The position numbers and the translations under genes were made by a program. 64,000 bases of DNA from a virus: IMG/VR virus record IMGVR_UViG_3300025647_000019, positions 29,965-93,964 of that record. One strand, written 5' to 3'. Position 1 is the first letter of the stretch. Every line of letters begins with the position of its first letter. Shown piece by piece: positions 1 to 64,000 of the stretch. The notes beneath the pieces are model-generated. The model saw only the letters and a program-made list of their open reading frames with translations, did no database searches and was not told where the DNA came from.

Positions 1-1
1 A

Positions 2-703
2 TTAGCACAAGACCTTGCAGCATACCACAGTGTTGATGCTGAAGCAGAACTAACTGGATTGCTTTCCGAGGAACTTGCCGCTGAAATTGATCGTGAAATT
101 ATTCGCGACCTAATCAATGTAGCTGCATTCCAGGATCAATGGAATTACAGTAGATCTGCATCAAGTGTGCGTGTTGATGGTGTAACTGTTTCACCTGATA
201 CTGCATCTGGATATGTGACACAAAAAGAATGGAACCAGACATTGATCACTAAGATCAACAAAGTTTCAGCAGCTATTCATAAGGCAACTCTACGTGGTGG
301 AGCCAACTGGATCGTATGCTCAACTGAAGTTGGATCTGTCTTAGAAGATCTTGAAAAGTTCCACGCAGTAAACAAGGATGACGACTTCCAATTCAATATG
401 GGTATCGAACAAATCGGTAGTCTAGGAAGCCGCTATACTGTTTACAAGGATCCTTATTTACCACAAAGCGTCCTGCTTATGGGTCATAAGGGCTCAAGCT
501 TCATGGATACTGGATATGTGTATGCTCCATACATTCCATTCCAGTTGACTCCAGTTGTTCTTGATCCGGACGATTTCACACCTCGTAAGGGTATCATGAC
601 TCGTTACGCTAAGAAGGTAGTTAATAACCGCTACTTTGGTTTAATTAGAGTCATTTTCCCAAGCGAATATGATATCATTCATCAAGATCAAATTCCAAGT
701 TAA
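2..703 (+). CDS. 23: Major capsid protein, C-terminal part (T4 gp23-like)
   Basis: This is the C-terminal 233 residues of a T4-type major capsid protein; the reading frame is open from the left edge, so the 5' part lies outside the window. The segment reading DAEAELTGLLSEELAAEIDR followed by REIIRDLINVA is the typical late-middle portion of gp23-type HK97-fold capsid proteins. The end (APYIPFQL, PDDFTPRKG, then TRYAKKVV) is the usual P-domain and A-domain tail of the family. The gene is followed at once by a strong terminator, as expected for a highly expressed late gene. The family is clear from sequence pattern; exact type is inferred without a database search. Confidence 0.9.
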   Translation, partial: LAQDLAAYHSVDAEAELTGLLSEELAAEIDREIIRDLINVAAFQDQWNYSRSASSVRVDGVTVSPDTASGYVTQKEWNQTLITKINKVSAAIHKATLRGGANWIVCSTEVGSVLEDLEKFHAVNKDDDFQFNMGIEQIGSLGSRYTVYKDPYLPQSVLLMGHKGSSFMDTGYVYAPYIPFQLTPVVLDPDDFTPRKGIMTRYAKKVVNNRYFGLIRVIFPSEYDIIHQDQIPS

Positions 704-721
704 TAACTAGGAATTAATCTG

Positions 722-753
722 AATGGGAGATCTTCGGATCTCCCATTTTTTAT
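722..753 (+). terminator. Rho-independent terminator after the capsid gene
   Basis: An 11-bp perfect stem (AATGGGAGATC pairing with GATCTCCCATT) encloses a TTCG tetraloop at 733-736 and is followed by a T-rich tract. UUCG is an unusually stable loop. It isolates the capsid transcript from the neck genes. Confidence 0.9.
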
Positions 754-760
754 GAACTTA

Positions 761-768
761 GATAAATA
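761..768 (+). promoter_or_regulatory. Possible T4-type late promoter (GATAAATA)
   Basis: The octamer GATAAATA matches 7 of 8 positions of the T4 late -10 consensus TATAAATA. It lies between the capsid terminator and the next gene, 40 nt before its ATG, where a new promoter is needed. In an AT-rich genome the match alone is weak. Confidence 0.4.
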
Positions 769-807
769 ATTTTAATATTTATTAACACAATGAATGGAGT
801 CCATTAA

Positions 808-1905
808 ATGGCCAATTATATTTCTACTGACCCCGAAGTAACGGGGATGACAGATTATATTTCTTCTATGCTAGGGGCACCGGTTGTTAACGTTGAATTA
901 GTTGCATCCCAATATACTCATGCATTTAATACAGCAATCGAAGAATATAGTAATTATATTAATCAGTGGGCAATTAAATCTCATATTGCAAATGCTCTTG
1001 GTCTTCCTTCTTCACAAGATTTTACTCTTAGATGGGTATCTCAAAATTTTGAGTTTGCAAAATCCTTTTCAAAAGCATATTCCGAACAAGTAAATGTTGG
1101 TGGCGAAGTTCCCGTAAGGAAAGATTATATAACTTTAGCTAATGATAAACAAACATATTATCTTCCAAATGATAGACAAATAATAGATGTTATGTGGCAT
1201 GAACCTGTTGCTATTAATCGATACCTAATTGATCCGAATACAAATCCAGCTTGGGTAAATCAAGAATTTGGCTGGGCTTATATGGGATCGTCACTTCAAT
1301 ATGTAGCTCCAGTTTCATTTACAATTCAATTATCAAATGCAACTGAATTGAGATATAGAACATTGCGTGGGGATTTTTCATATACTGTAAGACCTGCTCC
1401 GGCCGATGCTACAAGAACCGGAGATGACTATACAGGAGTAACAACAAATGCTGTTTCAATATATCCAGTTCCAACAGGTCAGTATGTTGGAGATAGAGTC
1501 TGGTATTTTTATAAACTAAATGAAGACCTTAATGCCTATGCAAATCAGCAAGCTGGAGATTATATTTCAAATCCAGGAACAATGCCAATTGATGAAATAC
1601 CTTATTCGGCATTTAATTCAGCATCAAAAAGATGGGTTAAGCAATATTCACTAGCTTTGGCAAAAGAAATACTTGGAAGAATAAGATCTAAATTTAGTGA
1701 ATTACCAATTCCCGATGCTACAGTAACTTTAGATGGAGATACTTTAATATCTGAAGCTCAACAAGAAAAACAAGATCTAAAAGAATATCTTCTTAATGAA
1801 CTTGAAGCAATGGACATTGGAAAGCTTATTGCTGACGATGCTGATGCTGCAGAAAATATTAATAGGTCATTAAGTTTTAATCCTGGAGGTCTTTTCATTG
1901 GCTGA
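808..1905 (+). CDS. Probable neck / head-tail connector protein (gp13-like position)
   Basis: A 365-residue soluble protein directly after the capsid gene and before the sheath, the position held by the neck proteins gp13-gp15 in many T4-like phages. The N-terminus is helical with a pattern (GAPVVNVEL, then AFNTAIEEYSNYIN) common in phage head-completion and adaptor proteins. The middle is beta-rich and the last 100 residues are again helical. ATG start with weak upstream pairing (GGAGTCC). The next gene starts at a TTG inside its end, so the two are translationally coupled. The neck role is inferred mainly from gene order; no catalytic motif is visible. Confidence 0.55.
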   Translation: MANYISTDPEVTGMTDYISSMLGAPVVNVELVASQYTHAFNTAIEEYSNYINQWAIKSHIANALGLPSSQDFTLRWVSQNFEFAKSFSKAYSEQVNVGGEVPVRKDYITLANDKQTYYLPNDRQIIDVMWHEPVAINRYLIDPNTNPAWVNQEFGWAYMGSSLQYVAPVSFTIQLSNATELRYRTLRGDFSYTVRPAPADATRTGDDYTGVTTNAVSIYPVPTGQYVGDRVWYFYKLNEDLNAYANQQAGDYISNPGTMPIDEIPYSAFNSASKRWVKQYSLALAKEILGRIRSKFSELPIPDATVTLDGDTLISEAQQEKQDLKEYLLNELEAMDIGKLIADDADAAENINRSLSFNPGGLFIG

Positions 1906-2380
1906 CGGACTACCTATTTGGTTTAATGATGAAGAATTCACCCTTTTTAAAAATTTAGGGAGAGAACTAGTTGAGACATTAACCAATCAGCATTTTATTT
2001 TATATTCGATTTCATATGGGGAAACCTCATCAAATCTTTATGGGGAATCAAAACATAAAGTATACTCTGCTCAAACAAAAGTAATAGGAAGAATTCAAAT
2101 TGTGGATTCTGATATTGTTGAACAGGGGGGAGTAAGACGTATGGCCAAAGGCGATATGACTGCCTGGGTCTATGATGATCATCTCGTCGAATTGGGATTA
2201 AGTATTAAAGTTGGGGATTTTATTGGCTTTGAAGGAAAATTTTATGAAATATATGATGCAGGATATAATCAAGATGAAATAAATAGAAAACTTGGTGTAG
2301 ATAGAGAATATTATCATGAAATAAAAGCTAAAGTTATCACAGACGACATTTTTAAATCCATTGAGGGAGATTTTGAATAA
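1898..2380 (+). CDS. Probable neck protein (gp14-like position)
   Basis: A 160-residue protein starting at TTG; GGAGGT at 1885-1890 is seven bases upstream and overlaps the end of the preceding gene, which decides the start. The N-terminus (LPIWFNDEEFTLFKNLGREL, then VETLTNQHFILYSI) is helical, followed by a beta-rich part containing GDFIGFEGKFYEIYDA, a pattern typical of small phage neck or head-tail joining proteins whose barrel loops contact the portal ring. It sits between two other putative neck genes, which supports an adaptor or tail-terminator role. Much shorter than T4 gp14 (256 residues), so equivalence is only positional. Confidence 0.5.
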   Translation: MADGLPIWFNDEEFTLFKNLGRELVETLTNQHFILYSISYGETSSNLYGESKHKVYSAQTKVIGRIQIVDSDIVEQGGVRRMAKGDMTAWVYDDHLVELGLSIKVGDFIGFEGKFYEIYDAGYNQDEINRKLGVDREYYHEIKAKVITDDIFKSIEGDFE

Positions 2381-2616
2381 TGGAAAAAGATGAATTAAAA
2401 GAATTAATTAAAGAATGTATTCTTGAAGAAGCATATTGGGTATCAAGAGATTCAATTGTTAGATTAATGAATGAAATTGAAAGACTATTAGATGGCACAT
2501 ATGAAGATGCTGTTATGGGATGGGCAGAAAAAACAAGTGATAATGTACTTAAAAAATATGTAAAAAGCTTTTCTGAAGTTAAAACTGCATTAAAAGATAT
2601 GCAAAAATATACATAG
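2380..2616 (+). CDS. Small protein with capsid-targeting-like N-terminus
   Basis: A 78-residue, mostly helical, charged protein. Residues 1-16 (MEKDELKELIKECILE) are nearly identical to the starts of several other small proteins here (2803, 3039, 6383, 7682). This short amphipathic, acidic peptide ends in I/L-x-E, which is the form of T4 capsid-targeting peptides cut by the gp21 prohead protease. I infer, without proof, that it may be packaged into the head. The rest is unrecognised. Its start overlaps the stop of the previous gene (TAATG). Confidence 0.6.
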   Translation: MEKDELKELIKECILEEAYWVSRDSIVRLMNEIERLLDGTYEDAVMGWAEKTSDNVLKKYVKSFSEVKTALKDMQKYT

Positions 2617-2625
2617 GAATAAATA

Positions 2626-3042
2626 ATGTATAAACTTGACATAAATAAAGGCGATATAATCCTTCGTGGAAAATATAGAAATAAAAAAGAAGTTGTTAAA
2701 ACCTTTGGTCACGATGATAAAGGCCAACCAACAATAAATGGAAAGAGAATTCTCAATTTTAACATTGAGAAATTATTGCCTAAGAAAGAGATTAAAGAGA
2801 TAATGAAAAAATCAGAATTAAAAGAACTAATTAAAGAGTGTCTTCTTGAAGAAGAATATTCTAAGCGAACTGTTGAATCATTCGCCGAAGATATTTTCTT
2901 TGAAATCTATGAAATTGGAAAATCAAATGGATACCCAGTTCAAGAACATGGATTTTTAGAAGAAACATATAAAGCATTGGTTAAGTATATCAATAAAAAG
3001 CTTAAACAAGGCAAGATAAGTAGAGGTGGATTTGGTAGATGA
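2626..3042 (+). CDS. Two-part small phage protein: RGKYRNKK domain plus targeting-like peptide and helical tail
   Basis: 138 residues in two blocks. Residues 1-55 (DIILRGKYRNKK, then QPTINGKRIL) form a compact beta-rich domain of a type I recognise as a stand-alone small protein in many marine phages. Residue 60 is a methionine that begins a perfect copy of the shared peptide MKKSELKELIKEC; its ATG at 2803 could be a second start giving a 79-residue protein. The ORF may therefore be a fusion or two nested in-frame genes. Function unknown. Its 3' end overlaps the next gene by 4 nt. Confidence 0.6.
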   Translation: MYKLDINKGDIILRGKYRNKKEVVKTFGHDDKGQPTINGKRILNFNIEKLLPKKEIKEIMKKSELKELIKECLLEEEYSKRTVESFAEDIFFEIYEIGKSNGYPVQEHGFLEETYKALVKYINKKLKQGKISRGGFGR

Positions 3043-3365
3043 AAAAATCAGAATTGAAAACCCTCATAAAGGAATGTTTTCTTGAACTTCAAGAAGACCG
3101 TCTTCTTGAAGAATATGACGATCCTTCATTAGCATATTCAAAAAAAGAGCTAAAGAGTATCTTAAAAGATATTGATCAAATTTGGAAGCTAATATCAAGA
3201 ATGGATAAATCAATAAAGGGAGCATTTAGACCGGGACAAGCTGGAACGACATTACAATGGGATAAATTGTATGATACAGTTGGAAGTAAATATTTTGAAT
3301 CAGTAAGATATGCTCTTGAGGATTTTCAAGAGTCCGTTAAAAAAGCTTTAAAGGAAATTAAATGA
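3039..3365 (+). CDS. Small protein with capsid-targeting-like N-terminus
   Basis: 108 residues. It begins MKKSELKTLIKECFLELQ, a member of the repeated N-terminal peptide family of this phage, followed by a highly charged helical body (two likely long helices around residues 30-60 and 75-105). No known domain recognised. It overlaps both neighbours by 4 nt (ATGA), so it is coupled to the morphogenesis operon. A head-internal or assembly role is inferred from the peptide and the location only. Confidence 0.6.
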   Translation: MKKSELKTLIKECFLELQEDRLLEEYDDPSLAYSKKELKSILKDIDQIWKLISRMDKSIKGAFRPGQAGTTLQWDKLYDTVGSKYFESVRYALEDFQESVKKALKEIK

Positions 3366-4087
3366 AAAGATTTCCTCCAGGATATCAAGCGTCAACACTT
3401 GAAGAACCCGAATGGTTTAAAGATCCGAATCCATTACAAACTCAACAAACTTTTTTTCCGATAGCAATAGGATTGGAAGATATTGATCAAGGGGTTATGG
3501 ATTGGTTTGTGGAAAAAGAAATAAAAATAGATGGAAAAAATGTTCCTGTATTTTTCTTAACTCCTGAAAAATGGGCTGAATTTAAACACAGTTGGACATA
3601 TACTGATCAAAATCATAACATTAAATTTCCATATATAACTGTGAGAAGAACTCAAGCTCCTAGATTATCTCAAAATCCAGTTAAAGGTCGTGTTGTTAAT
3701 CCTAGAAAATTTACCACTTATAAGATTCCATATTATGATAATAATGGAATGACATACAAATTTTATAAAGTTCCTCAACCAATAAAAGTTGAATTGGAAT
3801 ATGAAATTAGAGCTTTAACTCATTACATGACGGATATTAATCAGATAAATGAAGCATTTTTACGGCATTTCGCGAGTCTACATTCATATTTAAATATACA
3901 ACAGCACTATATGCCAATGAAGATCGAGAATGTCAGTGATGAATCTGATTATACTACGGATCTTAGTGAGGAGAGGATTATCCATACCCTCTATACTATT
4001 ACTGTGCAAGGGTACCTTATCGATAAAGAAGAGTTTGAAGAAAAAATTGGGCTTAAAAGTACTACTGTTAGTATAACAGAAGCCTAA
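3362..4087 (+). CDS. Probable tail-completion / sheath-proximal neck protein (gp15-like position)
   Basis: A 241-residue protein immediately before the sheath gene, where T4-like phages carry gp15 (tail terminator and sheath stabiliser). It is mixed alpha/beta; the central part (YKIPYYDNNGMTYKFYKVPQ followed by PIKVELEYEIRALTHYM) has the alternating strand pattern of tail-terminator folds, and the C-terminus (RIIHTLYTITVQGYLI) is a long strand pair, as in small-terminase or gp15-like rings. Start ATG preceded by AAAGGAAATTAA. Assignment is by order and general pattern; I cannot exclude another neck component. Confidence 0.5.
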   Translation: MKRFPPGYQASTLEEPEWFKDPNPLQTQQTFFPIAIGLEDIDQGVMDWFVEKEIKIDGKNVPVFFLTPEKWAEFKHSWTYTDQNHNIKFPYITVRRTQAPRLSQNPVKGRVVNPRKFTTYKIPYYDNNGMTYKFYKVPQPIKVELEYEIRALTHYMTDINQINEAFLRHFASLHSYLNIQQHYMPMKIENVSDESDYTTDLSEERIIHTLYTITVQGYLIDKEEFEEKIGLKSTTVSITEA

Positions 4088-4114
4088 CATAAGAATTATG
4101 AAAGAGAGAAAATA

Positions 4115-6334
4115 ATGGCAGAAATATTTGTTTCTCCGGGCGTATATGTTCGCGAGAGAGATTTTTCCTACTATGTATCAAGTGTAAATGAATCTTCATT
4201 AGCATTAGTAGGAGAAACAAAAAAGGGTCCAGCATTTTTACCTACAATGATTTCTAATATTTCAGAATTTAAAGAAATCTTTGGTAACTTAGATCCAAAT
4301 AAAATTCTAGGCTACTCAGCTAAGAATTATTTTAAGTATGCAAATCGAGCATATGTAACTAGAGTCTTAGGAAGCGATTCTTTAAGAGGGACAAATAACA
4401 TTCTTGCTATTGTTTCTTCTGGGGCTTCTCCAGTTGTATTAGCAACATTCCTTTGCTCTGGGGCTCTTCAAGTTAACATTACAGGATCAAGTACATCTTT
4501 AGATGCTGATTCAACTTTCTATATGAATATAGGGGGGGTTTATAGTGGTAATGTAAGCTTATCAGATGCTAATTCCCCAGTATATGTAGAAACTTTATTC
4601 CCAAGAACGAATACTGTAAATGCTACAACTATTGCTTTACAACATGTATTCCCAATTCAAACTGACGGTCTTCTTGTAGCAACTGGAACTTCAAGTTGTG
4701 TTACTGGAACTACTTTAACTGATGGGCCATTTGATGTAGAAGGATATCTTGCAGCTTCAACTCCGATGATTGTTGGTAATACAGTTGATGCAACAAATGC
4801 TGGAACTAGTTTGTTCACAGTAACCACTATCAGTCATGGACAAGAAGCTAATAAAGACGTAAAAATCACTATTGAAGATATTGATACTGGAAATACGACA
4901 TTCAGTCTTGGCGTTCGTCAATTTAGTGATACAAATGAAGCTCCGATCTATCTTGAAAAGTTTACTCAACTTTCAATGGATCCAACAAATACAAACTATA
5001 TTGCAAGAGCAATTGGTGATAGTAGAGATGGATCTGGGGATTATGCTCAAGTTTCAAAATACATATATGTTACTGTTGAAGCTGGAGCCCCAGCAACGGC
5101 TCTTCCATATGGATTCAATGGAGTTTCTGCACCTTGGAGTGGACAAACTGGATTCCCACAATGGCCAATGGACAAAACTTATGTAACAACTACTTCACTT
5201 AAGAAACAGATTTTAGGATTAAATTTTGATGCTATTGATCCAGATCATATTATGGGTGGTTGGTCAAGTTCATGGAATATTGGAGCATCTTCAGATAAAA
5301 CTCTGACAGGATTCCACTTGAATACTAGTTCAAATGCTACTTTATATCAAGTTCCAACTGTGGATTATATTCCATCAGGTAAAACTTATATGAAGTTTGG
5401 TGTACCTCTATTGGGAGGAAATGATGGTTGGGTACAAAGTGCTCAAACAAGATATACTTTATCTGGAACACCAACTGATTCTCTTGTTGCTTCATATCAA
5501 ACTGCATTTGATCTTATTTCAAGTACAGAAGATTATGATATCAACTTACTAGCAGTACCTGGTGTTGCTTTTGATAATACTATTGGTCAGAATGCTATTG
5601 CTCTTGCAGAATTAAGAGCTGATACTTTCTATGTTGGAGATTTCCCAAGTAACTATACCACAGTTGCTGGAGCAGCTAATGTTCCTTCAAATTCTAGTAT
5701 TGATACAAACTATGCTGCAACATATTGGCCATATGTCAAGATTTATGATTCTGATAACATGCAAGACGTAATGATTCCTCCAACCCCACAAGTGTTGGAA
5801 GCCATTGCTTATACCGATCAAGTTTCTTACCCATGGTTTGCTCCAGCAGGAATGAACCGTGGATTATTAACTGATGTTATCAAGACTCAATATAAATTAA
5901 CTCAAGACGATCGGGATGATCTTTATACTAATAAGATCAATCCAATTGCTACTTTACCTGGACAAGGTTATGCTGTTTGGGGTCAAAAGACTCTTCAAAC
6001 TAGAACAACAGCCTTGGACAGAATCAATGTAAGAAGAATGCTTCTTTATATTGAAAAAGTAATTGCTGGAGCAAGTCGTTATCTTGTATTCGAACAAAAT
6101 GATTCTAAAACTTGGGATCGTTTCAAGAATATGGTTCAACCAGTTCTCGATCGAGTTAAGATCAAACAAGGACTATATGACTTCCGTGTAAAAATGGATG
6201 AAACAACCAATACTCCAGATATGATCGATCGTGGTCAAATGGTTGGAGAAATTTATATTAAACCAACAAAATCAGCAGAAGCAATTCTGATTAACTTCAA
6301 CATTATGCCAACTGGTGCAGTGTTTGAGGAATAA
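4115..6334 (+). CDS. 18: Contractile tail sheath protein (T4 gp18-like)
   Basis: 739 residues. The first 20 residues (MAEIFVSPGVYVRERDFSYY) are the N-terminal beta-hairpin arm typical of gp18-type sheath proteins, followed by SLALVGETKKGPAFLPTMI and a segment on building the ring (EFKEIFGNLD). The C-terminal 200 residues (WGQKTLQTRTTALDRINVRR, then MLLYIEKVI; WDRFKNMVQPVLDRVK; GEIYIKPTKSAEAILINFN) form the conserved sheath core that contacts the tube and links subunits. The middle Thr/Ser-rich part is the variable outer domain. Longer than T4 gp18 (659 residues). GC content is higher than neighbours in places, fitting high expression. Confidence 0.93.
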   Translation: MAEIFVSPGVYVRERDFSYYVSSVNESSLALVGETKKGPAFLPTMISNISEFKEIFGNLDPNKILGYSAKNYFKYANRAYVTRVLGSDSLRGTNNILAIVSSGASPVVLATFLCSGALQVNITGSSTSLDADSTFYMNIGGVYSGNVSLSDANSPVYVETLFPRTNTVNATTIALQHVFPIQTDGLLVATGTSSCVTGTTLTDGPFDVEGYLAASTPMIVGNTVDATNAGTSLFTVTTISHGQEANKDVKITIEDIDTGNTTFSLGVRQFSDTNEAPIYLEKFTQLSMDPTNTNYIARAIGDSRDGSGDYAQVSKYIYVTVEAGAPATALPYGFNGVSAPWSGQTGFPQWPMDKTYVTTTSLKKQILGLNFDAIDPDHIMGGWSSSWNIGASSDKTLTGFHLNTSSNATLYQVPTVDYIPSGKTYMKFGVPLLGGNDGWVQSAQTRYTLSGTPTDSLVASYQTAFDLISSTEDYDINLLAVPGVAFDNTIGQNAIALAELRADTFYVGDFPSNYTTVAGAANVPSNSSIDTNYAATYWPYVKIYDSDNMQDVMIPPTPQVLEAIAYTDQVSYPWFAPAGMNRGLLTDVIKTQYKLTQDDRDDLYTNKINPIATLPGQGYAVWGQKTLQTRTTALDRINVRRMLLYIEKVIAGASRYLVFEQNDSKTWDRFKNMVQPVLDRVKIKQGLYDFRVKMDETTNTPDMIDRGQMVGEIYIKPTKSAEAILINFNIMPTGAVFEE

Positions 6335-6345
6335 TTTAACATAAT

Positions 6346-6365
6346 GGGGAGTTTTCGGACTCCCC
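6346..6365 (+). terminator. Hairpin after the sheath gene, probable weak terminator
   Basis: GGGGAGT pairs with ACTCCCC across a TTTCGG loop. The downstream sequence (TATATTTAGG) is only partly T-rich, so termination is likely incomplete and the next genes can be read through. Confidence 0.6.
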
Positions 6366-6382
6366 TATATTTAGGAGAATAA

Positions 6383-6685
6383 ATGAAAAAGTCTGAATTA
6401 AAAGAAATTATTAAAGAATGCATTCTTGAAGAAGCTAAAGAAGAAGATGATGCTCAATTTGACTATGGATATTTGGCTGATGTTTTTTCGAATATATGTT
6501 CATATGGAATTGATAAATTCGGAAATAGAGAATTAAAAAGCGAATACGATGCCCGTTTTAAAGTGAAGAGTATTGACAGTGTAGGGGGATCTGGGGCTGG
6601 CTCAAAGTCTGCACTTAATGTAAAAGTATCTACCCCAAGGGGAGATAAAGTAATTAAGATAGAAATAAAAGCACCAAGAAAATAA
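6383..6685 (+). CDS. Small protein with capsid-targeting-like N-terminus
   Basis: 100 residues starting MKKSELKEIIKECILEEAKE, another copy of the shared N-terminal peptide with an I-L-E-E end compatible with gp21-type cleavage. The remaining part is beta-rich at the C-terminus (ALNVKVSTPRGDKVIKIEIK) with a Gly-Ser loop. Good ribosome site (TTTAGGAGAATAA). Function unknown; placed between sheath and baseplate chaperone. Confidence 0.6.
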   Translation: MKKSELKEIIKECILEEAKEEDDAQFDYGYLADVFSNICSYGIDKFGNRELKSEYDARFKVKSIDSVGGSGAGSKSALNVKVSTPRGDKVIKIEIKAPRK

Positions 6686-6706
6686 AACAAATAAGGAGTT
6701 ATTTAA

Positions 6707-7510
6707 ATGAGCGATTTACATGATCCTGGCAAAATGAAGCCAGCAGGTTCTTCGGTAGATTTAGAAATGGCTTTTGATGTGATAAGTTTACCTTCAAAAG
6801 GATTAGTTTATTCACCAGAATCCAAATTATATAAAAAAGAAACACTTGAAATAAATTATCTGACAGCAATTCACGAGGATATTTTAACTTCTCCAAATTT
6901 AATTCAAACGGGGTTAATGATTCCAGTTTTATTAAAATCCGTTATTCGAGACAAACAGATTGATGTAGATGAATTATGTTTGGGAGATCGAAATACAATT
7001 CTTATTTGGTTAAGATCTACAGGATATGGTTCTGAATATCCGGTTAGATTAAATTGTGTGGATTGTGGAGCAAATTATACTTATGAATTTGATTTATCTA
7101 AACTGGATATAAAAGAATTAGAAGCTAAGCCTGATGATAATGGTTTATTCGAATTTACTTTACCAGTTAGTAAGAAATTAATTAAATTTAGATTTCTAAA
7201 TAGTAAGGATGAAAAAGAAATTAATGATATAGTATCTTCTAAGAAGAAAAAGCTTGGAAATAAAATTAATAATAGTCTTTCATTAAAGATGTTCAGAATA
7301 ATTCAAGAAGTTGAAGGAAATGAAGATCGAGGATATATTAGATCTTTTACTGAAAGTATGCCTGTAAAAGACGCCAAAGAATTCCGAAAATATTTGCAGG
7401 AAATAGAGCCTGGAGTTGTTATGAAACAAGAAGCTAAATGCTCTGAATGTGGATCTATCCACGAGGAGGTTGTGCCTATTCAGGCGAGCTTTTTTTGGCC
7501 TGACAGCTGA
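6707..7510 (+). CDS. 26: Baseplate hub / tail assembly chaperone (T4 gp26-like)
   Basis: 267 residues, resembling the T4 gp26-type baseplate protein family (T4_baseplate). N-terminal part contains FDVISLPSKGLVYSPESK and the conserved run on YLTAIHEDILTSPNLIQTGL. Cys117-x2-Cys120 and Cys245-x2-Cys248 could together bind one zinc. Related proteins act during hub or tape-measure assembly and are usually not strong virion components. Good start (ATAAGGAGTTATTTAAATG). The end overlaps a downstream frame, and a run of seven T at 7490-7496 with a GAGGAGG site upstream suggests a programmed shift that would add the next frame as a C-terminal extension. Confidence 0.75.
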   Translation: MSDLHDPGKMKPAGSSVDLEMAFDVISLPSKGLVYSPESKLYKKETLEINYLTAIHEDILTSPNLIQTGLMIPVLLKSVIRDKQIDVDELCLGDRNTILIWLRSTGYGSEYPVRLNCVDCGANYTYEFDLSKLDIKELEAKPDDNGLFEFTLPVSKKLIKFRFLNSKDEKEINDIVSSKKKKLGNKINNSLSLKMFRIIQEVEGNEDRGYIRSFTESMPVKDAKEFRKYLQEIEPGVVMKQEAKCSECGSIHEEVVPIQASFFWPDS

Positions 7511-7685
7511 GCATAAACAATATTTCTATGAGGAATTATTTAGTTTAGCATATTATGGGAAAATAAGTATTTCAGAAGCTCAGAGAATGCCTATTTATAC
7601 AAGACAATGGTTTATTCAAAGAGTAAAAAAAGAACTAAAAGAACTAAAGAAAAAACAAGATCAAGCTTTAAAGGGTAAAAAATGA
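7449..7685 (+). CDS. +1-frame extension of the gp26-like chaperone (probable frameshift product)
   Basis: In the +1 frame relative to the gp26-like gene. The meaningful sequence begins near FFGLTAEHKQYFYEELFSLA and runs through MPIYTRQWFIQRV to a lysine-rich coiled end, a pattern I associate with C-terminal parts of tail assembly chaperones (helix, MPI, then R-x-W-F). Its residues before 7490 read like a shadow frame, and no start codon lies at proper distance from GAGGAGG (7463-7469): TTG 7470 is immediately adjacent and GTG 7449 is upstream of it. The likely product is therefore a gp26-like fusion made by a shift at TTT TTT T, comparable to the G/GT arrangement of lambda. A stand-alone small protein is the alternative. 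Confidence 0.55.
   Translation: MDLSTRRLCLFRRAFFGLTAEHKQYFYEELFSLAYYGKISISEAQRMPIYTRQWFIQRVKKELKELKKKQDQALKGKK
7490..7496 (+). other. Candidate +1 (or -2) frameshift site, seven T
   Basis: The frame-0 codons AGC TTT TTT TGG contain seven consecutive T, allowing tRNA-Phe to re-pair after slipping one base forward into TTT GGC. GAGGAGG (7463-7469) is 20 nt upstream; internal anti-rRNA pairing is known to stimulate some bacterial shifts, though usually at shorter spacing. Zero-frame stop is 12 nt downstream at 7508. Confidence 0.5.
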
Positions 7686-8008
7686 AAAAATCAGAATTGA
7701 AAGAGCTTATTAAAGAGTGTATTTCAGAATTAAATGAAGGTAAAAAATATATTGAACCTGAGGATCTTTCGGAATTTGTTCGTGAAAAAAATATATTTAA
7801 AAAAATATATGGAAAGGATTTTCAATGGTCCGATAAAATTGAAAGAGATGGAATAGGAAAATCTCAAGAAAAGAAAATGGAAAAATGGATTATGAATAAA
7901 ACGGATCTACCTGAAAATCCCAAAAGATATGACCCCGATAATTGGGAAGATTATTTTATGCAATTTTGGGAAGATTTTTATTATCGTCAAAACCCCGACT
8001 ATCTATAG
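7682..8008 (+). CDS. Small protein with capsid-targeting-like N-terminus
   Basis: 108 residues beginning MKKSELKELIKECISELNEG, the best conserved version of the shared N-terminal peptide; ISELNE offers an I/L-x-E cleavage context. The rest is charged with an aromatic-rich C-terminus (NWEDYFMQFWEDFYYRQNPD). No recognised domain. Its ATG overlaps the stop of the chaperone extension, so it is coupled. Confidence 0.6.
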   Translation: MKKSELKELIKECISELNEGKKYIEPEDLSEFVREKNIFKKIYGKDFQWSDKIERDGIGKSQEKKMEKWIMNKTDLPENPKRYDPDNWEDYFMQFWEDFYYRQNPDYL

Positions 8009-8020
8009 AAAGGAAAAATA

Positions 8021-8239
8021 ATGGGAATTTACAAATCAGGATTAAGCGTATGGCAAAGAAATAGAGCTAAACTTCCAGCGGATCATGCGGGAGATAAAGA
8101 AGTAATTGGGGGAGAAACTCCCGGTAAATACTTAGGGGAAAAAGAGACCCCTCCTGCTCCTGAACCTGCACCAAAAGCTGTCGTAGAGGAAAAAAAAGAA
8201 CCAGTAGCTAAGAAAACTACTCCTAAGACCAAAAAATAA
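8021..8239 (+). CDS. Small Pro/Lys-tailed unknown protein
   Basis: 72 residues. The N-terminal half is a short charged region (YKSGLSVWQRNRAKLPADHA); from residue 44 on it is a low-complexity Pro-Ala-Lys-Glu tail ending in TTPKTKK, probably disordered. Good ribosome site (GAAAGGAAAAATA). Last gene before the convergent terminator region. Function unknown. Confidence 0.5.
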   Translation: MGIYKSGLSVWQRNRAKLPADHAGDKEVIGGETPGKYLGEKETPPAPEPAPKAVVEEKKEPVAKKTTPKTKK

Positions 8240-8270
8240 TTAAGGGCTTATACTTTACCCTTAATAAAAA

Positions 8271-8303
8271 AAAGAGCTCTTATAATTCAAATAAGAGCTC
8301 TTT
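8271..8303 (-). terminator. Terminator between convergent genes (mainly for the tail tube gene)
   Basis: A 13-bp perfect inverted repeat (AAAGAGCTCTTAT and its complement) with loop AATTCAA. Read on the minus strand it is followed by seven or more U, so it ends the tail tube transcript; on the plus strand only a short TTT follows. A smaller inverted repeat (TTAAGGG/CCCTTAA, 8240-8264) lies beside it. Confidence 0.85.
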
Positions 8304-8321
8304 AATGTTGTTTGTTTTTAA

Positions 8322-8810
8322 TTAATAAGCTAGGATTGCTCTATCATATCTTATAGATACACTAATATCAGTTAAATCATCAGATCCATGATCTAGATCC
8401 CCAAAATCTACAGAAGTGATCATTGCTCCATAGATGACCCATTTTTCAACTTCTTCACCAGCTGGATCTAAGATTTTCAGAGAAAGATTCTTTTTATAAT
8501 TGGTAGCATATCCCATTTTACCAGTTGAATATTCAACGTGTTGTCTAACCCATTCCATTACCTTTTGGGAAGTAGAAGGACCAATGACATCAATAAATTT
8601 AATGTCCATTGATTCCCACTGTGTTTTACCAGCAACCCAAGATGTAGTATTCATATAATCAATTTGTTTTTCTGCAATAGTTAATTTTGGTCTTGCAGCA
8701 ACTTGAACCATCCATTCTGCAAAATCTAAGTCAGCAGGGAATTCAAGTATAAATCTATTTTTTCTTTTAGGTTCCAGGTCAACTGGAATTGGTCTCAACA
8801 TTTCAGCCAT
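8322..8810 (-). CDS. 19: Tail tube protein (T4 gp19-like)
   Basis: 162 residues, close to the length of T4 gp19 (163). The sequence starts MAEMLRPIPVDLEPKRKNRF and continues as a tube-fold beta barrel with features usual for the family: NRFILEFPADLD, the WMVQVAARP turn before the first helix, a WESMDIKFIDVIGPSTSQ segment, and a C-terminal beta strand pair (GAMITSVDFGDLD, then DLTDISVSIRYDRA). It polymerises into the inner tail tube inside the sheath. Unusually it is on the opposite strand to sheath, baseplate and tape measure; start ATG with GGAGAAC upstream on the minus strand. Confidence 0.9.
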   Translation of the reverse strand: MAEMLRPIPVDLEPKRKNRFILEFPADLDFAEWMVQVAARPKLTIAEKQIDYMNTTSWVAGKTQWESMDIKFIDVIGPSTSQKVMEWVRQHVEYSTGKMGYATNYKKNLSLKILDPAGEEVEKWVIYGAMITSVDFGDLDHGSDDLTDISVSIRYDRAILAY

Positions 8811-8867
8811 TATAGTTCTCCTTTATTCAATCTTATACCTCTTAGGGTATTTTTATTTCTTATCAAT

Positions 8868-8875
8868 TATAAATA
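8868..8875 (+). promoter_or_regulatory. T4-type late promoter (exact TATAAATA)
   Basis: Exact match to the T4 late -10 octamer, in the divergent gap between the minus-strand tube gene and the plus-strand tape measure gene. Transcription would begin about 6 nt downstream, inside the longest open frame, which fixes the tape measure start at 8941 rather than 8875. Confidence 0.75.
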
Positions 8876-8940
8876 TGCACAACAATTTTTTGTTCTTGAA
8901 GTTACAAGATATTTATTCATATCTAACAAAAGGATTAAAT

Positions 8941-11025
8941 ATGGCTGATAATAATATTATGAGCAATCAAGAGAATTTTTTAAAGGGATTTTCTAGTTCC
9001 GTAACTAAAATGAGTGGAGCTATAGCTTCTTTTGTAGCAGGAGTTGATGCTTTTAATAGTGGAAATTTTGAATTTGTTAGTATGTTAGAAAAATGGGGAA
9101 AAACTTTTTCATTTACTAATATAATTTTAACTCTTGAAAAAATGACCCGAGAATATAATGATGCTCGTCTTGAATTAGCTAAAACTTTTGGTGTTTATGG
9201 TGAACGAAGAACTGGATTGATGAGCATCCTTCAAGATGAACGACAAGAATTTATAAGATATGGAATAGGATTAAATGAATCTTTAGAAACAACTCTAGCT
9301 TTATCAGATAAATTTGGCTCTATTGATTTTGTTACTTCACAGCAAGGTTTAATTTCAACAACAGCTTTAATATCCAAATCATTTAATGTTTCTGCTGAAG
9401 CTGCTGCAGAATTAACTTCCCAATTTGCCTTATTTGCCGGTAGAGATGCTTTAGAAATCAAAGATACTATGGAATATATGGCAACAATGGCTGATGCAGC
9501 TGGAGTTTCTACTTCTGCTGTATTTGAAAATATGAAAAGTGCTGCTAATGTCATGTATCTTTTCAATCTTCAAGGGGCTAATGCAGATAAAAAAATGGCA
9601 GATCTAGCAGTATTTGCTACTGGAATTGGTTTAGATCTTGGTTCTGCAACTACAGCTTTAAAAGCTATGAGGGATCCCATGAATGCTATAAAAGCTTCGG
9701 CTGAATTAGCTAGAGTGGGAATTATGACTACGAGTACGGAATTAATGTCCATGTCTTTTGGAGGACCAGAAGCTCAACAATCAGGTTTGATAAACCTTCT
9801 TTCCCAATTACAAGGATTTGATCCTGCAATCCAAGCACAACAATTTGAAGTAATTGCGGATAAATTGGGACAATCTCCGGAACAAATAGCTAAGTCCTTT
9901 GAAAGAATGGAAAAAGTTGGATTTAATAAATTAATCGCTGGTGATGCTGAAGCTCTTAAAGAATTAGAAAACATGGCAGAAGCAAGTATGGGATTTACTG
10001 CAAGATTAGATGCTTTAATGAAGAGTTTATTTACAGCATTAGATCCTATTGCTACAATGGTTTTCCCTGCTTTAGATGCAGTTTTTAAATGGCTAGCAGA
10101 ACATGTTAAAATTACTAGGGGAATAGCAATAGCAGTTACAGGTATATTTTTACTTCAAAAAAGTCAAGCAGTTAGAAAAGCCGTTGGAGGAGCATTTTCG
10201 GGAGCAGCTCAAACCTTATTATTAAAAGGAATGGATCAAAGGGGGGGAACTGGATCTGTTTCGGGATGGTTAGCTGATAGATTTTTTCCTGCTGCTTCTA
10301 TATCAGCACCTTCAACCCCTTCAGCACCAACTACACCGGGCGGTCCGGGTTTTGGGGGTATTACAGGAAAAGACCTTATGCAAGGAGCAGCAGGAGTATT
10401 AATAATGGCCGGAGCATTATTTGTTATGGCTAAATCTTTTCAAGAATTTGAAAAATTAGATAATGGTTGGGAAACATTTGGTTTAGCCGCAGCTTCAATT
10501 GCTGCTCTTGGATTAATAACTGCTGGATTAGGTTTAATTGCTACTCCATTAATGGCCGGAGGAGCAGCTTTAGCTGCTGCTTCTGTCGGATTTGCCGTTT
10601 TTGGATGGGCAATGGGAATTTTTTCTAATGGTATTTCACCTTTATTGGGATATGGAGAAGATTTAGCTTTAATTGGAAAAGGCCTTATGAGTATATTTGG
10701 GGCTATAGCTTTAATGCCTATTGCTACAGTTGGGGGACTTATAGGTAGCATTTTCGGCGGAACTTCTACAATGATTCGTCCATTAGAAGAACTTTTACAA
10801 TTTGCACAAAATGATTTAACACCACTTAAAGAGTTAGGTGAAGTTCTAACTAAAATTAGTCTAGCAATGGAATCAATTTCAGATTCACAATTATCAGGAC
10901 TTCAAGCCGATATTAATACTGCCGGTCGAGGTGGGGGAGTACCATTACAAAATAATATTCGAATTGATTTAGATGGTAGAAAATTATGGGATAGTATGTA
11001 CGAATCAAAAGCAGGTAAGAAATAA
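8941..11025 (+). CDS. Tail tape measure protein
   Basis: 694 residues. Long helical N-terminal and central region, then Ala/Gly-rich hydrophobic segments from about residue 405 on (GIAIAVTGIFLL; GAAGVLIMAGALFVMA; further segments to about 620), as in tape measure proteins that span the tube and later insert in membrane. A Pro/Thr-rich linker sits near residue 460. The start at 8941 is chosen because it follows AAAGGATTAAAT and the late promoter lies just upstream; the open frame extends 22 residues further, but that ATG overlaps the promoter. At about 1.5 A per residue the tail would be roughly 100 nm (general rule, not measured). Confidence 0.85.
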   Translation: MADNNIMSNQENFLKGFSSSVTKMSGAIASFVAGVDAFNSGNFEFVSMLEKWGKTFSFTNIILTLEKMTREYNDARLELAKTFGVYGERRTGLMSILQDERQEFIRYGIGLNESLETTLALSDKFGSIDFVTSQQGLISTTALISKSFNVSAEAAAELTSQFALFAGRDALEIKDTMEYMATMADAAGVSTSAVFENMKSAANVMYLFNLQGANADKKMADLAVFATGIGLDLGSATTALKAMRDPMNAIKASAELARVGIMTTSTELMSMSFGGPEAQQSGLINLLSQLQGFDPAIQAQQFEVIADKLGQSPEQIAKSFERMEKVGFNKLIAGDAEALKELENMAEASMGFTARLDALMKSLFTALDPIATMVFPALDAVFKWLAEHVKITRGIAIAVTGIFLLQKSQAVRKAVGGAFSGAAQTLLLKGMDQRGGTGSVSGWLADRFFPAASISAPSTPSAPTTPGGPGFGGITGKDLMQGAAGVLIMAGALFVMAKSFQEFEKLDNGWETFGLAAASIAALGLITAGLGLIATPLMAGGAALAAASVGFAVFGWAMGIFSNGISPLLGYGEDLALIGKGLMSIFGAIALMPIATVGGLIGSIFGGTSTMIRPLEELLQFAQNDLTPLKELGEVLTKISLAMESISDSQLSGLQADINTAGRGGGVPLQNNIRIDLDGRKLWDSMYESKAGKK

Positions 11026-12182
11026 TGAAAAAAATTCCTTGGACAAAATATAATGAATATGTTGGACAATCTAGACTAAAAAGTAAAATAGACGAGATTA
11101 ATAAATTTGAATCTACTTATGATATCACTGCTGAATCAGAAAGAGAATATGAAAGACAAAGGGCTTTGAATAAAAGTAATGCAGTAAAAAATGCTGTAGA
11201 AGCTCTTTATGAAAAAGGAGCAACGGCAGTAGAGAATTTTGCATTTAATAGTGCAAAATCTGTTTTATTTGGTGGAGGACAAATTCCGGGAATTACGGGA
11301 AGTCTTCCCGATGCTTCTACTCTTCTTCCCCCAAGAGCAGTTGGACCACTTGAAGAAATGCCTTATGCAACTTTATTTACTGATTCAATTATGCTTCAAA
11401 ATGTAGTGTCAAAAACAATGATAGCTGCTGAGCATAGACTCAAAGCTAAATTAGCAACACATAAAACAGCTGATGGAATTGCTCCAAACAAATGGTATAA
11501 AGAACCTGGACTTCAATCTCCAGCAGATTTTTTCGATATAAACAGATTTACTTTTGCTATTCGAAATAAAGCATATACATATACAACTGTAAATCCTCCC
11601 CCGGGAGTATATCAAGATCCAAATGGAATATATCAAGCATTTCCTGCATATATTAAAACTTTTAATGAAAATCTTGGAGCTACTTGGGATGCAGTTCATT
11701 TTATAAATGCAACTGAAGACAAATATATTTATCAAAAAGGGGATAGAAGTTTTACTCTTGAGTTTATTTTATTTGCAACTCATGCCTCAGATTTAGAAAG
11801 TTCAACAATTGAACTTGAACAAAGTAGAACTAATAATGCTATGGGGATTCCAGATATAAAATTTTATAGTTTGTTTAGTGCTTATGAATTGGAATTTGCT
11901 TTGGAATTTTTAAACAAATTAATAAGACCTAAAATTGTAAATGATGTTATAACTGAAGTTCCTTTCTGTGAGTTAACCCTTGGAAATATGTTCAATAAGC
12001 AAAAATGTATTTTCGATGGGGTTTCCTTAAATTATGATCTACTTTGGGATTTGAATATGGAAAGTCCCGGCTATTTAAAACCTAAAATGGTTGAAGTTAC
12101 TTTAACCGGTAAATTCCTTCATGACAATCCTTCTACAGATACAAGATATTATGCTATTAATTCGAAGGCGGTATCCTCTTGA
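11025..12182 (+). CDS. Baseplate / tail-tube initiator protein (gp48/gp54-type candidate)
   Basis: 385 residues, following the tape measure gene with a TAATG overlap. N-terminal third is helical and charged; the C-terminal half is beta-rich and ends with a region (LTLGNMFNKQKCIFDGVSLN, later PKMVEVTLTGKFLHD) typical of baseplate proteins that share the tube fold and nucleate tube assembly. Position between tape measure and a gp53-like protein fits a tube-initiator or hub-cap role. I infer this from pattern and order; a wedge component remains possible. Confidence 0.55.
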   Translation: MKKIPWTKYNEYVGQSRLKSKIDEINKFESTYDITAESEREYERQRALNKSNAVKNAVEALYEKGATAVENFAFNSAKSVLFGGGQIPGITGSLPDASTLLPPRAVGPLEEMPYATLFTDSIMLQNVVSKTMIAAEHRLKAKLATHKTADGIAPNKWYKEPGLQSPADFFDINRFTFAIRNKAYTYTTVNPPPGVYQDPNGIYQAFPAYIKTFNENLGATWDAVHFINATEDKYIYQKGDRSFTLEFILFATHASDLESSTIELEQSRTNNAMGIPDIKFYSLFSAYELEFALEFLNKLIRPKIVNDVITEVPFCELTLGNMFNKQKCIFDGVSLNYDLLWDLNMESPGYLKPKMVEVTLTGKFLHDNPSTDTRYYAINSKAVSS

Positions 12183-12427
12183 TTAACAAATATAAATCAA
12201 ATATCGATTTTACAAAAAAAATAAATAGAAGAGAAACAGATGTTTATATCGAAATAAATGATCAAGATAGGTTTGATCGTATTTCATATAGAGCGTATGG
12301 GGATCCTCAATATTGGTGGTTGATTCTTCAAGCAAATGGATATCAAATTGAATTTGATGTTGAAGCGGGAGAATTAATTCGAATTCCATATCCCTTATCT
12401 GCTGCTTTATCTGATATAGAGGTTTAA
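12179..12427 (+). CDS. Small baseplate protein, gp53 / LysM-like
   Basis: 82 residues starting at TTG (12179), overlapping the previous stop. It contains RFDRISYRAYGDPQYWWLIL followed by QAN, the signature of gp53/tail-protein-X type baseplate wedge proteins, where a LysM-like fold carries the Y-G-x-x-x-Y-W-W motif, and ends in a short strand pair (VEAGELIRIPYP). These proteins join the baseplate wedge to the hub or bind peptidoglycan-like surfaces. Assignment by motif is fairly safe; start codon is less certain. Confidence 0.75.
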   Translation: MINKYKSNIDFTKKINRRETDVYIEINDQDRFDRISYRAYGDPQYWWLILQANGYQIEFDVEAGELIRIPYPLSAALSDIEV

Positions 12428-12428
12428 A

Positions 12429-14156
12429 ATGAGAATAGAAGGTCTCTTAAATTCTTCGTATGTTCGACTATGGTATACTAATCCCGACTTAGATCAAGAA
12501 AATAAATATATCATTGGAACTGATCCTGAAAGACCAGTAAAAAGTAGAATTGAAACTCTTGGAGGAGGAATTAAAGATTTCACTGTTAAAGTGGAAGGTC
12601 AAAATATTATAGTTTCTACAGTATTTGTTGTTCCCTTTCAAACTTTAAATTTATCCCAAGATCCAGATTTGAATAATGAAATTGAAAATTTATTTAATTT
12701 GAATAATACTTGGGGAGCTCAACTCGGAAGAGGTGAGAAAAATGATTTTTGTTGGATTCCAAATTTAAGAGTTGGTGAATCCCAAATTGAATATTCAACA
12801 AGTATTAGAGGAATTGAAATTTCTTTAACTCTTCATGGGGCTCTTTTTTCTCTTTTGAATTATATTAAATTATCCAATCTAAAAAAATATGATATACAAT
12901 ATGGGAGAAATTCTTTTTCTGAAGATAATTTAATTGATCCTTCCTTAGGATTTATAACATTAAGAAATGTTGTAACTGCTATTTTGAATTCTTGTAAAAG
13001 ATATATTGCTTTGTCTTCAGCAGAAAGATTGGCTATTAATGACCCAACCTTTGTACCTCCTCCAATTATTGAAACTCCTGATTTACCTTTCTTTCAGAAT
13101 GAAAATGTTCCTTTACCCCCTGGTGTAGAACTTCCTCCTGCTCCGCCAATTAATTCGGAGAATTTACCAGCAGATCAATTGGAAAAATTAAGGGTATATG
13201 AAGAGGAAGATGCAATATTAGGGGCTACTCCTGATTTAATTCCTTCATTTTCTGATTTAAGAAAAATTATTGTAGCAAAAACCCCTGAAGAAGGATTAGA
13301 AGTTTATAATAAATCTTGGAATGGAAAATTAATTAAAACAAATAATCTTAAAAAGCTTTATGAAGAATTAAGTGCAAATGATAGAACTTCTGTTCAAGCT
13401 TATTTGTCAGCTTTATTAAATGAAAAAGCTTTACAAATGGTTCCTGCTCCCCAAATTTCAGTTAAAAGGTCCGGACTGTCTATATTAGTAATACCAATTG
13501 GGGCTATTCAGGGAGCCGGGTTTTCGGAATTTGAAGTAAAAGAAGATGGTCAAATTTCAGACAAATATAATAGTTCAGATTATTCAGATGAATATTTTAA
13601 TTTACAAAAGGTCGGAAATGTGGTATTATCAGTTCAGGCTAGTACAAATAAAGGTGAGCAAACTCTTGCTTCAATCTCTCAAGCAAAAAGACTGGCTGAA
13701 AATGATGCAGCAGATCAAGAACTTAGTATTTACAATTTCTTAGAAAAAACTTCTAAAGAGATTACTGTTGAAATGATCGGAGCCCCAAAATTAACTTATT
13801 ATGATAATGTTAATATAGAATTTTTGAGTTCGGTTTTTACTGGTAACTATAAAATTATTTCTTTCACTCATAAAGTAAATGGAAACCAATTTACAACTGA
13901 ATTCGAAGCTATCAGGCTTGAAAAAGGAATTTCATCTTCTGCAAATAATGCTGCCGCAGATGAAATTTCAAAGGAAAAAAGAAAAAAAGAATTTGAAGAA
14001 GGATTAAATTTCTTTGAAAGAATGTTTGGAAAGTTGGATACCTCAGAAATAAATATTATCCCTGAGGGTCAAACAATGACAGAAGCAGCAGAACAACTTA
14101 GAAATGAGACTGGTTCGGGTTTACCTTATAATCGGTGGAGAAGAGATTCGAATTAA
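12429..14156 (+). CDS. Baseplate central hub protein (gp27 / gpD-like)
   Basis: 575 residues. The N-terminal domain (strands around residues 50-180) and the C-terminal 80 residues (SKEITVEMIGAPKLTYYDNV, then GNYKIISFTHKVNGNQFTTE) match the pattern of phage late-control/hub proteins that form the trimeric ring beneath the tube. A Pro-rich linker (PPGVELPPAPP, about residue 230) separates the two halves. There is no lysozyme motif, so peptidoglycan cutting, if any, must come from another protein. Good ribosome site (GAGGTTTAAA). Ends the baseplate block. Confidence 0.7.
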   Translation: MRIEGLLNSSYVRLWYTNPDLDQENKYIIGTDPERPVKSRIETLGGGIKDFTVKVEGQNIIVSTVFVVPFQTLNLSQDPDLNNEIENLFNLNNTWGAQLGRGEKNDFCWIPNLRVGESQIEYSTSIRGIEISLTLHGALFSLLNYIKLSNLKKYDIQYGRNSFSEDNLIDPSLGFITLRNVVTAILNSCKRYIALSSAERLAINDPTFVPPPIIETPDLPFFQNENVPLPPGVELPPAPPINSENLPADQLEKLRVYEEEDAILGATPDLIPSFSDLRKIIVAKTPEEGLEVYNKSWNGKLIKTNNLKKLYEELSANDRTSVQAYLSALLNEKALQMVPAPQISVKRSGLSILVIPIGAIQGAGFSEFEVKEDGQISDKYNSSDYSDEYFNLQKVGNVVLSVQASTNKGEQTLASISQAKRLAENDAADQELSIYNFLEKTSKEITVEMIGAPKLTYYDNVNIEFLSSVFTGNYKIISFTHKVNGNQFTTEFEAIRLEKGISSSANNAAADEISKEKRKKEFEEGLNFFERMFGKLDTSEINIIPEGQTMTEAAEQLRNETGSGLPYNRWRRDSN

Positions 14157-14171
14157 AAGGGGGATTATCCC

Positions 14172-14915
14172 ATGGTTATTTGTAATATTGTTTATGACAA
14201 GAAAGACGATTGTCTTCAGAAGTATCTTGATCTTCCATTTATTAATGCTGCAGATAAACATTGGAAAGTTAAAAGAAATATTCCAACGCTAATTTATGGA
14301 TTTAAATTAGCAAAAGAATTATATCCAAATGAAATTGATCCTCATAATAATTGCATCAGAACTAATGGTCTTTTAAATTGGTCGTATAGCATTGAAGAAT
14401 TTGAAAATAAATGTTGGCTTGATTCTTGGATTACACAATCCATTGAAAAACATTTAAGGTGTGTTCCGAATAATATTGATGTTATTTTTAATAAATCTTT
14501 TGAATTGAAAGCTTTTTTGGAAAAAATAGATCCTTTTCCTCTTGTCCATGCAGGTAAACATGAAATTTACATTGCAGAAAAAAGGGATTGGGATAATGCT
14601 TGTATTATTCATTCCTTTCAAATGGACAATCTGACTTATGCTGGAATTGATCCAGAAACTTTCTATTACGAATTGTTGAATTATTTCGAAAATAGATGTG
14701 TAGTTCTTTCTACAAATGACATTGATTTTACTAGAATAAAAAATACTCCGATCTCATTTCAAGATTTATCTTTGGCTAGTCAAAATGAATCTATAGATAT
14801 TCAAAAGATAATCAGAACATTTTCTTCGTTTATTCCTCTTTCAAAAGAAATGGTTCTTACTTATTTTCTGAAACATGACCTTTATTCTAAGACCCTTTTT
14901 CACAGTTTTTTATGA
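14172..14915 (+). CDS. Unknown protein upstream of mini-polymerase
   Basis: 247 residues, mixed alpha/beta, acidic and Asn/Asp-rich, with no membrane segment and no motif I can name. AAGGGGG lies upstream of the ATG. It is 100 nt before the small family A polymerase gene and separated from it by the shared ATACTATAGTCC leader motif. The repeated aromatic pattern (RTNGLLNWSY, CWLDSWITQS) hints at an alpha-helical fold. A partner of the polymerase is possible from location alone. Confidence 0.5.
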   Translation: MVICNIVYDKKDDCLQKYLDLPFINAADKHWKVKRNIPTLIYGFKLAKELYPNEIDPHNNCIRTNGLLNWSYSIEEFENKCWLDSWITQSIEKHLRCVPNNIDVIFNKSFELKAFLEKIDPFPLVHAGKHEIYIAEKRDWDNACIIHSFQMDNLTYAGIDPETFYYELLNYFENRCVVLSTNDIDFTRIKNTPISFQDLSLASQNESIDIQKIIRTFSSFIPLSKEMVLTYFLKHDLYSKTLFHSFL

Positions 14916-14930
14916 TTTAAATCTTTGTCC

Positions 14931-14948
14931 ATACTATAGTCCGTAGGA
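14931..14948 (+). promoter_or_regulatory. Leader motif ATACTATAGTCCgTAGGA (copy 1)
   Basis: 18 nt identical, except one base, to 54111-54128; both sit just before a ribosome site and a gene. It includes a TACTAT element with TTTATG 17 nt upstream (14909-14914), so it may be a promoter -10 region rather than an operator. Confidence 0.45.
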
Positions 14949-15015
14949 AAGAACTAAATTGAGTACAGACAAAAAAAATGAAGAAAAACATATGGTTTTT
15001 AAGGAGAACGTATCA

Positions 15016-15903
15016 ATGAATGATACCAAAAGACATTATGATAGATTAATTGCTGCTTCTAAGGCAGAACAGATCTTGGGTAAGAGTAAAATTTATGTAA
15101 ATGTCCCGGCTTTGAAGATCATAAATAAGCTTAGACCAACAAAAGAACGAAATCAATATCTGATTAATTCTATTGATACAGGATATATTCAAACCAAATA
15201 TAGTTCTAAAGATAAGATTACTGCTAGGATGTTTACTACTCCCGGGAATTTAAATCTAATCACTCTTTCAGATGAGGATATTTTAAATTGTATTGTTTCA
15301 AAATATGGAAGAGAAGGTATTTTAGTTGAATTGGATTTTAAACAATTCGAACCGACAATTATGTCAAAGCTTATAGGATACTCATTTGATGGGGACATTC
15401 ACACAATAGTAAGTAAAAAATTAAAAATGACTCGTAATGATGCTAAAATATTAAACAATGCTTATTTTTATGGAGCATCAGAAGAAACTATCAACCAAAA
15501 ATTTTATGTAGGGGGGGATATAAAGGATTATCTTGATATGATGGAGGACTTTAATAATGCAAAAGATAAATTTTTAGAACCCCATTTAGAAATGTATGAA
15601 AAAAATGGATATATTATTAATCCTTATGGAAGAAAAGTGTTTCCAAGAGAAAAAAGAAATATATTTAATAACATGATACAATCTACTGGTTCTGATATCC
15701 TGATTGATACTATCATCAAATTAAATCAAGAAAACTTAAATGTAATCTTACACCGATTTGATTCTTTATTTTTTGATTTAAAGAAATTAAATATATATTT
15801 AGAATTAGAGGAAATAATTACTATAATGACTGAGAATAATTATAACTTAGAGGTCTCAGTTTTAGTGGGAAAGAATTTAAATAAACTTAAGAAACTCAAT
15901 TAA
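15016..15903 (+). CDS. Minimal family A DNA polymerase (palm and fingers only)
   Basis: 295 residues with all three family A polymerase motifs in order: motif A DFKQFEP (Asp107, Glu112 in the place of the PolI steric-gate Glu710), motif B R140-x3-K144-x7-Y152-G153, the NMIQSTGSD helix (residues 219-227, like PolI QGTAAD), and motif C HRFDSLFFD (Asp249). A nucleic-acid-contact segment (ITARMFTTPGNLN) precedes motif A. There is no exonuclease domain and little or no thumb; usual PolA enzymes exceed 550 residues. ATG 15016 follows AAGGAG at nine bases; an in-frame TTG at 14959 with AGGAAAG is the alternative start. Catalysis is inferred, not shown; motif C has Ser after Asp, as in T7 RNA polymerase. 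Confidence 0.7.
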   Translation: MNDTKRHYDRLIAASKAEQILGKSKIYVNVPALKIINKLRPTKERNQYLINSIDTGYIQTKYSSKDKITARMFTTPGNLNLITLSDEDILNCIVSKYGREGILVELDFKQFEPTIMSKLIGYSFDGDIHTIVSKKLKMTRNDAKILNNAYFYGASEETINQKFYVGGDIKDYLDMMEDFNNAKDKFLEPHLEMYEKNGYIINPYGRKVFPREKRNIFNNMIQSTGSDILIDTIIKLNQENLNVILHRFDSLFFDLKKLNIYLELEEIITIMTENNYNLEVSVLVGKNLNKLKKLN

Positions 15904-15906
15904 AAT

Positions 15907-16302
15907 ATGAAATCAATACTTCTATTGTCGTTTATAAACAAAGACCAAATCTATTTAGCATTAGATAAAATATCCGAAACTTTAAATATAAAAAAAAGTC
16001 AAATTTTTGTATTTAAAATCCAGGATACTGAAGAATTGATTGTAACTTATAATTTAAATCCAAATTATACCAATATTAAATTTAATTCAATTTGGCCAAA
16101 TACTATTTCTATTCACAGAAAAAAACAAACTAATACATTATATTCTTTAAATGCTATGAACGAACTTATTAAGAAAAAAAATGGTGGGGTTTTTAAAAAA
16201 GAATATGCTCTTCATTGGGAAGATTTTAAAAATTCTTTAATGATAATTAAAAACGGGAAACTTAAAATTCTAAAAATTCAACTTGTCAAAATAAACCAAT
16301 AA
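15907..16302 (+). CDS. Small conserved-looking unknown next to mini-polymerase
   Basis: 131 residues, lysine-rich and basic at the C-terminus (KNGKLKILKIQLVKINQ). The N-terminal part looks like an alpha/beta domain (KSILLLSFINKDQIYLALDK); the middle has NTISIHRKKQTNTLYSLNAM, a run that reads as a conserved core. It begins 3 nt after the polymerase gene, so both are co-transcribed. No catalytic motif recognised; a polymerase partner or nucleic-acid binder is only a guess from charge and position. Confidence 0.5.
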   Translation: MKSILLLSFINKDQIYLALDKISETLNIKKSQIFVFKIQDTEELIVTYNLNPNYTNIKFNSIWPNTISIHRKKQTNTLYSLNAMNELIKKKNGGVFKKEYALHWEDFKNSLMIIKNGKLKILKIQLVKINQ

Positions 16303-16309
16303 AAAAAGA

Positions 16310-16338
16310 TTTACAAATTCCAAACAACGTGTTAAAAT
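16310..16338 (+). promoter_or_regulatory. Sigma70-type promoter before gp32
   Basis: TTTACA (16310-16315), 17-nt spacer, TAAAAT (16333-16338). One of six promoters here with the same -35 form and identical spacing. An 80-nt leader precedes the gp32 start. Confidence 0.75.
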
Positions 16339-16418
16339 AGGGCACGTTTACAACAGTGGTAATATTGCCACAACTCAACGTACAGCGATCAGCGGTACAA
16401 CTTTATAGGAGGTCCAAT

Positions 16419-17219
16419 ATGGACATAAAAGCACTCAAAGAAAAACTAAACAAACTTCAATCTCAAAACAAAAGCGGCGGATCAAATATTTTTCTTAAGC
16501 AAACTGAAGAGCCACAGATGATTCGAATTCTACCTTATCCTCACAATCCGGATAAAGATCCATATATTGAAATCTATTGGCATTATGATATTGCTGGCTA
16601 TAGATCTATTTTCTGTCCTCAGGAAAATCTTGGCGAGCCATGTCCCATTTGTAAATTGTCAGCAGAATTTCTTTCAATGGGAGGAAAGGAAAATTGGAAG
16701 ATTCATAAACAACTAGAAGCAAAAATTCGTACTTATTCCCCCGTAATTGTTCGGGGTAGAGAAGAAGAACTAGGGGTTAAGCTTTATGGTTATGGTGTAC
16801 AAATTTATGAGGATCTCTTGACTACTTCAGTTGAAGAAGGGGATATTGCAGATCTTAAAACTGGTCACGATTTAAGTGTCAAGCAAATTCCAGTTGGAGC
16901 GCCAGGAAATGACACTACTTATCCAAAGCCTATTTGCAAGGTTCAATTTAAAGAATCACCAGCACTTGAAGACACTGCTCTTTTGAAAAAGCTTTTGAAG
17001 AGTATTCCTGATTATAAGGAGGATCGAGAAGCCTTTCCCCTTATGACTTATCAAGAGCTATCTGAAATTGTAAATAAGCTTAAAACCGAAGAAGATGAAA
17101 GTTCCTTTGAAGATGATATGGATGATGTTTTTGAGGAAAAGACTGAAAAGCCTAGTACCTCAGTTAAAGCTTCAACCGTTGATATTGATGAACTTGATGC
17201 TCTTCTAGAGGAAGATTAA
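16419..17219 (+). CDS. 32: Single-stranded DNA-binding protein (T4 gp32-like)
   Basis: 266 residues. N-terminal basic helix (DIKALKEKLNKLQSQNKSGG) for cooperative binding, a core OB-fold with a zinc site (His55, Cys66, Cys75, Cys78; the C-P-I-C turn is clear), then an acidic flexible tail (DEDESS-like run from residue 225 and a final LDALLEED) that binds replication proteins. This is the full gp32 architecture, slightly shorter than T4 (301). The start ATG at 16419 follows GGAGG at 16408; the open frame extends upstream to a GTG but that part overlaps the leader. It coats ssDNA during replication and recombination. Confidence 0.92.
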   Translation: MDIKALKEKLNKLQSQNKSGGSNIFLKQTEEPQMIRILPYPHNPDKDPYIEIYWHYDIAGYRSIFCPQENLGEPCPICKLSAEFLSMGGKENWKIHKQLEAKIRTYSPVIVRGREEELGVKLYGYGVQIYEDLLTTSVEEGDIADLKTGHDLSVKQIPVGAPGNDTTYPKPICKVQFKESPALEDTALLKKLLKSIPDYKEDREAFPLMTYQELSEIVNKLKTEEDESSFEDDMDDVFEEKTEKPSTSVKASTVDIDELDALLEED

Positions 17220-17221
17220 TA

Positions 17222-17563
17222 ATGACTAAAAAAGATAACATCAAGATAATTCGCGGAAGTGGATTTAAAAGTCTTGATGGATCATTAGTTTCGGTTATTT
17301 CTATGGGGGATGACGGTCGATCGACCGTCGTTCCCTATGGTATTGAATGTGTTCCTATTTCTATAGATTCAAGATGTTTGCAGGATGTTGATATCGATAA
17401 AACTTTTTCATATACATTTGAAATTTTAAAATATAATTCAGATGGATCTGGTTATGAAGAACAAAAGTTCTATAAAATTGAAAAAGCTTTAAGAGATGTT
17501 CCTTTAAACACCATTATTGAATACTTAGAAACTCACCTTAAACCAATATTAAAGTTGGAGTAA
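17222..17563 (+). CDS. Unknown protein between gp32 and recombinase
   Basis: 113 residues, beta-rich N-terminus (SLVSVISMGDDGRSTVVPYG) and helical C-terminus. No motif recognised. Lies 2 nt after gp32 and 2 nt before the RecA-like gene, so it belongs to the recombination operon; T4 has no obvious counterpart at this spot. Its codons contain an 18-nt perfect palindrome. Confidence 0.5.
   Translation: MTKKDNIKIIRGSGFKSLDGSLVSVISMGDDGRSTVVPYGIECVPISIDSRCLQDVDIDKTFSYTFEILKYNSDGSGYEEQKFYKIEKALRDVPLNTIIEYLETHLKPILKLE
17312..17329. repeat. Perfect 18-nt palindrome
   Basis: GACGGTCGATCGACCGTC inside the 113-residue gene. It is GC-rich in an AT-rich gene and could be a hairpin in RNA or a dyad for a protein. 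Confidence 0.6.
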
Positions 17564-17565
17564 AT

Positions 17566-18693
17566 ATGGTAAAAAAAGAAGATTCTTTTGAAGACGAAAT
17601 GATTGATGCTTTATCGTCTTCATTTAAGAAACAAAGTTCAAATGCCAAGGCATCTTATTTGTGGCAATCATCTTCAAACATTAAAGATTATATTTCAACG
17701 GGAAATCCTCTTTTAGATATGTGTTTATCTAATAAGCCCAATGGGGGTTTACCAGTTGGAAGATTGACAGAAATATCAGGAGGGGAAGGTGCTGGTAAAA
17801 CCTTACTTGCATCTTATGTTTTAGCCAATACTCAGAAAAAAGGGGGTATTGGAATTTTTATTGATACAGAGCATGCTGCATCAATGGAAGTTTTAAAAGA
17901 AGTTGGGGTTGATACTGATAAATTAGTATATGTCCAATGTGGCTGTGTTGAAGAAGTTTTTGCTGCTATGGAGACTATTGTTGGAAAAATTGTGGCATCA
18001 GGAGCAGGAAAAGAAAGACCTATAACCATTGTTTGGGATTCAGTTGCAGCCACTTCAACAAAGGCAGAAGTGGAGGGTGATTATGATCAACAAACTATTG
18101 CTATGGCGGCTAGAGTTATATCTAAAGGACTTAGAAAGTATATTCCTCTTTGCAGTGCTCATAATGTTTGCTTGGTATTTTTGAATCAATTAAGAACTAA
18201 TATTAGTAGTTTTGGGCATGCTGAAAAATTCACGACCCCCGGAGGAAAAGCAATTCCATATCATGCTAGTATTAGATTGAGACTTTCTCATTATAAAAAG
18301 ATCAAAGATCCTAAAACAAAGGATGAAATTGGGCGAGAAATTAAATGTGAAGTTAAGAAAAACAAAATTGCTCCCCCTATGAGAACAACATATCATACGA
18401 TTCGTTGGGGTTCAAAACCTGGTGCATGGTTTGATATTGGTGCTACTCTTTGGGAAGCGGGAATTACTTCTGGACTGTTTAATAAAATTTCAGCTCAAAA
18501 ATATGGATTTATAACTTCCGAAGGGGAAGAACTTGAATTTACAAAAAAGGTTTTTAATGATCTAGTTAAAGATAAAAATTTCTACAATGAAGTGGTTAGA
18601 TTATTAGAAGGATATTATATAATTGGACCGGATAATGCTCCAGATCCAGATGAACTAATAAAAGAAGAATCAGATGAAGACGAAGGGATTTAA
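17566..18693 (+). CDS. uvsX: RecA/UvsX-type recombinase
   Basis: 375 residues of the RecA core: lead-in STGNPLLDMCLSNKPNGGLP, Walker A GGEGAGKT (72-79), the IGIFIDTEHAAS strand, Walker B-like ITIVWDSVAA, and loop-2 region with NQLRTNISSFG. It forms ATP-dependent filaments on ssDNA and drives strand exchange and recombination-dependent replication. The sequence reads closer to bacterial RecA than T4 UvsX does (GPSKSFKS in T4). The acidic C-terminus (ESDEDEG) is a usual regulatory tail. Same operon as gp32. Confidence 0.9.
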   Translation: MVKKEDSFEDEMIDALSSSFKKQSSNAKASYLWQSSSNIKDYISTGNPLLDMCLSNKPNGGLPVGRLTEISGGEGAGKTLLASYVLANTQKKGGIGIFIDTEHAASMEVLKEVGVDTDKLVYVQCGCVEEVFAAMETIVGKIVASGAGKERPITIVWDSVAATSTKAEVEGDYDQQTIAMAARVISKGLRKYIPLCSAHNVCLVFLNQLRTNISSFGHAEKFTTPGGKAIPYHASIRLRLSHYKKIKDPKTKDEIGREIKCEVKKNKIAPPMRTTYHTIRWGSKPGAWFDIGATLWEAGITSGLFNKISAQKYGFITSEGEELEFTKKVFNDLVKDKNFYNEVVRLLEGYYIIGPDNAPDPDELIKEESDEDEGI

Positions 18694-18695
18694 AT

Positions 18696-18920
18696 ATGAC
18701 AAACTCAAACAAAAACCACAATTTTTTAGTTACATTAAAAATGGATGGAAAGATTATTGCAACACGTAACACGACTGTTACTGAATATAATGACAATGTT
18801 ATATATTCTTTGAGACTAAATCAGCTCATGAATGAAATGTCTGATTTAATTGTTGAAGCTCTTAAAGATAAAAGTATAGATGAAGCCCATCGTCTTCTTA
18901 AGAAGGGACAATACAGTTGA
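18696..18920 (+). CDS. Unknown small protein
   Basis: 74 residues; strand-rich N-terminus (FLVTLKMDGKIIATRNTTVT) and a helical C-terminus (IVEALKDKSIDEAHRLLKKG). No known motif. Sits between the recombinase and the 5'-3' exonuclease and overlaps the latter's start by 4 nt. Possibly a small replication accessory, by location only. Confidence 0.5.
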   Translation: MTNSNKNHNFLVTLKMDGKIIATRNTTVTEYNDNVIYSLRLNQLMNEMSDLIVEALKDKSIDEAHRLLKKGQYS

Positions 18921-19930
18921 AAAAACGAAGAATAGTTCTAATAGACTATTACAATCTCTTTATAAGAAATTGGCAAGTTTGCCCTTTGACTGATGAAAAT
19001 GAAGAGCATTTTGGGGCAGTCGTTGGTAGTTTAAATTCTATTAAATCCTTTATCAAGAAAACAAATCCCACTGATGTATTCGTTATAACAGACGGGGAAA
19101 ATGCTGCATTACGTAGAAAAATGATGATGAAGGAATATAAAGCTAATAGAAAAAAGGAATGGGCCCGAGGAGCTTGTCGGGCCTATGACTTTTTAAATGA
19201 ACAAGATCAAAAAGACAATTGGACATTTCAGAAAAGAAGACTAGATGAATATCTTTCTGTCTTGCCTATAAAAACTATTTCGATTCCATATCTTGAAGCA
19301 GATGATGTTATAGCTCAAATTTCTAATGTAATGAATAATGAGGAAACTCAAATAGTAATTTATTCATCAGACGCTGATTATCAACAGCTAATAAATGAAA
19401 ATGTTTTTTGTTATAATCCCATCACAAAAAAATTATTGAATGAAGAGAAATTTTTTAAGAAACACGGCATCCCGCCATATAATTATATCTATCTAAAGTG
19501 CATCCAAGGGGACGCTTCAGATAATGTTACAGGAATAAAAGGAATTGGTCCTAAAACTCTAATAAAAATGGTACCGGAAATAGTTGATACAAGAATAGAT
19601 TCAATTCAAGATTTTTTAGAAATATGTCAACATGCAATTGATAGTGGATCTAAAGTCTATACAAAATCAATGCTGAATAAATTCAAATTATTGATAGAAA
19701 ATGAAAGTAAATTACAATTAAATTATAATATAATGCAATTATCAGATGTTGATATTTCTCAGCAATCTAAGGATTTAATAAATCGGGTTATTGAAGAAGA
19801 TGTTACACCCTTTAGTAAAACTAAATTAAGAGCTATGTTTTATAATGATGGAATGTATAATAACGTAAAATATCTCACTGATTGGTCAACTATGTTTAGT
19901 AAATTAACATTATATGGGAGAAATAAATGA
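18917..19930 (+). CDS. rnh: 5'-3' exonuclease / RNase H (FEN1-like)
   Basis: 337 residues with FEN-family features: N-terminal LIDYYNLF, VFVITDGEN, the acidic YLEADDVIAQ, YSSDADYQQL, and the helix-3-turn-helix DNA clamp GDASDNVTGIKGIGPKT. These carry the metal-binding Asp/Glu residues. In T4 the homologous RNase H removes RNA primers and flaps from the lagging strand. Starts at TTG 18917, overlapping the previous stop, with AGAAGGG nine bases upstream. Good agreement with the T4 rnh size (305). Confidence 0.85.
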   Translation: MKKRRIVLIDYYNLFIRNWQVCPLTDENEEHFGAVVGSLNSIKSFIKKTNPTDVFVITDGENAALRRKMMMKEYKANRKKEWARGACRAYDFLNEQDQKDNWTFQKRRLDEYLSVLPIKTISIPYLEADDVIAQISNVMNNEETQIVIYSSDADYQQLINENVFCYNPITKKLLNEEKFFKKHGIPPYNYIYLKCIQGDASDNVTGIKGIGPKTLIKMVPEIVDTRIDSIQDFLEICQHAIDSGSKVYTKSMLNKFKLLIENESKLQLNYNIMQLSDVDISQQSKDLINRVIEEDVTPFSKTKLRAMFYNDGMYNNVKYLTDWSTMFSKLTLYGRNK

Positions 19931-20793
19931 AAAATAAAATCTTAGTTTTTTTAAATAGTTATGACGGGGGAACTTTTTTGGGTATGTTGATATTAATAAT
20001 TTGTCTTTTGTTTTATCATAACTGTTCAGCTCAAGAAATATCAGGGGATCTTTCAATCTTGGGAAATATTGATGTTACAAATAAAAGCGAAGATCCAAAT
20101 TCCCATTTACAATATTTTGGGGGAACATTAGATTCCGATAATGCTTTTGTTTCAGCTTCAATGGACAGTACTGAAACTTTAAAATTACGAGAAGCTTATA
20201 TTAAGTTTAATTATGACGGATTATTAATTCATATCGGTAAAGTTGCTGTTCCATTTGGTTATATGAATTTGGATGATCCGTCAACTAGCGTATTTATTTT
20301 GTATCCTCGAAAAGATTATCGTGACTATGGTTTACATTTATCTACTATGTATGATATAGTAAAGTTTGAAGGGGCATATATTGATCACGCCAATTATAGC
20401 ATTAAATCAAAATTAATATTATTGGGCGGGGGAGAAGTTATATCGATAAGTTATGCAAATAGTGAATATTTGAAGGAGTTAATACTTAATAATGAATTTT
20501 ATTTTTCCTCCCTATTATTCAATATGTCGAATGTATTAGAATGGTGTCCAGATAATGGTGATTTTTGGATCAGATCAGTATTTGCCCCGGGCATATTTGA
20601 TGTCTTAGGTTTAACATTAGGATATTATCATTTAGATTATATTGAACAAACATTACAAGATTATGATTTAACTGGTGATGCTTGGACTTATGGATGTTAT
20701 TTGGATTTTTCAACCCATGCAACTGTATCAACAGAATGGGTCTTTGGTGAAAGTATTAATAAACCAACAGTTAAACTTGTTGCAAAATTTTAA
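19927..20793 (+). CDS. Phage-encoded outer-membrane beta-barrel (porin-like)
   Basis: 288 residues. A hydrophobic segment (residues 17-33) ends in CSA then QE, a good signal-peptidase I site after Ala35. The rest alternates hydrophobic and polar residues with aromatic girdles and Gly/Asp/Asn turns (KLREAYIKFNYDGLLIHIGK; YGLHLSTMYDIVKFEGAYI), and ends TVKLVAKF: a terminal Phe with alternating hydrophobics is the BAM signal of outer-membrane proteins. It resembles phosphate-type porins (GKVAVPFGY, DYRDYG) but is shorter. It lies between exonuclease and helicase with a 4-nt overlap. Likely exported to the host outer membrane; purpose unknown (receptor masking, nutrient entry or lysis). Confidence 0.7.
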   Translation: MKNKILVFLNSYDGGTFLGMLILIICLLFYHNCSAQEISGDLSILGNIDVTNKSEDPNSHLQYFGGTLDSDNAFVSASMDSTETLKLREAYIKFNYDGLLIHIGKVAVPFGYMNLDDPSTSVFILYPRKDYRDYGLHLSTMYDIVKFEGAYIDHANYSIKSKLILLGGGEVISISYANSEYLKELILNNEFYFSSLLFNMSNVLEWCPDNGDFWIRSVFAPGIFDVLGLTLGYYHLDYIEQTLQDYDLTGDAWTYGCYLDFSTHATVSTEWVFGESINKPTVKLVAKF

Positions 20794-20802
20794 GAGGTAA
20801 AA

Positions 20803-22248
20803 ATGACCAGTTTTGAAAAGTTTGGAGAAAACTTTCAATCTAAAATTATATATCATTTGGTAACTGATTCTGATTTCGCTATTCAAGTTCTGGAGATTCT
20901 AAAGCCAGAATTTTTTAGTCAAGAAAACCATAGAACCATAGCTCAATTAATTATGAGATGGAATGAAAAATATGGAACAATACCTTCTTTCGAAAATCTA
21001 AGAACTCTGTTAGCAAAATTATATAAAGAAGATGAAATTTTATCCGAATATATGACTTCGTTAGTTTCTGATATTGAGTTTAAAACCAACTTACTTGATA
21101 AAGCTCATGTTATAGATGAAACAGTGGAATTTTGTAAGCAACAAGCATTTAGAAATGCTATTTTTGAATCCGTTGAATTAGTTAAAAAAGAAAAATACGA
21201 TGAGATTTATTCTATCTTTCAAAAAGCAATGGTTGCAGGAGAAAAGAAAAATATTGGTCACGATTATTTCCACGATATGAATAAAAGAGTTATGGAAAGA
21301 AGATTTCCTATAGCTACAGGGTTCCAAATGCTAGATCCAGTTATTTCCGGTGGATTATCGGGAGGAGAATTGGGTCTTATTTTAGCAGGAACTGGTATTG
21401 GTAAATCTATGATTTTAGTTCATCTTGCTGCTGAAGCATATAAGCAAGGTAAAAAAGTTCTTTACTATACTTTAGAACTATCAGAAAAAATAGTAGGACT
21501 TAGAATTGATTCAAAGATTGCAGGAATTCCTTTATCAAGTTTATTAACAGATATTGATGGTGGATTGAGAAACAGAATCAAAAATGAAATCACTAAAGAA
21601 AGAAACAAACATCAGATTAAACCAGAATTAATAATCAAGAATTTTCCAACTAAAACAGCTTCAATTCAAACATTAAATAATCATTTACGAATGCTAGAAA
21701 ATAAGGGTTTTATTCCTGATATTATTTTTGTTGATTATGTTGATCTTCTTAGACCAACTAATAGATATGGGGATAAAAGATTTGAGCTTGAAAGCTTAAC
21801 TGAAGAATTAAGAGGGATGGCTGGAACTAGAGATATTCCTTTATGGTCAGCTTCTCAAACAAATAGAGAAGGCTGGGATACTTCAATAGTGGGATTAAAA
21901 ACAATTTCAGAATCAGCAGCAAAAGCATTCGTTGCAGATTTAGTTATATCAATTGGTCGATCACAAGCTCTTGTTGATGAGGGAAGAGCTTGCTATTATA
22001 TTGCAAAGAGTAGATTGGGTCCCGATAAACTTCCCTTTACGGGAGAATTTGATACTTCATTAGTCAATTTTACAATTGATTCGGAAGGTTTTGATGAAGA
22101 AGAATTAAGAGAACAAGATCGTAGATTTGCAATGAATAGAGCAGTTGAAAGGGTTCAAAGTCAAGCCCCAACTGAAACTTCAAACAATAATTTAAATGAG
22201 ATCTTAAGAACATTGGATATGAATATAAGTAATGGAGATACAGAATGA
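20803..22248 (+). CDS. 41: Replicative DNA helicase (DnaB / T4 gp41-like)
   Basis: 481 residues. N-terminal helical domain (1-160) typical of DnaB hexamers, then a RecA-fold ATPase: GGLSGGELGLILAGTGIGKS with Walker A around 195-202, KVLYYTLELSE, Walker B PDIIFVDYVDLL, and the arginine-finger region VADLVISIGRSQ. It unwinds DNA at the fork in the 5'-3' direction on the lagging strand. Size equals T4 gp41 (475). No primase domain is fused, so primase is expected elsewhere. Confidence 0.88.
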   Translation: MTSFEKFGENFQSKIIYHLVTDSDFAIQVLEILKPEFFSQENHRTIAQLIMRWNEKYGTIPSFENLRTLLAKLYKEDEILSEYMTSLVSDIEFKTNLLDKAHVIDETVEFCKQQAFRNAIFESVELVKKEKYDEIYSIFQKAMVAGEKKNIGHDYFHDMNKRVMERRFPIATGFQMLDPVISGGLSGGELGLILAGTGIGKSMILVHLAAEAYKQGKKVLYYTLELSEKIVGLRIDSKIAGIPLSSLLTDIDGGLRNRIKNEITKERNKHQIKPELIIKNFPTKTASIQTLNNHLRMLENKGFIPDIIFVDYVDLLRPTNRYGDKRFELESLTEELRGMAGTRDIPLWSASQTNREGWDTSIVGLKTISESAAKAFVADLVISIGRSQALVDEGRACYYIAKSRLGPDKLPFTGEFDTSLVNFTIDSEGFDEEELREQDRRFAMNRAVERVQSQAPTETSNNNLNEILRTLDMNISNGDTE

Positions 22249-24104
22249 AAAATCTTTCAAATGAAATACTCTCTGATATTACAGTTCACATGAAATATGC
22301 AAAATATGTGAGAGAAGAGAACAGACGAGAAACTTGGGAAGAGCTTGTGGATAGAAATAAGAAAATGCATCTTAAGAAATTTCCAGAACTTAAGGAGCAA
22401 ATTGATTGGGCATATGAATTTGTTTATGATAAAAAGGTTGTGCCATCAATGAGGTCAATGCAGTTCGCAGGAAAGCCAATTGAAATTTCACCTAACAGAC
22501 TTTTCAATTGTGCATACACACCCATGGATGATTGGAGAGCATTCCATGAAATCATGTTTCTTTTGTTAGGTGGTAGCGGGGTAGGATTTTCTGTTCAGAA
22601 TCATCACATTGAACAACTTCCAGAAATTAGGAAACCGAATAAGAATCGCAATCGCAGATATCTTATTGGAGATTCAATTGAAGGTTGGGCAGACGCAGTT
22701 AAAGCATTGATGAAGTCTTATTTTTTTGGTGGGTCAAATCTTAAGTTTGACTTTTCTGATATTAGACCAAAGGGTGCAGAACTTGTGACCTCTGGGGGTA
22801 AAGCTCCAGGTCCACAACCACTAAAAGAATGTTTGGTTAAAATTAAAGGAATGTTGGAGGAAAAGGAAAATGGTGACCAACTCACATCAATCGAAGTCCA
22901 CGATATTGTGTGTCATATTGCAGATGCAGTTCTTGCTGGAGGGATCAGGAGAGCGGCACTTATATCATTATTCTCCGCAGATGACGGGGACATGCTATCG
23001 GCTAAAGCTGGGCACTGGTGGGAACACAATCCGCAAAGAGGTCGTGCCAACAACTCTGCCGTCTTGGCCAGATCGAAAATTACTAGAGAATTTTTTATGG
23101 ACTTGGGAGAAAGAATCGAAGCGTCAAATGCTGGAGAACCCGGAGTATTTTTCACAAATGACAAAGATGTTGGAACAAATCCCTGCTGTGAAATCTCCCT
23201 CAAGGCTAATCAGTTTTGTAACCTTACCGAAGTCAATGTATCAAACGTGGTATCACAAGAAGATCTTAATGACAGAGTAAGAGCGGCAACAATAATTGGA
23301 ACACTCCAAGCAACATACACAGACTTCCATTATCTCCGTCCAGTGTGGCAACGCACAACAGAGAAGGAAGCATTGCTTGGCGTGTCCTTAACTGGAATTG
23401 CCAGTAAAAGAATTTTTGACTTTGATCTCAAAGAAGCCGCAAAAAAGGCAAAAATGCTAAATGAGCAATTGTCCGCTGAATTGGGAATCAATCCAGCGGC
23501 AAGAATAACATGTGTCAAACCATCTGGAACCAGTTCACTTGTATTGGGAACCAGTTCTGGAATTCATGCTTGGCATTCACCATATTACATTCGCAGAATT
23601 CGTGTTGGAAAGAATGAAGCAATTTATTCATATCTGTCTGAACATCACCCAGAACTCGTTGAAGATGAATACTTCAGCCCACATGATACGGCAGTTATTC
23701 AGGTTCCACAAAAAGCACCAGCAGAAGCTATCTATAGGACTGAATCTCCTATTGACTTGCTTGAGAGAATAAAATATATCAATAGAAATTGGATTCAACC
23801 CGGCCATAGAAATGGTATGAATAAACACAATATTTCTGCAACCATTTCAATCAAACCTGAAGAATGGATTGAAGTCTTCAATTGGATGTGGGATAATCGT
23901 GATTGTTATAATGGAATTTCTCTGTTGCCTTATGATGGTGGATCTTACATCCAAGCACCATTTGAAGAATGTACAGAAGAAAAATATAATGAGATGTTCG
24001 ATTCACTCACAAAAGTAAACTTAAAGAGTATAATTGAACACACAGACAATACAGACCTTAAGGGTGAAGTTGCCTGTTCAGGGGGAGCGTGTGAGATTGT
24101 ATGA
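22245..24104 (+). CDS. nrdJ: Class II (adenosylcobalamin-dependent) ribonucleotide reductase
   Basis: 619 residues of the monomeric class II type: GGSGVGFSVQ loop, the N312-P-C314-C-E316 catalytic triad motif, redox pair Cys89 and Cys325, GTSSLVLGTSSGIHAW, and the C-terminal C611-x4-C616 that re-reduces the active site. It converts ribonucleoside (tri)phosphates to deoxy forms using vitamin B12, without oxygen. It is shorter than the bacterial enzyme (739) and overlaps the helicase gene by 4 nt. Its base composition is somewhat richer in C/G than the neighbours, a hint of separate acquisition. Host must supply B12. Confidence 0.92.
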   Translation: MKNLSNEILSDITVHMKYAKYVREENRRETWEELVDRNKKMHLKKFPELKEQIDWAYEFVYDKKVVPSMRSMQFAGKPIEISPNRLFNCAYTPMDDWRAFHEIMFLLLGGSGVGFSVQNHHIEQLPEIRKPNKNRNRRYLIGDSIEGWADAVKALMKSYFFGGSNLKFDFSDIRPKGAELVTSGGKAPGPQPLKECLVKIKGMLEEKENGDQLTSIEVHDIVCHIADAVLAGGIRRAALISLFSADDGDMLSAKAGHWWEHNPQRGRANNSAVLARSKITREFFMDLGERIEASNAGEPGVFFTNDKDVGTNPCCEISLKANQFCNLTEVNVSNVVSQEDLNDRVRAATIIGTLQATYTDFHYLRPVWQRTTEKEALLGVSLTGIASKRIFDFDLKEAAKKAKMLNEQLSAELGINPAARITCVKPSGTSSLVLGTSSGIHAWHSPYYIRRIRVGKNEAIYSYLSEHHPELVEDEYFSPHDTAVIQVPQKAPAEAIYRTESPIDLLERIKYINRNWIQPGHRNGMNKHNISATISIKPEEWIEVFNWMWDNRDCYNGISLLPYDGGSYIQAPFEECTEEKYNEMFDSLTKVNLKSIIEHTDNTDLKGEVACSGGACEIV

Positions 24105-24574
24105 TATTTGATTTACCAAAAAACATGTTTCAACACATGACAAAGGTTGATACAAAAATCGATGATTCATTTTTTATTATTGATTCAATAGACAAGCAAA
24201 TAGCAAAAGCAATAGATGAAGAATTTTTGAACTTAATCGAAAGAGAGGAAAATAATATGGGAATGTACAGAAAGAAACCAGTCATTGTTGAAGCAATTCA
24301 ATGGACTGGTGAGAATAAAGAAGAAATTATTGGTTTCGTTGATGGAAATGGATTTTTTGATCATAATGATCTTGTGATCAAAACCCTTGAAGGGAAACTC
24401 ATATCAAAACCCGGGGATTATATAATCAAAGGTATTGATGGAGAATTTTATCCATGTAAAGAAAAAATATTCAATGAAACATACGAACGTGCCCATGGAT
24501 ATGAAATGGATATAACTGATGATTTCTTATCCCACGATTATAATATGGATACAAAACCGTTTCGAAGCAGATGA
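24101..24574 (+). CDS. Unknown N-part plus phage PGDYIIKG domain
   Basis: 157 residues. The last 105 (MYRKKPVIVEAIQWTG, later KPGDYIIKGIDGEFYPCKEK) are a widespread small phage protein usually encoded alone and beginning at the MYRKKP methionine. An ATG at 24257 with GAGAGGAAAATAAT upstream is a strong internal start for that form. The first 52 residues are a helical acidic segment of unknown function. Either a fusion or a nested pair. The first ATG overlaps the nrdJ stop. The domain's function is unknown to me. Confidence 0.65.
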   Translation: MIFDLPKNMFQHMTKVDTKIDDSFFIIDSIDKQIAKAIDEEFLNLIEREENNMGMYRKKPVIVEAIQWTGENKEEIIGFVDGNGFFDHNDLVIKTLEGKLISKPGDYIIKGIDGEFYPCKEKIFNETYERAHGYEMDITDDFLSHDYNMDTKPFRSR

Positions 24575-24614
24575 CAAATAATTGATTAAGATTGGTTCAA
24601 TCTAAGGAGTTATT

Positions 24615-24815
24615 ATGGGAAAACAAAAAAGTGCAAATGAAATAAGAAATAACAAAGCAAAAAAAAGAGCCTCTAAAAAAAGAAAATATGCAAAACAACA
24701 TAAAGAAAAGCTAAGAGCTAAAATGAACCAAAGAAGGGATTTTATTGAACAACTCCAAAATGAATATGTAAAGGAAATGGTGAAACGTTATGAAGAGAGC
24801 CAAAAAGAAAATTAA
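24615..24815 (+). CDS. Small very basic protein
   Basis: 66 residues, about 40% Lys plus Arg, helical throughout (EIRNNKAKKRASKKRKYAKQ). Likely binds nucleic acid by charge. AAGGAGTT upstream gives a good start. Function unknown; overlaps the next gene by 26 nt. Confidence 0.5.
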   Translation: MGKQKSANEIRNNKAKKRASKKRKYAKQHKEKLRAKMNQRRDFIEQLQNEYVKEMVKRYEESQKEN

Positions 24816-25221
24816 AAGGAAACCGGTAAGATATCTTCGTAGAATAAAACCTGGTTATGTTAGAGAAGTTGTTACTTTAACCGAACAACTTAATACTGGT
24901 GATATTTTGGAATTTCAATATGGGCGTAAACAAAAACCAGGTCAAGTTGGCGGCTGGAAAAATGATCCTAAACCAAAGCTTTTAGTTTTTTATGATGATA
25001 AGATAAAATATATCGAAGGAATAAATACTAATTACCTGAGCGATTGGTATTTAATGAGACTGAATAATATTTTAAAGAAATACCCAGGGATTAATGGCGA
25101 AGAGCTTTATGATATAGTTATGAGGAGTACCAAAGGTGCTGTTCAAAAAGGCTATAGAAAATATATCAGAGCAAGTGTTAAGAATCCCTTGAAGCATATT
25201 TATAAAGTCGAAGGGGATTAA
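24790..25221 (+). CDS. Unknown basic phage protein (KPGYVREVV type)
   Basis: 143 residues. Basic N-terminus (MKRAKKKIKRKPVRYLRRIK) then a domain with LNTGDILEFQYGRKQKPGQV, LLVFYDDKIKYIEG, and YLMRLNNILKKYPGI, a layout seen in uncharacterised T4-like marine phage proteins. The start lies within the previous gene (AAATGG...TGAAACG). No catalytic residues apparent. DNA/RNA binding is plausible from charge. Confidence 0.55.
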   Translation: MKRAKKKIKRKPVRYLRRIKPGYVREVVTLTEQLNTGDILEFQYGRKQKPGQVGGWKNDPKPKLLVFYDDKIKYIEGINTNYLSDWYLMRLNNILKKYPGINGEELYDIVMRSTKGAVQKGYRKYIRASVKNPLKHIYKVEGD

Positions 25222-25226
25222 ACGAT

Positions 25227-26021
25227 ATGAACGATATGAACGAAATAACGTCAACATATATTTTATTTGGTAAATTAAAAATTGGATCTGAATTTAGAAT
25301 GTTTAATGATCCTGATAATGCCATTCTTATTAAAACTGGAAATAAAACATATAGAACAAGTAAATCAAAAGTTACATACACTCTTGATCCAAAAACAAAA
25401 GTGCAATCTATGGGGGCAAAGGGATATAAATTTGATGAATCTTTTAATATACATTATCCATCACTTAAAAAGCTAGTCGATTTACAATACGATGATCCCC
25501 GCACGAAAGACAGCTGTACAATTGTCGCTGAAAAATGCGGAAAGCTAAGAAAAGAAAATGGAGAAGTTATTGAGGGATCATATATTATGTATGAGGATTC
25601 TGAAATGAAAGGCAAATTTATCGCAGTTCATGTTTCAGATGCTATCAATGAAGAATCTGGAGAATCCGAAGTAAATGTTATCGCTATTGGTAATAAGAAA
25701 TCTGTTCGTGAAAGAATGGGGTATAGGATTCGTAGAAATAAAAATCTTGAAGAGGGATTTAAACCTTATTTAGAAATACAATTAAATAATAAATTAAATG
25801 AAGTAAAAATTAACAAACAAAAAGTTCAAAATGCAACTGAATATGCAAACAATTATGACTTTAAAAAATCTAGAAATTTTATAGGGATGTTACAGGGATA
25901 CGGAATAAGCACAGAACCTGGATATGAATATACAATTGATGATGCAATTGATAATTTTGATGAAAAAGATAAACAAATGTTTGTTAAAGATATGAAAAAA
26001 TTTGGTTTTAAAGTAACTTAA
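25227..26021 (+). CDS. Unknown protein
   Basis: 264 residues. N-terminal third is beta-rich (YILFGKLKIGSEFRMFNDPD, NKTYRTSKSKVTYTLDPKTK), the middle likely alpha/beta, and the end acidic and helical. No motif I can name. A tandem CGATATGAA repeat gives two adjacent in-frame ATGs (25227, 25236). Part of the nucleotide/replication operon; function unknown. Confidence 0.5.
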   Translation: MNDMNEITSTYILFGKLKIGSEFRMFNDPDNAILIKTGNKTYRTSKSKVTYTLDPKTKVQSMGAKGYKFDESFNIHYPSLKKLVDLQYDDPRTKDSCTIVAEKCGKLRKENGEVIEGSYIMYEDSEMKGKFIAVHVSDAINEESGESEVNVIAIGNKKSVRERMGYRIRRNKNLEEGFKPYLEIQLNNKLNEVKINKQKVQNATEYANNYDFKKSRNFIGMLQGYGISTEPGYEYTIDDAIDNFDEKDKQMFVKDMKKFGFKVT

Positions 26022-26068
26022 AATATAGAACGATTAACCACATCCAGAGAGATGTAGATCGGAAAAAA

Positions 26069-26239
26069 ATGAAATACTATTGTGAGAAGTGTAAGGGATC
26101 TTACACTATTCCAGTAGGGGATAAACTAATCGAAAAAAATGATATTTGTAAATGTGGTGAGAAAGCTAAAAACTTTCAAATTACAGACAATATCATTTTT
26201 TTTAAGTTCCCCGAAAATATGATGCTAATTAGGGGTTAA
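26069..26239 (+). CDS. Small zinc-ribbon protein, 56 residues
   Basis: Reads MKYYCEKCKGSY ... ICKCGEKAKNFQ ... MMLIRG. Cys5-x2-Cys8 and Cys27-x-Cys29 form a probable zinc ribbon. Preceded by GATCGGAAAAAA (weak). It fills the gap before the dNMP kinase promoter. A nucleic-acid or protein adaptor is possible; I do not know its function. Confidence 0.6.
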   Translation: MKYYCEKCKGSYTIPVGDKLIEKNDICKCGEKAKNFQITDNIIFFKFPENMMLIRG

Positions 26240-26242
26240 TAA

Positions 26243-26271
26243 TTTACTTTAATAGGTTTTTGTAATATAAT
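26243..26271 (+). promoter_or_regulatory. Sigma70-type promoter before the dNMP kinase
   Basis: TTTACT (26243-26248), 17-nt spacer, TATAAT (26266-26271), 26 nt before the ATG. Perfect -10. Confidence 0.8.
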
Positions 26272-26296
26272 AGTTGAAACTAACTAGGAGGTTTTA

Positions 26297-26836
26297 ATGA
26301 TCATTCATATGGAAGGCCCAGATCGTTGTGGTAAAACCACAATTGCAAAATATTTGGCCAAGGTTTATAATCTAGAATATTGGCGATATAGTAATGTAGA
26401 TGAAACATTAAGAAGAAATCCCGATCACTGGAAATATATTCTACGATATTATTATTCTGAAATTCCTGAATTTGCTAAAATGCTAGAAAATCAAGGTAGT
26501 GGTTTAATTTTAGATCGAAACTATATCACTGAATGGGTTTATTCTAAATTATTTAAAAGAGATACATATCCCATTATTTTGGCTGACCTAGAAAGCCAAT
26601 ATGCAGAATTAGGAGCAGTTACCATTTATTGTACTAAAAAGAAATATGATGATTTTGAAGATGAGTTTGTAACAAAAAATCAGATTGATGAAATAAAAGA
26701 ACTCTATGAAAATTATTTTTTGATCTTTTCTAAAATGCCGGTTCTTTGGTTAGATACAACTAATGAGGATTTAGAAAAACAATTAGAAATTATTGATGAA
26801 TTTTTAAAGGAGAATGTTAATGTGGATGAAAATTAA
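26297..26836 (+). CDS. Thymidylate / deoxynucleotide monophosphate kinase
   Basis: 179 residues of the P-loop kinase fold: GPDRCGKTT (Walker A, 7-15), SGLILDRNYITEWVYS (the D-R of the family), and a C-terminal IYCTKKK lid-like region. It phosphorylates dTMP or, as T4 gp1 does, several dNMPs, which would be needed to make triphosphates of any modified base. AGGAGG upstream of the ATG. Its substrate cannot be told from sequence; the neighbouring dUTPase supports a role in dTTP supply. Confidence 0.75.
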   Translation: MIIHMEGPDRCGKTTIAKYLAKVYNLEYWRYSNVDETLRRNPDHWKYILRYYYSEIPEFAKMLENQGSGLILDRNYITEWVYSKLFKRDTYPIILADLESQYAELGAVTIYCTKKKYDDFEDEFVTKNQIDEIKELYENYFLIFSKMPVLWLDTTNEDLEKQLEIIDEFLKENVNVDEN

Positions 26837-27242
26837 AAAATTAAATGGACGAGCAAAATTACCAACAAGAGCCCATTCAACTGATGCTGGTATGGATGTA
26901 TATTCAATGAACAATGTTGTTATTGCTCCCGAGGGTGATTACTTATTTCCTCTTGGATGGGCTTGTGAAATACCAAGAAATTGGGCATTAATTGTAAAAG
27001 AAAAATCCGGTAGGGCTGTTAAAGATAAATTAGATGTTGGTGCATGTGTAATTGATTCGGGGTATCGTGGAGAAGTTCATGTTCACTTATTTAATAATTC
27101 AAAAATTCCCGTTGAAATAAAAGAAGGTGAAAAAATTGCACAGATGCTTTTGGTTCCTTGTTGGTGTGGGACTCCAGAAGAAGTTGATGAACTTGATAAT
27201 ACTCCTAGGGGTTCAGGGGGGTTTGGATCTACTGGATTATAG
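26820..27242 (+). CDS. dut: dUTPase (dUTP pyrophosphatase)
   Basis: 140 residues of the trimeric dUTPase: motif 1 AHSTDAGMDVYS, motif 2 EKSGRAVK (S-G-x-A), motif 3 GVGACVIDSGYRGEVHVHL (the catalytic Asp in IDSGYRG), motif 4 GEKIAQMLLVPC, motif 5 RGSGGFGSTG at the end. It hydrolyses dUTP to dUMP and diphosphate. The start at 26820 is chosen because AAAGGAGA lies six bases upstream; another ATG six bases earlier lies too close. Overlaps the kinase gene by 17 nt. Confidence 0.9.
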   Translation: MWMKIKKLNGRAKLPTRAHSTDAGMDVYSMNNVVIAPEGDYLFPLGWACEIPRNWALIVKEKSGRAVKDKLDVGACVIDSGYRGEVHVHLFNNSKIPVEIKEGEKIAQMLLVPCWCGTPEEVDELDNTPRGSGGFGSTGL

Positions 27243-27251
27243 AACAAATTG

Positions 27252-27280
27252 TTTACATTTGTTGATAAGTGGTGTATAAT
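27252..27280 (+). promoter_or_regulatory. Sigma70-type promoter before DNA polymerase
   Basis: TTTACA (27252-27257), 17-nt spacer, TATAAT (27275-27280). 32 nt before the polymerase start. Confidence 0.8.
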
Positions 27281-27312
27281 TGTATTATATACCATTTTTA
27301 TTAGGAGAGGTT

Positions 27313-29781
27313 ATGGCAAACACAACATATAAAATTTCTAGAATATGTTCTTCGTTTAATTATGGGAGATGGAATATCCATAAATTTGGCTATACTCCTA
27401 AAGGGGAATTTGTAAAAGTAAAGTCCGATTTTACTGATTATTTTTATTTTAATTCCGAAGAAGTTTCAAATTTAATTCCCTTTAATAAATTAGATCAAAA
27501 TGACTATGGGGATTATATGTCGGTTTATGGAAAACCGACTCGTAAAATTGAATACAGATCAATAAAAGAAAAAAATCAAGTTGTATCTCAATATCCTGAA
27601 TCAGTATATGAAGCAGATGTTCCCCCCGAGTTTAAATACCTTATGGAAATAAAACATGAATGGGCAGATTCATCTGAAAGACATATTCTATATTTTGATA
27701 TTGAAACATGGGCAAAAGATATAAGTTCTACTCCAGAAAGACCTGATGCTCCCATCACTTCTATTCAGCTTTACTCTACTAGGTTTCAGAGATACTTTTT
27801 GTTTGCTTGGCATCCGGAAAAGACTTCGGATTTCTCAGTTCCTAAAATTCTCCAGAATGAAGAAGTAACTTATATCTTTAGTAAAGACGAACGTGGAGTA
27901 ATTGAATCCTTTATTGCTTTTTTTGAAGAATATTCCCCAGATATTATATCTGGATGGTGGTCTGCTGGATTTGACTTACCATATATTCTTAATCGATGTT
28001 CCAGATTAAACATTGACTATAATCGTTTATCTCCAATAGGAAAAGTAAATCACTATCAAAAAAAGGGAAACTGGAAAACCTATATCAGTGGTGTTGATCA
28101 CATTGATATGCTTGAAGCAATAAAAGACATTGGATATAATCTTCCAAATTATAAACTTGCCACTGCTGCAAAAGAAATCCTTCAAGATCCTGATATTGAA
28201 AAGCTTACTGAAGTTACTTGGGCAGATTGGATGGACAATTTTGGGGGCTTTATAAAATACGGTCTTAGGGATGTCGAGATCCTTAAAGAAATAGATGAAG
28301 AACTAAAGATTTTTGACCTGTACTGCACGATTCAGAAACTTACAAACATTACTACGCTCGGTGAAGTTATGTTTAAATCGTCCGTTGTAGATAAGTTTAT
28401 TTTGACTGAAAGCCACGGAGAATATGTTTTCCCAACTCGTTCAACTTCATCTAGACAGAAATATATGGGTGCACATGTGATGGATCCTAAACCGGGTCTT
28501 CACAAGGATGTAGCTATTTTTGACTTTGCTTCGCTTTATCCAACATCCATTATGACGTTTAATATCTCTCCCGAGACTTTCATTTGCTCAGATAAGCAAC
28601 TTGAAAGAAGAGGATTAACAATAGATGATGTTATCGAGAATTTAAACAAAAGAAACATTCCATTTATCGATACAGGATATGATACAGAACTATTTGGAAA
28701 TAGATACTTGTTTTATTCTCACAGTCATAGATTGGGGATTTTTCCCAAGATCCTTAAAAAGATGTATGAAGAAAGAAAAGCAATCAAATCCGAAATGAGA
28801 AATGAATCTGATGAACATAAATTGAATACTTTAGATAAGCATCAGCAAGCAATTAAATTGATTCTTAATTCTGCTTATGGTGCTTTAGGATTTAATTATT
28901 TTAGATTATATAAACCTGAATGTGCTGATTCTATTACTTACTTTGCTAGACAAGCATTATATTTTGCCCAGGAAAGTTTGCAAAAAGAAGGAATGGAAGT
29001 TATATACCAAGATACAGACTCTGAATTTGCTCTTCAAAATGGGAAAACTGCTACCGAAATTAATATGTGGGTTGACCGATTCAATGGAAGTGAAGTTATT
29101 GAATTTGCTCAGCAATATAATAATGGGGAAATAGAATCTTTTGAAGATTATCTTACTCTTGAAATGGAATATGAAAAAGATCTAGAAAGAATTTATTTCG
29201 GTTATGATGATAAATTAAAAATTGGTGTTAAGAAAAGATATTATGGGATTATTCGTAATTCCCGAAAGAAGTATATTCGGGGATTGAATATCATTCGAAA
29301 AGATACTCCAGAATTCCTAAAAAAGAAATTAGATGTTCTTTCTGAATTGGCAGTCAATGATGCTCTTCAGATAAAACATCTTGAAACAATCAAAAAATTG
29401 ATAAAGCTTCAGGATCTAAAAAATATCGGAATAACTAAAGCATTTGGAAAAAGATTCGATGCTTATGATAAAACTCAGCCACAACATTTAGTTGCTGCTA
29501 AATGGGCAAATGAAATTTTAGGTTGCAATATAAACCATACACATAATCCATATTTGTTTTATGTTATTTCAAAATGTGAAGATCATCTTCCCAAAGGAAA
29601 AAGAAATAAAGCAATTTGCTTACTTGAGGAGGATCTAGAAAAGGCAAAAACAAATCCGGATCTTTTCGAAATCGATTATGACATATATTTCAGAAAACAA
29701 GTATTAGATCAACTTGAGGAGTTTGATCTTATTCCCTCTGTTAAAAATGTTATTGCAGAATATAAGGAGAAAATGAAATGA
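27313..29781 (+). CDS. 43: Family B DNA polymerase (T4 gp43-like)
   Basis: 822 residues with all family B motifs: exonuclease DIE (Asp129, Glu131), FDLPYILNR (Exo II), YGLRDVEILK (Exo III); polymerase motif A DFASLYPTS, motif B LNSAYGALG, motif C YQDTDSE. Both polymerase and 3'-5' proofreading residues are intact. The replicative polymerase of the phage. AGGAGAGG upstream of ATG 27313. Slightly shorter than T4 gp43 (898). The end has a short PIP-like hydrophobic tail (EFDLIPSVKNVIAEY). Confidence 0.95.
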   Translation: MANTTYKISRICSSFNYGRWNIHKFGYTPKGEFVKVKSDFTDYFYFNSEEVSNLIPFNKLDQNDYGDYMSVYGKPTRKIEYRSIKEKNQVVSQYPESVYEADVPPEFKYLMEIKHEWADSSERHILYFDIETWAKDISSTPERPDAPITSIQLYSTRFQRYFLFAWHPEKTSDFSVPKILQNEEVTYIFSKDERGVIESFIAFFEEYSPDIISGWWSAGFDLPYILNRCSRLNIDYNRLSPIGKVNHYQKKGNWKTYISGVDHIDMLEAIKDIGYNLPNYKLATAAKEILQDPDIEKLTEVTWADWMDNFGGFIKYGLRDVEILKEIDEELKIFDLYCTIQKLTNITTLGEVMFKSSVVDKFILTESHGEYVFPTRSTSSRQKYMGAHVMDPKPGLHKDVAIFDFASLYPTSIMTFNISPETFICSDKQLERRGLTIDDVIENLNKRNIPFIDTGYDTELFGNRYLFYSHSHRLGIFPKILKKMYEERKAIKSEMRNESDEHKLNTLDKHQQAIKLILNSAYGALGFNYFRLYKPECADSITYFARQALYFAQESLQKEGMEVIYQDTDSEFALQNGKTATEINMWVDRFNGSEVIEFAQQYNNGEIESFEDYLTLEMEYEKDLERIYFGYDDKLKIGVKKRYYGIIRNSRKKYIRGLNIIRKDTPEFLKKKLDVLSELAVNDALQIKHLETIKKLIKLQDLKNIGITKAFGKRFDAYDKTQPQHLVAAKWANEILGCNINHTHNPYLFYVISKCEDHLPKGKRNKAICLLEEDLEKAKTNPDLFEIDYDIYFRKQVLDQLEEFDLIPSVKNVIAEYKEKMK

Positions 29782-30101
29782 GAACACGTTGGGATGAATT
29801 AAGAAGAATGGCTGGAGGAATTAATATTCCAGGTCCAGAAAGAATGGGTAAAACCTTTGTTGAACTTTTTTGTCATTGTGATTTTGAACCTTTTGGTCGT
29901 GCCTCTGAAATGTGGGAATATGTTTGGACATTACATTTTCCAGAAGCACCAAGAATGTGGAAATCAACAAAAGGTTGGGTTCAATCTCACACTCATCCAT
30001 ATGGAATGCAATTCAGGGGAAGATCAGTTGAAGATGTTATGAAACAAGCAGAAGATTTTTTTGGTGAATTGGAGAAACAAAATGACAGACCCAAGAAGTA
30101 A
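29778..30101 (+). CDS. Unknown Trp/His-rich small protein
   Basis: 107 residues rich in Trp, His and Met (WEYVWTLHFPEAPRMWKSTK, THPYGMQFRGRSVED). It begins in the last codons of the polymerase gene and ends inside the dCMP deaminase. No recognised family. Conserved-looking aromatic clusters suggest a small folded domain. Function unknown. Confidence 0.5.
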   Translation: MRTRWDELRRMAGGINIPGPERMGKTFVELFCHCDFEPFGRASEMWEYVWTLHFPEAPRMWKSTKGWVQSHTHPYGMQFRGRSVEDVMKQAEDFFGELEKQNDRPKK

Positions 30102-30630
30102 AGTTATGTGTGAATATTGTATGGACACACAAGTATATACTGCAAACCCAATGGACCCACCCCATTCGTGTCCATATTGTACACCAGCAGAAAATAGAGC
30201 AATAAGTTGGGATAGTATATGGATGGATCTTGCAAAGTCCATTGCTTTAAGATCAACATGTAAAACTCCAAATAGACAAGTTGGGTGTGTTATTGTATCA
30301 TCTGATAATTCAAGAGTATTAGCTCTTGGATATAACGGTTCAGCAAAGGGTGACGATAATTCTTGTGAATATGGAACTGGTCAAGCATTTAATAGTCGAT
30401 GTACATGTATTCACGCTGAAATGAATGCTCTGACTAAACTTGACACAACGAATCCATGTGATAAGAAAATGTATTTAACATTGTCCCCGTGTGATGTATG
30501 TTGGAAATTGATTGTTAATGCTGGTATTAAGGAATTAATTTTCGATGAAAAATATGGAACAACTGGTGAAAATTTAAAGTATCTAACACATTTAGGAATT
30601 TTGGTGAGGAAATTTAATGGAGATTATTGA
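30082..30630 (+). CDS. cd: dCMP deaminase with N-terminal zinc ribbon
   Basis: 182 residues. Catalytic zinc motif HAEMNAL (His and Glu) with PCDVC, as in deoxycytidylate deaminases; GYNGSAKGDDNSCEYG is the substrate loop. The N-terminal 35 residues carry a separate C-x2-C and C-x2-C pair (MCEYC, CPYC), not present in most bacterial enzymes. It converts dCMP to dUMP, feeding thymidylate synthase. ATG 30082 follows TTGGAGAAAC. Overlaps both neighbours. Confidence 0.85.
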   Translation: MTDPRSKVMCEYCMDTQVYTANPMDPPHSCPYCTPAENRAISWDSIWMDLAKSIALRSTCKTPNRQVGCVIVSSDNSRVLALGYNGSAKGDDNSCEYGTGQAFNSRCTCIHAEMNALTKLDTTNPCDKKMYLTLSPCDVCWKLIVNAGIKELIFDEKYGTTGENLKYLTHLGILVRKFNGDY

Positions 30631-30826
30631 TATTAAAGAAAACAGATACCAAGTAATCCGAAAATATATAAATCCGGATAAAGAATTTATAGAGAAATTA
30701 AGTAAATTCTATAGAGAACAATATTCAGATTATGAACTAATTAAAACAAGAAATAAAAATGAGTATCTTATGTGTCGATTGATACATAATTTGACTTTTG
30801 TAGAAGAGAATAATATTTATATATAA
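30617..30826 (+). CDS. Unknown small protein
   Basis: 69 residues, charged and helical (YINPDKEFIEKLSKFYREQY). Starts inside the dCMP deaminase end. No motif. Function unknown. Confidence 0.45.
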   Translation: MEIIDIKENRYQVIRKYINPDKEFIEKLSKFYREQYSDYELIKTRNKNEYLMCRLIHNLTFVEENNIYI

Positions 30827-30843
30827 GAAGGTTGAGAGGTTAA

Positions 30844-31026
30844 ATGAAAGTCACAAAAGACACATTAAGAGAATTAATAAAACAAGTAATAGACGAAATG
30901 TCTGATGATGAAATTATTACTTCAGAAATAGTTTCTAATACGACAGCAAACGTAGCTGGATATGATGGTCCTTTACAAAAAAAACCTGTAAAAAGGAAAT
31001 TGAGTAAGAAAAAAGATAAGGATTAA
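30844..31026 (+). CDS. Small protein with shared helical N-terminus
   Basis: 60 residues. MKVTKDTLRELIKQVIDEMS matches the targeting-like N-terminal peptide family (divergent copy, I-D-E end), followed by a disordered polar region and a Lys-rich tail (KKPVKRKLSKKKDKD) that could bind nucleic acid. AGAGGTTAA upstream. If the peptide is processed, this could be a packaged basic protein like T4 internal proteins; this is a guess. Confidence 0.5.
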   Translation: MKVTKDTLRELIKQVIDEMSDDEIITSEIVSNTTANVAGYDGPLQKKPVKRKLSKKKDKD

Positions 31027-31028
31027 TA

Positions 31029-31232
31029 ATGGAGTTTGCTGATCTGCTAATAGCAATATTTAAACAATATGGCGCCCCTGGACTTGCTATTGTTGGTGGG
31101 TTATATTATATAAAGGCTCTAGATTCAAAAATAGATAGGTTAACAAATTTAACCTATAAAACTTTTGGTGTTATGCTTTCATTAGTTGATGACAAATTTA
31201 GAAGAGACTTAATTGATAAGGGAGATGATTAG
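31029..31232 (+). CDS. Holin-like small membrane protein (candidate)
   Basis: 67 residues with one membrane segment (YGAPGLAIVGGLYYIKAL) and a charged C-terminal tail with a short coiled helix, the topology of BhlA-type holins. It lies in the lysis region just before the endolysin genes. Holin identity rests on topology and location; a spanin or other membrane protein remains possible. Confidence 0.5.
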   Translation: MEFADLLIAIFKQYGAPGLAIVGGLYYIKALDSKIDRLTNLTYKTFGVMLSLVDDKFRRDLIDKGDD

Positions 31233-31235
31233 GCA

Positions 31236-31844
31236 ATGTTATTATTAGATGTTGTTTTTATCGGGTCTATAGTTATTATTCTATTTATATTATTTAAAAA
31301 ATTAAAGAAACAAAATAAAATATTAACACAAATAGAAAATCAATATGAAGGGACTCTTCTTTCGTTTGTCAATGACAATAATTTAGCGGAAGTCGATATT
31401 GATTTTTTAAATCCTGGAGATCTAAAAAAAAAATCAAGGGGAAATGAAGTAATAAGATTTGTTGGTGTTGACATTAATAAAGGATATGACTTTATTGAGG
31501 CTAAACACGAAAAGGGTTATATATTTGGACCCCACGTTCATCATAACTCAAGTGAATTTTTTTATGTAGTATCTGGGAAGATAAAAATCACCGAATGTAG
31601 TAGGGCTATAAAACAATGTGAAAAATGTAAAGGTGATTGTGGATTATACGGGGGGAATGATAATGGATTTATTGATACCTTTATTTTAAATTCAGGGGAC
31701 CATTACTTTTTAACTGCTGAAACTTATCATACATTTGAGGCATTGGAGGATTCATTTGTGATTGTTGTTACAATGCCGCCAATTGGAAAATTATATTTAG
31801 ATCAATATAACATATACAATAAAGACGCTGTTCATAAGGGATAA
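31236..31844 (+). CDS. Membrane-anchored cupin-domain protein
   Basis: 202 residues. Residues 3-21 form one membrane segment, followed by a coiled-coil linker and a cupin domain at about 80-195 with motif GPHVHHNSSEFFYVVSGK (His, His, Glu metal ligands) and a second strand pair with GDHYFLTAETYHTF. A Cys cluster (CEKCKGDCG) near residue 130 may bind metal. It lies between the holin-like gene and the endolysin. Anchored cupins are uncommon in phages; binding of a small sugar or metal compound is possible. Role unknown. Confidence 0.6.
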   Translation: MLLLDVVFIGSIVIILFILFKKLKKQNKILTQIENQYEGTLLSFVNDNNLAEVDIDFLNPGDLKKKSRGNEVIRFVGVDINKGYDFIEAKHEKGYIFGPHVHHNSSEFFYVVSGKIKITECSRAIKQCEKCKGDCGLYGGNDNGFIDTFILNSGDHYFLTAETYHTFEALEDSFVIVVTMPPIGKLYLDQYNIYNKDAVHKG

Positions 31845-31864
31845 TGCTGTTCATAAGGAATAAT
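31827..31864 (+). repeat. 19-bp tandem duplication around a gene junction
   Basis: GCTGTTCATAAGGgATAAT and GCTGTTCATAAGGaATAAT occur back to back. The duplication covers the last codons and stop of the cupin gene and supplies a second AAGGA ribosome site for the endolysin. One base differs. Confidence 0.85.
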
Positions 31865-31869
31865 AAGTT

Positions 31870-32460
31870 ATGAATATTTGGGTATTTTTTGAAATATTTA
31901 ATAGATTAAATAAAAGGCTTAGAAAACTTATGTCAAAAAACGAGATTGAAATACAAACATTAAAATTGGAAAGGAATCCAAGAAACCCCAATTGGGGTCA
32001 AAGAGATATTTCTTTGATAAATAAAATAATAGTTCATCAAGAACTTGGAGAAGGAACAACTGAGCAAGTTCACGCATATCATATAAGTAAAGAATCACAT
32101 TTAAAACCAGGTGTTGGAGCTCCGGCCATAGCATACCATTTTACAATTGAAAAAGATGGAACTATATATAAAGTAAATGATCTTACAGATGTCACTTGGC
32201 ATTGTGCAGGAGAAAATCTTCAAAGCATTGGAATAATGGCTGTGGGAGATTTTGCATGTAAAGATAATATTAATGGAAAGGCCCCAACACAAGAGCAATT
32301 GAAATCTTTAAGATTATTGTTAAATTATTTAACCGATAAATATATGATTCTTAAAGCTAATGTTTATGGGCATAAAGACTTTGGGAAAGAATCTTGCCCG
32401 GGATTTGTTTTATATGATTTTGTTCAAGATTATAAAAAAGAAAGCTTTAATGTAGTATGA
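31870..32460 (+). CDS. N-acetylmuramoyl-L-alanine amidase, endolysin (Amidase_2)
   Basis: 196 residues. Amidase_2/PGRP fold with zinc ligands His56 (IIVHQE), His168 and Cys176 (GHKDFGKESCPG); AIAYHFTIEKDGTIYKVN and IGIMAVGDFA are the usual core strands. It cuts the amide bond between MurNAc and L-alanine in peptidoglycan. ATG 31870 is used; ATG 31930 (MSKNEIEIQ) is an alternative without the N-terminal amphipathic stretch MNIWVFFEIF. Together with the membrane genes upstream it forms a lysis cassette. Confidence 0.85.
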   Translation: MNIWVFFEIFNRLNKRLRKLMSKNEIEIQTLKLERNPRNPNWGQRDISLINKIIVHQELGEGTTEQVHAYHISKESHLKPGVGAPAIAYHFTIEKDGTIYKVNDLTDVTWHCAGENLQSIGIMAVGDFACKDNINGKAPTQEQLKSLRLLLNYLTDKYMILKANVYGHKDFGKESCPGFVLYDFVQDYKKESFNVV

Positions 32461-34853
32461 AAGTAAAATACCATAAATTTACAGGTAGTATGCCTATTAT
32501 TTTTGTAGAGAGATTTTCAGATTTTGCTACAAAAATAGGATGTCGTCGGGAAGAATTAGAAGAAGGAACTGAATTTGATGGTGGAAAATATTTTAGAACT
32601 ATTGGATTTAAAGGATCTCCACTAAAATTTGCTGTATTTGAAGACTCAATGATGAGAACTCTTTTTGGTACTAGACGAAATGATATAGTTGATGCTACCT
32701 TGGCAATGTATGTTTCCGAAAAGAAATATCCATTAAACAGTAAATTATCAATGAATAATGCAATTAAAATGACTTTAGAAAATGATGCTCAAGGAGCATA
32801 TAGAATTTTACAAAAAGTTTATTTGAATAAATTTAAGGTTGAGAATCCATATCACAAAATAGCTATTCAAGAAGGATTTATCAATGAAGTTCCAGATAAA
32901 CATTTGAATGAACCCGGTGATGCTGAAAAATATAAAGATTCCCATACTCATGTTTCAGGGGGGGAAGGAAATCTTTATATGGTTGGAAAAATGCCACAAG
33001 AAAAGGCACAAGAAAAAGCAAAGAAACAAGGTGCCGATGCTAAACTTGTCAAAGGAAAAATGGTTCCATTATCACCCGAGGAAAAAAAACCATTAGATGG
33101 TGATAAACAAAAACCCCAACAAGAACCAAAAGAGCCTAAAAAAAGAGAAGTTAAAATTGTCAAGACAGATACCGGAGAAGAAATCTCTCCTGAAGAATTA
33201 CCGACTGATACAACGGGAAATGCCGAGCAAGAAAAAACTGGGGGAGGTCAAATTACCCCTGACAAAGTATCAGACAAAAACTTTGATAATATGATTTCGG
33301 CAATTAAAAAGTCTGGGAATAAATCAAAGGAAATAGATGAAGTAATTTCTCTTTTGGAAAAAGCAAAAAAAGGTGAACCAATTTCTACTGCCGAAGCTAA
33401 ATTTATTGGACAATATATTCGACCAACTGAAAGCCCAAAAAATGTTTATATGACACATTCTCAAGTACCAGGAAACCCTCTAGAAGATTTTGGAAAAAAG
33501 GGTATTAAAAGAAACTATGATAAAATTGGAAACCCGACATTAAATAGATTATTAAAACAACTTGGAATCCCTGAAGCAGTCCAAACCCTTACTGGTAGCT
33601 CTAAAATGAAACCAGAAAAAATATTCATAGATGAAAATGGCGATACTAGAACAACAAAAGTTAAAATGGGGGCAGGATCTAAAGGACTTACTATCAATGG
33701 AAGAACTTTAAAAGAAAAGAAAATCCCCGATGGATCTAAATTTGTTGATTATTATCTTCAGCAAGGACTTTCTCAAGAAGAAGCTAAATCTAAAGCAAAA
33801 AATGCTATAAGAGCCTTGAAAAAGTATAATAAAGGGATTGAATATTTCAGAAATGTTATTCAATCTGAAGGAACTGATGCTTTATCAACCATAGATATTA
33901 TTCCAGGGGTTCATCCAACAACATCAGAAAATCGTAGAAAATTAATTGATAAAGCCATTGATGATACAGTATTAAAAATGGCTCAATTAACTGAAGGACA
34001 TAATAAAGAAGAAATAATTAAAGGATTAGAAAAATTAAAAAAAGCTAATTCCGATAATTTTGAACAAATAATGGATGAAGCTCTTCACCCCTTAATGACA
34101 GATAAACTATTAAGAGACGGAGGAGCAGATCTTGTTGAAGTTATTAGCTATGTAAAAGCTTTAGTTAATGGATATGAAGCTTATATGCCTGCAGAAGGAA
34201 ATTGGCCATTAGGTGATGTTTTGATTTTACCCGGTGAAGATACTCCTTTAAAGACTATTGAAGATATGGCAACACATCTCGACATGATTGCAGTTTCATT
34301 AGAAAATCAATCAGTTAAAAAGAATGCTGGGGCTGCCAGTGCAGCAAAAAATAAAATTGAACAGTCATCATTCGTAGATCCACCTCCGGGAGTAAAAGAA
34401 GATCTCCAAAAAATGGAAGGTGAGATTTATGATGATATCTGGAATAATAACAACTTAGATAAAGCAGAAGAAGCTATATATGAACTATATCAAAAATATG
34501 GATTAGATCCAAAAAAATATTTAAAAGATCCAAGTGCAAAACAAATTGATAAAGTTTTAAAAATGAACTTAAAAGCAAACCCAGAATTGGATAAAAAAGA
34601 GCATAGAAGACAATTAGAATTAGAATATTTAAATGGAATGCTTTTACAGGATGTTCATAATGCTTATATTGATACTCAATTTTATTCAAATGAAGTATAT
34701 AAGGTTCAGAAAAATAATTTTACAACGAATAGATCTAACGGGGTTACAAAAATCGCATATATGAAATATGCCTTTAATAACAAATATAGTAAAAGTGGAA
34801 AACCCGATACTAGAATTGCTGGACTTATGGTAAATAAAGATAGGATGAAATAA
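32457..34853 (+). CDS. Large unknown protein with candidate protease-processing sites
   Basis: 798 residues. An N-terminal domain (1-130), a linker with SHTHVSGGEG and a long Lys/Glu/Pro-rich disordered part (about 185-260), then a helical half. Sites like AIQEGF and HLNEP are I/L-x-E type and would suit a gp21-like prohead protease, so it may be packaged in the virion. No catalytic motif recognised. It is 4-nt overlapping with both endolysin and the NMNAT-like gene. Confidence 0.5.
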   Translation: MKVKYHKFTGSMPIIFVERFSDFATKIGCRREELEEGTEFDGGKYFRTIGFKGSPLKFAVFEDSMMRTLFGTRRNDIVDATLAMYVSEKKYPLNSKLSMNNAIKMTLENDAQGAYRILQKVYLNKFKVENPYHKIAIQEGFINEVPDKHLNEPGDAEKYKDSHTHVSGGEGNLYMVGKMPQEKAQEKAKKQGADAKLVKGKMVPLSPEEKKPLDGDKQKPQQEPKEPKKREVKIVKTDTGEEISPEELPTDTTGNAEQEKTGGGQITPDKVSDKNFDNMISAIKKSGNKSKEIDEVISLLEKAKKGEPISTAEAKFIGQYIRPTESPKNVYMTHSQVPGNPLEDFGKKGIKRNYDKIGNPTLNRLLKQLGIPEAVQTLTGSSKMKPEKIFIDENGDTRTTKVKMGAGSKGLTINGRTLKEKKIPDGSKFVDYYLQQGLSQEEAKSKAKNAIRALKKYNKGIEYFRNVIQSEGTDALSTIDIIPGVHPTTSENRRKLIDKAIDDTVLKMAQLTEGHNKEEIIKGLEKLKKANSDNFEQIMDEALHPLMTDKLLRDGGADLVEVISYVKALVNGYEAYMPAEGNWPLGDVLILPGEDTPLKTIEDMATHLDMIAVSLENQSVKKNAGAASAAKNKIEQSSFVDPPPGVKEDLQKMEGEIYDDIWNNNNLDKAEEAIYELYQKYGLDPKKYLKDPSAKQIDKVLKMNLKANPELDKKEHRRQLELEYLNGMLLQDVHNAYIDTQFYSNEVYKVQKNNFTTNRSNGVTKIAYMKYAFNNKYSKSGKPDTRIAGLMVNKDRMK

Positions 34854-36679
34854 TGGCAGTAAGTAAACCAAATGTTATAGTATCCTATGGGGGAAGATTT
34901 CAGCCCTTTCATTTAGGACATTTTAAAGTTTATCAGGCCTTAGTTAAAAAATTCGGTAAAAAAAATGTATACATAACTACTTCAAATAAAGTTGAAGATA
35001 AAAAAAGCCCATTATCTTTTCAATGGAAAAAAAAGATGATGATTCATACTGGCGTTCCATCAAATAAAATTCTTCAAGTTGCAAATGGGTATAAAGCAGA
35101 TCTTGTTTCTAAAGCTGCAGGATTCAATTTAGAAGATACAATATGGATTTCGGCTATTGGGGAAAAAGATGTAAGCAGATTAAGTGGTTGGAATTATTTT
35201 TTACCATATAAATCTGGGGGAGCAATGGTAACTGCTGATAAGCATGGTTATTATTATCCAGTTCCAAGTTCTGAAAGCGTTACCAAAGTTCAGGGAAAAG
35301 TTTTATCTGCAACAGTTGTTCGTGATGTATTAAGAAAAGACGAGTTAGATAAAAAAGATTATGAATTTTTAAAGGGGGCTCTTGGAGCTCCTAGAGCTTT
35401 AATTGATACTTTACGAACTCAAATAAAATTAGAATCTCAAATTAGAAATGGTACGATTTTAACCGAAGGTGGGATGGGTGGACATATGTCTAATCTTTAT
35501 GATGATCCCACATTAAAATTCTCAGATCTTGAAAAAATTATTAAAGACTCCTTAAGCGGTGAATTAAATAAAACAGAAATTCGAGAAAAAACTGATGGCC
35601 AAAATTTATTCGCATCAGTTATAAATGGGGAAGTTCGTTTATCAAGGAATAAATCTCAAACCAAAAATAAAGGAGCTAATTCCCTAGATGCTCAAGGTAT
35701 TGCTAAAAATTGGGCAGAGGTTCCACAAGTAAGAGATGCATTTTTAGAAGCTTTGAAAGCATTAGAGACTTCATTTAAGCAATTTTCAAAAGAGGAACTA
35801 GAAACTATTTTTGACAATGGGGGAAATTGGGTTAATATGGAAATTATGACTCCGAGTAACCAAAATGTTTTCTATTATGGGGATCCCCAAGTTGTATTTC
35901 ATGGATTAGAAATGGTTGATGATGATGGTAAGAAAATTGGGGTTAATGCAGATCTAACTAAAAAACTATATGATAAAATTAGTTCTATTAAGCCAGGAAA
36001 AGTTCCTGTTAAAACTCCCCCGTTTGTAAAATTAAAAAAACGTGAGGATTTTTCGGAAAAAACTTCATACTTTATTTCAAAATTATCAAAATTTAGAAGT
36101 CAACAAAAAGTTGGAAGTAATGCAACTCTTGGTGATTGGTATGAAAAATATTTTGAGAAAAAAATTTCCGAAATGGAAAAGAAATATAGTCATAAAATAG
36201 ATCCAAAACTTAAAGCTAAAATTGCTTATAGATTTGGATGGAACGATAAGTCCTTAACTATGCCAACAATAAAAAAGGAATTAAAATTCTTACCAGTATA
36301 TGAAGAACTAGCACAATTGAATCGGAATCTAAATGATGAATATAAAAAAGCTAGAGAACCTCTTGTTAGATTATTGATGGAATTAGGTATTGAGGTATTA
36401 CAGAATCTTGAGCAGTATTTATCAGCAAGTCCTGAGCAAACTATTCAGAATTTAAGAGATAATCTTGCTAAAAAAATAAAACAAATTCGGGGATCTAAAA
36501 ACCCTGAAGACATAGAAAAAATGAAAGACATTTTAAAGCAGGTTCAATCTGTTGGAGGAATTCAGAATATGGTTCCAACAGAAGGTATTATCTTTGTTTA
36601 TAATGGCAAATCTTATAAGTTAACGGGGACATTTGCTCCTATAGGGAAGTTACTTGGAATGGGAAGGTATGGTAGATGA
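34853..36679 (+). CDS. Fused nucleotidyltransferase (NMNAT-like) and ligase-like enzyme
   Basis: 608 residues, two domains. Residues 1-190: HIGH-type nucleotidyltransferase, GGRFQPFHLGH (His20-x2-His23) and the C-terminal LSATVVR (152-158), the SxTxxR signature of NMN adenylyltransferase-like enzymes. Residues 205-608: a covalent-nucleotidyl ligase-like fold with KTDG (Lys246 as adenylylation site), VRLSRNKS (motif-Ia-like), WVNMEIM (motif III-like), EGIIFV (577-581, motif IV) and lysines at 586/589 (motif V). The two are joined by an ILTE-GGMGG linker that resembles a prohead-protease site. NAD or nucleic-acid end chemistry is likely; substrate unknown. Confidence 0.65.
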   Translation: MAVSKPNVIVSYGGRFQPFHLGHFKVYQALVKKFGKKNVYITTSNKVEDKKSPLSFQWKKKMMIHTGVPSNKILQVANGYKADLVSKAAGFNLEDTIWISAIGEKDVSRLSGWNYFLPYKSGGAMVTADKHGYYYPVPSSESVTKVQGKVLSATVVRDVLRKDELDKKDYEFLKGALGAPRALIDTLRTQIKLESQIRNGTILTEGGMGGHMSNLYDDPTLKFSDLEKIIKDSLSGELNKTEIREKTDGQNLFASVINGEVRLSRNKSQTKNKGANSLDAQGIAKNWAEVPQVRDAFLEALKALETSFKQFSKEELETIFDNGGNWVNMEIMTPSNQNVFYYGDPQVVFHGLEMVDDDGKKIGVNADLTKKLYDKISSIKPGKVPVKTPPFVKLKKREDFSEKTSYFISKLSKFRSQQKVGSNATLGDWYEKYFEKKISEMEKKYSHKIDPKLKAKIAYRFGWNDKSLTMPTIKKELKFLPVYEELAQLNRNLNDEYKKAREPLVRLLMELGIEVLQNLEQYLSASPEQTIQNLRDNLAKKIKQIRGSKNPEDIEKMKDILKQVQSVGGIQNMVPTEGIIFVYNGKSYKLTGTFAPIGKLLGMGRYGR

Positions 36680-37779
36680 GTGAATCGTTATTAAAAATCT
36701 TAGTATTAGAAGGCGGAGCAGTTTTTAAAACTACTATATCCGCAGTTCCAAAAGAATATTTAAATCCAACAATGAATAAAGCTCTTAAAGATTCAGGGTT
36801 TGGGAAAATAAGATCAAACCCTGTTGGAAATATCTCAAAACCTTTTTTAGGAGATGTTGATATTGCTGTTGAATTTGAAGATCTTGTTAAATTATTTGGA
36901 TCAACTAAAGATAAAAAAGACTTTTGGGAAAAAGCTGATATCTTTATGAAGAAACAAAAAATTAAAGACTATTCAATAAATAAGGGTCTTCAACAGATTC
37001 ACGTTCTTTCTCCCTTAGTTGATAAAAAAGGAAAACAATTACCTGCTGTTAATAAAGAAGGAAAAGAAATTGGAGGAGAAGGATGGGTTCAAATTGATTT
37101 TATGATTGGTCGAGTAAAATTCATGAAAGACATGCTATCAGGAACAGTTGATAGCAAATATAAAGCAGCATGGAGAAATCAATTATTAGTCGATATTCTA
37201 GCTAATACCTCAACTGGTGATGGGGATGTAAAACATAAATTCCAGGTTAATCGTAAAGACGGATTACAATACGTTCGTTATATAGATCAAAACGGTAAAA
37301 AGAAGAAATTAAATGTTAAGACAGTATCTACTGATATGGATGAAATTTCTTCTTATATATTCGGGAAAAAATATAAATGGAAAGACGTTGATACATTTGA
37401 AAAAATGTGGAAAGCATTTAAAGGATCCGAATTTAGGTGGGCAAGTAAACGTAAGCAAATAATTAAAACCTTTACCGATGCTTTAAAAAGACAAAAAATG
37501 GAATTGCCTTCTGAATTAAATGAAGTAGAAAAAACTATGAATAAGAAACAAATTACTGAAATTGCTGAAATCATTTTAGAAGAACTTGAAAATAAAAATG
37601 AAAAACTCATTAAGCTTATAAAATCTTATGAAGAAAGATTAGATTCTAGTGAATTAAATGAAGAAATTTTTATTGAAGAAACTGAAAGGGCTCTTAGAGA
37701 ACACTTGGGATTCCATGATGATACTGAACTAACAAAAGCTGAATCGGAATTAGAGCGTATGAGGAGATTAATGGGATGA
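36676..37779 (+). CDS. Pol beta-type nucleotidyltransferase-like protein
   Basis: 367 residues. A Pol beta superfamily core: LGDVDIAVEF (Asp60, Asp62) and third carboxylate in VQIDFMIG (Asp141), with a helical C-terminal half. The N-terminus MSESLLKILVLEGG ends in L-x-E followed by GG, like a cleavable capsid-targeting peptide. The C-terminus has a shared type helix (MNKKQITEIAEIILEELE, from residue 289). Overlaps the NMNAT/ligase gene by 4 nt, suggesting a common pathway. Could add nucleotides to RNA or protein; not a known family to me. Confidence 0.55.
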   Translation: MSESLLKILVLEGGAVFKTTISAVPKEYLNPTMNKALKDSGFGKIRSNPVGNISKPFLGDVDIAVEFEDLVKLFGSTKDKKDFWEKADIFMKKQKIKDYSINKGLQQIHVLSPLVDKKGKQLPAVNKEGKEIGGEGWVQIDFMIGRVKFMKDMLSGTVDSKYKAAWRNQLLVDILANTSTGDGDVKHKFQVNRKDGLQYVRYIDQNGKKKKLNVKTVSTDMDEISSYIFGKKYKWKDVDTFEKMWKAFKGSEFRWASKRKQIIKTFTDALKRQKMELPSELNEVEKTMNKKQITEIAEIILEELENKNEKLIKLIKSYEERLDSSELNEEIFIEETERALREHLGFHDDTELTKAESELERMRRLMG

Positions 37780-38159
37780 AAAAGAAAGAATTAATTGAGC
37801 TAATAAGGGAAGTAATTTATTCTGAACTTCCAGATATTATTTCAGAAATCAAAGCTTCTTCTTATGAAAATAATGAATATTTAAAAGAAGAAGACGTTTT
37901 TGATGGTCAATCAGTTCGGGAACATATAAGATCTGAATTTAGAAAAGTAAATCCAATTCAAGAAAGACCTAAAGCCCCAAAAGGTAAAAAAATGTTAGTT
38001 GATTATAGAGGAGAGAAAGTTACTTCTGGATTGGGAGTAATGGATTGGTTTAAAGGACAAGTAGCAGAAGGAAAAACTAGACCAACTGGTGAATTTAAAC
38101 ATACTGATGATCAAATGAAAAATTTTATGGAACAAAAATTTGGAAAGAAGATAAAATGA
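37776..38159 (+). CDS. Small protein with shared helical N-terminus
   Basis: 127 residues. Starts MKKKELIELIREVIYSELPD, a member of the MKKSELKELIKEC family. The rest is charged with a basic C-terminus (MEQKFGKKIK). No domain recognised. 4-nt overlaps on both sides, so it is coupled to the nucleotidyltransferase gene. Confidence 0.55.
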   Translation: MKKKELIELIREVIYSELPDIISEIKASSYENNEYLKEEDVFDGQSVREHIRSEFRKVNPIQERPKAPKGKKMLVDYRGEKVTSGLGVMDWFKGQVAEGKTRPTGEFKHTDDQMKNFMEQKFGKKIK

Positions 38160-38722
38160 AAGTATCAAAAGAAATTTATGATTTAGTTCAAAAGCACGAC
38201 CAAAAAGAAATTAAAATGGGAATTGCTGTTGAGCGTGAACACGATGTTGGTGACACAGACGTTGTTCAATCTGATCTTGATGTATTGAAAATCGCTCTTG
38301 CCCATCTTGAAGAAGACCCCGAATATTATACCCATCTGAAAGCAATGGAAGATAAATATGTCAAAGAACGTGATGGTATGTCTATTGATGTTAAAAAGGG
38401 AATGAAACCTTGGACTAAAAAGAAAAAAAGTAGATTAGCGTCTGAAGAAATGGTTCAAGAATGGATTCTTGAAGAAGGAACTGGAACACTTAAAAAAAAA
38501 ACTTTAAATGAAGCTCCACACATTGAAGTCAACGATAAGGTTATTGATTTCGAATTTGAAAAAGACAAAAACGAAGGTCTCAAAAAAATAATCAAAGCCA
38601 TTATGAAACAAGAAATTTCCGACAAGTATGGCAACAAATTTAAACTCACATCAGATCGGGAGGTTGAGGAATTCATAAAGAAGATTATGAGAAATCCTCA
38701 GATTAAACGATTAATATCTTAA
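38156..38722 (+). CDS. DUF5661-like protein
   Basis: 188 residues. The N-terminal 65 residues (MGIAVEREHDVGDTDVVQSD, LDVLKIALAHLEEDPEYYTH, LKAMED) match the DUF5661 pattern (G-I-x-V-E-x-E-H ... H-L-x-E-D-P-x-Y-Y-x-x-L). Function of the family is unknown; it appears in phages and bacteria. After it come ILEEGTG and LNEAP, which look like prohead-protease sites, then a helical domain of about 70 residues. Last large gene of the lysis/enzyme operon. Confidence 0.7.
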   Translation: MKVSKEIYDLVQKHDQKEIKMGIAVEREHDVGDTDVVQSDLDVLKIALAHLEEDPEYYTHLKAMEDKYVKERDGMSIDVKKGMKPWTKKKKSRLASEEMVQEWILEEGTGTLKKKTLNEAPHIEVNDKVIDFEFEKDKNEGLKKIIKAIMKQEISDKYGNKFKLTSDREVEEFIKKIMRNPQIKRLIS

Positions 38723-38733
38723 GGAGGTGAAAA

Positions 38734-38796
38734 ATGATGTTTGAATTAATTTGTGGTCTTGCTCTTATTGACCTATTTTGGTGGTTGAAGAAGTAA
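38734..38796 (+). CDS. 20-residue membrane micropeptide
   Basis: MMFELICGLALIDLFWWLKK with a near-perfect ribosome site AAGGAGGTGAAAA before the first ATG. It is almost entirely hydrophobic with a basic end, so it likely inserts in the membrane. The strong ribosome site, not the length, argues for translation. Confidence 0.55.
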   Translation: MMFELICGLALIDLFWWLKK

Positions 38797-38821
38797 GAAT
38801 TCACATGAGCTGAGACGAGAC

Positions 38822-38877
38822 GAGCGGGATACTATACGGAGCCGAAGTAACATTTTTGAAGTATCCCACTCTTTTTT
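38822..38877 (+). terminator. Rho-independent terminator before the glycan operon
   Basis: GAGCGGGATAC (38822-38832) pairs with GTATCCCACTC (38861-38871) with one C-A mismatch around a 28-nt loop, followed by TTTTTT. It separates the lysis operon from the promoter at 38879. Confidence 0.75.
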
Positions 38878-38878
38878 A

Positions 38879-38907
38879 TTTACATTTGAAATTAAAAGTA
38901 ATATTAT
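38879..38907 (+). promoter_or_regulatory. Sigma70-type promoter of the glycan operon
   Basis: TTTACA (38879-38884), 17-nt spacer, TATTAT (38902-38907). 21 nt to the first ATG with TTGGAGGT. No other promoter is obvious until 54.1 kb, so it may drive a 15 kb operon. Confidence 0.75.
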
Positions 38908-38927
38908 ATTATTACTTGGAGGTTTAT

Positions 38928-39290
38928 ATGGGAAGAATAATAGGAATAGTTGGTTCTAGATCTCGCGATTCACAAGCCGATCTTTTAGCAGTATCAAAAA
39001 TTTTTAATGAAATATATCAAGATGGGGATTGGATTTGCTCTGGGGGATGCCCAAAGGGCGGAGATCGATTTGCTATTCTTCTTCATAAAGCTTTTGTTAC
39101 TCCATATTTAGAATTTCCAGCACATTGGGAAAAACATGGAAAAGTTGCGGGGTTTTTAAGAAATAGCGATATTGCTAAAGCTTCGGATATTCTCATTGCA
39201 TGTGTACATATAAATCGTATTGGTGGTACTGAGGATACGATAAGAAAGTTTATTGAAGCTCACGGAGAAGAAAGGTTATATATTGTATGA
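38928..39290 (+). CDS. SLOG-domain protein (YspA/DUF2493-like)
   Basis: 120 residues: GIVGSRS at the start, then ICSGGCPKGGDRFA, the G-G-x-x-G-A/G-D motif of SLOG/DprA-like nucleotide-binding folds, and IACVHINRIGGTEDTI. Small phage forms often belong to the DUF2493 or lysine-decarboxylase-like group and may bind a nucleotide second messenger or act on nucleotides. Start ATG 38928 with GGAGGT. First gene of the glycan operon; relationship to it is unclear. Confidence 0.65.
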   Translation: MGRIIGIVGSRSRDSQADLLAVSKIFNEIYQDGDWICSGGCPKGGDRFAILLHKAFVTPYLEFPAHWEKHGKVAGFLRNSDIAKASDILIACVHINRIGGTEDTIRKFIEAHGEERLYIV

Positions 39291-40426
39291 ATAAAATTAG
39301 AGTTATGATGATACCATCAGATCCTTATGGGGTAGGACATTATCGAAATTTCTGGCCAGCCAAAATGATCCAAAAAAATCATAGTGATGAATTTCAAGTA
39401 GATGTCAGATTCAGGGAAGCCATTACTGAAGACGATTTAAAAAATTATGACATCATTCATTATCATAGATCTATCCCTGCTGAAGATCCTTTAAAAATAG
39501 TAAATCAATTCAAAAATGCAGGAGTGATTACAGTTTGTGATATTGATGATTATTGGGTTCCTCCTTATGGACATCCAATAAGGGAATTAGCTATAAAAAA
39601 GGGTTTACCAAAACAAATCACTGACAATTTAAAAATGGCAGATTATGTTACAACTACTACTGATATTTTTAAAAAGAGAATATGTGCATTAGATAAAAAT
39701 ATAAAAGTAAAAGTACTCCCAAATGGAATTGATCATAATGTGGAAATGTGGCAATTAAAAAGAGAACCTTCAGATAAAGTTCGTATTGGATGGGTTGGGG
39801 GATCTTCTCATGAAAAAGATCTATCTAAACTTCATGGAACCTTTAATAAGCTTTTTTCAGATAAAGAGCTTGAAGGAAAATTCCAGATTATTATGTGTGG
39901 TTATGATACAAGAGGAACAATAACTGAAGTAGGCCCAGATGGTAAAGAGAGAACTAGAAAGATTAGACCTGAAGAATCTATTTGGAATAAATTTGAAGCA
40001 ATCTTTAATAACAATGGAAATCATTTTAAAGACGGGTATGTAAGAAGAAATACTTTACCTATTAACCAATATGGAAAACATTACAATTATATTGATGTTT
40101 GTTTAGCTCCTTTGGTTGAAAATATTTTTAATGAATGTAAATCTGAGCTTAAATTGATAGAAACCGGAATGATGAAATCAGCTCTTATTGCTTCTGATAT
40201 TCACATTTATGGAGAAATGTTAGAACATGGAAAAACTGGGTTATTAATTCCCGCTAAGAAAGATCATAAACTCTGGTACAAATATATTAAAGAATTAATC
40301 CTTAATGAAGAACTAAGAACCTCTTTACAAAACAATTTACATGACCTAGTTGATCCTGCTTATCGTCTTGATGTTTTAACTGAGGATAGATGTAATTGGT
40401 ATAAGGAGATATTAAATGGGCAATAA
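39287..40426 (+). CDS. Glycosyltransferase (GT4-like, GT-B fold)
   Basis: 379 residues: an N-terminal Rossmann domain with YDIIHYHRSIPAED, VCDIDDYW, and a C-terminal domain with VKVLPNGIDH, RIGWVGGSSHEKD and the E-x7-E-type motif LIETGMMKSALIASDI. Typical of GT4 enzymes that transfer an activated sugar to a glycan or to another acceptor. 4-nt overlap with SLOG gene. Acceptor unknown. Confidence 0.8.
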   Translation: MNKIRVMMIPSDPYGVGHYRNFWPAKMIQKNHSDEFQVDVRFREAITEDDLKNYDIIHYHRSIPAEDPLKIVNQFKNAGVITVCDIDDYWVPPYGHPIRELAIKKGLPKQITDNLKMADYVTTTTDIFKKRICALDKNIKVKVLPNGIDHNVEMWQLKREPSDKVRIGWVGGSSHEKDLSKLHGTFNKLFSDKELEGKFQIIMCGYDTRGTITEVGPDGKERTRKIRPEESIWNKFEAIFNNNGNHFKDGYVRRNTLPINQYGKHYNYIDVCLAPLVENIFNECKSELKLIETGMMKSALIASDIHIYGEMLEHGKTGLLIPAKKDHKLWYKYIKELILNEELRTSLQNNLHDLVDPAYRLDVLTEDRCNWYKEILNGQ

Positions 40427-40667
40427 AATAATTCTTGAAAATCTAGAAGGAGTTAGATTCAACAAAAGAATAACCATGGGGGACGATTATTCGTGGATAT
40501 GCAAATCTATTAATCCAGCACTTAAAAATGGATTTTCATCTGAAAATATAGTTTACAATTGGATAGAAACAGTGTATTATAGAACGGATGAATGTTTATA
40601 CGATGAAGAAAGTAATTCTCTATTGACAATATATCGTCAAAGGGATCTACCAAGGAGATGTCCATAA
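40416..40667 (+). CDS. Unknown small protein
   Basis: 83 residues, mixed strands and a Trp-rich middle (DYSWICKSINPALKNGF, IVYNWIETVYYRTDE). No motif. Overlaps both neighbours. Function unknown. Confidence 0.45.
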   Translation: MGNKIILENLEGVRFNKRITMGDDYSWICKSINPALKNGFSSENIVYNWIETVYYRTDECLYDEESNSLLTIYRQRDLPRRCP

Positions 40668-41290
40668 TGAAACAAATTAAATTTTCAACTGACAAGATTA
40701 TGGCATTAGTCGATTATTTCAATAATAAAATCGATGAAATTGAATGCCCTAAAAATCATGCCGCCGCTCGGGCATTGATTGAAGATGTAGGAGAGCGATT
40801 CTTTTCAGCCCCGGCATCCGGTAGATTGATGTATCATAACTGTTGTGTTGGAGGATTACTTGAGCATTCAATTAGAGTCCATACTATTTTTTCTGATCTT
40901 TGTGAAAAATATCATGAAGTTGAAAGCAAAGATGACATTATTATTGCAGCACTATTTCATGATATTGGTAAAATTGGAACATTAGATCAAGATTATTATG
41001 TACCAAAAAATTCAAAATGGCACGAAGAAAATATGGGTCTTTATTATGAATCAAATCCAAAACTTCGATTCATGCCTCATGCACAAAGATCTCTTCAGCT
41101 CTTGGGTCAATATGAATTCAATTTAGTAAATGATGTTTATACTGGGATCCTTATTCACGATGGACAGTATGTTGATGAAAATAAGCCGTATAAAATGAAA
41201 GAAGGAAAGTTTCCTCTTTTGCTTCACATGGCAGATAGACTTGCTTGTGAAATTGAAAAAGAAAAATGGGAGGAATTGAATGGAATTTGA
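40667..41290 (+). CDS. HD-domain phosphohydrolase
   Basis: 207 residues. HD metal motif: LLEHSIRVH, then AALFHDIGKIG (His-Asp pair), and a downstream His in MPHAQRS plus Asp in HMADRLA. HD enzymes cleave nucleotide or other phosphate esters, or phosphodiesters. ATG 40667 chosen: AAGGAG lies nine bases upstream, while the earlier ATG 40658 is directly adjacent to it. Why it sits in the glycan operon is unknown; nucleotide-sugar turnover or phage defence by nucleotide clearing are possibilities. Confidence 0.75.
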   Translation: MKQIKFSTDKIMALVDYFNNKIDEIECPKNHAAARALIEDVGERFFSAPASGRLMYHNCCVGGLLEHSIRVHTIFSDLCEKYHEVESKDDIIIAALFHDIGKIGTLDQDYYVPKNSKWHEENMGLYYESNPKLRFMPHAQRSLQLLGQYEFNLVNDVYTGILIHDGQYVDENKPYKMKEGKFPLLLHMADRLACEIEKEKWEELNGI

Positions 41291-42125
41291 AGATCATTTT
41301 CCTATCTTATCAGTAATCGATAACGATTTTTATTTTGGAATTGGAGGATTAGGAGATTTTGTTTTATTGCTATCAACTTTTTATGATGACGTTAAAGGAG
41401 TAGATATTGTTTTTGTTGCTAATAATGTTAAACAAATAAAAGAATTTTCTAAGTTATTTATCGGTAAAAAGGGAATAAGAAAAGTTTGGATTTATCCTAA
41501 TGAAGGATTTTTTAATTTTCCAAATGGACGTATTGATGCATGGAATAAAATCGCTAATCATCCTTTATGTCAAGGAACAGGAGTTACTCCAAAAGAGTTT
41601 GATTATTATGGTGAATGGGATAAAGTAAAAGAAACGAATGTATTTGAATATTATGGAGTTAAAAAAGATGTAAAGTTTATTACTAAAGCAGTCCCCGTTT
41701 ATAAAAACATTACTATTCAGCCATTTGGTGGATTAGATGCAAATAGAATTTCAGAAATGCCAAGAGAGTTTATTGAAGGAATAACTGAAATATATAAAGA
41801 TCAATATGAGATTTTTTTAATCGGATCTCCAAAAGATAGAGATACTCTAGGGAATATTCCCGGAGCTAGATGGTTAACGGATTTGGAAGATTCTTTACAT
41901 AAAATTGCAATGGCAGAATTTCATGTTGGAGTTAACTCTTGGGCAAAATCTTTATCCGGTATATTAGGAATTCCAACTTATATTTGGCCTAGTAGTTATC
42001 GAGATTTAAGTATGTATCCTAATGATAAAGATCCTGCAGATTGGGTGTTTATTGAAAATTGGGGATTTAAAAATGCTTTAGAATTATTACAAGAAGTAGA
42101 GATAGAAGATGTCAGTGAAGAGTAA
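41280..42125 (+). CDS. Glycosyltransferase family 9-like (heptosyltransferase-type)
   Basis: 281 residues. N-terminal GIGGLGDFVLLLSTFYDDVK (GDxxLxxP-like opening of GT9), C-terminal NITIQPFGGLDANRISEMPR, IFLIGSPKDRD and AEFHVGVNSWAKSLSGILG-IPT, where heptosyltransferases have the S/T-G-x-x-H region. Some catalytic details differ, so the substrate is uncertain. Overlaps next gene by 17 nt. Confidence 0.65.
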   Translation: MEFEDHFPILSVIDNDFYFGIGGLGDFVLLLSTFYDDVKGVDIVFVANNVKQIKEFSKLFIGKKGIRKVWIYPNEGFFNFPNGRIDAWNKIANHPLCQGTGVTPKEFDYYGEWDKVKETNVFEYYGVKKDVKFITKAVPVYKNITIQPFGGLDANRISEMPREFIEGITEIYKDQYEIFLIGSPKDRDTLGNIPGARWLTDLEDSLHKIAMAEFHVGVNSWAKSLSGILGIPTYIWPSSYRDLSMYPNDKDPADWVFIENWGFKNALELLQEVEIEDVSEE

Positions 42126-42828
42126 AAATATATCTGTTTGCACTATAGCCAAAAATTGTGCAGATATTGTAGAAACATATCTTAGATGGGCAACTGATAA
42201 TTTTGAAGAAGTTAATGTTGTTTGTGATTTAGAAAATGATGATAATACTTTAGAAATATTAAATGATTGGGTTCCAAAAATAACTTTATGGACAAATGTA
42301 TTTGATAATTTCTCTGCTCAAAAAAATAGAGCGTTCTCAATGGCAACAAAGCCTTGGATATTATCAGTTGATACAGATGAAATCTATGAAGAAAATATTC
42401 CATGGGATAAATTAGTTGAAGGATTAGAAAAGCATAATCAAGATATTGGATCATTTAACCTATATAATCTTCAAAAAGATCTAGATCATTATCTTGATCA
42501 AGTTCTTCCTAAACCTCGTCTTATGAGAACTGAAATAGCCAGAATGGACGGTAAGCCTGTTGACGAAGGAATTGATTTTGCTGGAAAGAAAATTATTTGT
42601 TTTCCATATGCACATATTCATTTTGGTCACGTTAGAAATACTGAAGCTTTATTCCTAAAAGGTAAAGATCGAATAAAATGGAAAGATACAGATCTATGTG
42701 ATGGACCGGGATTAAAAGAACACGGAGAATCCTGGTTCATCTATAGAAATGATAAATGGAATCAACATATAAAAGAAGTTCCAAATGAAATAAAACGAAC
42801 AATAAGGAGATACCATATTGCCTTATAA
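42109..42828 (+). CDS. Glycosyltransferase family 2-like
   Basis: 239 residues: ISVCTIAKNCADIVETYLRW opening and ILSVDTDEIY (DxD metal motif), with RAFSMATKPW between them. GT-A fold of the GT2 class (WaaE/KdtX-like glycosyltransferases have the same opening). Transfers a sugar to an LPS-like or glycan acceptor. C-terminal half carries a basic, aromatic acceptor domain. Confidence 0.78.
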   Translation: MSVKSKNISVCTIAKNCADIVETYLRWATDNFEEVNVVCDLENDDNTLEILNDWVPKITLWTNVFDNFSAQKNRAFSMATKPWILSVDTDEIYEENIPWDKLVEGLEKHNQDIGSFNLYNLQKDLDHYLDQVLPKPRLMRTEIARMDGKPVDEGIDFAGKKIICFPYAHIHFGHVRNTEALFLKGKDRIKWKDTDLCDGPGLKEHGESWFIYRNDKWNQHIKEVPNEIKRTIRRYHIAL

Positions 42829-43483
42829 AATATTATTTGCTTTTGCAACAAGATCCAGACCCGAAAGAGCTTTATTTCTTTTGAAACAGTATCAAAAATA
42901 TATTCACGATAAAGAGAATTCCATAATTCATTTATCGTGTGATGTTGATGATGAAACAATGAACAATGAATCTATTATTGAGTTATTAAAAACTTTTAAT
43001 GGGGTTAAATATTTTTTCGGGGAAAATAAAACAAAACTTGATGCTGTGAATGCTAATATATCTGGATATGACTGGGATATTGTAGTTGGGCTTCAAGATG
43101 ATTTATACCCTTTAGTTCCTGGATTTGATAATATTATAAGAGAAGAAATGAAAAATGCTTTTGATCCAGATTTAGATGGGGTTTTATTTTTATTTGATGG
43201 AGCTTTACAAATTTGCACTACTCCTTGTATGGGAAGACGCTTTTATAATCGATTTGGATACTTAAATTATCCGGGATATAAATCTTTATTTGCCGACAGT
43301 GAATTAACTGAAGTTTCAGAAAGACTTGGAAAACTTAAAAGAGTAAATAAAGTTTTATTAGAGCATAAACATCCAACAAGAGCTAATATCCCTTATGATG
43401 AATTATATCGAAGAAATGATTCTTTTTGGGATGAAGATCAAGAATTATTTGAAAAAAGAAAGGAAAATAATTTTTATTTATGA
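42818..43483 (+). CDS. Glycosyltransferase-like (GT-A fold, small)
   Basis: 221 residues starting at TTG 42818 with AAGGAG upstream. N-terminal LFAFATRSRPERALFLLKQY and IHLSCDVDDETM; VGLQDDLYPLVPGFD occupies the DxD place; the rest is charged. Layout is that of a small glycosyltransferase A domain, catalytic residues less certain. Likely the third transferase of the cluster. Confidence 0.6.
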   Translation: MPYKILFAFATRSRPERALFLLKQYQKYIHDKENSIIHLSCDVDDETMNNESIIELLKTFNGVKYFFGENKTKLDAVNANISGYDWDIVVGLQDDLYPLVPGFDNIIREEMKNAFDPDLDGVLFLFDGALQICTTPCMGRRFYNRFGYLNYPGYKSLFADSELTEVSERLGKLKRVNKVLLEHKHPTRANIPYDELYRRNDSFWDEDQELFEKRKENNFYL

Positions 43484-44217
43484 ATATTTTGGTTATAGGT
43501 GATAATTGTTTAGATCGACACATATATGGAGAATGTAAAAGGCTTTGTCCTGAAGCTCCGGTTCCCGTTTTTACCCCAATAAGAACTGTAGAAAATTACG
43601 GAATGGCCGGAAATGTTTCTAGAAATTTAAAGGCTTTAGGCAATAAAGTTGAAGAGCTTATTCCCCTTAATGTTCCAGTAAAAACTAGATATATAGATGA
43701 TCATACCAATCAAATGTTTTTAAGAGTTGATGAAGATGATTATTGTTCTTGGGTAGAATTTAGATTGGACGAAATAGATCCTAAAAAATATGATGCAATA
43801 GTAATTGCTGATTATGACAAGGGGTTTTTAACCAAACAAGACATATTATTTATTTCCCGACTACACGATATTACATTTTTAGATACCAAAAAGATCTTAG
43901 GTTCCTGGGCAGAAAGACTGTCTTATATCAAGTTAAACTCCCAAGAATATAAACAAAACCTTGATATTCTAAAGCAAAATGAAACTTTAATGGATAAAGT
44001 AATAGTAACCAAAGGTCCCGAAGGTTGCGTGTTTAAAAATGAAATTTATCCAGTTAAAAAAGTTGATGTAAAAGATCTTTCTGGAGCTGGAGATACATTC
44101 ATGGCTGGATTAGTTTCTCAATACATTCAAAATGGAAATCATATAGAAGACGCAATTAAATTTGCAAATGAATGTGCAACAATTGTTGTTCAAAAAAGAG
44201 GAGTTGCTTGTTTGTGA
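43480..44217 (+). CDS. Heptose-7-phosphate kinase-like (RfaE/HldE kinase domain, PfkB family)
   Basis: 245 residues, PfkB kinase: GDNCLDRHIYGECKRLCPEA followed by PVPVF, the RfaE/HldE opening; MAGNVSRNLKALG; and the catalytic DLSGAGDTFMAGL with the Asp base. In bacteria this domain phosphorylates D-glycero-D-manno-heptose 7-phosphate at C1. Shorter than the bacterial kinase half (about 310). It points to heptose-like activated sugar synthesis, or to a related ketose/sugar kinase. No adenylyltransferase domain is fused. Confidence 0.78.
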   Translation: MNILVIGDNCLDRHIYGECKRLCPEAPVPVFTPIRTVENYGMAGNVSRNLKALGNKVEELIPLNVPVKTRYIDDHTNQMFLRVDEDDYCSWVEFRLDEIDPKKYDAIVIADYDKGFLTKQDILFISRLHDITFLDTKKILGSWAERLSYIKLNSQEYKQNLDILKQNETLMDKVIVTKGPEGCVFKNEIYPVKKVDVKDLSGAGDTFMAGLVSQYIQNGNHIEDAIKFANECATIVVQKRGVACL

Positions 44218-44714
44218 TTATACGAAGATATCTTGATAAGAAAATACAAGGGGTAGAAATTATCCACAGGAAAGTAATGCATGATCATAGGGGATGGAAT
44301 ATTGAAAGATTCAATGAAGGGGAATTTGATATAAAATTTGTAACCGATAGTATTTCTAAATCAAAATCCCAGACCTTCCGGGGTTTACATGGGGATTCAA
44401 AAACTTGGAAATTAATCGAATGTTTATTTGGAAGATTTTGGCTGATTATATACGATAACAGAAAAGATTCTCCAACATATAAAAATTGGACTACTTCAAT
44501 GTTAACTGGATTTAGTGGAGATCAGATTTTATTACCCCCTGGGGTTGCTAATGGTCACTATTGTTTTGAAGATTGTTTATTCTCTTATAAAATGTCTCAT
44601 CCATATACACAAATAGAAGATCAATTTACAATAAAATGGCATGATGAAAATTTATCAGAGGTTCCTTGGCCATGGGAAATAGAACCAAAATATATTTCAG
44701 AAAGGGATAGATAA
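44214..44714 (+). CDS. dTDP-sugar 3,5-epimerase-like (RmlC-type cupin)
   Basis: 166 residues. GVEIIHRKVMHDHRGWNIER, QTFRGLHGDSKTWKLIECL (the F-R-G-L-H signature), then FSGDQILLPPGVANGHYCFE. This is the RmlC cupin fold, which epimerises C3/C5 of 4-keto sugars. Starts at GTG overlapping the previous stop with GAGGAG upstream. Sugar nucleotide cannot be told. Fits with the sugar dehydratase downstream. Confidence 0.78.
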   Translation: MIIRRYLDKKIQGVEIIHRKVMHDHRGWNIERFNEGEFDIKFVTDSISKSKSQTFRGLHGDSKTWKLIECLFGRFWLIIYDNRKDSPTYKNWTTSMLTGFSGDQILLPPGVANGHYCFEDCLFSYKMSHPYTQIEDQFTIKWHDENLSEVPWPWEIEPKYISERDR

Positions 44715-45331
44715 TGGAAAAAAATAAAAGAGATCCCAAAAGGTTTGATACCGAATTATTTGGGTGGGTAAACACTAATAAAGAAGATGATTATTCTTCT
44801 GAAACTTGGGCATATATCATGTTAAATAAAGAATACATCAAAGGCACTGTAATGGATATTGGATGTGCAGTTGGCCTTCATGTTATTCCTCTTGCAACTA
44901 TATTCGAAGATTTAGATTTGGTATATGGGATTGATATCAATCAAGAAGCTATAGATTGTTCTAATAGTAGACTACCCGAGGAACTTAAAGATAAAGTAAA
45001 ATATTATAAAGTTAATGTTTTAGATTTAGAAAATTATCAAGAAGAAAGTTCTATTGATACTATGGTAAGTTTTCACACTATGGAACATTTTCCAGAAGTG
45101 GATTTAGAAGATATATTTAGTCAGATAAAAAGAGCTTTAAAAAATAATGGACACATAATAATTATTATACCTTATGAACATGCTCATAATGATGGGAATC
45201 ATAAAACCTTTTGGAATGAAACTTCATTGTCAGAATTTATGGAAAAAAATGGTTTTGAAACAATTAAATGTAACAAAATCCAAAATAACAATCTTGCTGG
45301 AATATTTAAAAACAATAAGGAAACAATATGA
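44714..45331 (+). CDS. SAM-dependent methyltransferase
   Basis: 205 residues, class I Rossmann methyltransferase: VMDIGCAVGLHVIPLA (motif I), YGIDINQEAIDC (motif II, acidic), DTMVSFHTMEHFPEVD (motif IV), then NNGHIIIIIP. Probably methylates a sugar or another small molecule in the operon. Confidence 0.8.
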   Translation: MEKNKRDPKRFDTELFGWVNTNKEDDYSSETWAYIMLNKEYIKGTVMDIGCAVGLHVIPLATIFEDLDLVYGIDINQEAIDCSNSRLPEELKDKVKYYKVNVLDLENYQEESSIDTMVSFHTMEHFPEVDLEDIFSQIKRALKNNGHIIIIIPYEHAHNDGNHKTFWNETSLSEFMEKNGFETIKCNKIQNNNLAGIFKNNKETI

Positions 45332-46263
45332 AAAGAGTTTTAATAACTGGTGGTGCTGGTTATATCGGAAATGTTTTAGTTGAATTATTATTAGATAAGG
45401 GATATCATGTATTAGTTTTAGATTCTCTTCTTTTTAATCAAACAGAATTGATTAGATTTTCCAATAATCAAAATTTTGAATTTATATATGGGGATGTTAC
45501 TAATGAAGATCTTTTATATAAGTATACACAGTGGGCTGATATTATTATTCCATTAGCTGCTTATGTTGGAGCCCCCATTTGTAATAATAATTACATCATG
45601 GCCAAAGCAGTAAATCAAGACCACGTTGTTAATATTTCTAGAACTGCCGGAAGTAGAAAAGTTATTTATCCAAATACTAATTCTGGCTATGGGATTTCTT
45701 CTAGTGATGAAATTTGTACAGAAGAAACTCCACTTCACCCTATCAGTCATTATGGAAAAACAAAAACAGCAGCAGAAGAAGTAATTTTAGCAAACGATCA
45801 GGTTTCATTAAGACTTGCTACTAATTTTGGTATATCCCCGAGAATGAGAATGGATTTATTAGTTAATGATTTTGTTTATAGAGCAGTAACAGAAAGATCT
45901 ATTGTTTTATTTGAATCTCATTTTAAGAGAAATTATATTCACGTTAAAGATGTTGCTGCAACATTTTTATTTGCAATTGAAAATTATGATAGAATGAGGG
46001 GAAGAGCTTTTAATCTGGGATTATCAAATGCGAATCTAAATAAATTAGAACTTTGTGAAAAAATAAAATACTATATTCCAGAATTAATTATCATTGAAAG
46101 CCCAATTGGTAAAGATCCAGATAAACGAGATTATATTGTTTCAAATGAAAGATTGGAAAAATTGGGATGGAAACCTGAATATAGTTTAGATAATGGTATT
46201 ACTGAATTAAAAAGGGCATATGAAATTATTAAAAATACTAGAAAAAGGTTTGGTAACGTATGA
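45328..46263 (+). CDS. NAD-dependent sugar epimerase/dehydratase
   Basis: 311 residues, short-chain dehydrogenase fold: GGAGYIGNVLVELLL (NAD site), PLAAYVGAP, active-site Y-x-x-x-K in HYGKTKTAAEE, and NYIHVKDVAATFLFAIENYD. Acts on a nucleotide-sugar, with 4-epimerase or related activity possible. 4-nt overlap with next gene. Confidence 0.85.
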   Translation: MKRVLITGGAGYIGNVLVELLLDKGYHVLVLDSLLFNQTELIRFSNNQNFEFIYGDVTNEDLLYKYTQWADIIIPLAAYVGAPICNNNYIMAKAVNQDHVVNISRTAGSRKVIYPNTNSGYGISSSDEICTEETPLHPISHYGKTKTAAEEVILANDQVSLRLATNFGISPRMRMDLLVNDFVYRAVTERSIVLFESHFKRNYIHVKDVAATFLFAIENYDRMRGRAFNLGLSNANLNKLELCEKIKYYIPELIIIESPIGKDPDKRDYIVSNERLEKLGWKPEYSLDNGITELKRAYEIIKNTRKRFGNV

Positions 46264-47807
46264 AAGATTGTTTATTTATAGCTCCTAGAATTTCTAAAGC
46301 TACATATCAGGAACTAGCTGAAAATTTTACTGCAATAGAAACCCCAACTTGGTCATTACTTTTAGCAGAATCTTGTCGATCTATCGGCTTTGATGTTTCA
46401 ATTTTAGATATGAATGCTGAAAGATTAACTGATGGACAAATGTTATTAAGGATCTCAAATGAAGATCCCAGATTTATTTGTTTCCCAGTTTATGGATCAA
46501 ATCCAAATTCAGGATCTCTTATGATGGGCGATGCAATTTTATTAGCAGAAACTATTAAAGAGACTTTTCCAAATATTCCCATAATATTTGTTGGATCTCA
46601 TATGCAAGCAAGACCAAATCAAGTACTACTGGATCATAAGGGAATTGTCGATATTATTCTTACTGGTGAGGGGGTTTATGCTTTAAGGAATTTATTAAAA
46701 TTGGATTATACAGTTGGAGCCCCTGAATTATTAAATTTGGATTCTGTTAAAGGAATAGGATTTATTAAAGACGGAAATCCCTTTTTAACCCCGCCAGAAA
46801 AAATAGTTCCACAAGAAAGAATGGATATTGATCTCCCGGGATATGCTTGGGATCTTTTACCATATAAGGAGAGTCCTTTAGACTTATATAGATCTCATTT
46901 TTTCCATGCAGAATATCAACACGATAAAAGAACTCCATTTGCTGCAATTTATACATCATTGGGTTGCATGTTTAAATGCTCATTTTGTATGATCAATCTT
47001 ATTAATAAAAATGATAATGATTCTATTGGAGTTGCTTCAAATTATTCAGGAATGAGATTCTGGAGTCCCGAGCTTATAGCGGGAGAATTTGATAAGTTAT
47101 GGGAAATGGGGGTAAGAACAATTCGTATTAGTGATGAAATGTTTTTACTTAATAGAAAATATTATGTTCCATTGTGTGAAATGTTAAGAGATCGTGGATA
47201 TGGAGAAGAACTTCTGATGTGGGTTTATTCTCGGGTTGATACCATTAATGATAAAAGCAATCTTAAGCTTCTCAGAGACGCAGGAATTAAAATGGTTTCT
47301 TTAGGAGTTGAAAGTGGAAATAAAAAAGTTCGCTTAGAAGTTACTAAAGGAAAATTTGAAGAAGTTGATATCAAAGATGTTATTCAAAAATGTAGAGATG
47401 CAGGAATTGAACCAATGGCAAATTATATGTTTGGTCTTCCAGGGGATACTTATGAATCAATGTTAGAAACACTTCAATTATCATTGGAATTAAATACAAC
47501 AGTATGGAATGCCTATGCAGCTACAGCTTTACCTGGTAGTCAACTTTATAAAGATTGTGTAGATAAAAATATTCCTTTACCTCAAACATATAATGATTGG
47601 TCATTCTTTTCTGAAAATACTATTGGTATTCCAACAGAAGAATTAACTTCCGATCAAATTATAGAATTTAGAGATTGGGCATATCAAGTTTATCATACTT
47701 ATCCTCCATTTTTATATACAATAGAAAAGAAATACGGTAAGATAGCAAAAGAAAATATTTTGAACCAGAATAAGATTTCATTAAAAAGGAATAAAATTAA
47801 TGACTAA
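46260..47807 (+). CDS. B12-binding-type radical SAM enzyme
   Basis: 515 residues. N-terminal domain (1-150) with the alternating strands of a B12-binding Rossmann fold (FICFPVYGSNPNSGSLMM, PIIFVGSHMQARPN) but no DxHxxG; then the radical SAM core with C236-x3-C240-x2-C243 for the 4Fe-4S cluster, EMFLLNRKYY, and a GVESGNKKVRLEV segment. Such enzymes methylate unreactive carbon or phosphorus or rearrange carbon skeletons. In a sugar operon, C-methylation is attractive. B12 need is shared with the RNR. Confidence 0.82.
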   Translation: MKDCLFIAPRISKATYQELAENFTAIETPTWSLLLAESCRSIGFDVSILDMNAERLTDGQMLLRISNEDPRFICFPVYGSNPNSGSLMMGDAILLAETIKETFPNIPIIFVGSHMQARPNQVLLDHKGIVDIILTGEGVYALRNLLKLDYTVGAPELLNLDSVKGIGFIKDGNPFLTPPEKIVPQERMDIDLPGYAWDLLPYKESPLDLYRSHFFHAEYQHDKRTPFAAIYTSLGCMFKCSFCMINLINKNDNDSIGVASNYSGMRFWSPELIAGEFDKLWEMGVRTIRISDEMFLLNRKYYVPLCEMLRDRGYGEELLMWVYSRVDTINDKSNLKLLRDAGIKMVSLGVESGNKKVRLEVTKGKFEEVDIKDVIQKCRDAGIEPMANYMFGLPGDTYESMLETLQLSLELNTTVWNAYAATALPGSQLYKDCVDKNIPLPQTYNDWSFFSENTIGIPTEELTSDQIIEFRDWAYQVYHTYPPFLYTIEKKYGKIAKENILNQNKISLKRNKIND

Positions 47808-48780
47808 AAAAATATGTATAATTTTTTGTACGTGTTCAAGAAACCCAAATCAGGGAAATGCTTGGAAAATTTCAACATTGCAGAATTTATTTTCTCAGAC
47901 ATCAGAAAAATATGAATATACTTTTGTAAGTTCGGATTGTTGTTCTCATCCAGATAATAGAAATAATTTAATTAATTTCAATTTTGATGGAAGAGGTTTT
48001 GATTATATTAATCATATTGATACTCCCATATCTCTACAAATGTCATTAAATCATACAATAAAAAAAGTTCACGAAATAGATCCTCACGATTATTATATAA
48101 TGTGGAGTAGTGATACTGGATTCTTAGATCCATATGCAATTCAAAAAATTATAAACGAATTAGATAATGATGATTCAATTTTTGCCCCGGGGTGGAAATG
48201 TGATTTAGCTGGTCCTCCATTTGGAGAAGCTCACAAATATAAACCAGATGTAAAGAAAACTATTTTGCCAATTGGTTATGGATTTAATGGAATATTCGTA
48301 GGATTTTCAAAATATCATGTTGAAAAATATAATTTAAAACCATATTCTGATGTTGTTTTAACTAATTGCGGAGAATGTATGTTAACATATCAAGCTGCTG
48401 CAATAAAAAAACATCAATCAATTATTAATTATGTTTGCTTAGAGGAAAAAATGTGTCCCCCAGATGGATCTTCAAATCTCTTTATGGGGAGAAGGGAAAA
48501 TTTAGTAAGAACATTAAATCTTCGAGGTCCTTCTGGTGAATTAACTTTATGGGATAATTCGAAATATAATTTTAAAGAAATGGTTGAAGGGGGATTAAAA
48601 TATGGATTAGGATATCAAGAAATGGATGCAAATCAATGGTGGTTACATGATCCAAATTGTTATGATGAAAATTATTTCTGTACAAATGATGATTTGTATC
48701 ATTACATAAAAAACAATTGGTATATAAAAAAAGAAGATTTTGATTATGATGCAAATCATGGTGAATTTAGGAGGTTATAA
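47800..48780 (+). CDS. Putative glycosyltransferase (GT-A fold)
   Basis: 326 residues. CIIFCTCSRNPNQGNAWK opening, YYIMWSSDTGFLDPYAI (DxD-like), IFAPGWKCDLAGPPF and VGFSKYHVEKY. The order fits a GT-A type transferase; the C-terminal half is Trp/Tyr-rich and unfamiliar. Overlaps neighbours. Acceptor unknown. Confidence 0.55.
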   Translation: MTKKICIIFCTCSRNPNQGNAWKISTLQNLFSQTSEKYEYTFVSSDCCSHPDNRNNLINFNFDGRGFDYINHIDTPISLQMSLNHTIKKVHEIDPHDYYIMWSSDTGFLDPYAIQKIINELDNDDSIFAPGWKCDLAGPPFGEAHKYKPDVKKTILPIGYGFNGIFVGFSKYHVEKYNLKPYSDVVLTNCGECMLTYQAAAIKKHQSIINYVCLEEKMCPPDGSSNLFMGRRENLVRTLNLRGPSGELTLWDNSKYNFKEMVEGGLKYGLGYQEMDANQWWLHDPNCYDENYFCTNDDLYHYIKNNWYIKKEDFDYDANHGEFRRL

Positions 48781-49322
48781 TGGTAATTAGAAAAGCTTTG
48801 ATATTAACTTATGATAAATTTCAGGATAATGAAGTTCTTTATCCTTATTATCGATTACAAGAGGCGGGATTTAAGGTAGATGTTTCTGCTGAAAAGATTG
48901 GACCTATTTTTGGAATCAATGGATGTAAAATGATGGCAACAGTAGAAGCAGATAAAATTAATCCTGATGATTATGATTTCCTTTGTATTCCCGGAGGAGT
49001 TAAAGCTTTAGAAAAGCTTCGTCAAGTTTCAGAAGCAATTGAATTTACTAGAAAATTTCATGACGATGGAAAAATTATTGCTTCAATTTGTCATGGGGCT
49101 CAAATACTAATTTCAGCTGGGGTTTGTAAAGGAAAGAAAATTTCTGGATATTATAGCATCAAAGACGATATTATTAATGCTGGTGGAACTTATATAGATG
49201 AAGCTTGGGCTCGAGACGGAAATGTTATTTCTTCACCTCATTATGATTTTATGCCGGAATGGTTAGCCATAGCTTTGAAGATGTATGATACATGGAGTCT
49301 TGTTAACAATGACAGATCATAA
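48780..49322 (+). CDS. DJ-1/PfpI family protein
   Basis: 180 residues, full PfpI fold: ALILTYDKFQDNEVLYPYYR, IPGGVKALEKLR, and the nucleophile elbow SICHGAQILISAG (Cys). Family members act as deglycases, glyoxalases or amidotransferase-like hydrolases. The final His (PHYDFMPEW) is kept. In a glycan operon it may remove reactive dicarbonyls or act on sugar carbonyls; unknown. Confidence 0.82.
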   Translation: MVIRKALILTYDKFQDNEVLYPYYRLQEAGFKVDVSAEKIGPIFGINGCKMMATVEADKINPDDYDFLCIPGGVKALEKLRQVSEAIEFTRKFHDDGKIIASICHGAQILISAGVCKGKKISGYYSIKDDIINAGGTYIDEAWARDGNVISSPHYDFMPEWLAIALKMYDTWSLVNNDRS

Positions 49323-49977
49323 AAATGTAATTGTCAAAAAGCCCTGGGGAAAAGAATATCTCATTTTCGAAAATGATGATGTTGGTATTTGGGCTTTACA
49401 TATTAATAAGGGTGAGAGTACTTCATTGCACTGTCACCCTAAAAAAAATACGGGACTGATTATATTAAAGGGGGAAGTAGAAGTTTCCTTTTTAAATGAT
49501 TCAAGAATTCATGTTCCAATGGACAAAATAATGATCCGAAGAGGATTATTTCATTCTTCAAAAGCTATAACTGATGCAGTCATCCTTGAAATAGAAAGTC
49601 CAAAAGATAAATTGGATCTAGTTAGATTTACAGATAATTACGGAAGAAAATATAAACCCTATGAAGGAAAAGATCAAGAAATAGAAAGAACTGATGAGTT
49701 ATGGATTGAAGTTCCTGAAGATCACATAGTTAGCTGTAAATCGGCTTTTGGTAAATTATTTGTAACTGAAAGAACTAATACGGGTAGAATTCCCCTTACA
49801 ACTCACGAATTAGACATAATAATAATTTGTGAAGGAGGAATTATTGATCAGAAGACTGGATGGTATGTTGCTGCTCCGGGTGATGTTATAACTTCAAAGG
49901 TTATGAATATATTATTAGAAAGATTTAATCCAACTCAATCATTAGTTACTATAAAAATTCCAGTCGGGAAAGGTTAA
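49309..49977 (+). CDS. Cupin-domain protein (phosphomannose isomerase-like)
   Basis: 222 residues. VKKPWGKEYLIFENDDVGIW and STSLHCHPKKNTGLIILKGE form a cupin (His-x-His, Glu), like type II mannose-6-phosphate isomerases; a second cupin-like part (IPLTTHELDIIIICEGG) follows. ATG 49309 is chosen over an ATG 24 nt upstream. Likely sugar isomerase or sugar-binding enzyme. Confidence 0.7.
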   Translation: MTDHKNVIVKKPWGKEYLIFENDDVGIWALHINKGESTSLHCHPKKNTGLIILKGEVEVSFLNDSRIHVPMDKIMIRRGLFHSSKAITDAVILEIESPKDKLDLVRFTDNYGRKYKPYEGKDQEIERTDELWIEVPEDHIVSCKSAFGKLFVTERTNTGRIPLTTHELDIIIICEGGIIDQKTGWYVAAPGDVITSKVMNILLERFNPTQSLVTIKIPVGKG

Positions 49978-49978
49978 T

Positions 49979-50770
49979 ATGTTTGAACAAATTTGTTATA
50001 ATAGATTTTTTGAATTTGAAGTAGCAAAAGCTATTGAAGAAAAAAGAATTCAGATACCAGTTTATTTATCAGCAGGACAAGAATCAATTCCAGTTGGGGT
50101 TCATTCAGTATATCCGGATGCTGCTATTTTTGCACAGCACAGATGTCATTCATGGTATCTTACTTATGGAGGTTCTCCTGAAAAATTACGTGATGAACTC
50201 TTGGGATTAGAAACCGGATGTGCAAAAGGAATGGGGGGATCTGCTTCTATTCACGATCCCGATATTCCTATGTTTGGACATAGTGGGCTAATGGGGGATC
50301 AAGTTCCTATTGCTGTTGGTTATGCTCTTGAATCTCAAAAAACAACTATAGCAGTTATTGGAGACGGGGCAGTAGAAGAAGATTATGTTCTTGCTTCATT
50401 AGGTTTTGCTGCAACTAAAAACTGTCCAATATTATTTGTAGTTGAAGATAATAATTTAGCTATTCTTACTGAAAAGAAAGTAAGAAGGTCTTGGAGTATC
50501 GTAGATGTTGCTAAAGGATTTGGATTGAATTCAGCTCATTGTTCAGATGATCCAACTGAAATAAAACATACTTTAGAAATTTTAAAATTACCTGCATTAA
50601 TCAATGTTCATACACATAGACATTTATGGCATGCTGGATCTGGAAATGATGGTCCTCCTGAATTTAATAGATATGAAGATATTAAATCTAGATATAGATT
50701 GGGGTTTCTTGGTGATGAAATGGAACGTAATGTTATAAATGAAGTGAGGGAATTATGGCAAAAACAGTAG
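49979..50770 (+). CDS. TPP-dependent dehydrogenase E1 alpha-like subunit
   Basis: 263 residues: YLSAGQESIPVGVHSVYPD, AQHRCHSWYLTYGG, GMGGSASI, and the TPP motif GDGAVEEDYVLASLGFA ending VVEDNN (128-159). This matches the alpha subunit of pyruvate/acetoin-type E1 but is shorter (usual 320-360). The beta subunit follows, overlapping by 16 nt, so a heterotetramer is expected. No E2 or E3 gene is here, which argues against an oxidative dehydrogenase complex and for a C2 transfer on a small molecule. Confidence 0.82.
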   Translation: MFEQICYNRFFEFEVAKAIEEKRIQIPVYLSAGQESIPVGVHSVYPDAAIFAQHRCHSWYLTYGGSPEKLRDELLGLETGCAKGMGGSASIHDPDIPMFGHSGLMGDQVPIAVGYALESQKTTIAVIGDGAVEEDYVLASLGFAATKNCPILFVVEDNNLAILTEKKVRRSWSIVDVAKGFGLNSAHCSDDPTEIKHTLEILKLPALINVHTHRHLWHAGSGNDGPPEFNRYEDIKSRYRLGFLGDEMERNVINEVRELWQKQ

Positions 50771-51666
50771 CTGAAACCATTAGGGATACCACAAGATCTC
50801 ATTTGGAAAAAGGCGGAAAATTATTTGGGCAATGTGTAACTGCTGTTGGTTGGGTCGGAGGAACAATTCCTGAAATGACTGAAGAAGAAGGAATTGTAGA
50901 ATTAGCCCTATCAGATTCTTCCAATCCGGGAATGCCAATTGGTTGTGCCTTAGCTGGTAATCGACCAATTTATGTAGTTCGATATCAGGGCTTTTTATGG
51001 TATAATGCTGTATCATTGATTAATTATGCAGGCAAGTCAAAAGAAATGTGGGATGTTCCTTGCCCGGTTTTTATTCGAGCAATTGGAATGGAAGGAAGCA
51101 TAGGTCCAGTTGCAACTTCTTCTGAACATAGCATGATTATGAGAAAATCTGGTATACCTGTATTTGCTCCAATGACCCCAAAGGAATGGTTAAAAGTTTG
51201 GAATTATTATCTTGAGCATGATGATCCAGTATTTTGTTCAGAACATAGAAAAAGTTTTCAATTAACCGATGAGGGAGATTTATCATATATAAAGTTTTAT
51301 AAGGATGCAGATATAACTTTATTTCCAATTTCTGCAGCTAGATTATCAACTAAAGAAGCTGTTGAAGCTTTATACAATGATAAAAAAATAAAATGTAATG
51401 TTTATCCAATTGTTCAATTAAAGCCTTTTGATATTGGTTATGCTAGCAGAGGATTAATTACCCAAAAAGCTTTAGTTATAGATTCTGACAATGAAATTTG
51501 TGGAGCATCAAAATCTATTGCACACGATATTATGCTTCATACAAGAATTCCAACTCATACTTTAGGGTTAGAAGATCGAACAGCAGGGTTTGCCAAACAT
51601 TTAGACAATGGAACTCCGGATGCTAAAAAGATTTATGATAAGGTGGTTTCTCTTGTTAACTATTAA
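50755..51666 (+). CDS. TPP-dependent dehydrogenase E1 beta-like subunit
   Basis: 303 residues, transketolase-type pyrimidine domain and C-terminal domain: NPGMPIGCALAGNRPIYVVR, RAIGMEGSIGPVATSSEHSM, GIPVFAPMTPKEW, and a C-terminal region on ALVIDSDNEICGASKSIAHD. The beta partner of the previous gene. E1 beta contributes the catalytic Glu that activates TPP; its exact residue cannot be placed with certainty here (EEEGIVELAL). See the finding on branched sugars. Confidence 0.8.
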   Translation: MAKTVAETIRDTTRSHLEKGGKLFGQCVTAVGWVGGTIPEMTEEEGIVELALSDSSNPGMPIGCALAGNRPIYVVRYQGFLWYNAVSLINYAGKSKEMWDVPCPVFIRAIGMEGSIGPVATSSEHSMIMRKSGIPVFAPMTPKEWLKVWNYYLEHDDPVFCSEHRKSFQLTDEGDLSYIKFYKDADITLFPISAARLSTKEAVEALYNDKKIKCNVYPIVQLKPFDIGYASRGLITQKALVIDSDNEICGASKSIAHDIMLHTRIPTHTLGLEDRTAGFAKHLDNGTPDAKKIYDKVVSLVNY

Positions 51667-52045
51667 CGATATACCAACGGGATTTGGTAATCCTGAAAAA
51701 ATAATAGCAATAGATTTTGATGGAGTAATTCATGATTCATATAATGGATATGGTGATGGAACTTGTTATGGAGAACCCATTCCGGGAGCTATTGATGCTA
51801 TAATTGAATTGTCTGAAAATTATGATATAGTTATTTTTACCGCTAAAGCAAAACCAGATCGGCCATTGGTTAATGGTAAAACTGGAACTGAGTTAGTTTG
51901 GGAATGGCTAAAGGAATATAATATTGATATGTTTATTGCAAAAGTTACCTCTGAAAAACCTAGAGCAAAATATTATATTGATGATAATGCAATAAGATTT
52001 GAAACGTGGAATCAAACAATGAAGGAATTAAAAAATGGAAATTAA
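51653..52045 (+). CDS. HAD-family phosphatase-like protein
   Basis: 130 residues: IIAIDFDGVIHDSYNG (D-x-D nucleophile), IVIFTAKAKPDRP (motif II Thr), TSEKPRAKYYIDDNAIRF (motif III Lys and IV Asp). Small HAD without cap, related to phage/NagD-like hydrolases. TTG 51653 with AAGGTGG six bases upstream is the chosen start. May remove phosphate from a sugar phosphate. Confidence 0.8.
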   Translation: MLTINDIPTGFGNPEKIIAIDFDGVIHDSYNGYGDGTCYGEPIPGAIDAIIELSENYDIVIFTAKAKPDRPLVNGKTGTELVWEWLKEYNIDMFIAKVTSEKPRAKYYIDDNAIRFETWNQTMKELKNGN

Positions 52046-53231
52046 ATATCCTCTTGCTAAACAAACAATAACAAATGAAGAAATAGATGCTCTTATTGAA
52101 TGGCTAAAAACATATCCCCGTTTAACAATGGGAGAAATTACCAAGGAGTTTGAAAGAAAATGGGCAGAATATATTGGAACAAAATATGCCGTATTTGTAA
52201 ACTCTGGATCATCAGCAAACTTACTAATGATATATGCGTTACTGGTGACTGGGAGATTAAAGAAAGGTGATAAAGTTCTTGTTCCAGCAGTTGGCTGGGG
52301 AACAACAGTGGCACCACTGATTCAACTGGGTCTTGAACCAATTATGGTAGATGTGGATCCTTTTACATTTGGTATAGATGTTTATAAATGCGAAAGAGAA
52401 TTAGAAAAAAATCCAGGAATTAAAGCAATATTATTTGTTGATGTTCTTGGAGTTCCTGCCAATATAAAAGAATTAAAAGAGTTGGCTTCTAATAGAAAAT
52501 TATTATTGCTTGAAGATTCGTGTGCAGCATTAGGATCAAAATATGATAACAAAATGATTGGATCCTTTGGGGATATTTCTACATTTTCATTTTATTTTGG
52601 TCATCAACTTTCTACAATTGAGGGTGGAATGATCAATACAAACAATGAAGAAATTTTTGAAGCTTTAATTATGTCAAGAAGCCATGGATGGGGAAAAGAA
52701 TTATCTCAAGAAACATATGATCATTTGATTTCTGAAAACGATATTGATGACTTTCATAAACCATTTACATTTTTTATTCCTGGATTTAATTTAAGAGGAA
52801 CAGATCTTCAAGCAAAAATAGGATTAGGGCAAATAGAAAAAGCAGAATGGGTTGCAAATAGAAGACATGAAAATCATAAAAGATATATGAAAAATCTCGA
52901 TAGATATTGTGATTTCCAATGTCCAGTTCTTGGCCCAGTTGAAGATAGAGTTTCAAGCATTTCATTTGGGTGTTTAGTAAGAGAAAATTCAACCAGAAAA
53001 GAAATAGTTAGAAGATTAGTGGACAATGGAATTGAAACAAGATTATTCAGTGCTGGAAATTTGGGGCTTCATCCATTCTGGAAACAGTATAATAAAGATT
53101 TTTCAAATTTTCAAGTAGCAAACTTAATTCATTCAAATGGATTTTTTCTACCGAATTATCCAGAGCTTACATTAGATGAGATTGATTTTATTTCATCAGT
53201 TGTTATAGAAGGGGTTACTCATGAGCATTAA
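52035..53231 (+). CDS. PLP-dependent sugar 3-dehydratase (ColD/DegT-like)
   Basis: 398 residues of the DegT/DnrJ fold: NSGSSANLLMIYAL, VPAVGWGTTVAPLIQLGLEP, EDSCAALGSKYDNK (Asp161 for the pyridine N), and SFYFGHQLSTIEGGM. At the place of the Schiff-base Lys there is His190. This His is the hallmark of ColD (GDP-4-keto-6-deoxymannose 3-dehydratase) and related dehydratases, which remove the C3 hydroxyl of 4-keto sugars instead of transaminating them. So a 3,6-dideoxy sugar is expected. Activity is inferred from this residue. Confidence 0.85.
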   Translation: MEIKYPLAKQTITNEEIDALIEWLKTYPRLTMGEITKEFERKWAEYIGTKYAVFVNSGSSANLLMIYALLVTGRLKKGDKVLVPAVGWGTTVAPLIQLGLEPIMVDVDPFTFGIDVYKCERELEKNPGIKAILFVDVLGVPANIKELKELASNRKLLLLEDSCAALGSKYDNKMIGSFGDISTFSFYFGHQLSTIEGGMINTNNEEIFEALIMSRSHGWGKELSQETYDHLISENDIDDFHKPFTFFIPGFNLRGTDLQAKIGLGQIEKAEWVANRRHENHKRYMKNLDRYCDFQCPVLGPVEDRVSSISFGCLVRENSTRKEIVRRLVDNGIETRLFSAGNLGLHPFWKQYNKDFSNFQVANLIHSNGFFLPNYPELTLDEIDFISSVVIEGVTHEH

Positions 53232-54054
53232 ACCAAAAACTTATCCATCAGAAATTATAGACATAGAATTATCAGGACATAAATTTAAATTTGTAGATTG
53301 GAAGCATCCATCACAAGGAGGGCCTCATTTTGACGTTGGAATGTTTGAATTTATAAAATCAATAGTTAAACCCGGAGATGTTGTAATAGACATTGGAACT
53401 CATGTTGGGGTAAAAACTCTAATGTATGGTTTAGCTGCTGGGAAAAAGGGCGCTGTTTATGGTTTTGAACCAAATCCATATGTTTTCGAGCCTTTTAAAA
53501 AATCTTGTGAATTAAATAGGGATATTATAAATGTTATTCCCGTTTGTGCAGCTATAACTGAAGAACCCGGGAACTTTATTTTTCATTATTCAGACGAAGG
53601 ATATTATAATGGAGGATTTGCTTCTAAAACAGATTATGGAGTTGGAGGATGTGGCCATGTTGTCCCAATAGAAGTTGAAGGAATACGATTTGATGATTAT
53701 TTTTTCGGGGTTGAAGGGAAAGAAAAAATTAAATTATTCAAGGTTGATACTGAGGGATATGATCTATCGGTTTTAAAATCCGTTAAATCTTTATTAGAAG
53801 AAGTCAAACCCATTATTCAATCAGAATTATTTTTAATGTTATCGGATGAAGAAATTCAGAATCATTTAAAATTCCTTGACGATTTGGGTTATGTTAATTA
53901 CTTTTTCCCCGATGAAAAACAATCCGTCTATGGTAAAACCAATATTTATAATTTAAGGGATAAAAATTTCACTTGTAATGAATGGCAGCATGCAAAAAGG
54001 GTTTTCAAAGGCAAAAATTTAATTTCAGTTCATAAGAGTCAATTAGAAGCTTAA
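53221..54054 (+). CDS. FkbM-family methyltransferase
   Basis: 277 residues: VIDIGTHVGVKTLMYGLAAG (SAM motif I), YGFEPNPYVFEPFKKS, IKLFKVDTEGYDLSVL (the FkbM signature), and VKPIIQSELFL. FkbM-type enzymes O-methylate sugars and other small molecules. It is the last gene of the glycan operon; overlaps the dehydratase by 11 nt. Confidence 0.85.
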   Translation: MSIKPKTYPSEIIDIELSGHKFKFVDWKHPSQGGPHFDVGMFEFIKSIVKPGDVVIDIGTHVGVKTLMYGLAAGKKGAVYGFEPNPYVFEPFKKSCELNRDIINVIPVCAAITEEPGNFIFHYSDEGYYNGGFASKTDYGVGGCGHVVPIEVEGIRFDDYFFGVEGKEKIKLFKVDTEGYDLSVLKSVKSLLEEVKPIIQSELFLMLSDEEIQNHLKFLDDLGYVNYFFPDEKQSVYGKTNIYNLRDKNFTCNEWQHAKRVFKGKNLISVHKSQLEA

Positions 54055-54110
54055 AAGCCCCTACTTAAAGTATATTTTTTTAACCTGTATTCAATTTAAT
54101 ATTGACTTTA

Positions 54111-54128
54111 ATACTATAGTCCATAGGA
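54111..54128 (+). promoter_or_regulatory. Leader motif ATACTATAGTCCaTAGGA (copy 2)
   Basis: Second copy of the 18-nt motif at 14931. It follows a T-rich stretch and precedes AGGAGG of the 55-residue gene. See the finding. Confidence 0.45.
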
Positions 54129-54136
54129 GGAAAACA

Positions 54137-54304
54137 ATGACGTCAGAAAATTTTTTTGATAGTTTAAATGAAGAACAAAAACTAAAAGTTGAACAGAAAG
54201 TAAAAGAGATCTTAAATAAAACCCCGGGAGAATCAACGATTCTTGAAATAAAGGAACTTCAGGAAAGTGTAGCAAAATCTATATACAGAATTCTTCACGA
54301 TTAA
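54137..54304 (+). CDS. Small helical acidic protein, 55 residues
   Basis: MTSENFFDSLNEEQKLKVEQ then KVKEILNKTPGESTILEIKE, ending in SIYRILHD. AGGAGG is six bases before the ATG. Entirely helical and charged. Located before the modification operon and after the shared leader motif. Function unknown. Confidence 0.6.
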   Translation: MTSENFFDSLNEEQKLKVEQKVKEILNKTPGESTILEIKELQESVAKSIYRILHD

Positions 54305-54308
54305 ATTA

Positions 54309-54337
54309 TTTACAAACCAGGTTCTTTGTGATATAAT
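54309..54337 (+). promoter_or_regulatory. Sigma70-type promoter of the nucleotide-modification operon
   Basis: TTTACA (54309-54314), 17-nt spacer, TATAAT (54332-54337). Consensus -10. Confidence 0.85.
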
Positions 54338-54370
54338 CTGCATAGACCGAAAAATTATGGAGGTATGATA

Positions 54371-54877
54371 GTGCAGATTTTAAATGTCGGTTATGAATTG
54401 ACAAAGCAATTAGAAGAAAAGTATTCAGTTTTACAAAATAGACCTCTTAAGATTAACATCCATCATCCAGAACACCAAATGATCTTGAAAAGATTCATAG
54501 GCCAATTAAATGAGGAATTGGTTGAATATCATCTTGGGGAGGATTTTGAAAGGATTGAAGAAATAGCAGATATTTTAAATTTTGCTATGAGTATTCTTCT
54601 AATGCTAGATTTTGAGTATTATGATATAGAATATTATGAAGAAGTTTGTATGTTTGAATTGTTTATTTCGTGGAATGATATTGCCCACAAGTTGAAAAAT
54701 CGACCTTGGAAAAACGATCAAGTTCTAACTTGTATGGAAACAATAAAACCTTTAGTTAAAAAAGCTTTTGATCAAACCTATTGTTTTGCAGTAGATAATC
54801 ATCCCAAAGAAGAAATAGTTGAAGCAATTAGACATAAGTTTCAGAAAAACCTTTTTAGATTAAAGTCAAATTATTAG
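54371..54877 (+). CDS. MazG-like nucleotide pyrophosphohydrolase (candidate)
   Basis: 168 residues, all helical. LNEELVEYHLGEDFERIEEI and ADILNFAMSILLML carry the E-x2-E ... E-x2-D pattern of all-alpha NTP pyrophosphatases (MazG or dimeric dUTPase group). Such enzymes hydrolyse (d)NTPs; in a modification operon, they could remove an unmodified nucleotide, as T4 gp56 does for dCTP. GTG 54371 is chosen (GGAGGT six bases upstream); ATG 54365 directly abuts it. Family is a probable, not firm, call. Confidence 0.6.
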   Translation: MQILNVGYELTKQLEEKYSVLQNRPLKINIHHPEHQMILKRFIGQLNEELVEYHLGEDFERIEEIADILNFAMSILLMLDFEYYDIEYYEEVCMFELFISWNDIAHKLKNRPWKNDQVLTCMETIKPLVKKAFDQTYCFAVDNHPKEEIVEAIRHKFQKNLFRLKSNY

Positions 54878-54885
54878 GAGGAGCT

Positions 54886-55581
54886 ATGAGGATATTCATG
54901 AATCTGGATGAAGCATATCCAGAGATTAAACGAGATTTAAATAAATTTGGGATCATTGTTCATCCGAATACAATGCAAGATAAATATGTTGCGGATGATG
55001 ACGATTATTCTACTAAAGAACTTCAGCTATATAGCTTTTGTATTCTCAATACAGAAGATCATTTGAAATATGCTAAGGATAAAGAATGGTGTATTGCTGA
55101 ATTTGCAGAAAGAATTGATACTAGCAAGGAAACTATTAATCCTGGATACGCATATAAAATTCGTCCGATGTGGGAAGAGTTTGTACACGATGGAAAATTT
55201 GGATACACTTATCATGATCGAATGGCTTTTCAAGTTCCAAAAATTATTGAAGAGTTAAAAAAGAATCCCGATAGTCGTCAGTTGATAGTTCAAATATTTG
55301 ATCCTAATATTGACAATAATAATATTGGATCTGGCGATGGAGGAGCTAAAATCCGAATTCCATGTTCGATGTATTATCAATTAATGTATCGTGAAGAGAA
55401 ATTAGATATTCTCTATCATATGAGAAGTGCAGATTTTAATGAACATTTTAGAAATGATGTTACTCTTGCAATGATGCTTCAGCACTATATTGCCAAAGAA
55501 GCGGGACTTGAACCTGGAAAAATGTTTTATACAGCGGGAAGTTTTCACATTTATAAAAAGGATTGGGAAGTTCTAGCCTAA
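54886..55581 (+). CDS. ThyA-family enzyme, dNMP hydroxymethylase or thymidylate synthase
   Basis: 231 residues. NPDSRQLIVQIFDPNID, RIPCSMYYQLMY (Cys160 nucleophile), YHMRSADF (Arg180, Asp183) and FYTAGSFHIYKKDW are the ThyA signatures. The base-reading Asn region, F-N-I in thymidylate synthases, reads F-R-N-D-V, which an ungapped alignment makes Asp191; T4 dCMP hydroxymethylase also has Asp here. Because a ThyX gene is 3 kb downstream, a hydroxymethylase that marks phage DNA is attractive. N-terminus is shorter than ThyA. Substrate must be tested. Confidence 0.78.
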   Translation: MRIFMNLDEAYPEIKRDLNKFGIIVHPNTMQDKYVADDDDYSTKELQLYSFCILNTEDHLKYAKDKEWCIAEFAERIDTSKETINPGYAYKIRPMWEEFVHDGKFGYTYHDRMAFQVPKIIEELKKNPDSRQLIVQIFDPNIDNNNIGSGDGGAKIRIPCSMYYQLMYREEKLDILYHMRSADFNEHFRNDVTLAMMLQHYIAKEAGLEPGKMFYTAGSFHIYKKDWEVLA

Positions 55582-55590
55582 GGAGCTTAT

Positions 55591-56904
55591 ATGTGCGGAA
55601 TAGCAATTAGAAACATTAAGAACTCAAACTATTATACAAAGGAAATGATTCATCGAGGAATTCTTTCTTATGAAAAGGAATATGGGAATCTTCAAATTAT
55701 TCATGAGCATCTTCCAATTCAAAGTTTGGATCTGGATTATCCTATAATTGAAACTGAAAAATATATTGTTCTTTTTAATGGAGAAATATTTGATCACGAT
55801 AAAAAAGACGATTTAGAATATCTAAAAGAAGTTTTTGAAAATTCTAAAAATATATTCAATGCAATTGAAGAAATAAAATATAAAGATGGATTTTATTCGT
55901 TTATAGTTTTAGATAAAGAAGAAAATAAAGTTTATGCTTTTACAGATCCTCTAGGAAAAAAGCAACTATATTATTCTGAGGGAAGTGGAATTGCATCGGA
56001 AATCCGTGGATTGAACTCCATTAAAAAATTCGATCATACTTATTTTGGGACAATTCTTAAATGGGGATATAATACAGACGATAGAACTCCTTTTATTTCT
56101 GTAAAAAGAATTTTACCAAATAAAATCTATACGTTTAATATTGAAATTGAACTTCGGGGAATTAAGAATGATTATTTTGATTTCTTTACTGATAGAACTT
56201 TTTATGGCAGTCCAAGAGATATTATTTATTATACTCTAGAAAAAGCTACACAAAATAGATTAATTGGTCATAAGAAAATTGCTTTATTGCTTTCAGGAGG
56301 TTTAGATAGTAGCATTATTAATCACCATCTCAGTAATGCAGATGTAGTATCTTATACGGTCGAAAATCAAGAAGATATAGAATTTGCTCTTCAGCTTAGA
56401 CCTGATGCTAAAAGAATTAAATTCGATCAATTTGATTTCAAAGATCCTATGTTAGCTATGGAAATGCCAGTAGATCTAGGAAGTATGATTCCACAATATA
56501 ATCTCTGTAAAAATATTAGCGAAACTGTTATCATAACTGGGGATGGAGCTGATGAACTTTTTGGTGGATATAAAAGAATCGCAGAATATGATTCACAAGT
56601 TTCTGATGTTTTTGATGAACTGAGTTATTACCATCTTATTAGATTAGATCGAATGTCAATGTATTTTACAAAAGAACTTCGAAGCCCTTTTTTGAATTTA
56701 GATTTGGTTCGATTTGCTCTTTGCTTACCTCGTGAAGACAGAATGAATAAAAAAATTCTAAAGGAAACTTATAGCGGGATTCTTCCTGATGAAATTATTA
56801 ATCGGAAAAAGACTGCTCTTAAAATTAATAGATGTGCTCAGGATCCTTATGGTTATCGTAAAGAAATGATTAATTGGTTTATGAAAGGAAAAATTAATGG
56901 TTGA
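55591..56904 (+). CDS. Asparagine synthetase B-like amidotransferase
   Basis: 437 residues. MCGIAI puts the glutaminase nucleophile at Cys2; FNGEIFDHD corresponds to NGEIYN. The synthetase domain has the PP-loop SGGLDSSI and GDGADELFGGYKRI, as in AsnB. The R-G-P-D motif is altered (HRGILS). Shorter than bacterial AsnB (about 550). It would activate a carboxylate with ATP and add ammonia from glutamine. In phages, AsnB-like enzymes occur in nucleobase or sugar modification; here it lies between the ThyA homologue and the methylase-like gene. Confidence 0.82.
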   Translation: MCGIAIRNIKNSNYYTKEMIHRGILSYEKEYGNLQIIHEHLPIQSLDLDYPIIETEKYIVLFNGEIFDHDKKDDLEYLKEVFENSKNIFNAIEEIKYKDGFYSFIVLDKEENKVYAFTDPLGKKQLYYSEGSGIASEIRGLNSIKKFDHTYFGTILKWGYNTDDRTPFISVKRILPNKIYTFNIEIELRGIKNDYFDFFTDRTFYGSPRDIIYYTLEKATQNRLIGHKKIALLLSGGLDSSIINHHLSNADVVSYTVENQEDIEFALQLRPDAKRIKFDQFDFKDPMLAMEMPVDLGSMIPQYNLCKNISETVIITGDGADELFGGYKRIAEYDSQVSDVFDELSYYHLIRLDRMSMYFTKELRSPFLNLDLVRFALCLPREDRMNKKILKETYSGILPDEIINRKKTALKINRCAQDPYGYRKEMINWFMKGKING

Positions 56905-57775
56905 ATCAAAACATATAAATAAAATTACTGCTCAAGAAGCATTACTTTTTAGAAAAGAAATTCCTGAGGATTATCATTGCAATTGTGAATATTGTAGAGA
57001 AAATTTTATTGGAGAAATTTTTAATACTGATGTAGGAAAATATTATTCACAAAGATGTAGAAATTCTTATTATCCAAAAGATACAGAAAAGAAATTTAAA
57101 CATCTCGATGTTGGTCATTGGCCTGGTTATAGATTTGCAGTTCACCATTATACTAATCCAGGGGATATTGTTTTTGATCCAACGGTAGGATCTGGAACTG
57201 CCATTGCTGAGGCAGAAAATAATCATCGAAGAGGTATTGGGGTAGAATTAGAGTTTCCGGAAGTAGCTGATTTTTTTTGTAATGGAAGAGGTACTGTTAT
57301 TCATGGAAATGCTCTGAAAGTTAATCCTGATGATTTTTTAGAAAAAGAATCAATTCAACTTTTAATTAATGGTACTCCATATCCAACAGTAGGAGCAGTT
57401 TCTTCAGATGCTCCAGAAAGAAAAACTGAAGGGTCTTTAAAAGATTATATGCACAAAGAAAATTTAGGAAAACTTAAACTTGATGAATATTATGATATTA
57501 TCCCCCATCTTTATCTTCGATGGATTCCTTATATTAAAAAAGAGGGATATCTCGGGATTATTATTAAAGACATGATGATGAATAAAGAGCCTTATTTACT
57601 TCACAAATATATTATAGATAGCATTTTGGAAAAAACAGATGAACTTGTTTATGATAGCTGTTTTATTCACAAACATACCCCTTCAACAATGTTTATGAAC
57701 ACTTATCCTAAAAGATTCCCCGGGATTAAAATCCCCCTTTATCAAACTGCTATTATACTAAGGAAAATTAAATGA
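56897..57775 (+). CDS. DNA methylase-like protein (N4/N6 type, altered motif)
   Basis: 292 residues. IVFDPTVGSGTAIAEAENNH is the DPxxGSGT SAM motif of N4/N6 DNA methylases, followed by GIGVEL. The catalytic D/N/S-P-P-Y motif appears as G-T-P-Y (residues 159-162). N-terminus carries CNCEYC and a further Cys pair, possibly zinc. It may act on modified bases or be a divergent methylase. Motif order fits group beta. Overlaps AsnB by 8 nt. Confidence 0.6.
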   Translation: MVESKHINKITAQEALLFRKEIPEDYHCNCEYCRENFIGEIFNTDVGKYYSQRCRNSYYPKDTEKKFKHLDVGHWPGYRFAVHHYTNPGDIVFDPTVGSGTAIAEAENNHRRGIGVELEFPEVADFFCNGRGTVIHGNALKVNPDDFLEKESIQLLINGTPYPTVGAVSSDAPERKTEGSLKDYMHKENLGKLKLDEYYDIIPHLYLRWIPYIKKEGYLGIIIKDMMMNKEPYLLHKYIIDSILEKTDELVYDSCFIHKHTPSTMFMNTYPKRFPGIKIPLYQTAIILRKIK

Positions 57776-58332
57776 ATAAAAACGTAATAGCTCACGAATT
57801 AGGTCATGCCATTGTTGGGTATTTAATGGATAAGGATTTTTGGCCAACAAATATTGAATTATATTCAAATGATCATAAAGTAAAGGCGGCATGTATTTTT
57901 GAATCTAATAGAATGGAAAAACCTAAATTATCTGGTACAAAATATGTGTCAGATCTTGGTGGGCTTATTGGCGAAATGATATGGGAAGGAAGTTGGAGAG
58001 TTTGGGGAGCTTCGTATGATCTTGATTCAATTGCTGGTTCTGGAAATAATAAGATAGCAGTTGAAATTGATAATTGGATGTGGATGGAAAATGGACCAAA
58101 GTCTTATCATGGACTAATGGCAAATATGTCCAGAAGTAAACGGAAAAAAATATATGTTGATGAAAGCTTTACACAATATAAATTGCCAAATGTTTGGAAA
58201 GTCTATAAAAAGGTTTTAAAAAATATCAATTCTGAAGAATTTAGAAATATTGTAAATGAAATTTATAAAGAAAAATTAAATAAAATCTTATATAAGAGAT
58301 TACATGGTTATATTCAAAGGATAGTTAAATGA
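57772..58332 (+). CDS. M41 (FtsH-like) metalloprotease domain
   Basis: 186 residues. IAHELGHAIVGYLM: H8-E9-x2-H12 zinc motif; DLGGLIGEMIWEG then WGASYDLDSIAG (Asp83) matches the FtsH peptidase region (AGRxAEExxFG ... GAxxDL) where Asp is the third ligand. No AAA ATPase or membrane domain is present. It probably cuts a host or phage protein. In a nucleotide-modification operon, the reason is unknown. Confidence 0.72.
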   Translation: MNKNVIAHELGHAIVGYLMDKDFWPTNIELYSNDHKVKAACIFESNRMEKPKLSGTKYVSDLGGLIGEMIWEGSWRVWGASYDLDSIAGSGNNKIAVEIDNWMWMENGPKSYHGLMANMSRSKRKKIYVDESFTQYKLPNVWKVYKKVLKNINSEEFRNIVNEIYKEKLNKILYKRLHGYIQRIVK

Positions 58333-59072
58333 AGGTTTTAGAAAATGGTTATATCAATCTGATTGATGTTATGGGTGACGATCTTAGGATTGTTAATGCC
58401 GCAAGAAAGTCTTTCGGATCCAGAACATATTCTTTTGGACCAAAGGAAAAGAAACTTCTCAAATATCTTTGGGATAATCAACACACTTCTCCATTCGAAA
58501 TGGTTGAGTTCATGTTTGAAGTCAAGGCTCCATTGTTTGTGGTTCGCCAATGGCAACGTCATAGGACTTGGAGTTATAACGAAGTGAGCAGACGATATAC
58601 TTCAGACGGTTTGGATTTTTACGTTCCAGAAAAAATAAGAACCCAAGCAAAGGATAATAAACAAGCATCAGATGGATTTTTGTATGAATCTGGAAGTAAA
58701 TTTATTGTTGAAGCGATAAAAGAACACAATGAAGATTGTTTGTCTTTTTATGAAAATCTAATCAATGAAGGTTGTTGCCGTGAACAAGCAAGAATGGTTC
58801 TCCCTCAAAATATGATGGTGGAATTTGTGGCAAAGGTTGACCTTTCAAATCTGATAAAGTTTCTTAGACTTCGAAACCATCCTCATGCTCAATGGGAGAT
58901 TCAAGAGTACGCAAGAGCAATTGAAAAGTTGATTGAACCAATCGTTCCTGAAACTATGAAATTATATAGGGAAACAATACCAGCAACGGTTGGTCCAGTT
59001 CAAGAGCGAAAAATTGTGCCACTAAATGAAGAAGAATTCAATCCAACTTTTGATGGAGATGGGAGTGAATAA
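58329..59072 (+). CDS. thyX: FAD-dependent thymidylate synthase
   Basis: 247 residues with the ThyX signature RHRTWSYNEVSRRY (R77-H-R-x7-S87), and QHTSPFEMVEF, RMVLPQNMMVEF. It makes dTMP from dUMP with methylenetetrahydrofolate and FADH2, fed by dCMP deaminase and dUTPase. Because this phage also has a ThyA-type enzyme, the two may have different jobs. Base composition is slightly more GC-rich than neighbours. 4-nt overlaps on both sides. Confidence 0.94.
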   Translation: MKVLENGYINLIDVMGDDLRIVNAARKSFGSRTYSFGPKEKKLLKYLWDNQHTSPFEMVEFMFEVKAPLFVVRQWQRHRTWSYNEVSRRYTSDGLDFYVPEKIRTQAKDNKQASDGFLYESGSKFIVEAIKEHNEDCLSFYENLINEGCCREQARMVLPQNMMVEFVAKVDLSNLIKFLRLRNHPHAQWEIQEYARAIEKLIEPIVPETMKLYRETIPATVGPVQERKIVPLNEEEFNPTFDGDGSE

Positions 59073-59302
59073 TGTTCGGATTAGAAGACGACCTTTATAG
59101 TAAAATTGAAAAGTTAACAACAAAGGGTGATGCATTGGCTCTTTGGATTTGTGATAATTATGATAAGATTCAAGAATTAAAAGATATGAATTCACATGAA
59201 TCAAAGATGCTCCATAAACTTTTAAAAGATTGGGGCGATGCAAAAAGATTTAGTCCTTGGATGTATAAAGAGGGGCAACAAGAGAAGTTCAAAACTTTAT
59301 AG
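59072..59302 (+). CDS. Unknown small protein
   Basis: 76 residues, helical (LYSKIEKLTTKGDALALWIC, ESKMLHKLLKDWG). GGGAG upstream overlaps thyX end. No motif. Function unknown. Confidence 0.5.
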   Translation: MFGLEDDLYSKIEKLTTKGDALALWICDNYDKIQELKDMNSHESKMLHKLLKDWGDAKRFSPWMYKEGQQEKFKTL

Positions 59303-59311
59303 GGGGGAATA

Positions 59312-59611
59312 ATGTTAGAAATCATACTTTTTATAATAATTTTTATTTTAGTCTTATTGGTTTTAGTTGAGGGAATTATAATTCGGGGTTTTTTAAAAAC
59401 TGATAAAATTGATTCCGAATATAAACCTGCAGCTTTAACCGGTAGGGAAATTGAAGCAATTAGGAGAAAATTAGAAAGCATAGGAATGAATGCTATTAGT
59501 AGGGCTGATGTAGCTAATTTAATAAGGACTTTTCAATTAATAGTTCTTGGTGTTTATGAGGACAAGGATCCTTATGTTCCAGCAGATCCCTATGAAGATA
59601 TACCCCAATAA
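59312..59611 (+). CDS. Small membrane-anchored protein
   Basis: 99 residues with one strong N-terminal membrane segment (ILFIIIFILVLLVLV), then a soluble part with LTGREIEAIRRKLESIGMNA and a Pro/Asp-rich tail. AGGGGGG upstream. Last gene before the terminator. Function unknown. Confidence 0.55.
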   Translation: MLEIILFIIIFILVLLVLVEGIIIRGFLKTDKIDSEYKPAALTGREIEAIRRKLESIGMNAISRADVANLIRTFQLIVLGVYEDKDPYVPADPYEDIPQ

Positions 59612-59636
59612 AATATATACTTATGGGAATAAGAGG

Positions 59637-59690
59637 AATGTCTCTGTTATAAAGTGATTATTTCCAATCATTTATCAGGGGCATTTTTTT
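59637..59690 (+). terminator. Rho-independent terminator at the end of the modification operon
   Basis: Long imperfect hairpin: ATAAA-g-TGATT pairs with AATCATTTAT around ATTTCC, extended outward by TCTCTG with CAGGGG (G-U pairs), then seven T. Lies between the last gene and the next promoter. Confidence 0.8.
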
Positions 59691-59700
59691 GTGTTTTTTA

Positions 59701-59729
59701 TTTACTTTTATCCGGGATTAATATATAAT
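59701..59729 (+). promoter_or_regulatory. Sigma70-type promoter of the small-gene region
   Basis: TTTACT (59701-59706), 17-nt spacer, TATAAT (59724-59729), 42 nt before the first gene. Confidence 0.85.
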
Positions 59730-59770
59730 AGACCTATCAGTTAAACAAACACCTTTCAAGGAGTTCCCCA

Positions 59771-60115
59771 ATGTTCAAGATCTATTACGCCGGCAAGCTT
59801 AGCAAAATGCCTCAAGGTCCCGTTCGGGACGACTTCACTAACAAGGTTATTGATTTGACGTTTGGCTGGGATTTCTACATCGAACGCCACGATGGCCTCG
59901 ATCTTGATGAAACTCACACTTTTGTTGGTATCACTGATCTGACCGATCCTGAAGAGATCTTTTACAAATATAATATGGAAATCGATGAAGATTTCGCCGA
60001 ATATATTTACAACTCTGATGCTACTCATACTAGCATGAGTGTTGGTGATGTTCTGGTCGATACAATGACGGGCAAGAGGTACTTCTGCGACCGAATTGGT
60101 TTTACAGAGGTTTAA
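59771..60115 (+). CDS. Unknown early-type protein
   Basis: 114 residues, acidic, first gene after the promoter, with AAGGAGTTCCCCA upstream. Codons are more GC-rich than in the rest of the genome. TFGWDFYIERHDGLDLDETH is notable for acidic and aromatic residues; no known family. Possibly a host-takeover protein, by position only. Confidence 0.55.
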   Translation: MFKIYYAGKLSKMPQGPVRDDFTNKVIDLTFGWDFYIERHDGLDLDETHTFVGITDLTDPEEIFYKYNMEIDEDFAEYIYNSDATHTSMSVGDVLVDTMTGKRYFCDRIGFTEV

Positions 60116-60117
60116 CA

Positions 60118-60363
60118 ATGAATTCCTACGATCCAAATAAAACCTATGTTCTCGCTCATAATGATTGGTGTGTCAGTACACAGTATCCAGTTTATAATAA
60201 TGAAACTCATGAGGTGATTAATAAACACGAACTTCACATTTTCAGTTGGCAAGGTCGTAAATTAATTAAACATAAATCCTATGGAATGTTGTTCGATAGT
60301 TCCGAAGAAGCTCGGGAATATGCTTTTAACCTTGGATTTTTGAAGGAGTACAATCATGGATAG
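60118..60363 (+). CDS. Unknown small protein
   Basis: 81 residues; strand-rich, His/Tyr-rich (YVLAHNDWCVSTQYPVYNNE). GAGGTTTAACA upstream. No motif. Function unknown. Overlaps the next gene by 8 nt. Confidence 0.5.
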   Translation: MNSYDPNKTYVLAHNDWCVSTQYPVYNNETHEVINKHELHIFSWQGRKLIKHKSYGMLFDSSEEAREYAFNLGFLKEYNHG

Positions 60364-60589
60364 CAGAAAGACAAACAGTCATCATGATCTTCGACATGGG
60401 GGTCCCTGGGATCGTGGAGCAGCCGATAGCTATTATCATCGGCCGAGATCTCCTCATTATTATGTCGGCAGTACTGGAACTTCACTTAGAATTGACGAGG
60501 AAAATATGACAGAAGAAGAGCTCCGGGATTACTACGAGGGCTATGAATGGAATGAAACCTTTGGAGACAAGAAAGATTGGGGATGGTAA
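60356..60589 (+). CDS. Unknown small acidic protein
   Basis: 77 residues, His/Arg-rich N-terminus (SHHDLRHGGPWDRGAADSYY) and acidic C-terminus. AAGGAGTACAATC upstream. No motif. Function unknown. Confidence 0.45.
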   Translation: MDSRKTNSHHDLRHGGPWDRGAADSYYHRPRSPHYYVGSTGTSLRIDEENMTEEELRDYYEGYEWNETFGDKKDWGW

Positions 60590-60590
60590 A

Positions 60591-60824
60591 ATGAACAAAA
60601 TTATAGATGAATTATCAGTAGCTGGATATTGGGATGAGTTTTGCTTTGTTTGTCAAACTCACACATATCAGCCAGAAGGATTTTGTTCGGTTTGTGGATG
60701 GTGTGATTACCTTAATGATTATATGACTGAAAGGGAGTATAAGAATCGTGAAACTTTGGATGACGTTTTTGCTCGTGTGGACGCTAGGTTTGATAATAAT
60801 AGGATTGCTGCCAAGAAAAAGTGA
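60591..60824 (+). CDS. Small zinc-binding protein
   Basis: 77 residues. CFVCQTHTY and CSVCGWCDY give C-x2-C and C-x2-C-x2-C, a treble-clef or zinc-ribbon motif, followed by an acidic helix and a basic tail. Likely nucleic-acid or protein binding. ATG 60591 is chosen (GGGGATGGTAAA upstream). Confidence 0.55.
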   Translation: MNKIIDELSVAGYWDEFCFVCQTHTYQPEGFCSVCGWCDYLNDYMTEREYKNRETLDDVFARVDARFDNNRIAAKKK

Positions 60825-61227
60825 AGTAGTAATTCAAGAAATTGAAATAATTTCTGAACCTGACACTTTGAAATTTGAAGACCCAGATTGGGTTTATCCA
60901 GAATATATTGATGTCACTGTAACTGTATATCATGCTGTTGAATCACAGACAGATGATACACCACATATAACAGCAGATGGGACGGTAATTGATGTACGAA
61001 ATGCTGGACAATATAGATTTTGCGCTCTTTCACGAAATCTTTTGGAACGTTGGGATGGTCCTTATAGTTATGGTGACACTGTTTTTGTTGAAGGTGCTGG
61101 ATCTCTTTCGGGTCCATGGATCGTCAAAGACACGATGCACAAAAGATGGGAAAACAGAGTAGACCTTTTGGTTGATGTTGACACAAGACCCTATAAATTT
61201 GAAACTGCAAAGTTAAGGAGTTTGTGA
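60748..61227 (+). CDS. Membrane-anchored 3D-domain protein (double-psi barrel type)
   Basis: 159 residues starting GTG. Hydrophobic N-terminus (LWMTFLLVWTLGLIIIGLL) is a signal anchor. The rest resembles the 3D domain of MltA/RlpA-like cell-wall enzymes: VTVYHAVESQTDD, HITADGT, CALSRNLLERW, then a GDTVFVEG strand and WIVKDTM with VDLLVDV. In such domains three Asp form the active site. It may act on peptidoglycan. Ends in RSL with the ribosome site of the next gene inside. Confidence 0.6.
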   Translation: MKLWMTFLLVWTLGLIIIGLLPRKSEVVIQEIEIISEPDTLKFEDPDWVYPEYIDVTVTVYHAVESQTDDTPHITADGTVIDVRNAGQYRFCALSRNLLERWDGPYSYGDTVFVEGAGSLSGPWIVKDTMHKRWENRVDLLVDVDTRPYKFETAKLRSL

Positions 61228-61394
61228 TGTTGGCAATTTCAATTATGAAATGCATGTCGGTAGTTGGAATTGTGACTTCACTAATGTCAATGACAAATGA
61301 AAAAACAATTTCTGGTGAAATGGTAGTTGGATTCATAATCTTTTTGGCTTTGTTTATCATTACAGATTATGTTTCAAATCTTAAGAGAAAGTAG
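61227..61394 (+). CDS. Two-span small membrane protein, 55 residues
   Basis: MLAISIMKCMSVVGIVTSLM and, later, GFIIFLALFIITDYVS give two hydrophobic spans. AAGGAG six bases upstream of ATG. Follows the 3D-domain gene, so it could be a membrane helper of a lysis or wall function. No family recognised. Confidence 0.5.
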   Translation: MLAISIMKCMSVVGIVTSLMSMTNEKTISGEMVVGFIIFLALFIITDYVSNLKRK

Positions 61395-61401
61395 GTCTGT
61401 G

Positions 61402-61563
61402 ATGAATATGACACCGAAAGGTTATAAATGGGTAAAGAACACAATTACCACTGGATATCGGATGATAAAAGAAATCGATCCAAGTGGGAATATTCATGTT
61501 ACACACGAACCAATTGAAGAATCAAACTGGGTTTTGGTTCCTATAAAAAATAGGAGTTTGTGA
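61402..61563 (+). CDS. Unknown small protein, 53 residues
   Basis: MNMTPKGYKWVKNTITTGYR, then EESNWVLVPIKNRSL. TAGGTCTGTG upstream. Ends in R-S-L like the gene at 60748. No motif. Function unknown. Confidence 0.45.
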   Translation: MNMTPKGYKWVKNTITTGYRMIKEIDPSGNIHVTHEPIEESNWVLVPIKNRSL

Positions 61564-61751
61564 TGGAATGGTCTTTGACTTCAGTTTTAATCGGTGCAGT
61601 TATCGCATTTATTATCACATTGCCAATTCGTATTGGTGAAGAATATAATAAGAATAGAGAATATTGGGAATTGAAAGTCACTTGGGAACCTTGGTTGATT
61701 TCACTTGGACTTTTGATAATTACATTAATGTCTTTGGAGGTATGGAGATGA
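61563..61751 (+). CDS. Two-span small membrane protein
   Basis: 62 residues with two membrane spans (VLIGAVIAFIITLPI; WLISLGLLIITLMSLEV). AGGAGTTTGTG upstream, same junction as at 61213. Function unknown. Confidence 0.5.
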   Translation: MEWSLTSVLIGAVIAFIITLPIRIGEEYNKNREYWELKVTWEPWLISLGLLIITLMSLEVWR

Positions 61752-61788
61752 ACCATTATGACGATCATGGGGTTGGGGATTTAAAGGC
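61748..61788 (+). repeat. Direct repeat, copy 1 (41 nt)
   Basis: The first 41 nt of the gene are repeated at 62461-62501, with three third-codon-position changes (38 of 41 identical). It encodes the common MNHYDDHGVGDLKA start. Confidence 0.85.
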
Positions 61789-61963
61789 TGAAATTAAACA
61801 CCTTAATCTTGTTATTGAAAGATTAACAGAACAGAAGAAATTTCATAAAGAACGAAATGATGAATGGATAAAGCAAGCAAATTATTATAAAAACAAATGG
61901 GTTACTCTTAAACGTCTTGTTTTTGAATTCAATACTCAAGCAAGAGAAAAGGAATGTTTGTGA
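61748..61963 (+). CDS. Small coiled-coil protein (MNHYDDHGVGDLKA family, copy 1)
   Basis: 71 residues. N-terminus MNHYDDHGVGDLKAEIKHL is shared with the gene at 62461. The rest is a basic coiled coil. ATG 61748 chosen: GGAGGT six bases upstream; ATG 61742 abuts it. Function unknown. Confidence 0.55.
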   Translation: MNHYDDHGVGDLKAEIKHLNLVIERLTEQKKFHKERNDEWIKQANYYKNKWVTLKRLVFEFNTQAREKECL

Positions 61964-62250
61964 TGAGACTTAAATTATGGAGAATTTTAATTTGTTGTGT
62001 TGACAGTTATAAAGAAAAATTTCCATACAATTTGTGTGACCATCATTATTTTGAAACACCGCAAGAAGTTGATGATGCTTATCATATGATGTATAAGCAT
62101 TATGGGTATAGAAGGAGATTATTTAACAGAAATGAAATATTCAATATAAAAATTGAAAAATGGATTAACCCACAATCTACTTTACCAACTGGACGGTGGA
62201 TTGAAGTAACACTTAAAGATTTATATAAATCAGATGAGGAATTATATTAA
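61963..62250 (+). CDS. Unknown small protein
   Basis: 95 residues. DHHYFETPQEVDDAYHMMYK and GRWIEVTLKDLYKSDEE. AAGGAATGTTTGTG precedes ATG 61963. No motif. Function unknown. Confidence 0.5.
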   Translation: MRLKLWRILICCVDSYKEKFPYNLCDHHYFETPQEVDDAYHMMYKHYGYRRRLFNRNEIFNIKIEKWINPQSTLPTGRWIEVTLKDLYKSDEELY

Positions 62251-62252
62251 CG

Positions 62253-62327
62253 ATGATTTTAATTAAAGTTATTATTATGATAATAATTGTATACATTCTT
62301 TTAGCAATGTCGTATAATGAAGATTAG
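62253..62327 (+). CDS. 24-residue membrane micropeptide (candidate)
   Basis: MILIKVIIMIIIVYILLAMS followed by YNED: almost all hydrophobic. The upstream GAGGAATTAT is far and weak, so translation is uncertain. The stop overlaps the next start. Confidence 0.3.
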   Translation: MILIKVIIMIIIVYILLAMSYNED

Positions 62328-62461
62328 TGAAACGTGATAGTGGAAATAGGGATTTTACAGATTACGATATGGGATCATTAAGACTTCCTATTGATGTTGA
62401 CTTCTCCGAAAAGTATTTGAAGGTTAAACAAATCATTGTTGTTTTTGAAGGGATTGAATAA
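62327..62461 (+). CDS. Unknown small protein, 44 residues
   Basis: Reads from GTG: MKRDSGNRDFTDYDMGSLRL then PIDVDFSEKYLKVKQ and IIVVFEGIE. Its stop overlaps the next ATG (TAATG). GTG start with no strong ribosome site. Function unknown. Confidence 0.4.
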   Translation: MKRDSGNRDFTDYDMGSLRLPIDVDFSEKYLKVKQIIVVFEGIE

Positions 62462-62501
62462 TGAACCATTATGATGACCACGGGGTTGGGGATTTAAAGG
62501 C
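62461..62501 (+). repeat. Direct repeat, copy 2 (41 nt)
   Basis: Matches 61748-61788 at 38 of 41 positions. Confidence 0.85.
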
Positions 62502-62877
62502 CCGCATTTCAGAACTTGAAGATGAAATTAAACAGCAAGCTATTATCATTGGAAAGAGTATTGATGACAATGATAAGGTTGTGATGGAATTTCGTGGGAA
62601 AGAAATTGAATACGAAAAGCGTATTGCCGAACTTGAGGCCAGGGTGGCGCAGATAAAGGAGTTTTCCGATGGAAATATGTACTACATCCCCAGGCGTACA
62701 ATGATGGGCCTGAAGGCCATCCTCTCCGACACCCGCAAGCCGTTGGCTGTGGTGGAGGGGCGGGTGTATATGCAGGACAACTCATCATGGCTTACCGTTA
62801 CAGAGGTTCCGCTGATGCCAGATCAACCCGTCACCGTAGTCGTCATGCCGAAGGAGGGCGGCGATGGCCAAGATTAA
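62461..62877 (+). CDS. Chimeric coiled-coil protein (MNHYDDHGVGDLKA family, copy 2)
   Basis: 138 residues. Starts with the repeated MNHYDDHGVGDLKA and an AT-rich coiled coil; from about nt 62625 the codons become GC-rich (RVAQIKEF, RRTMMGLKAILSDTRKPLAV). The sharp change in composition inside the frame suggests a recombination joint. Function unknown. Confidence 0.55.
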   Translation: MNHYDDHGVGDLKARISELEDEIKQQAIIIGKSIDDNDKVVMEFRGKEIEYEKRIAELEARVAQIKEFSDGNMYYIPRRTMMGLKAILSDTRKPLAVVEGRVYMQDNSSWLTVTEVPLMPDQPVTVVVMPKEGGDGQD

Positions 62878-63220
62878 ATCACACCCGCTTTACTGGATAG
62901 CGCTCGCCCAGCTGCTCGCCGTATTGGTTTTGGCATGGGCCATGCGCGAAATCGTCATTCCAGTGGTGTCTGACAAGACGGACCCGGAGCCACCGGCGTG
63001 GAGAGTGTTGGTACAGAAGCCAAAGATATGGAGGTACATCAGCGTAACCCCAGATTCGATGATGTGGACTGATGGATCAGGACTATATAGCGACCGCTAT
63101 TTCATGGACCATATCATGCCGTCATGTGTCTACGACACCATTATCACGGGGAAGCCCAATCTGCCGAAGGAGGACGCCGATGATCCTACCATTGATGGCG
63201 ATGGATGTGGGCATTTTTAA
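62864..63220 (+). CDS. GC-rich small membrane protein
   Basis: 118 residues with one N-terminal span (WIALAQLLAVLVLAWAM) then a soluble region rich in Pro/Asp and ending in DGDGCGHF. Its GC content is far above the window average. GGAGGGCGGCG upstream. Probably recently acquired. Function unknown. Confidence 0.55.
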   Translation: MAKIKSHPLYWIALAQLLAVLVLAWAMREIVIPVVSDKTDPEPPAWRVLVQKPKIWRYISVTPDSMMWTDGSGLYSDRYFMDHIMPSCVYDTIITGKPNLPKEDADDPTIDGDGCGHF

Positions 63221-63232
63221 AGGGAGAAAATA

Positions 63233-63463
63233 ATGGCTAAAATTATTTATGAGTTCGACCCAACGGATCCAAATGAAAAATCTTCAATTGCCGTTCATGA
63301 TATGGCATGGGGTATGTGGCATGTATTGTGGAATATTAAAAACAATTACAGAAATAATGCTGACCATGGGGACGAAGAAACTTGTTTAATGTATGAGAAA
63401 ATGCTTTTTGATCTCATGGATCTATTTCATGATTATGGAGTTAACTTAGAGAGAGTTGAATAA
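63233..63463 (+). CDS. Unknown small protein
   Basis: 76 residues; SSIAVHDMAWGMWHVLWNIK and CLMYEKMLFDLMDLFHDYGV are helical. AAGGGAGAAAATA upstream. Back to AT-rich codons. No motif. Function unknown. Confidence 0.5.
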   Translation: MAKIIYEFDPTDPNEKSSIAVHDMAWGMWHVLWNIKNNYRNNADHGDEETCLMYEKMLFDLMDLFHDYGVNLERVE

Positions 63464-64000
63464 TGGCAGACTGGAAAACACTTGAAGGAATTCCTATTGA
63501 GGACATTTACGAAGCTATTCGTGAAGAAAACCAATTAGCACTCGATGCTGGTGGTGCCGTTATAGCATACATTGGTGTTGATGGTCAGAACCTTGGACAA
63601 AGAGGAACATCATTTGTTCAGTGTGTTGCTATTCATCATTACGATGATTGTGCTTCTGGTAAAGGTGGACGGGTTTTTTATGTTCGTCATATTGAGCGTA
63701 GATATAATAATCGTCAACAAAGACTTCTTCGTGAAGCAGAGTTAGCAATAAAGCTTGGACAAAAAATGGAGCCACTTTTTTCGGAATTGGATATTCCATT
63801 TGAGGTTCATGCTGATGTGAACTCTTATGCTGGGAAGAATAAAGAGAACAAGTCTCACGAAGTTCATGATGCCGTTAAGGGCTGGATTGAATCAATGGGT
63901 TGGGTTTGCAAAACAAAGCCTCATGCATTCGTTGCCAGCATCGTTGCTGATCGTCACACAAGAGGAACCAAACCTGCAAGGGGAAGACCTTTTGGAAAAA
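63463..64000 (+). CDS. RNase H-like DUF458/YkuK-type protein, 5' part
   Basis: Frame open to the right edge (179 residues). YIGVDGQNLGQRGTSFVQCV, VFYVRHIERRYNN, VHADVNSYAGKNKENKSHEV and GWIESMGWVCKTKPHAFVAS followed by IVADRHT match the DUF458/YkuK RNase H-like group (Asp in GVDGQ, in HADVN and in VADRHT). Likely a nuclease-fold protein. The 3' end is outside the window. Start ATG overlaps the previous stop. Confidence 0.7.
   Translation, partial: MADWKTLEGIPIEDIYEAIREENQLALDAGGAVIAYIGVDGQNLGQRGTSFVQCVAIHHYDDCASGKGGRVFYVRHIERRYNNRQQRLLREAELAIKLGQKMEPLFSELDIPFEVHADVNSYAGKNKENKSHEVHDAVKGWIESMGWVCKTKPHAFVASIVADRHTRGTKPARGRPFGK

Follow-up and report, generated by a model that had tools for sequence, protein, structure and literature searches.

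Yersiniose A, a sugar of lipopolysaccharide, is synthesised with YerE, a single-chain, AHAS-like flavoprotein of the decarboxylase superfamily that acts on a CDP-sugar, while ColD is the 3-dehydratase of GDP-4-keto-6-deoxymannose; dehydratases of the ColD type act on 4-keto nucleotide sugars and take L-glutamate as their amino donor. E1-type pairs transfer C2 units from pyruvate onto keto sugars (PMC12247030): the alphaKADH2 pairs, which include AviB1/B2, Pau11/12, the aldgamycin enzyme and KbDH-alpha/beta, have known or proposed roles in attaching C2 branches to keto sugars (PMC12247030, PMC4425429, PMC4753412) and have been placed mainly in specialised natural products (PMC12247030). In the described C. 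jejuni clusters, a 4,6-dehydratase acts first, the C3-dehydratase second, and a C4-reductase then reduces the ketone (PMC10680097, PMC10440746). Cj1427 (whose structure paper is cited in PMC10680097) together with the HS:5 C3-dehydratase yields GDP-3-deoxy-4-keto-heptose in vitro, and GDP-3-deoxy-heptoses were presented as novel in-vitro products (PMC10680097). A literature search returned no paper on phage GDP-heptose genes, and nothing similar appeared in the titles, abstracts and term counts by which work on SAR11 surface-sugar regions and on E1 genes in phages was judged.

We analysed a window of 64,000 nucleotides (positions 29,965 to 93,964 of the IMG/VR virus record IMGVR_UViG_3300025647_000019), in which a conserved, ordered set of genes, all on the + strand, occupies positions 43480-54054. 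Its function is best explained, judging by homology, as a predicted GDP-heptose modification pathway. Within this set, the ThDP-binding E1alpha (49979..50770, 263 aa; Pfam E1_dh, 5e-21), the pyrimidine-binding E1beta (50755..51666, 303 aa; Pfam Transket_pyr, 2e-8), a small HAD-superfamily phosphatase-like protein (51608..52045; weak NCBIfam HAD-IIIA match, 1.6e-4) and a DegT/DnrJ protein (52035..53231; Pfam, 1e-78; ColD entries 2gms/3b8x/3gr9, 4.7e-70) are encoded by real, co-directional and overlapping genes. This is the arrangement described in a sequence-only reading of the same DNA, an E1 pair close to a ColD-type dehydratase with a phosphatase between them, and it is confirmed here. The first ~16 codons of the HAD-like ORF overlap E1beta and are absent from its homologues; the motifs DFDGVIH, FTAK and YIDD are conserved in 27 E1-adjacent homologues. 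The gene of an FkbM-family methyltransferase (53221..54054; Pfam Methyltransf_21, 1.4e-16), a possible later decorator of the sugar, overlaps that of the dehydratase and lies outside the conserved core.

The pathway-defining genes that flank this group at 43480-49977 had been overlooked in the sequence-only reading. They begin with a kinase of the PfkB family (43480..44217; PfkB Pfam) that is similar to the kinase part of HldE, a heptose-7-phosphate kinase, and whose top solved relative is the D-beta-D-heptose 7-phosphate kinase 4e84 (1.6e-15). An RmlC-fold protein follows (44172..44714, with the true start probably at ~44226), a likely GDP-4-keto-heptose 3- and/or 5-epimerase (8db5, 1.2e-24; 7m14), for which both of these entries, the first being the C. 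jejuni GDP-D-glycero-4-keto-D-lyxo-heptose-3,5-epimerase, rank above dTDP-rhamnose epimerases. Directly upstream of E1alpha lie two genes that form the E1 core with it: a DJ-1/PfpI-family protein (48780..49322; Pfam, 2.4e-42; PH1704 1g2i, 1.8e-37) and a bicupin-like protein resembling the C-terminal part of PMI (49285..49977; weak Cupin_2/GMP_PMI matches). In the bicupin, H49, H51 and H90 are invariant in an alignment of homologues and are of metal-site type; its profile search found no solved relative.

Both E1 subunits have the E1 fold and the residues of the ThDP/Mg site. In E1alpha, R55, H57, D129, N158 and H218 are conserved (129 members and alignments with human PDH E1alpha), and the AlphaFold model reaches a pLDDT of 86.8. 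The E1beta profile aligns with 1w85 and 3exe, the E1beta model matches human PDH E1beta with a TM of 0.86, and H125 is kept in 117 of 123 family members. Where PDH E1beta has its ThDP-activating Glu, the phage protein carries Asp54 (codon 50914..50916). This Asp is found in 123/123 members, whereas Glu stands there in 1w85, 3exe and four second-tier E1beta homologues of the same sugar islands; the profile alignment with 1w85/3exe and the Glu of these second-tier homologues rule out an alignment artefact. Given that the compared E1 relatives have Glu here, activity is not guaranteed. An E2 (PF00198) is absent from the whole 93,964-base contig, as the earlier reading had indicated; the pair might, in principle, work with an E2 supplied by the host. 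A keto-sugar setting and the lack of an E2 of their own are also traits of alphaKADH2 enzymes, and a sugar-directed E1 pair without an E2 of its own is supported.

The DegT protein carries His190 in place of the PLP lysine (codon 52602..52604; alignment and motif test), the very residue number given from the sequence alone, and among DegT proteins in E1 loci the His type outnumbers the Lys type 99:4. It lacks the [2Fe-2S] motif C-X57-C-X1-C-X7-C, which marks the CDP-sugar E1/RfbH type. Its assignment as a predicted ColD-type (His-type) 3-dehydratase is thus supported: it shares with ColD the fold, the His at the lysine position and the absence of the Fe-S motif, but is about one third identical to it, and its predicted substrate is a heptose.

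What precedes the dehydratase is indicated by the SDR (45328..46263), which resembles a Cj1427-type GDP-heptose C4-dehydrogenase. Its best solved relatives are 6vo6/6vo8 (7.6e-111), which we take to be Cj1427, with 58% identity to 6vo6 over 304 residues, and the next best reaches only 4e-21. The Ser-Glu/Asp-Glu motif of 4,6-dehydratases is missing, with NTNSGYG at that site; the contig yielded no second recognisable sugar-nucleotide SDR, and none of its ORFs was identified as a 4,6-dehydratase. Because the Cj1427-type SDR is the sole recognised 4-keto-forming enzyme and is accompanied by a heptose-kinase-like PfkB protein and an epimerase-like protein, the predicted acceptor is GDP-3-deoxy-4-keto-heptose. 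The earlier proposal therefore survives as a sugar-directed E1 pair with a His-type 3-dehydratase, whereas its 3,6-dideoxy sugar from GDP-4-keto-6-deoxymannose gives way, in this phage, to the predicted product of a GDP-heptose enzyme. No C4-reductase-like second SDR was seen in the window phage, so the C4 ketone must have some other fate.

The same E1 family occurs in ~80 viral and 48 bacterial loci, the latter mostly SAR11, and was revealed by the E1alpha scan of viral contigs alone, the close-relative scans with E1beta and DegT having given no matches there; GenBank phages and plasmids held only distant E1 relatives, several of them in records suggestive of contamination by bacteria. Across 37 viral lineages, 22 had a Cj1427-like enzyme alone, 8 a 4,6-dehydratase-like enzyme alone and 2 had both (p=0.001), while DegT and E1 were retained as the 4-keto-forming enzyme was exchanged, a pattern that would follow if the 3-deoxy-4-keto product is the substrate of E1. 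Some related phages have a GMD-like 4,6-dehydratase instead of the Cj1427-like SDR, and for those with a 4,6-dehydratase a 3,6-dideoxy acceptor is plausible. A B12-binding radical SAM protein (46260..47807; Pfam/NCBIfam), which may C-methylate the same sugar, is associated with the Cj1427-type dehydrogenase over these lineages (p=4e-5).

We then considered fully flanked loci (i.e., those in which E1beta has 7.5 kb or more of sequence on either side; 47 viral, 29 bacterial). The DJ-1/PfpI and bicupin genes, which nearly always adjoin E1, were its most constant partners, each present in 46/47 viral and 25/29 bacterial loci, and a kinase (PfkB or HddA) was found in 43/47 and 26/29, respectively; bacterial homologous loci have HddA, a GHMP heptose-7-P kinase, instead of the PfkB kinase, and GmhA, HddC and an HddC-GmhB fusion also occur in bacterial E1 loci. 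A His-type DegT accompanied E1beta in 46/47 viral loci, the median separation being 1.9 kb, which rules out chance adjacency. In 9 of the 29 bacterial loci no His-type DegT lay within reach, and since five of these nine have a kinase and an SDR, the dehydratase is not obligatory in bacteria.

Among 148 SAR11-family genomes, the Cj1427-type SDR was found in 10 of 12 E1beta-positive vs. 17 of 136 negative genomes (p=4e-7), in all ten cases within 9 kb of E1beta, and DegT matches in the His-type score range in 11/12 vs. 38/136 (p=2e-5). When only SDR-positive genomes were compared, DegT no longer separated the two classes (10/10 vs. 13/17, p=0.26), so a requirement of E1 for the 3-deoxy product does not follow from the SAR11 numbers by themselves. 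The E1-DegT association in SAR11 may be secondary to the SDR, and surface-sugar genes are clustered in islands, which inflates co-occurrence; the either/or of 4-keto-forming enzymes in phages is therefore the stronger argument.

Taken together, the chance that a C4-branched 3-deoxy-heptose is made from GDP-heptose via SDR, DegT and E1alphabeta is, in our estimation, about even. The kinase would help to make heptose bisphosphate, the SDR would oxidise C4 of GDP-heptose, and the His190 enzyme would remove the C3 hydroxyl to give GDP-3-deoxy-4-keto-heptose, which the RmlC-like protein might epimerise; these steps are predicted by homology with published in-vitro precedent, strong for SDR and dehydratase and weaker for the kinase. 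By analogy with antibiotic pathways, E1alphabeta would then decarboxylate a 2-oxo acid (most likely pyruvate) on ThDP and add the acyl carbanion to the C4 ketone, leaving a C2 (or longer) branch and a tertiary alcohol. PfpI and the bicupin would have either the donor or the branched product as their substrate, and the product would finally be transferred onto the surface of the host or onto a glycan of the phage. Compared with C. jejuni GDP-heptose modification (Cj1427, Cj1430 and the HS:5/HS:11 C3-dehydratase), the phage shares the C4-dehydrogenase, an RmlC-fold epimerase and a His-type PLP 3-dehydratase, but it combines dehydrogenase and dehydratase in one natural locus and adds a ThDP enzyme pair to them (PMC10680097, PMC10440746). 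By their descriptions, alphaKADH2 enzymes are likewise two-subunit, PDH-E1-like ThDP enzymes of keto-sugar pathways; however, theirs lie in antibiotic clusters and act on TDP-/UDP-derived hexoses or pentoses, or after glycosyl transfer, whereas the phage system belongs to phage and Gram-negative surface-sugar loci, with a predicted GDP-heptose, Asp for Glu and constant PfpI and bicupin partners. With YerE it would share the addition of a ThDP-bound acyl carbanion to a 3-deoxy-4-keto nucleotide sugar at C4, once a 3-dehydratase has acted, but it is a two-subunit enzyme of E1 type, not a single-chain flavoprotein, and its predicted substrate is a GDP-sugar.

Several other explanations bear on the same genes. 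It is possible, though we lean against it, that E1alphabeta, PfpI and bicupin form a separate sub-pathway of the same island (e.g., for an unusual acyl group, ketose or acid decorating the glycan) and leave the 3-dehydratase product untouched. The most tightly linked genes are those of PfpI, cupin, E1alpha and E1beta; HddA, DegT-His and SDR make up a second block, which many SAR11 genomes also have without E1, and several bacterial E1 loci lack DegT-His. The near-universal presence of DegT-His in fully flanked viral loci, and the retention of DegT and E1 when the 4-keto-forming enzyme is exchanged, speak against such a separation. A yersiniose-like, C2-branched 3,6-dideoxyhexose made in this phage from GDP-4-keto-6-deoxymannose is improbable, given that the contig ORFs include no 4,6-dehydratase and that kinase, SDR and epimerase all indicate a heptose, even though ColD acts on that substrate and its entries are the closest solved relatives of DegT, a GMD-like enzyme takes the place of the SDR in related phages, and the host could supply the substrate.

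The unusual E1beta residue raises the further question of whether the enzyme is dead or altered, with a non-ThDP or structural role for the pair. The Asp found throughout the family where relatives have Glu would fit this, but its very invariance suggests selection over decay and the other ThDP and active-site residues (those of E1alpha and H125 of E1beta) are conserved, which makes such a role very improbable. Most improbable of all is an ordinary 2-oxo acid dehydrogenase E1 that boosts host central metabolism: the PDH E1 fold and cofactor residues agree with it, but the neighbours are constantly sugar genes, E1alpha is short at 263 aa and scores 110 bits against a PDH E1 equivalog cut-off of 394, E1beta has Asp for Glu, and besides the contig, 10 of 18 bacterial genomes carrying the family (which may be incomplete) had no E2 match.

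More broadly, and with somewhat less than even confidence, we propose that phages, SAR11 and other bacteria have in common an unrecognised pathway to C4-branched 3-deoxy-heptoses (of at least 9 carbons) from GDP-heptose, with its own class of E1-type ThDP enzyme that has Asp for the catalytic Glu and is served by DJ-1/PfpI and bicupin proteins; such a pathway would bring E1-type sugar branching to surface glycans, and to phages, for the first time. If true, E1-type ThDP sugar branching would extend from antibiotics to the cell surface of marine bacteria that rank among the most abundant, and to phages, a new class of surface sugar would be predicted, and GDP-3-deoxy-heptoses, so far novel in-vitro products (PMC10680097), would gain a natural setting. 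With its Glu-to-Asp change, the enzyme would be a natural experiment on a rule central to ThDP catalysis. Finally, phages equipped with a large part of a sugar pathway could use it to alter the surface of the host, e.g., to keep competitors out, or to decorate particles of their own.

The window encodes a predicted ThDP-dependent pair, E1alpha (49979-50770, matching E1_dh) and E1beta (50755-51666, matching a transketolase pyrimidine domain), and a PLP-dependent DegT protein (52035-53231, matching DegT_DnrJ) whose closest solved relatives are ColD structures. These genes are present as the sequence-only reading had described them, and comparison with the ColD structures bore out its placing of His190 where the PLP lysine would be. 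The pair also stands without an E2, as had been claimed, since the 93,964-base IMG/VR contig containing the window has no gene for an E2 core domain. The listed HAD (51608-52045) and RmlC (44172-44714) ORFs have first codons that overlap the preceding genes and are absent from homologues; their true starts probably lie further downstream.

Both E1 subunits gave confident structure models (that of E1beta matches human PDH E1beta with a TM of 0.86). The expected cofactor and active-site residues R55, H57, D129, N158 and H218 are kept in E1alpha, and H125 of E1beta is kept in most family members. One residue breaks this pattern: Asp54 occupies the position of the activating Glu of PDH E1beta in all 123 of the 123 aligned E1beta members, whereas second-tier homologues in the same islands have Glu there. 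Known or proposed acetyl transfer from pyruvate to keto sugars by alphaKADH2 E1-type ThDP enzymes belongs to the aldgamycin, kibdelomycin, paulomycin and avilamycin pathways (PMC12247030, PMC4425429, PMC4753412); KbDH-alpha/beta added acetyl to sugar analogues in vitro, with pyruvate as the only donor (PMC12247030). For the window pair, the donor, the branching position and the fate of the sugar are predictions.

An E1alpha scan recovered 35 further viral contigs at about 50% identity; each has E1beta after E1alpha, with PfpI and bicupin genes nearby, directly upstream in most. An E1beta profile search yielded 80 viral and 48 bacterial loci, the latter mainly in SAR11 (Pelagibacteraceae), with others in SAR116, Thiothrix-like, betaproteobacterial, Yanofskybacteria and Omnitrophota genomes. 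Among loci flanked by 7.5 kb or more on both sides of E1beta (47 viral, 29 bacterial), PfpI and a cupin were each found in 46 viral and 25 bacterial loci, a heptose kinase (HddA or PfkB) in 43 and 26, a His-type DegT in 46 and 20, and a Cj1427-type SDR in 30 and 21. We infer the roles of the PfpI, bicupin, HAD, radical SAM and FkbM proteins. Counted over the whole set of E1 loci, DegT is of the His type in 99 cases and of the Lys type in 4, these last being mostly second copies; in SAR11 the His type is common, including without E1 nearby. In some bacterial E1 loci the sugar island also contains a second E1-like alpha/beta pair of more canonical type, at about 22-37% identity, that retains the activating Glu (survey loci L039, from 1; L040, from 3; L049, 13950-16248; L069, 915-4140). 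Three short records without annotation, deposited as phages of Listeria, Staphylococcus and Salmonella (OR847274, OR850426, OR851175), have matches to E1 or DegT and resemble contaminating bacterial sequence.

The sugar assignment rests on three window genes. The SDR (45328-46263) shares 58% identity with PDB 6vo6/6vo8, which we take to be Cj1427, a GDP-heptose dehydrogenase; the RmlC-like protein most resembles GDP-4-keto-heptose epimerases, and the nearest relative of the PfkB protein is a heptose-7-phosphate kinase. Bacterial E1 loci additionally hold HddA, GmhA, HddC and an HddC-GmhB fusion. Taken together, these genes make a GDP-heptose the most likely substrate. Cj1427 with a C3-dehydratase produced GDP-3-deoxy-4-keto-heptose in vitro, and GDP-3-deoxy-heptoses were counted by the authors, whose references include the Cj1427 structure paper, among novel in-vitro products (PMC10680097). 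The general idea of the sequence-only reading, a predicted C2-branched deoxysugar, remains viable, but its 3,6-dideoxy acceptor from GDP-4-keto-6-deoxymannose is ill-suited to the window phage; that acceptor could apply to related phages that carry a 4,6-dehydratase. No C4-reductase was recognised in the window phage, which fits consumption of the ketone by C-C bond formation, although a host or later enzyme could instead reduce it.

Co-occurrence also links the E1 pair to the keto sugar. Among 148 SAR11-family genomes, the Cj1427-type SDR was found in 10 of the 12 with E1beta vs 17 of the other 136 (p=4e-7), and DegT hits of His-type strength in 11 of 12 vs 38 of 136 (p=2e-5), figures that come from phylogenetically non-independent genomes and that surface islands inflate. 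SDR and E1beta lie within 9 kb in all ten genomes with both; in one further genome (locus L051) the SDR is split across two reading frames. The phage pattern is the better argument. Viral E1 loci collapsed to 37 lineages, all with E1 by selection, of which 22 have only the Cj1427-type SDR and 8 only a 4,6-dehydratase-like one (a class set by sequence motif; the one member tested most resembles GDP-mannose 4,6-dehydratase); 2 carry both types and 5 carry none (p=0.001 for mutual exclusion), and DegT occurs in 31. The 4-ketone-making enzyme is swapped between lineages while the dehydratase and E1 pair are kept, as expected if E1 acts on a 3-deoxy-4-keto sugar whatever its C6.

Among phage lineages, a B12-binding radical SAM protein (46260-47807) goes with the Cj1427-type dehydrogenase (22/24 vs 3/13, p=4e-5), hinting at carbon methylation or a comparable reaction confined to the non-6-deoxy route. 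Elsewhere, several unrelated phage ORFs share a mostly N-terminal segment, M-K-K-S-E-L-K-x-L-I-K-E-C-x-x-E-L, that could serve in targeting or tagging (window 2626-3042, internal at residue 60, 3039-3365, 7682-8008 and 37776-38159; survey locus L165, 10722-11183 and 11129-12331; a similar one at window 6383-6685). Since genes for a thymidylate-synthase-family protein and for ThyX are both present in the phage (54886-55581 and 58329-59072), one of these enzymes may make a modified pyrimidine.

We found no paper describing the module in the open-licence literature, judged mostly on titles and abstracts. The chemistry itself is already known; the predicted novelty lies in the use of an E1-type pair by phages and SAR11 to branch a surface heptose.
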